This document shows, one piece after another, positions 1 through 14,590 of a stretch of DNA of 14,590 nt (positions are counted from its first letter, which is position 1; each line of letters begins with the position of its first letter). The translations under genes and the position numbers were made by a program. This DNA is from Actinomyces sp. ICM47. Lineage in GTDB: Bacteria; Actinomycetota; Actinomycetes; Actinomycetales; Actinomycetaceae. The stretch is taken from the NCBI RefSeq assembly GCF_000278725.1, contig NZ_ALCA01000059.1, forward strand, positions 1 to 14,590, read 5' to 3'. The notes under the pieces are model-generated. The model was not told the origin of the DNA. It saw only the letters and a program-made list of their open reading frames with translations, and did no database searches.

Positions 1-133
1 ACACCCACACAATCAAGCGCACACAGCACAAGCCACGCACACTCAATAGGCGATTCGCGCCATGTTTCCGCGACCCGAGCTTCTCGCTTCGTTCGCTGCC
101 GTTCGGCGCAACAAGGAAAACAATACGCAGGTT

Positions 134-166
134 CGAGCGGACCGTCAAATCATAACGGTCCGCTCG
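134..166. terminator. 12-bp perfect hairpin, probable intrinsic terminator of an upstream gene
   Basis: The arms CGAGCGGACCGT (134-145) and ACGGTCCGCTCG (155-166) are perfect reverse complements around a 9-base loop. There is no clean T-run directly after either arm. The nearest pyrimidine stretches are a short T-tract at 179-183 on the plus side and a T-rich stretch about 8-20 bases past the minus-side arm. It may end a gene left of the window or act in both directions. An operator is possible but the stem is long for one. Confidence 0.45.
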
Positions 167-362
167 CCTCCCAGAAGCTTTTCCGCGGAATCCCGGGCTT
201 TACGGCAGATTTTTGCCCGCAAAACGCCCAAAATTCAGCACTTTTCATGTCACAGAACACAGAATATCAAATAAAATGTGTGCCAGGCCGCGCAATCTCG
301 CAAGACGATCCAGCATGCCGATCAGGGCTTATACCAAGACCATCTCATTTGTTGCCTGAAAC

Positions 363-392
363 TTTACCAAGCGTTGACCTAGGGGCTATACT
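363..392 (+). promoter_or_regulatory. Probable sigma-70-type promoter of the AGCS gene
   Basis: A TATACT -10 box (387-392) follows a TTTACC -35 box (363-368) at 18 bp spacing. Transcription would start near 399, giving a short leader of about 40 bases before the preferred start codon at 441. The better -35-looking TTGACC at 374-379 is only 7 bp from this -10 box and cannot pair with it. Confidence 0.4.
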
Positions 393-440
393 CGCATCAT
401 CCGAGCGGCATCGCCGCATCCGTCAATGCTAGGAACTTCC

Positions 441-1895
441 ATGATTGCATCCGTTCTCGGCTCCATTTCCGACTTCATGTACACCTACGTACTGGTCGCA
501 CTGCTGATCGGCGTGGGCCTGTACTTCTTCGTCTTCACCCGCGCGCTCCCCCTCCGCATGTTCGGAGAGGCACTCCGTGTCGTCATGGAGCCTCCGAAAA
601 AAGAAGGCGGCGTCTCGTCCTTCCGTGCGCTGATGGTCTCCACGGCCTCGCGCGTGGGCGTCGGTAACATCGCTGGCGTCGCGACGGCAGTGACGGCGGG
701 TGGCGCTGGCGCTGTTTTCTGGATGTGGGTCATCGCGACGATTGGAGGCGCGTCCGCCTTCATCGAGTCGACGCTCGCACAGATCTACAAGAAGCGCGGA
801 CCCCACCACTCCTACGGTGGCCCGGCCTACTACATCCAGACGGCACTCAAGCAGAACTGGCTGGCCTATCTCTTCGCTGTCATGCTCATTCTGACCTACA
901 TGGGCGGCTTCAACCTGCTCGCTTCTTTCAACGTGGCCGACACGTTCACGCAGTACTCCTGGGCGAACGAGTGGACTCCTTGGGCCGTCGGCGGCGTCCT
1001 TGCGGTCCTGATGGCCGGCTCAATCCTGGGCGGCACTCGACGTCTGACCGACGTGACCGGCTTCCTCGTCCCGATCATGGCGATCATTTACCTGGGTGTG
1101 GGCGCGGTTGTCATTGTCTTCAACTACCACAATATCCCCGCGATGTTCTCCGCGATCTTCTCGGGAGCCTTCGACTTCAAGGCGATTTTCGGTGGTTTCG
1201 CAGGCTCTGCGATGATGCTCGGCATCAAGCGTGGCCTCTACTCGAACGAGGCCGGTGTGGGTTCCGCGCCGAACGCCGCAGCCTCCGCCTCCGTGTCGCA
1301 CCCTGCCAAGCAGGGCCTCGTTCAGATGCTCTCGGTCTTCATCGACACGATGATCATTTGTACCTTCACCGCGTTCGTGGTCCTCTCCTCGGGTGTCGGT
1401 GACGACGGCGGCGTCACCGGCGCTCCCCTCGTGAAGGACGCGATGGCCACGGTGCTCGGCCAACCGATCGCGCAGGTCTTCATTTCGTTGGCACTCTTCC
1501 TGTTCGCGTTCACGACGCTGGTGGGCAATTTCTACTACGCCGAAGTCAACTTCCGCTTCCTGCTGCGCAACATCAAGCTGGAACAGTGGATGCTGACGGC
1601 CTTCCGCCTCGTGGCAGCTGCCCTGGTCTTCTGCGGTGCGCTGCTGAAGTTCGAGGTCGCGTGGAGCTTGGGTGACATCCTCATGGGCCTCATGGCACTC
1701 ATCAACCTGCCGGTGATTGTGATCCTCGGTCGCATCGCCGTCCGTTGCGCGAACGACTACACGGCGCAGCGCAAGGAGGGCCTGGACCCGAAGTTTACCG
1801 CCTCCTCGATTGGTCTGGATCCCTCCGAGCTGGACTACTGGCAGGACAAGAAGGCTCCGGCCTCCGATCAGTCCGGCGCGACGGTGAGCGCCTGA
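441..1895 (+). CDS. Alanine/glycine:cation symporter (AGCS) family transporter
   Basis: This 484-residue, strongly hydrophobic protein has the usual length of AGCS carriers, which import alanine or glycine with sodium or protons through about ten or more membrane helices. Family landmarks are visible: RVGVGNIAGVATAV near residues 70-83, the Glu-containing helix IESTLAQIYKK, YGGPAYYIQ after it, and the highly typical segment GIKRGLYSNEAGVGSAPNAA in the middle, followed by HPAKQGLVQMLSVFIDTMIICT. I chose ATG 441 because AGGA lies 6 bases upstream. The in-frame ATG at 426 would add five residues (MLGTS) but has no ribosome binding site. It is a single-gene transcript with its own promoter and a hairpin terminator 25 bases downstream, and it converges on the leftward genes. 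Substrate preference among small amino acids cannot be told. Nothing links it functionally to the operon on the right. Confidence 0.95.
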   Translation: MIASVLGSISDFMYTYVLVALLIGVGLYFFVFTRALPLRMFGEALRVVMEPPKKEGGVSSFRALMVSTASRVGVGNIAGVATAVTAGGAGAVFWMWVIATIGGASAFIESTLAQIYKKRGPHHSYGGPAYYIQTALKQNWLAYLFAVMLILTYMGGFNLLASFNVADTFTQYSWANEWTPWAVGGVLAVLMAGSILGGTRRLTDVTGFLVPIMAIIYLGVGAVVIVFNYHNIPAMFSAIFSGAFDFKAIFGGFAGSAMMLGIKRGLYSNEAGVGSAPNAAASASVSHPAKQGLVQMLSVFIDTMIICTFTAFVVLSSGVGDDGGVTGAPLVKDAMATVLGQPIAQVFISLALFLFAFTTLVGNFYYAEVNFRFLLRNIKLEQWMLTAFRLVAAALVFCGALLKFEVAWSLGDILMGLMALINLPVIVILGRIAVRCANDYTAQRKEGLDPKFTASSIGLDPSELDYWQDKKAPASDQSGATVSA

Positions 1896-1919
1896 GTTCG
1901 CGCTCCCCGACTGGCTTTG

Positions 1920-1951
1920 CCCCGGCCTCGTCCATCGTGACGAGGCCGGGG
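1920..1951 (+). terminator. Intrinsic terminator between convergent genes (GAGGCCGGGG hairpin, copy 1)
   Basis: A perfect 13-bp stem (1920-1932 with 1939-1951) closes a 6-base loop and is followed by TTGTTT on the plus strand, the form of a Rho-independent terminator for the AGCS gene. It lies 34 bases beyond the stop of the leftward gene ending at 1986 and may also stop that transcript, although there is no T-run on that side. The stem carries the word CGAGGCCGGGG found in the other intergenic hairpins of this window. Confidence 0.85.
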
Positions 1952-1985
1952 TTGTTTCACGCGATAAACGCGCAGAGGTCGGGTC

Positions 1986-2801
1986 CTAGGCCGGGGAACC
2001 GCCCAGCCACGCGCGGATCTGGAGAGCACCGACATGCCCGCACTCGGACAGGGCGCGAGCCACCGCGTCAGCGGCCCAGCCGAGCATTTCGGGGCGGGTG
2101 TGCGGAGCCCGCAGGAGCGCGGACACGCCGCTATCGGAGGCTTGGGCAGTGCCAACGACGAGGCCCATTTCGACGCTCTTGCCCAGCGCCGCCGCAAAGT
2201 CTGTCGACGTCAGAGGAGAGCGCGAGGAGGGGTCGTGCGCCTCGACGCGGATGGTCGGGCCTGGAACAAGCAGCGAGGAATCAACGGAACCGATGGGTAA
2301 CCCACCATGCTCCCAGGGCATGGGAGCCGTATCAGCCGCGTAGCCGGGAGGCAGGTCGAACACGAACACGCAGCTGTCGACGCGCAGCTCGGCGACGAGT
2401 TCCAGCGTGGATGCGGCAGCCAACACGACAGAGACGAAGGGAACGCGCAGCCCCACGCTCCCCCGCCAAGTGTCGACGAGCGCGTGACACAGCGCCGAGC
2501 CTCCCCCGGCCTCGTCCACCTGGCCGTCAACATCCGCCGCGGACAACGGCAAGGCGGAGGGCATCTCCACGTCTCCGACAAGGAAATCAAAGGCGTAGAG
2601 CCCGTGATGGGCGCGGTTGTCGTCGAAATCGTCGAACCCCATTCCGGTTCCGACCAGCATGGAGAGGAACACGTCGTACAGGCATTCCTGGTCCTCGGCA
2701 AACAGCTGCGTCGCGTGGGGTGCGCGCGGGGTCATCTGCCCGCCCAGCCACGCCTGCAGCGCCACGTAGCCCTCGTTTGTCGTGCAATCGTTGAATCTCA
2801 C
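1986..2801 (-). CDS. Hypothetical protein, tandem paralogue 1
   Basis: A 271-residue soluble acidic protein that I do not recognise. It begins at GTG (2799-2801), with AGGAGG (2807-2812) 5 bases upstream. A near-identical site and GTG serve the paralogue at 3052-3939, which supports the start. There is no signal peptide or membrane segment. Two blocks are strongly conserved between the paralogues. One is the first ~75 residues (FNDCTTNEGYVALQAWL, then ECLYDVFLS, GTGMGF, HHGLYAFDFLVGD). The other is the C-terminal PEMLGWAADAVARALSECGH. The region around residues 78-105 is variable. The protein may form a small two-domain alpha/beta fold, but no catalytic motif stands out. It converges on the AGCS gene and is separated from its paralogue by a hairpin terminator, so it is probably transcribed alone. 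Confidence 0.8.
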   Translation of the reverse strand: MRFNDCTTNEGYVALQAWLGGQMTPRAPHATQLFAEDQECLYDVFLSMLVGTGMGFDDFDDNRAHHGLYAFDFLVGDVEMPSALPLSAADVDGQVDEAGGGSALCHALVDTWRGSVGLRVPFVSVVLAAASTLELVAELRVDSCVFVFDLPPGYAADTAPMPWEHGGLPIGSVDSSLLVPGPTIRVEAHDPSSRSPLTSTDFAAALGKSVEMGLVVGTAQASDSGVSALLRAPHTRPEMLGWAADAVARALSECGHVGALQIRAWLGGSPA

Positions 2802-2852
2802 GGCAACCTCCTCGTTCCGACGAGCGCACGCCTGACACCACTATGACAGAAA
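2802..2852 (-). promoter_or_regulatory. Upstream regulatory region of paralogue 1 with a conserved TGACACC / TGACAGAAA element
   Basis: At 2833-2852, TGACACC and TGACAGAAA are separated by four bases (read on the plus strand), 31 bases upstream of the GTG start. The same pair recurs 32 bases upstream of the second paralogue, with a spacing of five. Much of the surrounding DNA has diverged, so retention suggests a promoter core or a regulator site. On the minus strand the element reads as two TGTCA words about 10-11 bases apart, and CATAGT could serve as a -10 box in copy 1. I cannot assign exact promoter boxes. Confidence 0.4.
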
Positions 2853-2980
2853 CGATGGCGTGCGGGGGCCGCTTTCGCGAGCAAATCCGAGTACCAGGGA
2901 GACCGCGCGGCGGCGGCCCAGGCCGCAGAGGGACGTCGTCTTCCCCAACCAGCGCAAACGAGAGCGACGCGCACAAAGAT

Positions 2981-3019
2981 GCCCCGGCCTCGTCCCAGGA
3001 ACATGAACGAGGCCGGGGC
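2981..3019 (-). terminator. Terminator of paralogue 2 (GAGGCCGGGG hairpin, copy 2)
   Basis: A perfect 13-bp stem (2981-2993 with 3007-3019) encloses a 13-base loop and is followed on the minus strand by ATCTTTG. It sits 32 bases beyond the stop codon of the gene ending at 3052. Its loop is identical, base for base, to that of the hairpin at 4155-4193, which shows that the two are copies of one ancestral terminator rather than independent hairpins. Confidence 0.8.
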
Positions 3020-3051
3020 TTCGTTATGCGCGACGGCGCGTCGGTCGGATA

Positions 3052-3939
3052 CTACGCCGGCACACGTACGAAGCGCGCTCGGATCTGCACTCCCCCGGTG
3101 TGCCCGCACGCGGACAGGGCTCGAGCCACTGCGTCGGCGGCCCACCCGAGCATCTCAGGGCCCCCGTGCGGGGCGCGCAGAGCGGCAGTCACTCCGGTGC
3201 CGGAGGCCATGGAGGACTCCACAGAGAGCCCCATCTGCACGGACGAGGCCAAGGCCTCGGTAAAGCCCGAGGGGGACAGGGCCTGTCCCTTGTATCGCGG
3301 GCTCGCCGACGACCTCAACCACCAGTGCCTGAGCCTCGGCGTCTGTCCCTTGTATCGCGGGCTCGCCTCGACGTGGATGAGCGGACCGGGGGAAACCAGG
3401 GACAAATCGAGCGCACCGATTAGCAGGCTGCCGTCTTCCCACGGTTTGTTTGCGGTGGAGCGGGCGTAGTCCGGGGGCAGGTCGAGCTCGAAGACGCACT
3501 CGTCGACGCGCACATCGGCGACGAGTTCGAGCGTGGCCACGGAGGCAATCACAGATGCCACGAAGGGGATGTGCCTGCCCACGTCACCGAGCCACGTGTC
3601 GACGATCGCGTGGCACATCGCGCGGCCGGCGGCGTCCGTGGCAGACTCCCCCGCCATGCCGGGCGCCCTCTGCCCATCAACGCCCTTGTCTCGCGGCGGC
3701 ACCTTGCTGTCGCCCACGAAAAAGTCGAAAGCGTAGAGCCCATGATGGGTGCGATCGTCGTCGTAGGCGATGAATCCCAGCCCCGTGCCAATGAGCACGG
3801 ACAGGAAGGCATCGTAGAGGCACTCGCTGTCCTGCGCAAAGAGGTCCGCCGCGTGCGGCGTGCGCGGGTCCAGCTGGCCGACCAGCCACGCCTGCAACGC
3901 CACGTAGCCCTCATTTGTCACACAATCGTCGAATCTCAC
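3052..3939 (-). CDS. Hypothetical protein, tandem paralogue 2, with internal repeat insertion
   Basis: A 295-residue paralogue of the protein at 1986-2801 and equally unrecognised. GTG 3937-3939 is chosen because AGGAGG (3945-3950) lies 5 bases upstream and the first residues (VRFDDCVTNEGYVALQAWL) match the neighbour. The open frame continues upstream but that part is not conserved. The two proteins align along their whole length and are closest at both ends. The middle differs in a hydrophilic loop near residues 78-100. Copy 2 also has about 20 extra residues after the shared VEA, containing SPRYKGQ twice at a 20-residue interval. Copy 1 has only a short Ser/Pro-rich stretch there. The insertion keeps the frame and is rich in Arg and Trp (RHWWLRSS), unlike the acidic rest of the protein. 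The gene is flanked by hairpin terminators on both sides, so it is probably a single-gene transcript. Confidence 0.8.
   Translation of the reverse strand: MRFDDCVTNEGYVALQAWLVGQLDPRTPHAADLFAQDSECLYDAFLSVLIGTGLGFIAYDDDRTHHGLYAFDFFVGDSKVPPRDKGVDGQRAPGMAGESATDAAGRAMCHAIVDTWLGDVGRHIPFVASVIASVATLELVADVRVDECVFELDLPPDYARSTANKPWEDGSLLIGALDLSLVSPGPLIHVEASPRYKGQTPRLRHWWLRSSASPRYKGQALSPSGFTEALASSVQMGLSVESSMASGTGVTAALRAPHGGPEMLGWAADAVARALSACGHTGGVQIRARFVRVPA
3283..3367. repeat. 25-bp direct repeat at 60-bp interval inside paralogue 2
   Basis: The 25 bases at 3283-3307 are repeated perfectly at 3343-3367 (both begin CTGTCCCTTGTATCGC), leaving 35 bases between. The period of 60 keeps the reading frame and encodes ASPRYKGQ twice. 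A 17-bp palindrome, GGGACAGG-G-CCTGTCCC (3273-3289), overlaps the first copy. The tandem paralogue lacks the whole segment, so it was gained after the gene duplication or lost from copy 1. Confidence 0.9.
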
Positions 3940-4154
3940 GGTAACCTCCTTGTTCCGCCGCGCAACGCTTGTGACACCCATGATGACAGAAAGTCGACAG
4001 CCGCGGGCGCTTTTCGCGAGAAACTTCCTGCACAACGGGCGGAGCGGCCGCCGACGCTGCCACCACCAAGACCGCGGCGGCTCCGCCAGCACCGCGATCA
4101 CCTCCTCCGCCCGCGAACGCACCCACCGGCACCCGGCGCACGAGGCACAAGGGT
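3940..4154. promoter_or_regulatory. Regulatory region of paralogue 2
   Basis: Besides the AGGAGG site of the gene at 3052-3939, this gap holds TGACACC (3972-3978) and TGACAGAAA (3984-3992), matching the element upstream of paralogue 1. The remainder to 4154 is very GC-rich with imperfect inverted repeats (around 4033-4085) and no gene that I can support. The short open frames here lack ribosome binding sites and conserved features. Confidence 0.4.
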
Positions 4155-4193
4155 GCCCCAGCCTCGTCCCAGGAACATGAACGAGGCCGGGGC
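4155..4193 (-). terminator. Terminator of the dehydrogenase operon (GAGGCCGGGG hairpin, copy 3)
   Basis: A 13-bp stem (4155-4167 with 4181-4193) with a 13-base loop lies 20 bases beyond the stop codon at 4214. The single plus-strand mismatch, A4160 against C4188, becomes a G-U pair in a minus-strand transcript. The hairpin is therefore fully paired only in RNA made leftward, as expected for the end of this operon. ACCCTTGTG follows rather than a true T-run. Confidence 0.75.
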
Positions 4194-4213
4194 CCTATCG
4201 CGCGAGCGCGCGC

Positions 4214-5815
4214 TTACTCCGTGGCGAGCAGCGCCTCCTCGGCCTCCTTGGTCCACAGGCCGGCGGCGTCGAGCTTCGCGGCGACCGTCGGCAGCTTCTC
4301 GGCGAGCTCGGACACGGGGGTCAGGCCCAGGTCGTGCATCATCGGGAAGACCATGATCTTGCCGCCCGACGTGCGGTTGATGACCGAGTTGATGGCGTCG
4401 CCGAAGCCCGCCATGCCGGTAACTGCCCACAGGGAGATCGTGGTGTCGATGACGCCGTCCTCGATCTTGCGCAGCACCGTGCGCATATCGGACACATCAG
4501 AGCCGGAGGTGCCCAGCATGAAGATCTGGCGTTCGATGATGCCCTGCAGGTCAAAATCGCCGAACGTGCCGGCCGGAATGCCCGCGAACGCGTTGAGGAT
4601 GCCGCCCTGGGCCAGCAGGTCGACGGCCTGGGAGACCAGCGCCGGGACGGGCACGAGGCACGTCGCGTAGGTGTAGCCGTGCTCGAGGGGCGTCGAGGCG
4701 GTGTTGATGATATCCAGCGGCACGCCGTTCTTGTCGGCGGTCGGGCCGACAACCTTTGTCAGGTTGGCCAGTCGCTCGTCCGATAGGTCGGTGCCGACGA
4801 CGGAGATGCCGGGGACACCCGAGGTGACGGCACGCATCGTGTGCATGACGCCCATCGGGCCGGCAGCACCGACGAAAACGCAACGGTCGTTCTCTCGCAG
4901 ATCGCCGTTGGCGGGGATCCAGGCATAGCCCTCGCGCGGATCCGAGCCCGTTGTGCCGCAGAAGCGGATGAAGTCGTAGTGGACGCGTCCGATGTCCAGG
5001 GACACCTTACGAGAGATCGCGGCGCCACCCAGGACGACGCACATGGTGCCGCGGGTGCCGATCAGCAGAGCGGCCTTCTCGATGGCGTCGGCGTCCGAGC
5101 CGAAGAACACGACGTCGTCGAACTCTCCCTCGACGCCCTCAAGCTCCTCAGCGGCAACGCGCACAACCTCGGCGGGCTTATGCTCGGCGGTTAGCGCATC
5201 GATGTCGCCCTCGCCGACGACCAGCAGGCGCCCGCCGTCGGCGACATGATCGCGCTCGGCCCACGCGTAGGAGCCCTCGACGGTCGCCCACGGTTCGATG
5301 AGGCCAACGGCGGCGGCCGACGGCCCCTCCGACACGTGGATCAGGTACTCTTCCCCGTCCGGGGACACGACGCAGCGCTCGTCGACGACGACGTATTCCT
5401 CGAGGGCACCATCGAAGTTGTACCCGAAGGCACCGTTGGACTTCGCGGTGCGCAGGTGCTTCCAGTCCGCCTGGACCAGCAGACGGTCGCCAACCTTGAA
5501 GTGGGTGACGGCCTCGCCGACCTGCACGACGCGGACGACGGGCTCGTGGCCGGGAGTCACCGCCTCCTGATTCGGGTGGTACGACGGAATGTCCTTCAGC
5601 GCATCCAGATCGATGCCCGCCACGACGTCGGACTTGCGCGGGTGGCTATCGAACTGGTGAAGCAGCTTCGTATCGGAGAAGCAGATGCCGCAGGCTTCAA
5701 CCTCGAGCAGGATCTGCGTCGGGCCGACGGGGTCGACGGGCTTCGCCGGGTTAACGACGAACTCCTCCTTGCCGACAATTTGGATGGCGTACTGGGTGGA
5801 GGGAACCTGGGTCAT
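4214..5815 (-). CDS. SorE/YggP-like zinc-dependent MDR dehydrogenase with duplicated Rossmann region
   Basis: A 533-residue medium-chain dehydrogenase, last gene of the operon. The family oxidises or reduces polyols and ketoses (L-sorbose-1-phosphate reductase SorE is the nearest described relative that I recall). The catalytic GroES-like half has ACGIC with the zinc ligand Cys42, PGHE with His90 and Glu91, and IEP with Glu174. The four-Cys structural zinc loop is absent. VFVGAAGPMG (313-322), followed by SVVGTDLSDER, is the NAD-binding Rossmann motif, and the C-terminus WTKEAEEALLA matches the SorE/YggP tail. It is more than 100 residues longer than SorE. The excess, about 190-305, contains a partial Rossmann unit whose end (GTMCVVLGG to FCGTTGSD, 256-292) parallels GGILNAFAG to MLGTSGSD (404-440). 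The ATG at 5815 has AAGGAG 6 bases upstream. The frame stays open further upstream but overlaps the preceding gene. The substrate is unknown. Confidence 0.85.
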   Translation of the reverse strand: MTQVPSTQYAIQIVGKEEFVVNPAKPVDPVGPTQILLEVEACGICFSDTKLLHQFDSHPRKSDVVAGIDLDALKDIPSYHPNQEAVTPGHEPVVRVVQVGEAVTHFKVGDRLLVQADWKHLRTAKSNGAFGYNFDGALEEYVVVDERCVVSPDGEEYLIHVSEGPSAAAVGLIEPWATVEGSYAWAERDHVADGGRLLVVGEGDIDALTAEHKPAEVVRVAAEELEGVEGEFDDVVFFGSDADAIEKAALLIGTRGTMCVVLGGAAISRKVSLDIGRVHYDFIRFCGTTGSDPREGYAWIPANGDLRENDRCVFVGAAGPMGVMHTMRAVTSGVPGISVVGTDLSDERLANLTKVVGPTADKNGVPLDIINTASTPLEHGYTYATCLVPVPALVSQAVDLLAQGGILNAFAGIPAGTFGDFDLQGIIERQIFMLGTSGSDVSDMRTVLRKIEDGVIDTTISLWAVTGMAGFGDAINSVINRTSGGKIMVFPMMHDLGLTPVSELAEKLPTVAAKLDAAGLWTKEAEEALLATE

Positions 5816-5859
5816 GACTGACTCCTTCACTGGGAAAACGATGGTGGGAACGAGAGGGA

Positions 5860-5913
5860 CGAGGCCGGGGTACCCGAGGAGGGGACCGTGACTACCCTGG
5901 GTCCCCGGCCTCG
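5860..5913 (-). promoter_or_regulatory. Intercistronic hairpin with alternative pairing (GAGGCCGGGG copy 4)
   Basis: The 106-base gap between the two dehydrogenase genes contains an 11-bp perfect stem (5860-5870 with 5903-5913) with a 32-base interior. Inside it a second, 7-bp stem, GGGGACC (5881-5887) with GGTCCCC (5900-5906), uses four of the same bases, so the two exclude each other. The downstream gene keeps its own strong ribosome binding site. The hairpin may be a partial terminator, an RNA-processing or stability element, or an attenuator. There is no T-run after the stem. Confidence 0.5.
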
Positions 5914-5921
5914 AGAGGGTG

Positions 5922-6944
5922 TCAGGAGAGCATGACCTGGCCGCCCGTGACGGGCACGGCCTGGCCGGTCTCGTACTCTTGTTCGACGATGTAGAAGATC
6001 GCGCGCAGGACGTCGATGCCCTGGGCACCGCGGTGCATGGGGACCTTCGCCTCGTAGAACTCCTTGACGTCGGCGACCGTCTTGGCACCGGGGACCTTCC
6101 CGGAGTTCAAGTACTGGACGAAGAGACCGCGGTCCGGGTCGGACCAGAGCGGCCCGTCGTAGAAGTTGCCGGGGCAGATCGCGTTGACCTTGACGCCGTG
6201 GGCGACCATCTCGAGGGCGAAGGACTGGACCAGGCCGATACCGCCGAACTTGGAACCCGCGTAGGCGGCGTTCTTGTTCGAGCCGACCAGGCCGGACTTG
6301 GAGTTGATCTGGATGATGTCGGTCAGCCACTCGGGGGCGGTGGAGTGCTGGCGGGCCAGCAGCTGACCCAGGTGCTTGGTGACCAGGAAGAAGGCCACGT
6401 AGTTGATGTCCGTCGACAGGCGGAATGCCGAGGCGTCCTGCTCAAGGACGGAGCCGGCGCGCACGATGCCCGCGTTGGACACGACCAGGTCAAGGCCGCC
6501 CGTGACGCGCTCGATCTCGGCGGCCATCGCGGCCACGGAGTCCTCGTCGGCGACATTGACGGTGATCGGGTGGGCGACGCCTTCGCCGCCCAGCTCGGCT
6601 GCCTTCGCGACCGCGCCCTCACCGTTCAGGTCAGCGACGTACACGAAACAACCGGCGTCCACCAAGCCTCGCGCAATCTCAGCACCGAAGCCCTGGGCAC
6701 CGCCCGTGACGAGGGCGACGCGGCCGTTGATGGTGCGCTCGCCGGTGCGGGTCGGGCGGACCTCGTAGGTCTCCTCCCCCACCCGCACGACGACGGGAAG
6801 CTCCGTCTCCTTCAGAGAGCAGGGGCACACCTCGGCGAGGGGGCCGTCGAAGGTGACGGTCGGCTCGGCCTCGCTGGGGGCCACGATGACCGGGCGACCG
6901 AGGGCCTTGAGGAACAGGCCGCGTACCTCGGGAGCGTTACTCAT
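5922..6944 (-). CDS. SrlD/SorD-like short-chain dehydrogenase with N-terminal extension
   Basis: A 340-residue NAD(P)-dependent oxidoreductase. Residues from about 72 onward are a classical SDR: TGGAQGFG (80-87) binds the cofactor, NAG is at 157-159, the catalytic triad is Ser215, Tyr228 and Lys232, and the tail PVTGGQVML is typical. The stretch IIQINSKSGLVGS and AYAGSKFGGIGL closely resembles sorbitol-6-phosphate 2-dehydrogenase (SrlD), which points to a polyol or polyol-phosphate substrate. The first 70 residues are an extra module absent from SrlD, with a VCPCSLKE motif (Cys40, Cys42) that could bind metal or serve a redox role. The start at ATG 6944 gives only a weak AAGAG site but keeps this module, and no good internal start exists near residue 70. 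It lies 27 bases after the PHP gene, clearly in the same transcript. Confidence 0.88.
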   Translation of the reverse strand: MSNAPEVRGLFLKALGRPVIVAPSEAEPTVTFDGPLAEVCPCSLKETELPVVVRVGEETYEVRPTRTGERTINGRVALVTGGAQGFGAEIARGLVDAGCFVYVADLNGEGAVAKAAELGGEGVAHPITVNVADEDSVAAMAAEIERVTGGLDLVVSNAGIVRAGSVLEQDASAFRLSTDINYVAFFLVTKHLGQLLARQHSTAPEWLTDIIQINSKSGLVGSNKNAAYAGSKFGGIGLVQSFALEMVAHGVKVNAICPGNFYDGPLWSDPDRGLFVQYLNSGKVPGAKTVADVKEFYEAKVPMHRGAQGIDVLRAIFYIVEQEYETGQAVPVTGGQVMLS

Positions 6945-6971
6945 GATGGTTCTCTTTTCTCGACGCGTTCG

Positions 6972-8291
6972 TCAGTTGATCGATGTTGCTCGGGCGGCGA
7001 GAGCGACGGCGTCCTCACCGTCGGCAATCGCGCGGCCCAGGGGCGCGTACTCGCTGATGCGCTCCGCCAGGGCCTCGGGGGTCAGGCGACCCGTGCGGCC
7101 CAGCAGGTGCAGGGAGGGGTCCACGGAGGACAGGGCCTCGTGCGCGACGAGCGCCCACGTGGCCTCGTTGAGGTCGGCGAATTCGGGGCGGCGCAGCTCC
7201 TCGCAGGTGAAGCACTGGCGGGGCTGGTTGATGTCCACTCCCGAAATCTCGAGCATGCCGTGGGCTGCCGCGAGCACGTGGATGCGCGCCAGCTGCTCGG
7301 GGGTGTTGCGCGGGGGCATGTAGGTGACGGCGCGCAGGCCGATGGACTCCATGTGCTCGAAGAGCTCATCGAGGAAGTCGTCCTCGAACTTCTCAGCCTT
7401 CTTGTCGCCCGTCGGCGAGGCGGACACGTCGCCCAGGTAGGCGTAGGTGGCGATTGCGCCAACCGAGTCGGCGAAAGCGACGACCTCGGCCGCGCTCGGC
7501 AGCTCGTCGGTCGGCTGGATGTAGATGCGATCCAGGTAGTTGGCTTTCAGGACGCCCAGCAGGTCGTACATGAGGTGCGGGTTATCGGCGTCGGACAGGA
7601 CGGCGGCCAGGGACGCGGGAATCTCGACGCCCATCTGCGCCAGGCCCTCGGTCAGCGCCGGGCCGCGTCCGAATCCGCGGATCAGGGCCGAGGCCATGGC
7701 AGCAAGCAGGTGACGCTCAGTAATTCCGCCGCCGTTTGCGTACTGCGAGATGCCGACCATATCGGCCTGCGGGTCGAAGGGCTCCAGACCCAGGTCGGTG
7801 AGGATCTGGTTGGCTCGCTCTGCCATGGCGAGCGTGCGCTCCAGGCGGGCAGCGCGCCCCGGAGCAAGCCACTCGGCGACCTTCTCGCGTGCCGGTGCGG
7901 GCACGCCCTGGACAGTCATGTAGGCCACGCCCACGGAATCGGGGTTGTTGAGCTTGCGCTGAGCTAGCGGCGTGCCCTCACCGAATCGGGCACGGATTTC
8001 GAAGCCCGTGACGGAACCCATGCCGAGGACGGACGTGGCCTCGCTCATTTCAGCCGCCGCGCCAATGGAGTCATGGTCCACCGAGCCGACGACGCGCAGG
8101 CCTGCCCGGCGCGCGAGCAGCGCGGCGTGCGTCGGCGTGTAGGGGCTGAAGGAGAAGCACGTGTGGATGTGGTTGTTCGACTCGGGCACCCAGCTCGGGA
8201 AGTGCTCGTCGGCTGCGACGACGCGCAGCGCCTCGATGCGCTGGGCCGGGGTGGCGGCCGGGTCGTTGGTGATGTCCATGGGTTCTGCCAT
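6972..8291 (-). CDS. PHP-domain metal-dependent hydrolase
   Basis: A 439-residue protein with Polymerase and Histidinol Phosphatase (PHP) signatures: NNHIHT (His41, His43), SVDHDS (Asp72, His73, Asp74), TGFEIRA (Glu98), GITERH (His194) and GVDIN (Asp353 to Asn355). PHP enzymes use a two- or three-metal centre to hydrolyse phosphate esters and, in some families, other bonds. Here the first ligand block begins with Asn-Asn rather than Asp-x-His, and the last is Asp-x-Asn rather than Asp-x-His, so the centre is not that of TrpH or HisK. Cys360 and Cys363 follow closely. It is longer than the ~280-residue TrpH type. The start is uncertain. ATG 8291 has only GAAGAG directly before it, and ATG 8279 is four codons later. 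Its place between a 2-oxoacid dehydrogenase complex and two polyol-type dehydrogenases suggests hydrolysis of a pathway intermediate. Confidence 0.8.
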   Translation of the reverse strand: MAEPMDITNDPAATPAQRIEALRVVAADEHFPSWVPESNNHIHTCFSFSPYTPTHAALLARRAGLRVVGSVDHDSIGAAAEMSEATSVLGMGSVTGFEIRARFGEGTPLAQRKLNNPDSVGVAYMTVQGVPAPAREKVAEWLAPGRAARLERTLAMAERANQILTDLGLEPFDPQADMVGISQYANGGGITERHLLAAMASALIRGFGRGPALTEGLAQMGVEIPASLAAVLSDADNPHLMYDLLGVLKANYLDRIYIQPTDELPSAAEVVAFADSVGAIATYAYLGDVSASPTGDKKAEKFEDDFLDELFEHMESIGLRAVTYMPPRNTPEQLARIHVLAAAHGMLEISGVDINQPRQCFTCEELRRPEFADLNEATWALVAHEALSSVDPSLHLLGRTGRLTPEALAERISEYAPLGRAIADGEDAVALAARATSIN

Positions 8292-8331
8292 CTCTTCGTT
8301 GGGTGGAGAAAAATGTGGAGAAAGGAAGGGG

Positions 8332-8377
8332 CGCGAGGCCGGGGCTCAGGTGAGGAGGAGGTTGCCCCGGCCTCGCG
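8332..8377 (-). terminator. 14-bp perfect hairpin after E1 gene (GAGGCCGGGG copy 5), likely partial terminator
   Basis: CGCGAGGCCGGGGC (8332-8345) pairs perfectly with GCCCCGGCCTCGCG (8364-8377) around an 18-base loop. On the minus strand it is followed by CCCCTTCCTTTCTCC, a pyrimidine tract short of a true T-run. It could lower transcription of the downstream PHP-SDR-MDR genes relative to the E2-E3-E1 genes. No clear promoter follows it before the PHP start. Confidence 0.6.
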
Positions 8378-8378
8378 T

Positions 8379-8441
8379 GGCTCGCGTCAGGGAATGCGAG
8401 CCTCGGACGGGGGCGGGCCGGAAAGGGGGAGCAGCCCGTCC
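8379..8441 (-). other. Two further hairpins between E1 and PHP genes
   Basis: GGCTCGC (8379-8385) pairs with GCGAGCC (8396-8402), and GGACGGG (8405-8411) pairs with CCCGTCC (8435-8441). With the 14-bp hairpin at 8332-8377 they fill the 160-base gap with three consecutive stem-loops. The gap is five or more times longer than those among the upstream genes of the operon. These may protect the 3' end of the E2-E3-E1 message or form a processing site. Confidence 0.4.
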
Positions 8442-8451
8442 CCAGTGCTTG

Positions 8452-10905
8452 TTAGAGGCCCTCGCGGTTCAGGCGAGCGATCTCAGCCTCGGTCGCGTGC
8501 TTCGTGGTGGGCACGTGGCCGGGCAGGGGCAGGATGCGCTCGTGAATCGCGTCGAGGATCCAGGAGACCTGCGGGAAGAAGAACGACTCCAGCTCGGGTC
8601 CGGGCGTGATGCCGTTGCGCGAGCCGACGACGGCGATCGGCGCGTCGAGCGCGTCGAAGGCGAGGGTCTGCACGTTGGCGGCAACCGTGTTGAGGAAGGA
8701 TCCACGCTCGACCGCGTCCGAGGTGAGGACGAGGCGACCGGTCTTCTTCACGGACGCGATGAGCTTGTCGTAGTTCAGGGGGGCGACGAAGCGCAGGTCG
8801 ATGACCTCAGCGCTCAGGCCGTACTTCTCAGCTAGGACGTCGGCGGCTTCGAGGGCCTTGTACACGGTCGCGCCGTAGGCAGCAATCGTGATGTCGGATC
8901 CCTCGCGGCGGATCGCCGGCTCGCCTTCTTCGGTCTCGTAGTAGCCCTCGGGCACGCCGCCAGGCTCGAAGTCCTCGCCCTTGTCGTAGAGCTTCTGGCT
9001 CTCCAGGAACACGACCGGATCGGTTCCGGCAAGCGCCAGGTTGAGCATGCCCTTCGCGTCGGTCGGGGTGGTCGGGAAGTAGACCTTCAGGCCCGGGATG
9101 TGGGCGACGAGTGCACTCCAGTCCTGGGAGTGCTGCGCGCCGTACTTGGCACCCACGGACACGCGCAGGACGAGGGGCATCTTGAGCAGGCCGGCGCTCA
9201 TCGACTGCCACTTGGCCATCTGGTTGAAGACTTCGTCGCCGGCGCGGCCCAGGAAGTCGCAGTACATGAGTTCAACGACCGCGCGGCCACCGGCCATCGC
9301 GTAGCCGACGCCGGCACCCACAATCGAGGCCTCGGCGATGGGCGAGTTGAAGAGGCGACGGTACGGCAGGGCCTCGGTCAGGCCACGGTAGACGGCGAAG
9401 GCACCGCCCCAGTCGCGGTTTTCCTCGCCCCATGCGGCCATCGTCGGGTCGGTCTTGAAGCGGTGCAGCATCGCCTCGAAGAGACCGTCACGGAACTGGT
9501 ACATGCGCATCTTGGAGACAGGCTTGCCGTTCTCATCGACGGAAGAACGCACCTTCTTGGCCAGTGCCTTGACGCGCGGGTTGTCCTCAAGGTCGATCTC
9601 GGGGGTCGCGTCGTCAAAGGCTTCGACCTTCTCGTTGGAGAACATGACGGTGTCGATGTAGCCGTCCGCGACGCGCGGGGTGGCGTCGTCGTCGATGGCC
9701 AGTTCGAGGACCTTGACCAGCTTGTCGGTCAGCGAGGCCGCGTAACCGTCGATCTCGTCCTGCGTGGTCAGGCCGTTCGAGATGAGCAGGTTCGAGTATT
9801 CCTTGATGCAGTCAACCTGCTCCCACAGCTCGACCTCTTCCTTCGTGCGGTAGGAGGAAGCGTCCGACGGCGAGTGGCCGGAGAAGCGGTAGGTGATGGT
9901 GTCCATGAGGACGGGGCCGCGGCCCTCCTCGAGGATCTTCTTCTTGCGGGTGGTCGCGTCCGCAACGGCCAGCGGATTGAGGCCGTCAACGCGCTCGGCG
10001 TGCATGGCCTCGGGGTTGAGGGCCGCGCCCACGCGGGCAAGGATCTCATATCCCATGGTCTCGCCGAAGGTCTGACCACCCATGCCGTAGAAGTTGTTGA
10101 AGAAGTTGAACAGGATCGGCGGGTTGCCACCGTCCTCCTCGCGCCACAGGGAGCGGAACTGATCCATCGACGCGAAGTTCAGAGCCTCCCACACGGGACC
10201 ACAGGCCAGGGCGGCGTCACCGACGTTGGAGACGACGATACCGGGCTTGCGGTTGATGCGCTTGAACAGGGCCGCGCCGTTCGCAATCGGGGCGGAGCCG
10301 CCGACGATCGCGTTATTCGGGTAGGAACCGAAGGGCAGGAAGAAGGTGTGCATCGAGCCGCCCAGGCCGCGGTTGAAGCCGGACTTGCGGGCGAAGATCT
10401 CCGCGAGGGCACCGAAGAGGATGAAGTTCTCGGTGAGGTCCTTCGTGTCCTTGTAGCCGATCTTTTCGGCGTAGGACAGGGTCTCGCCGCCGAGGAAGCC
10501 CTTCATGATGCCCTCAAGCTGGCCCTCGTCCATCTGGTGCATGGCCGAGTAGCACTTGGCGAGAATCTCACCGTGCGAGCGGTGGGAGCCGAAGATGAAG
10601 TCCTCAGGCGACAGAACGAAGCTTTGACCGACGTAGGCGCTCTCCTGGCCAATGCCGAGGTGGGCGGGGCCGCGGTGGTTGTACTCGATGCCCTGCCAGG
10701 CGCCGGTCTTCTTGATGGAGTCGAGCATCGACTCGAAGGTGCGCACGACGATCATGTCGTGGAGCATCTGGACCATGCCTTTTTCGCCGTAGCGGGCGAG
10801 TTCGGTCTCACGGTCGAAGGTGTACTGGTTGACGGGGACCTCGGGGAACTTCACGTATCCCGGGCGACGCACCTCATTGGGGTCGATGATAAGAGACTGA
10901 GTCAT
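8452..10905 (-). CDS. Fused E1 alpha-beta subunit of a 2-oxoacid dehydrogenase complex (thiamine diphosphate)
   Basis: An 817-residue fusion of the E1 alpha (about 40-400) and E1 beta (about 465-800) chains of branched-chain or acetoin-type 2-oxoacid dehydrogenases, which decarboxylate a 2-oxoacid and pass the acyl group to lipoyl-E2. Alpha features are GSHRSHGE (107-113), GGSMH (182-186), the thiamine motif GD (229-230) with NN (270-271), and RFSGHSPSD (340-348). Beta features are NSPIAEA with catalytic Glu525, QHSQ with His592, [17 protein letters not shown] and VVFLE. Unusual points are GDA in place of GDG, about ten extra residues between GD and NN, and an insertion of roughly 35-40 residues before GGSMH. 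It is not the AceE type usual for actinobacterial pyruvate dehydrogenase. The neighbours E3 and E2 supply the rest of the complex. ATG 10905 has AAGGAAGAG just upstream. The 2-oxoacid substrate cannot be deduced. Confidence 0.92.
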
Positions 10906-10935
10906 TGTTCTACTCTTCCTTGATGTAGTTATTCG

Positions 10936-12303
10936 TTAGAGCTTGACGGCCCACGCGGCTTCGCGGATGACCTCGGAAACAGTGGGGTGCGGGAAGACGA
11001 CCTGGCGCAGGTCCTCGACGGTCAGTTCCATCTCGAGGACGGCCTGCGCGCCCCAGATCATCTCGGCGGCGTACGCGCCCAGCACGTGGATGCCCAGCAC
11101 CTGGTGGGTCGTGGGGTCCACCAGGATCTTCGCCTCACCGGGTGCCTTAAAACCGTTCTCGGCGATGAAGCGGCCCGACATGAGGGCGGGAACCTTGGCG
11201 ACGAGGACCTCACGGCCCTCTCGCTGAGCGGCGGACTCGGTCAGACCGACGCCCGCGGCCTCGGGGATCGAGAAGACGGCCCACGGGACGGTGTGCCAGC
11301 GCATGACCTCGCCGCGCTTCTTCGCGGTCGGATCGAGGATGTTCGCCGAGGCGATCTCCGCCATACGGTAGGCGGCGTGCGCCAGGAGGGAGCGTCCGGT
11401 GACGTCGCCGATAGCCCACACGTTGGGCAAATTGGTGCGCATCGTATCGTCGACGACGATGCCGCGGTTGATCTCGAGGCCAGCCTCCTGCGCGCCCCAG
11501 CCCGCCGTCGCGGGACGGCGGCCAACGGCCATGAGGACAACGTCGGCCTCGACACTCAACTTGTTCTCGCCCTTTGAGTAGTGGACGGTGCCTCCGTCAA
11601 GGGACTCGACGCGGCAGCCCAGCTCGAAGGTCACGTCCTTCATGGCGGCGCGGGCCTTGGCGGCCAGGTCGTCGTCCATGAACGGCAGGATCTCGGGGGC
11701 CATCTCGATGACGGTCACCTGCGAACCCAGGGTGGAGTACAGGGAGGCGAACTCGACACCGATGACGCCGCCGCCGATGATCGCGAGGCGGGAGGGGACC
11801 TCGGGCAGGGACAGGATGCCCGTGGAGTCCACCAGCGCCGGATTGTCCTGGGTGCCGGGAAGCGGCGGCATGGCCGGCACGGAACCCGTGGCGATGATGA
11901 CGTGGTCCGAGGTGTAGGTCGTGCCCTCGACGGTCACGCGACCGGGGGCGTCGAGGTGGCCTCGTCCGTTGATGACGGTGACGCCCGCCTTACGCTCGGT
12001 GGCTGCAACGCCCGCGACGAGGCCCTTAACGACCTGATCTTTCCAGGCCTGCATCTTTGTCCAGTTGACGGCAACGCCGCTGGCGTCCACGCCGAACTGG
12101 CTGGCTTCCTTGGCGTGCAGGTAGTTCTTCGCGCCGTTGAGCAGGGTCTTGGTGGGAATGCAGCCCACGTTCAGGCAGGTGCCGCCCAGGTACTGTTCCT
12201 CGACGAGGGCGACCTTCTTGCCCGCGTGCCCGAGGCGCTCGGCGGCCAGGTAGCCGCCGGGGCCCGCGCCGAGGACGATGACGTCAAAATGCGTGTCACT
12301 CAT
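10936..12303 (-). CDS. lpdA: Dihydrolipoyl dehydrogenase (E3)
   Basis: A 455-residue flavoprotein that reoxidises dihydrolipoyl-E2 and reduces NAD+. The FAD site is GAGPGG (12-17), the redox-active disulfide is Cys43 and Cys48 within GGTCLNVGCIPTK, the NAD site is GGGVIG (177-182), and the C-terminal catalytic pair is His439 and Glu444 in HPTVSE. Length and order of domains are standard, with no N-terminal lipoyl domain. All catalytic residues are present, so it should be active. The start at 12303 has AGGAAAGAG upstream, overlapping the end of the E2 gene, which is 16 bases away. This spacing shows co-transcription with E2 and, after a 30-base gap, E1. It probably serves this complex, though E3 proteins can be shared between complexes. 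Confidence 0.96.
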   Translation of the reverse strand: MSDTHFDVIVLGAGPGGYLAAERLGHAGKKVALVEEQYLGGTCLNVGCIPTKTLLNGAKNYLHAKEASQFGVDASGVAVNWTKMQAWKDQVVKGLVAGVAATERKAGVTVINGRGHLDAPGRVTVEGTTYTSDHVIIATGSVPAMPPLPGTQDNPALVDSTGILSLPEVPSRLAIIGGGVIGVEFASLYSTLGSQVTVIEMAPEILPFMDDDLAAKARAAMKDVTFELGCRVESLDGGTVHYSKGENKLSVEADVVLMAVGRRPATAGWGAQEAGLEINRGIVVDDTMRTNLPNVWAIGDVTGRSLLAHAAYRMAEIASANILDPTAKKRGEVMRWHTVPWAVFSIPEAAGVGLTESAAQREGREVLVAKVPALMSGRFIAENGFKAPGEAKILVDPTTHQVLGIHVLGAYAAEMIWGAQAVLEMELTVEDLRQVVFPHPTVSEVIREAAWAVKL

Positions 12304-12319
12304 GAGTATTTCTCTTTCC

Positions 12320-13660
12320 TCAGGCCAGGACCGTCACGTCGATGTTGTCGATGGCGGCGACCAGGTCGCGCAGGAACCGGGCGCCGTCCGCACCGTCGAT
12401 GACCTGGTGGTCGATCGTCAGCGACAGGTTGAGGCGCTGCTCCACGCCGATCGTGCCGTCGGCTGCCACGACCGGGCGCGGGGTGATTGCGCCGACACCC
12501 AGGATGGCTGTCTGGGGCAGGTTGATGACGGGGGTGAAGGTCTCGATACCGAAGGAGCCGATGTTGGAGACCGTGAAGGTGCCGCCGCTCAGGAAGTCGG
12601 GGGCGATGGTGCCGTCGATGGCACCGCCGGCCAGGCGCTTGGCTTCGTCGGAGAACGCCTTGAGGCCCAGGGCCTGCGCGGAGCGGATGACGGGGACGAG
12701 GAGGCCGCGCGGGGTGTCGCATGCGAAGCCGAGGTGGACCTGCTCGAACTGGGTGAGTACACCGTCCTCAAGGTGGGCGTTGAACACGGGGTACTTGGGC
12801 AGGGTGCGCGACACGGCGAAGCAGACCAGGTCGTTGAGCGTGATCTTGCCCAGGCCCAGAGCCGGGTCGGCGTTCTTGACCTTCTTGCGCATCGCGAGGA
12901 TGCCGGCGGCGTTCGCGGTGGTGTTGAGGGTCAGCTGCGCGGTGGTCGTCAGGGACTCCATCATGCGCTTGGCGACGACCTTGCGCACACCCTTGAGCGG
13001 GGCGGAGGTCGAGGCACCGGGGTAATCGGCACCCGCAGGGGCGGAGGCAACGGGGCACGAGGCCGGGGCGGCCTCGGGCGTTCGGCCGGCGTCGGCAACG
13101 CTCACGCGGCCACCAATGCCGGTGCCTTCGGTGGCCTGGACACCGGCGGCGCGCGCGGCGGAGGTCAGGACGGGACCTGCAGCGATCGCGGCGGCGACGT
13201 CACGCTCGATGACGCGACCGTGGGGGCCGGAACCCTCGGTAATGGTCGAGGCATCCAGGCCCGCCGAGGCGGCCAGGGCGCGGGCACGTGGGGAGACCGC
13301 GCCGGTGGCTCGCTCGGTGGCAAAGGCGGGGGCAGCCTGCTCGGGTGCGGTGGTTGCCTTGTCGGGTGCATCCTCGACGGGTGCGGCGTCACCGCCGGGC
13401 ACGAGGCCGGAGATGTCTTCTCCGGGTTCACCGACGATGATGAGCGGATCCTTGACGGGGACCTCGTCGCCTTCCTCCCACAGGAGCTTCAGGACGGTGC
13501 CCTCGGCGGTGGAGGGGACCTCCATCGTCGACTTGTCCGTCTCGATGGACGCGAGGGTCTGGTCGACGGCGACGCTGTCGCCTTCGGCGATCATCCACTC
13601 GACGATGATGCATGACTCAACAGAGTTGCCCAGCTGGGGCATCACCACGATGGTGGCCAT
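12320..13660 (-). CDS. Dihydrolipoamide acyltransferase (E2) of a 2-oxoacid dehydrogenase complex
   Basis: A 446-residue E2 that takes the acyl group from E1 onto its swinging lipoyl arm and transfers it to coenzyme A. Residues 1-76 are one lipoyl domain, with the lipoylated Lys43 in ETDKSTMEVPS. An Ala/Pro/Glu-rich linker follows. An E3-binding (peripheral subunit) domain spans about 121-157 (SPRARALAASAGLDAS to GPHGRVIERDV). A second, shortened copy is visible at about 165-191 (TSAARAAG to TGIGGRVSVAD). The catalytic acyltransferase domain runs from about 220 to the end, with His418 and Asp422 in DHQVIDGA. ATG 13660 has a full AGGAGG 6 bases upstream. This site overlaps the stop codon of the repressor gene (TAGGAGG), so the two are likely translationally coupled. 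The acyl specificity is unknown. Confidence 0.93.
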   Translation of the reverse strand: MATIVVMPQLGNSVESCIIVEWMIAEGDSVAVDQTLASIETDKSTMEVPSTAEGTVLKLLWEEGDEVPVKDPLIIVGEPGEDISGLVPGGDAAPVEDAPDKATTAPEQAAPAFATERATGAVSPRARALAASAGLDASTITEGSGPHGRVIERDVAAAIAAGPVLTSAARAAGVQATEGTGIGGRVSVADAGRTPEAAPASCPVASAPAGADYPGASTSAPLKGVRKVVAKRMMESLTTTAQLTLNTTANAAGILAMRKKVKNADPALGLGKITLNDLVCFAVSRTLPKYPVFNAHLEDGVLTQFEQVHLGFACDTPRGLLVPVIRSAQALGLKAFSDEAKRLAGGAIDGTIAPDFLSGGTFTVSNIGSFGIETFTPVINLPQTAILGVGAITPRPVVAADGTIGVEQRLNLSLTIDHQVIDGADGARFLRDLVAAIDNIDVTVLA

Positions 13661-13670
13661 GTAATTCCTC

Positions 13671-14420
13671 CTAGACGATGCGCAGCTTCGTGCGCTCGGC
13701 CAATTCCTTGATGGATTCTTCGGGGATCTCATCGTCGGTGATGATTCCGGTGACCTGGTCGATCCCCATGAAGGTGACGAAGCCGGCTTCCCCGTACTTG
13801 GAGGAATCTGCGAGCAGCCACGTCTCTTGTGCGCGTGTGCGCATGATGGAACCAACCTGCCCACCCTCAACGAGTTGGGTGGTCAGGCCGCGATCAACGC
13901 TGAAGCCGTCCGTTCCGAGGAACGCAACGCGCGCGTTGAAGTCATTGATAGCGCGCTCGGCGACCGGCCCCACGAGGGACTCGGACTCGGCGCGGAAGTG
14001 CCCGCCCGTCAGTGTGATGTTCAGGTTCGGGTTGGATCGGGCGTTTGCGAAAACAAGGACGGAGTTGGTCAGAACCTGAACTCCGCGCTTGCCGGTGAGG
14101 TACTTGACGATGAGGGCGCAGGTGGTGCCGGCCTCGATCATGATCCGGTCGTCGTCGTAGATCATGTCCGCGGCGGCCCGGGCGATGCGCTCCTTCTGAT
14201 CGACGCGATCATTCTGGCGCAGGTGGATGTTGCGGAAGGTGGTGGGGCGTGCCCCTCCGTGGGTGCGCACGAGGTAACCCTGCTCATCGAGGACCTTCAG
14301 CGAGGCACGCACGGTGACGGGCGAAACCCCCAGGTCGGAGGCGAGCTGGGCGACACTCACCTCACCCTCGCGGGCGAGGCGATCCAGGATGTAGTTCGTG
14401 CGTTCTTCTGCACGTCCCAT
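13671..14420 (-). CDS. DeoR/GlpR-family transcriptional repressor
   Basis: A 249-residue regulator, first gene of the leftward operon. Residues 1-57 are the winged helix-turn-helix (RTNYILDRLAREGEV, VAQLASDLGVSPVTVRASL, then RTHGGA). The rest is the DeoR sensor domain, with EAGTTCALIVKYL, VLTNS, LTGGHFRAESESLVGP, FLGTDGFS, DSSKYG and IITDDE. This domain, related to ribose-5-phosphate isomerase, senses sugar phosphates. A phosphorylated sugar or polyol intermediate is therefore the expected inducer. ATG 14420 is preferred to the TTG at 14435, because GAGG lies 7 bases upstream and the protein begins MGRAEERTNYIL like its relatives. Matching operator half-sites surround its own promoter, so it likely represses itself and the six genes that follow. 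Confidence 0.93.
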   Translation of the reverse strand: MGRAEERTNYILDRLAREGEVSVAQLASDLGVSPVTVRASLKVLDEQGYLVRTHGGARPTTFRNIHLRQNDRVDQKERIARAAADMIYDDDRIMIEAGTTCALIVKYLTGKRGVQVLTNSVLVFANARSNPNLNITLTGGHFRAESESLVGPVAERAINDFNARVAFLGTDGFSVDRGLTTQLVEGGQVGSIMRTRAQETWLLADSSKYGEAGFVTFMGIDQVTGIITDDEIPEESIKELAERTKLRIV

Positions 14421-14459
14421 GTCTTCACCTCTCAATGCATTCGCGACAACCTTCTGCCG

Positions 14460-14508
14460 CTTTCACTTTCGTTAAGGACAGAATAGTCATTTAAACGAAA
14501 GCATGCAA
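14460..14508 (-). promoter_or_regulatory. Operon promoter overlapped by DeoR-type operator
   Basis: Reading leftward, TTGCAT (-35, 14503-14508) is followed after exactly 17 bp by TATTCT (-10, 14480-14485), with the start of transcription expected near 14473. Half-sites CTTTCGTT (14466-14473) and AACGAAAG (14494-14501) are perfect inverted copies. One lies between the boxes and one at the transcription start. A third, partial CTTTCA (14460-14465) lies directly beside the first, giving a tandem CTTTC pair. TTTCGTT-type repeats are typical DeoR-family operators. The leader to the ATG is about 50 bases. Confidence 0.75.
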
Positions 14509-14590
14509 CATCACATTAATGAGTCGCCCAGCCGTGCACCACAGCGGCACACATGTTCATACACTCGTCGAATCAAAGCCACATTGCCTT
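14509..14590. other. Right edge, no gene seen
   Basis: These 82 bases upstream of the operon promoter hold no open frame or hairpin that I can support. They may contain a divergent promoter for a gene beyond the window. Confidence 0.5.

Follow-up and report, generated by a model that had tools for sequence, protein, structure and literature searches.

Organization of the operon

What does a bacterium degrade with an operon that carries its own E1–E2–E3 complex, and what does the complex do there? We addressed this question in a 14,590-nucleotide stretch of Actinomyces sp. ICM47 DNA (the window), in which the initial annotation had described seven genes in the order DeoR, E2, E3, fused E1, PHP, SDR and MDR. 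The sequence bore out this arrangement, with all seven genes on the minus strand. The first (13671..14420, minus strand) encodes a DeoR-family repressor (Pfam DeoRC, 1.5e-47, and HTH_DeoR), whose top NCBIfam model, AgaR, scores under its cut-off. A palindrome, CTTTCGTT...AACGAAAG (14466..14501, minus strand), is the probable DeoR operator, a prediction based on arm conservation: the left arm lies 5' of the DeoR gene in 17 of 20 related loci and the right arm in 6 of 20.

Next on the minus strand come E2 (12320..13660), with lipoyl, E3-binding and acyltransferase domains (Pfam) and acetyltransferase E2s as its top NCBIfam models, under cut-off; the E3 dihydrolipoyl dehydrogenase (10936..12303; TIGR01350, 464 bits against a cut-off of 409); and E1 (8452..10905), a fused alpha–beta thiamine-dependent dehydrogenase of 817 amino acids with E1_dh, Transket_pyr and Transketolase_C domains. 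They are followed by a PHP-fold protein (6972..8291), an SrlD-like SDR with an N-terminal extension of about 70 residues (5922..6944) and a 533-amino-acid MDR, a probable divergent SorE relative (4214..5815). GC-rich hairpins on the same strand occupy the E1/PHP gap (8334..8375; inverted CCCCGGCCTCG pair; fold z −5.4 for 8292–8452), the SDR/MDR gap (5860..5913; inverted CCCCGGCCTCG pair) and the region 3' of the last gene (4156..4192; fold z −5.0 for 4130–4215). A terminator scan that requires a T-run had no entry for the last of these, and the window had no match in scans against Rfam or for tRNA genes.

The operon is linked to L-fucose genes

The substrate had been proposed to be a polyol, cyclitol or free ketose, with no entry kinase or transporter in the window; relatives hold both directly upstream. 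In Schaalia relatives, a sugar ABC transporter, FucI, an FGGY kinase and a FucU-like mutarotase directly precede the operon. The ATPase, permease, binding protein and FucI genes were present in all 15 fetched upstream stretches, and the kinase, LacI and FucU-like genes at 19 of 20 operon loci and, in the twentieth, inside the upstream stretch; a GH29 fucosidase lies near one operon locus.

We found FucI (TIGR01089, above cut-off) in 26 of the 35 genus genomes, and the identical 26 carry the SDR. Full-length PHP and E1 were found in 25 of them; in the other (G011), both are partial. No genus genome had FucI without the operon, or the reverse (Fisher 1.4e-8), and the complete set was absent from nine of the 35. 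FucI is on the same contig and strand in the 25 genomes with full-length E1, starting 8.4–12.9 kb before E1, and FucI and the operon share contig and strand in G011 as well. These counts leave out weak matches to other PHP proteins (E 1e-3 to 1e-7) and the 40% partial E1 matches of G014 and G018. Clustering of open reading frames in high-GC loci gave shadow frames, which were removed by eye from the neighbourhood table; the homology tables are independent of them.

The association recurs in Spirochaetota, where, among 296 genomes, E1 and FucI or L-rhamnose isomerase (RhaA) were found in 16 of 16 PHP genomes, compared with 40 of the remaining 280 (p = 4e-13); most RhaA matches fall slightly below the curated cut-off, with 4 of 11 in PHP genomes above it. 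In G341, one core operon has a module for rhamnose on one side and one for fucose on the other. In the spirochaete rhamnose modules L109, L110, L165 and L170, a class II aldolase adjoins RhaA, and three of these four stretches also hold the E1 set; one idea is that this aldolase is a candidate rhamnulose-1-phosphate 4-epimerase feeding the fucose core. The family E1 was not found in 4 of 20 PHP-locus genomes (G061, G062, G065 and G070; completeness unstated), nor PHP in 2 of 18 family-E1 genomes (G089 and G122); matches of 35–39% in eight genomes were excluded before the count. An MDR of either type was not found in the fetched stretch of several Propionibacteriaceae-type loci (for example, L066, L068, L069 and L078).

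These data strongly support L-fucose as the substrate of the operon. Dehydrogenases homologous to SrlD and SorE would suit a polyol, cyclitol or ketose pathway with no fucose link, but we set such a pathway aside as very improbable because of the linkage to L-fucose genes, with FucI co-occurring and linked in 26 of 26 genus genomes and FucI or RhaA co-occurring in 16 of 16 Spirochaetota genomes; in spirochaetes L-rhamnose genes join those for L-fucose. The distribution of E1 in the genus similarly led us to set aside a housekeeping pyruvate dehydrogenase lying near sugar genes by chance. Although the domains of E2 and E3 are those usual for such an enzyme, no genus genome was found to have a full-length E1 of the operon type but lack the PHP and SDR genes, and the set is missing from nine genomes, leaving this explanation a negligible chance. 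That the search of the genus gave no further full-length E1 of this type agrees with the earlier view of a single catabolic gene set with a dedicated complex.

Class II aldolases are present in 19 of the 26 FucI genomes (family-level matches, subtype unassigned), and no match (PF00596, E ≤ 0.001) was found in the other seven, six of which are 99–100% complete. A 2017 survey reports a 'missing fuculose-phosphate aldolase' in some Actinobacteria and leaves it unresolved; the operon is a candidate answer. No paper describing the gene set was among the matches listed in the open-licence PMC literature.

Two dehydrogenases related to SorE and SrlD

The expectation that both dehydrogenases are akin to ketose- or polyol-phosphate enzymes was upheld by their homology. 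The spirochaete MDR is, by sequence, a SorE-family protein: it is 50–51% identical over 100% of its length to three annotated sorE products (L-sorbose-1-phosphate reductase), and among the best 20 of 93 records an SorE/YggP-type group at 47–57% is followed by a fall to 25–27%. Against the MDR of L104, which is of SorE type, the window MDR shows 28.7% identity (E 4e-17), with a second segment at 23.7%, and in L039 and L062 an SorE-type MDR occupies the same gene position. For the SDR, the top NCBIfam model is PRK12384 (SrlD; 203 bits, under the cut-off of 307), annotated srlD rows are at 33–39%, and PDB entry 5o3z matches at 150 bits, with the next match at 97. The SDR thus appears nearest to SrlD, and we propose an SrlD-like function although the family cut-off is not reached.

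In the L-sorbose pathway, SorE together with SorD or SrlD relocates the keto group from one end of a ketose-1-phosphate to the other. The operon probably shares this pairing of an SorE-family reductase and an SrlD-like dehydrogenase, and its pair is expected to do likewise, but it would act on another sugar, and its 1-deoxy sugar phosphate product would need another outlet. Sorbose PTS genes, which are part of the L-sorbose pathway, were not noticed at the loci inspected by reading.

Relatives of the thiamine-dependent complex

In a small, midpoint-rooted tree with long branches, E1 grouped with rhizobial fused E1 proteins (100/100), apart from the acetoin pair L141; records L142, L147, L148 and L150 (stretches without an annotated gene) were left out. 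E1 is 52% identical to the rhizobial fused E1, 34–35% to five pairs, including the acetoin pair and a fused pdhA annotated as pyruvate dehydrogenase (L143, 34%), and 29% to the pyruvate pair (PdhAB, L145) and to the branched-chain pair. By identity, therefore, E1 is not clearly of the acetoin type. It also scores below the pyruvate dehydrogenase cut-offs (TIGR03182, 179.7 against 393.85; PRK11892, 238.4 against 454). The nearest E1 relatives neighbour a lipoyl protein and an alpha/beta hydrolase (best model acetoin dehydrogenase E2, below cut-off) and are also accompanied by xylulokinase or other sugar kinases. By analogy with these partner genes, the complex may carry out acetoin or acyloin cleavage.

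Acetoin dehydrogenase cleaves acetoin by attack of thiamine on the ketone and passage of the acetyl group to lipoate and CoA. The operon has a thiamine E1, a lipoyl E2 and an E3 in common with AcoABCL, and its nearest E1 relatives stand beside AcoC-like parts. Unlike AcoABCL, its E1 is fused (817 amino acids against 659 for AcoA plus AcoB in L141), its E2 has an ordinary acyltransferase domain, its proposed substrate is a sugar phosphate, and the window has no acetoin reductase or butanediol gene. With pyruvate dehydrogenase it shares the domain make-up and, as we propose, the acetyl-thiamine intermediate, but the operon E1 was found in the genus only with fucose genes.

A candidate route from L-fucose to acetyl-CoA

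We slightly favour the reading that the operon is the core of L-fucose (6-deoxyhexose) catabolism and replaces fuculose-phosphate aldolase, in whose stead the pyruvate-dehydrogenase-like complex probably cleaves a sugar phosphate directly to acetyl-CoA. Linkage and co-occurrence give good support to the first part: L-fucose enters through the upstream ABC transporter and passes through the FucU-like mutarotase, FucI and the FGGY kinase to L-fuculose-1-phosphate, the kinase product expected from its family. The later steps are inferred. The SorE-like MDR would reduce C2 to give L-fucitol-1-phosphate, and the SrlD-like SDR would oxidize C5 to give 1-deoxy-D-tagatose-6-phosphate (numbered from the other end), which would be a methyl ketone with an adjacent hydroxyl (an acyloin). 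E1–E2–E3 would then act as acetoin dehydrogenase does on acetoin, with thiamine attacking the ketone and the acetyl group moving to lipoate and then CoA, and would release the remainder as a tetrose phosphate (D-threose-4-phosphate by computed stereochemistry). The same two products would be expected from L-rhamnulose-1-phosphate, because the carbon that distinguishes the two ketoses ends as the aldehyde carbon. DeoR would repress the operon.

Like the classical FucI–FucK–FucA system, the operon is preceded by FucI, an FGGY kinase, a FucU-like mutarotase and a transporter; unlike it, the window operon has SDR, MDR, PHP and E1–E2–E3 genes instead of an aldolase. The L-fuconate (Fcl/Fum) and RhaEW routes are likewise alternatives to FucA/RhaD for 6-deoxyhexoses, some with SDRs. 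They either pass through lactone and keto-acid intermediates or rely on an SDR-fused class II aldolase (PMC5583593, PMC3870299); the operon has no such fusion or gene.

An alternative is a route from L-fucose to lactaldehyde or lactate and DHAP, in which PHP would act on (oxidized) fuculose-1-phosphate as a metal-dependent aldolase or diketone hydrolase, the SDR would be of lactaldehyde type and the complex would be an ordinary pyruvate dehydrogenase for lactate-derived pyruvate. L-lactaldehyde is the shared product of the classical L-fucose and L-rhamnose routes, which would account for the pairing of the operon with both sugars. The SDR also matches, at 137 bits, the dehydrogenase portion of proteins of the RhaD/RhaEW type, the PHP site is unlike that of phosphatases, E1 model matches are mainly to pyruvate dehydrogenase E1, and the L143 fused E1 is as near to E1 as the acetoin pair is. 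However, the SDR favours SrlD over this RhaD-type match, SorE chemistry would be left without a role, E1 lies far under the pyruvate dehydrogenase cut-offs, and full-length E1 is found in the genus only with the operon. We consider this route unlikely, at perhaps one chance in several.

L-fucose is a major sugar in mucus glycans and human milk, and the operon was found in all 26 FucI-bearing genomes searched in the genus. If acyloin cleavage is correct, fucose would yield acetyl-CoA and a tetrose phosphate, not lactaldehyde and 1,2-propanediol. Predictions of the products that fucose feeders pass to their neighbours would then be revised, and sugar phosphates would join the substrate range of 2-oxoacid-dehydrogenase-like complexes.

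The PHP protein has an altered putative metal site

The PHP protein belongs to the PHP superfamily fold, with H41, H43, H73, E98 and D353 invariant. Where motif I has its SDG aspartate, the alignment places Phe48, which is invariant in 30 sequences, and position 355 is Asn, where we take His to be usual; Phe48 and Asn355 presumably fall at metal-ligand positions of the family (the trinuclear set). A search of plasmid records with the PHP protein gave no match and thus no annotated neighbour to aid its assignment.

PHP had been annotated as a hydrolase yielding a 2-oxoacid, a claim to which the data lend no direct support: the putative metal-ligand positions are altered, and the nearest E1 relatives stand beside AcoC-like partners of the acetoin-cleaving type and sugar kinases. 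In a 2-oxoacid route from fucose, the dehydrogenases would convert the deoxyhexose phosphate into a diketone or keto acid, PHP would hydrolyse a C–C or ester bond, and the complex would decarboxylate the 2-oxoacid. PHP-fold proteins are mostly hydrolases and E1–E2–E3 complexes mostly 2-oxoacid enzymes, as this route would have them, and the spirochaete MDR weakly matches IolM (82 bits, cut-off 450). Yet this MDR is much nearer to SorE, a ketose-phosphate reductase, acetoin-type E2 parts accompany the E1 relatives, and dehydratase, lactonase and aldonate genes were not noticed in the loci inspected by reading; we judge the route improbable.

A plain phosphatase is not favoured either, given the altered positions and because simple phosphate removal would waste the ATP spent by the kinase. 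We favour instead an epimerase or isomerase that would make the tetrose unit usable as D-erythrose-4-phosphate. More tentatively, and with somewhat less than even confidence, we suggest that bacteria have a third route for L-fucose (and L-rhamnose): after the SorE/SrlD shift, the thiamine- and lipoate-dependent complex with its fused E1 would cleave a 1-deoxy-ketose phosphate oxidatively and directly to acetyl-CoA and a tetrose phosphate, and PHP would be a non-phosphatase epimerase, isomerase or lyase with a changed metal site. If so, sugar-phosphate acyloin cleavage would have a second, independent use at the rhizobial loci where fused E1 and sugar kinases occur together.

The scheme from L-fucose to acetyl-CoA does not call for a PHP step, which counts against it.

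Conservation of the operon

The seven-gene set of the initial annotation is real: on the (-) strand of the window lie genes for DeoR (14420-13671), E2 (13660-12320), E3 (12303-10936), a fused E1 of 817 residues (10905-8452), a PHP-type protein (8291-6972), an SDR (6944-5922) and an MDR of 533 residues (5815-4214). All seven products share 91-98% identity with their counterparts in Schaalia odontolytica FDAARGOS_732 (locus L042), and by sequence the source is a Schaalia-like actinomycete, the nearest genome compared having 21% of sampled words in common with the window. The set is also conserved. Scanning genomes with a PHP alignment yielded 266 relatives, and among the best 80 of these (hosted by Schaalia and relatives, Arachnia, Tessaracoccus and many spirochaetes) DeoR, E2, E3, E1, PHP and SDR occurred together in 53 loci. 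Of 77 loci with room for SDR after PHP, 75 had it there; of 70 with room for E1, 55 carried it directly upstream of PHP in the same orientation and 60 at any position within the stretch fetched.

The operons of two records, L043 (titled Sanguibacter keddieii) and L061 (titled Xylanimonas cellulosilytica), are as near to the window as that of S. odontolytica; these record names are probably wrong. In the spirochaete locus L083, four tandem related ORFs (197-203 amino acids, spaced 612-630 bases; 4837-7320) sit between E3 and E1 of the core operon. The core operon of an Actinomycetaceae MAG (L062) has MtnA and an LsrF-type thiolase as neighbours (13890-20103), each exceeding its cut-off, together with a class II aldolase-family protein and a bifunctional aldolase/SDR (below cut-off); this is a further candidate cluster for deoxy-sugar or nucleoside salvage.

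Linkage to L-fucose

As initially noted, the window holds no entry genes, but in Schaalia a transporter and an FGGY kinase lie just upstream of it, alongside FucI. This region encodes an ABC transporter (ATPase, permease and binding protein), FucI, the kinase, a LacI regulator and a FucU-like mutarotase. Every one of the 15 upstream stretches fetched contained the transporter genes and FucI, and 19 of 20 operon loci contained the kinase, LacI and mutarotase, which the remaining locus had in its upstream stretch. Both FucI copies tested exceeded the curated cut-off; the best match of the kinase was rhamnulokinase, below cut-off, and the mutarotase weakly matched L-fucose mutarotase.

Across 35 genomes of the genus, FucI occurred in 26, as did the SDR, and PHP and E1 were full length in 25 of the 26 and partial in the other (G011). 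Neither FucI nor the operon occurred in the absence of the other in any of the 35 (Fisher p 1.4e-8), and in all 25 genomes with full E1, FucI was on the same contig and strand, starting 8.4-12.9 kb before E1. The catabolic role first assigned to the gene set stands, and on this linkage the polyol, cyclitol or ketose first proposed gives way to L-fucose, which is very probably the substrate. A class II aldolase (FucA family) was not found in seven of the 26 FucI genomes (G001, G010, G012, G022, G023, G024 and G032), six of them 99-100% complete; the other 19 had class II aldolase members of undefined type. The operon seems to specify a conserved L-fucose pathway, apparently independent of the usual aldolase.

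Fucose and rhamnose in spirochaetes

The spirochaete data point the same way. PHP was present in 16 of 296 Spirochaetota genomes, all 16 of which carried E1 at >=58% identity; E1 at this level occurred in 18 in total, the two without PHP being G089 and G122. However, family E1 was not found in 4 of 20 genomes (completeness unstated) chosen for a PHP-scan locus, which counts against this agreement. With E-value limits of 1e-100 for FucI and 1e-60 for RhaA, the 16 PHP genomes comprised 12 with FucI and 11 with RhaA, 7 having both and all 16 at least one, compared with 40 of 280 non-PHP genomes (p 3.8e-13). Curated cut-offs were exceeded by 42 of 44 FucI matches and only 8 of 24 RhaA matches, most others falling just below. 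In genome G341, a single core operon is flanked by a rhamnose module (RhaA, class II aldolase, RhaM and ABC transporter) on one side and a fucose module (binding protein, LacI and FucI) on the other.

The rhamnose modules of L110, L165 and L170 combine RhaA and RhaM with a class II aldolase 370-390 amino acids long. As C4 is the only position distinguishing the two ketose phosphates, this protein might act as a 4-epimerase that brings rhamnose into the fucose core. A second fused-E1 family, 35-39% identical to the operon E1, occurs in eight PHP-negative spirochaete genomes (G081, G094, G106, G117, G125, G132, G139 and G146).

Proposed chemistry

The spirochaete MDR at the operon position shares 51% identity along its whole length with annotated L-sorbose-1-phosphate reductase (SorE), and among the 20 matches listed of 93 records a group at 47-57% identity precedes a fall to 25-27%; homology places it in the SorE family. 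The longer window MDR, at the same gene position, is 28.7% identical to it (E 4e-17) and appears to be a divergent relative. The MDR position is taken by SorE-type copies in L062 and in the genus member L039, the latter copy being 66% identical to the spirochaete protein. The SDR is nearest to SrlD, yet under the family cut-off.

In the L-sorbose pathway, a SorE/SrlD-type pair moves the keto group of a ketose-1-phosphate to the other end. Such a pair would convert L-fuculose-1-phosphate to 1-deoxy-D-tagatose-6-phosphate and L-rhamnulose-1-phosphate to 1-deoxy-D-sorbose-6-phosphate, with product stereochemistry computed assuming that of SorE. Both are methyl ketones beside a hydroxyl, the acetoin pattern, and C2-C3 cleavage would yield acetyl-CoA and D-threose-4-phosphate, identical from either sugar.

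The operon E1 belongs to a separate clade of fused proteins of about 820 residues, in a tree whose long branches leave the deeper order unsure. It is 34-35% identical to five pairs, including L141, beside acetoin reductase and butanediol dehydrogenase, and 29% identical to one pyruvate and one branched-chain pair. The identity argument for an acetoin-type E1 is weakened because L143, annotated as pyruvate dehydrogenase, falls in the same 34-35% group. Members of the closest other group (52% identical), from rhizobia and Pleomorphomonas, adjoin an alpha/beta hydrolase and a small lipoyl protein; for the three hydrolases and the one lipoyl protein tested, the best model was acetoin dehydrogenase E2 each time, below cut-off. 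The operon E1 fits acyloin cleavage, without proving it, and we slightly favour this mechanism as a whole, by a dedicated thiamine/lipoate complex.

Plasmids of the rhizobial and Pleomorphomonas group (L136, L137 and L138) combine fused E1, a split AcoC-like E2, a sugar kinase and a sugar transporter. Near E1, L138 has a xylulokinase over cut-off, L136 a sugar kinase and a psicose-epimerase-like protein, both below cut-offs, and L137 an arabinitol-dehydrogenase-like protein, below cut-off, and an annotated lipoyl synthase. These loci perhaps serve 1-deoxy-ketoses.

Palindromes and flanking genes

Downstream of the operon are an AgcS symporter gene in opposite orientation and tandem (-) strand paralogues of 271 (1986-2801) and 295 amino acids (3052-3939), which matched nothing in Pfam or NCBIfam; a homologue between MDR and AgcS occurs only in the closest relatives. 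Ahead of DeoR is a palindrome, CTTTCGTT...AACGAAAG (14501-14466), whose left arm type recurs upstream of DeoR in 17 of 20 related loci.

Five intergenic gaps hold a GC-rich palindrome, CCCCGGCCTCG ... CGAGGCCGGGG (1920-1951, 2982-3018, 4156-4192 after MDR, 5860-5913 between SDR and MDR, and 8334-8375 between E1 and PHP), with 17 matches in the window (<=1 mismatch) versus 1.5 expected. A 20-base version (<=3 mismatches) occurs 37-52 times per genome in three Schaalia-type genomes, versus 0 for the reversed control. They may be REP-like elements, or else terminators that lack a T run. Because the last three of the five form hairpins, the operon may be transcribed in segments, which matches the spirochaete loci L085, L089 and L117, where PHP faces away from the E1-E3-E2 genes.
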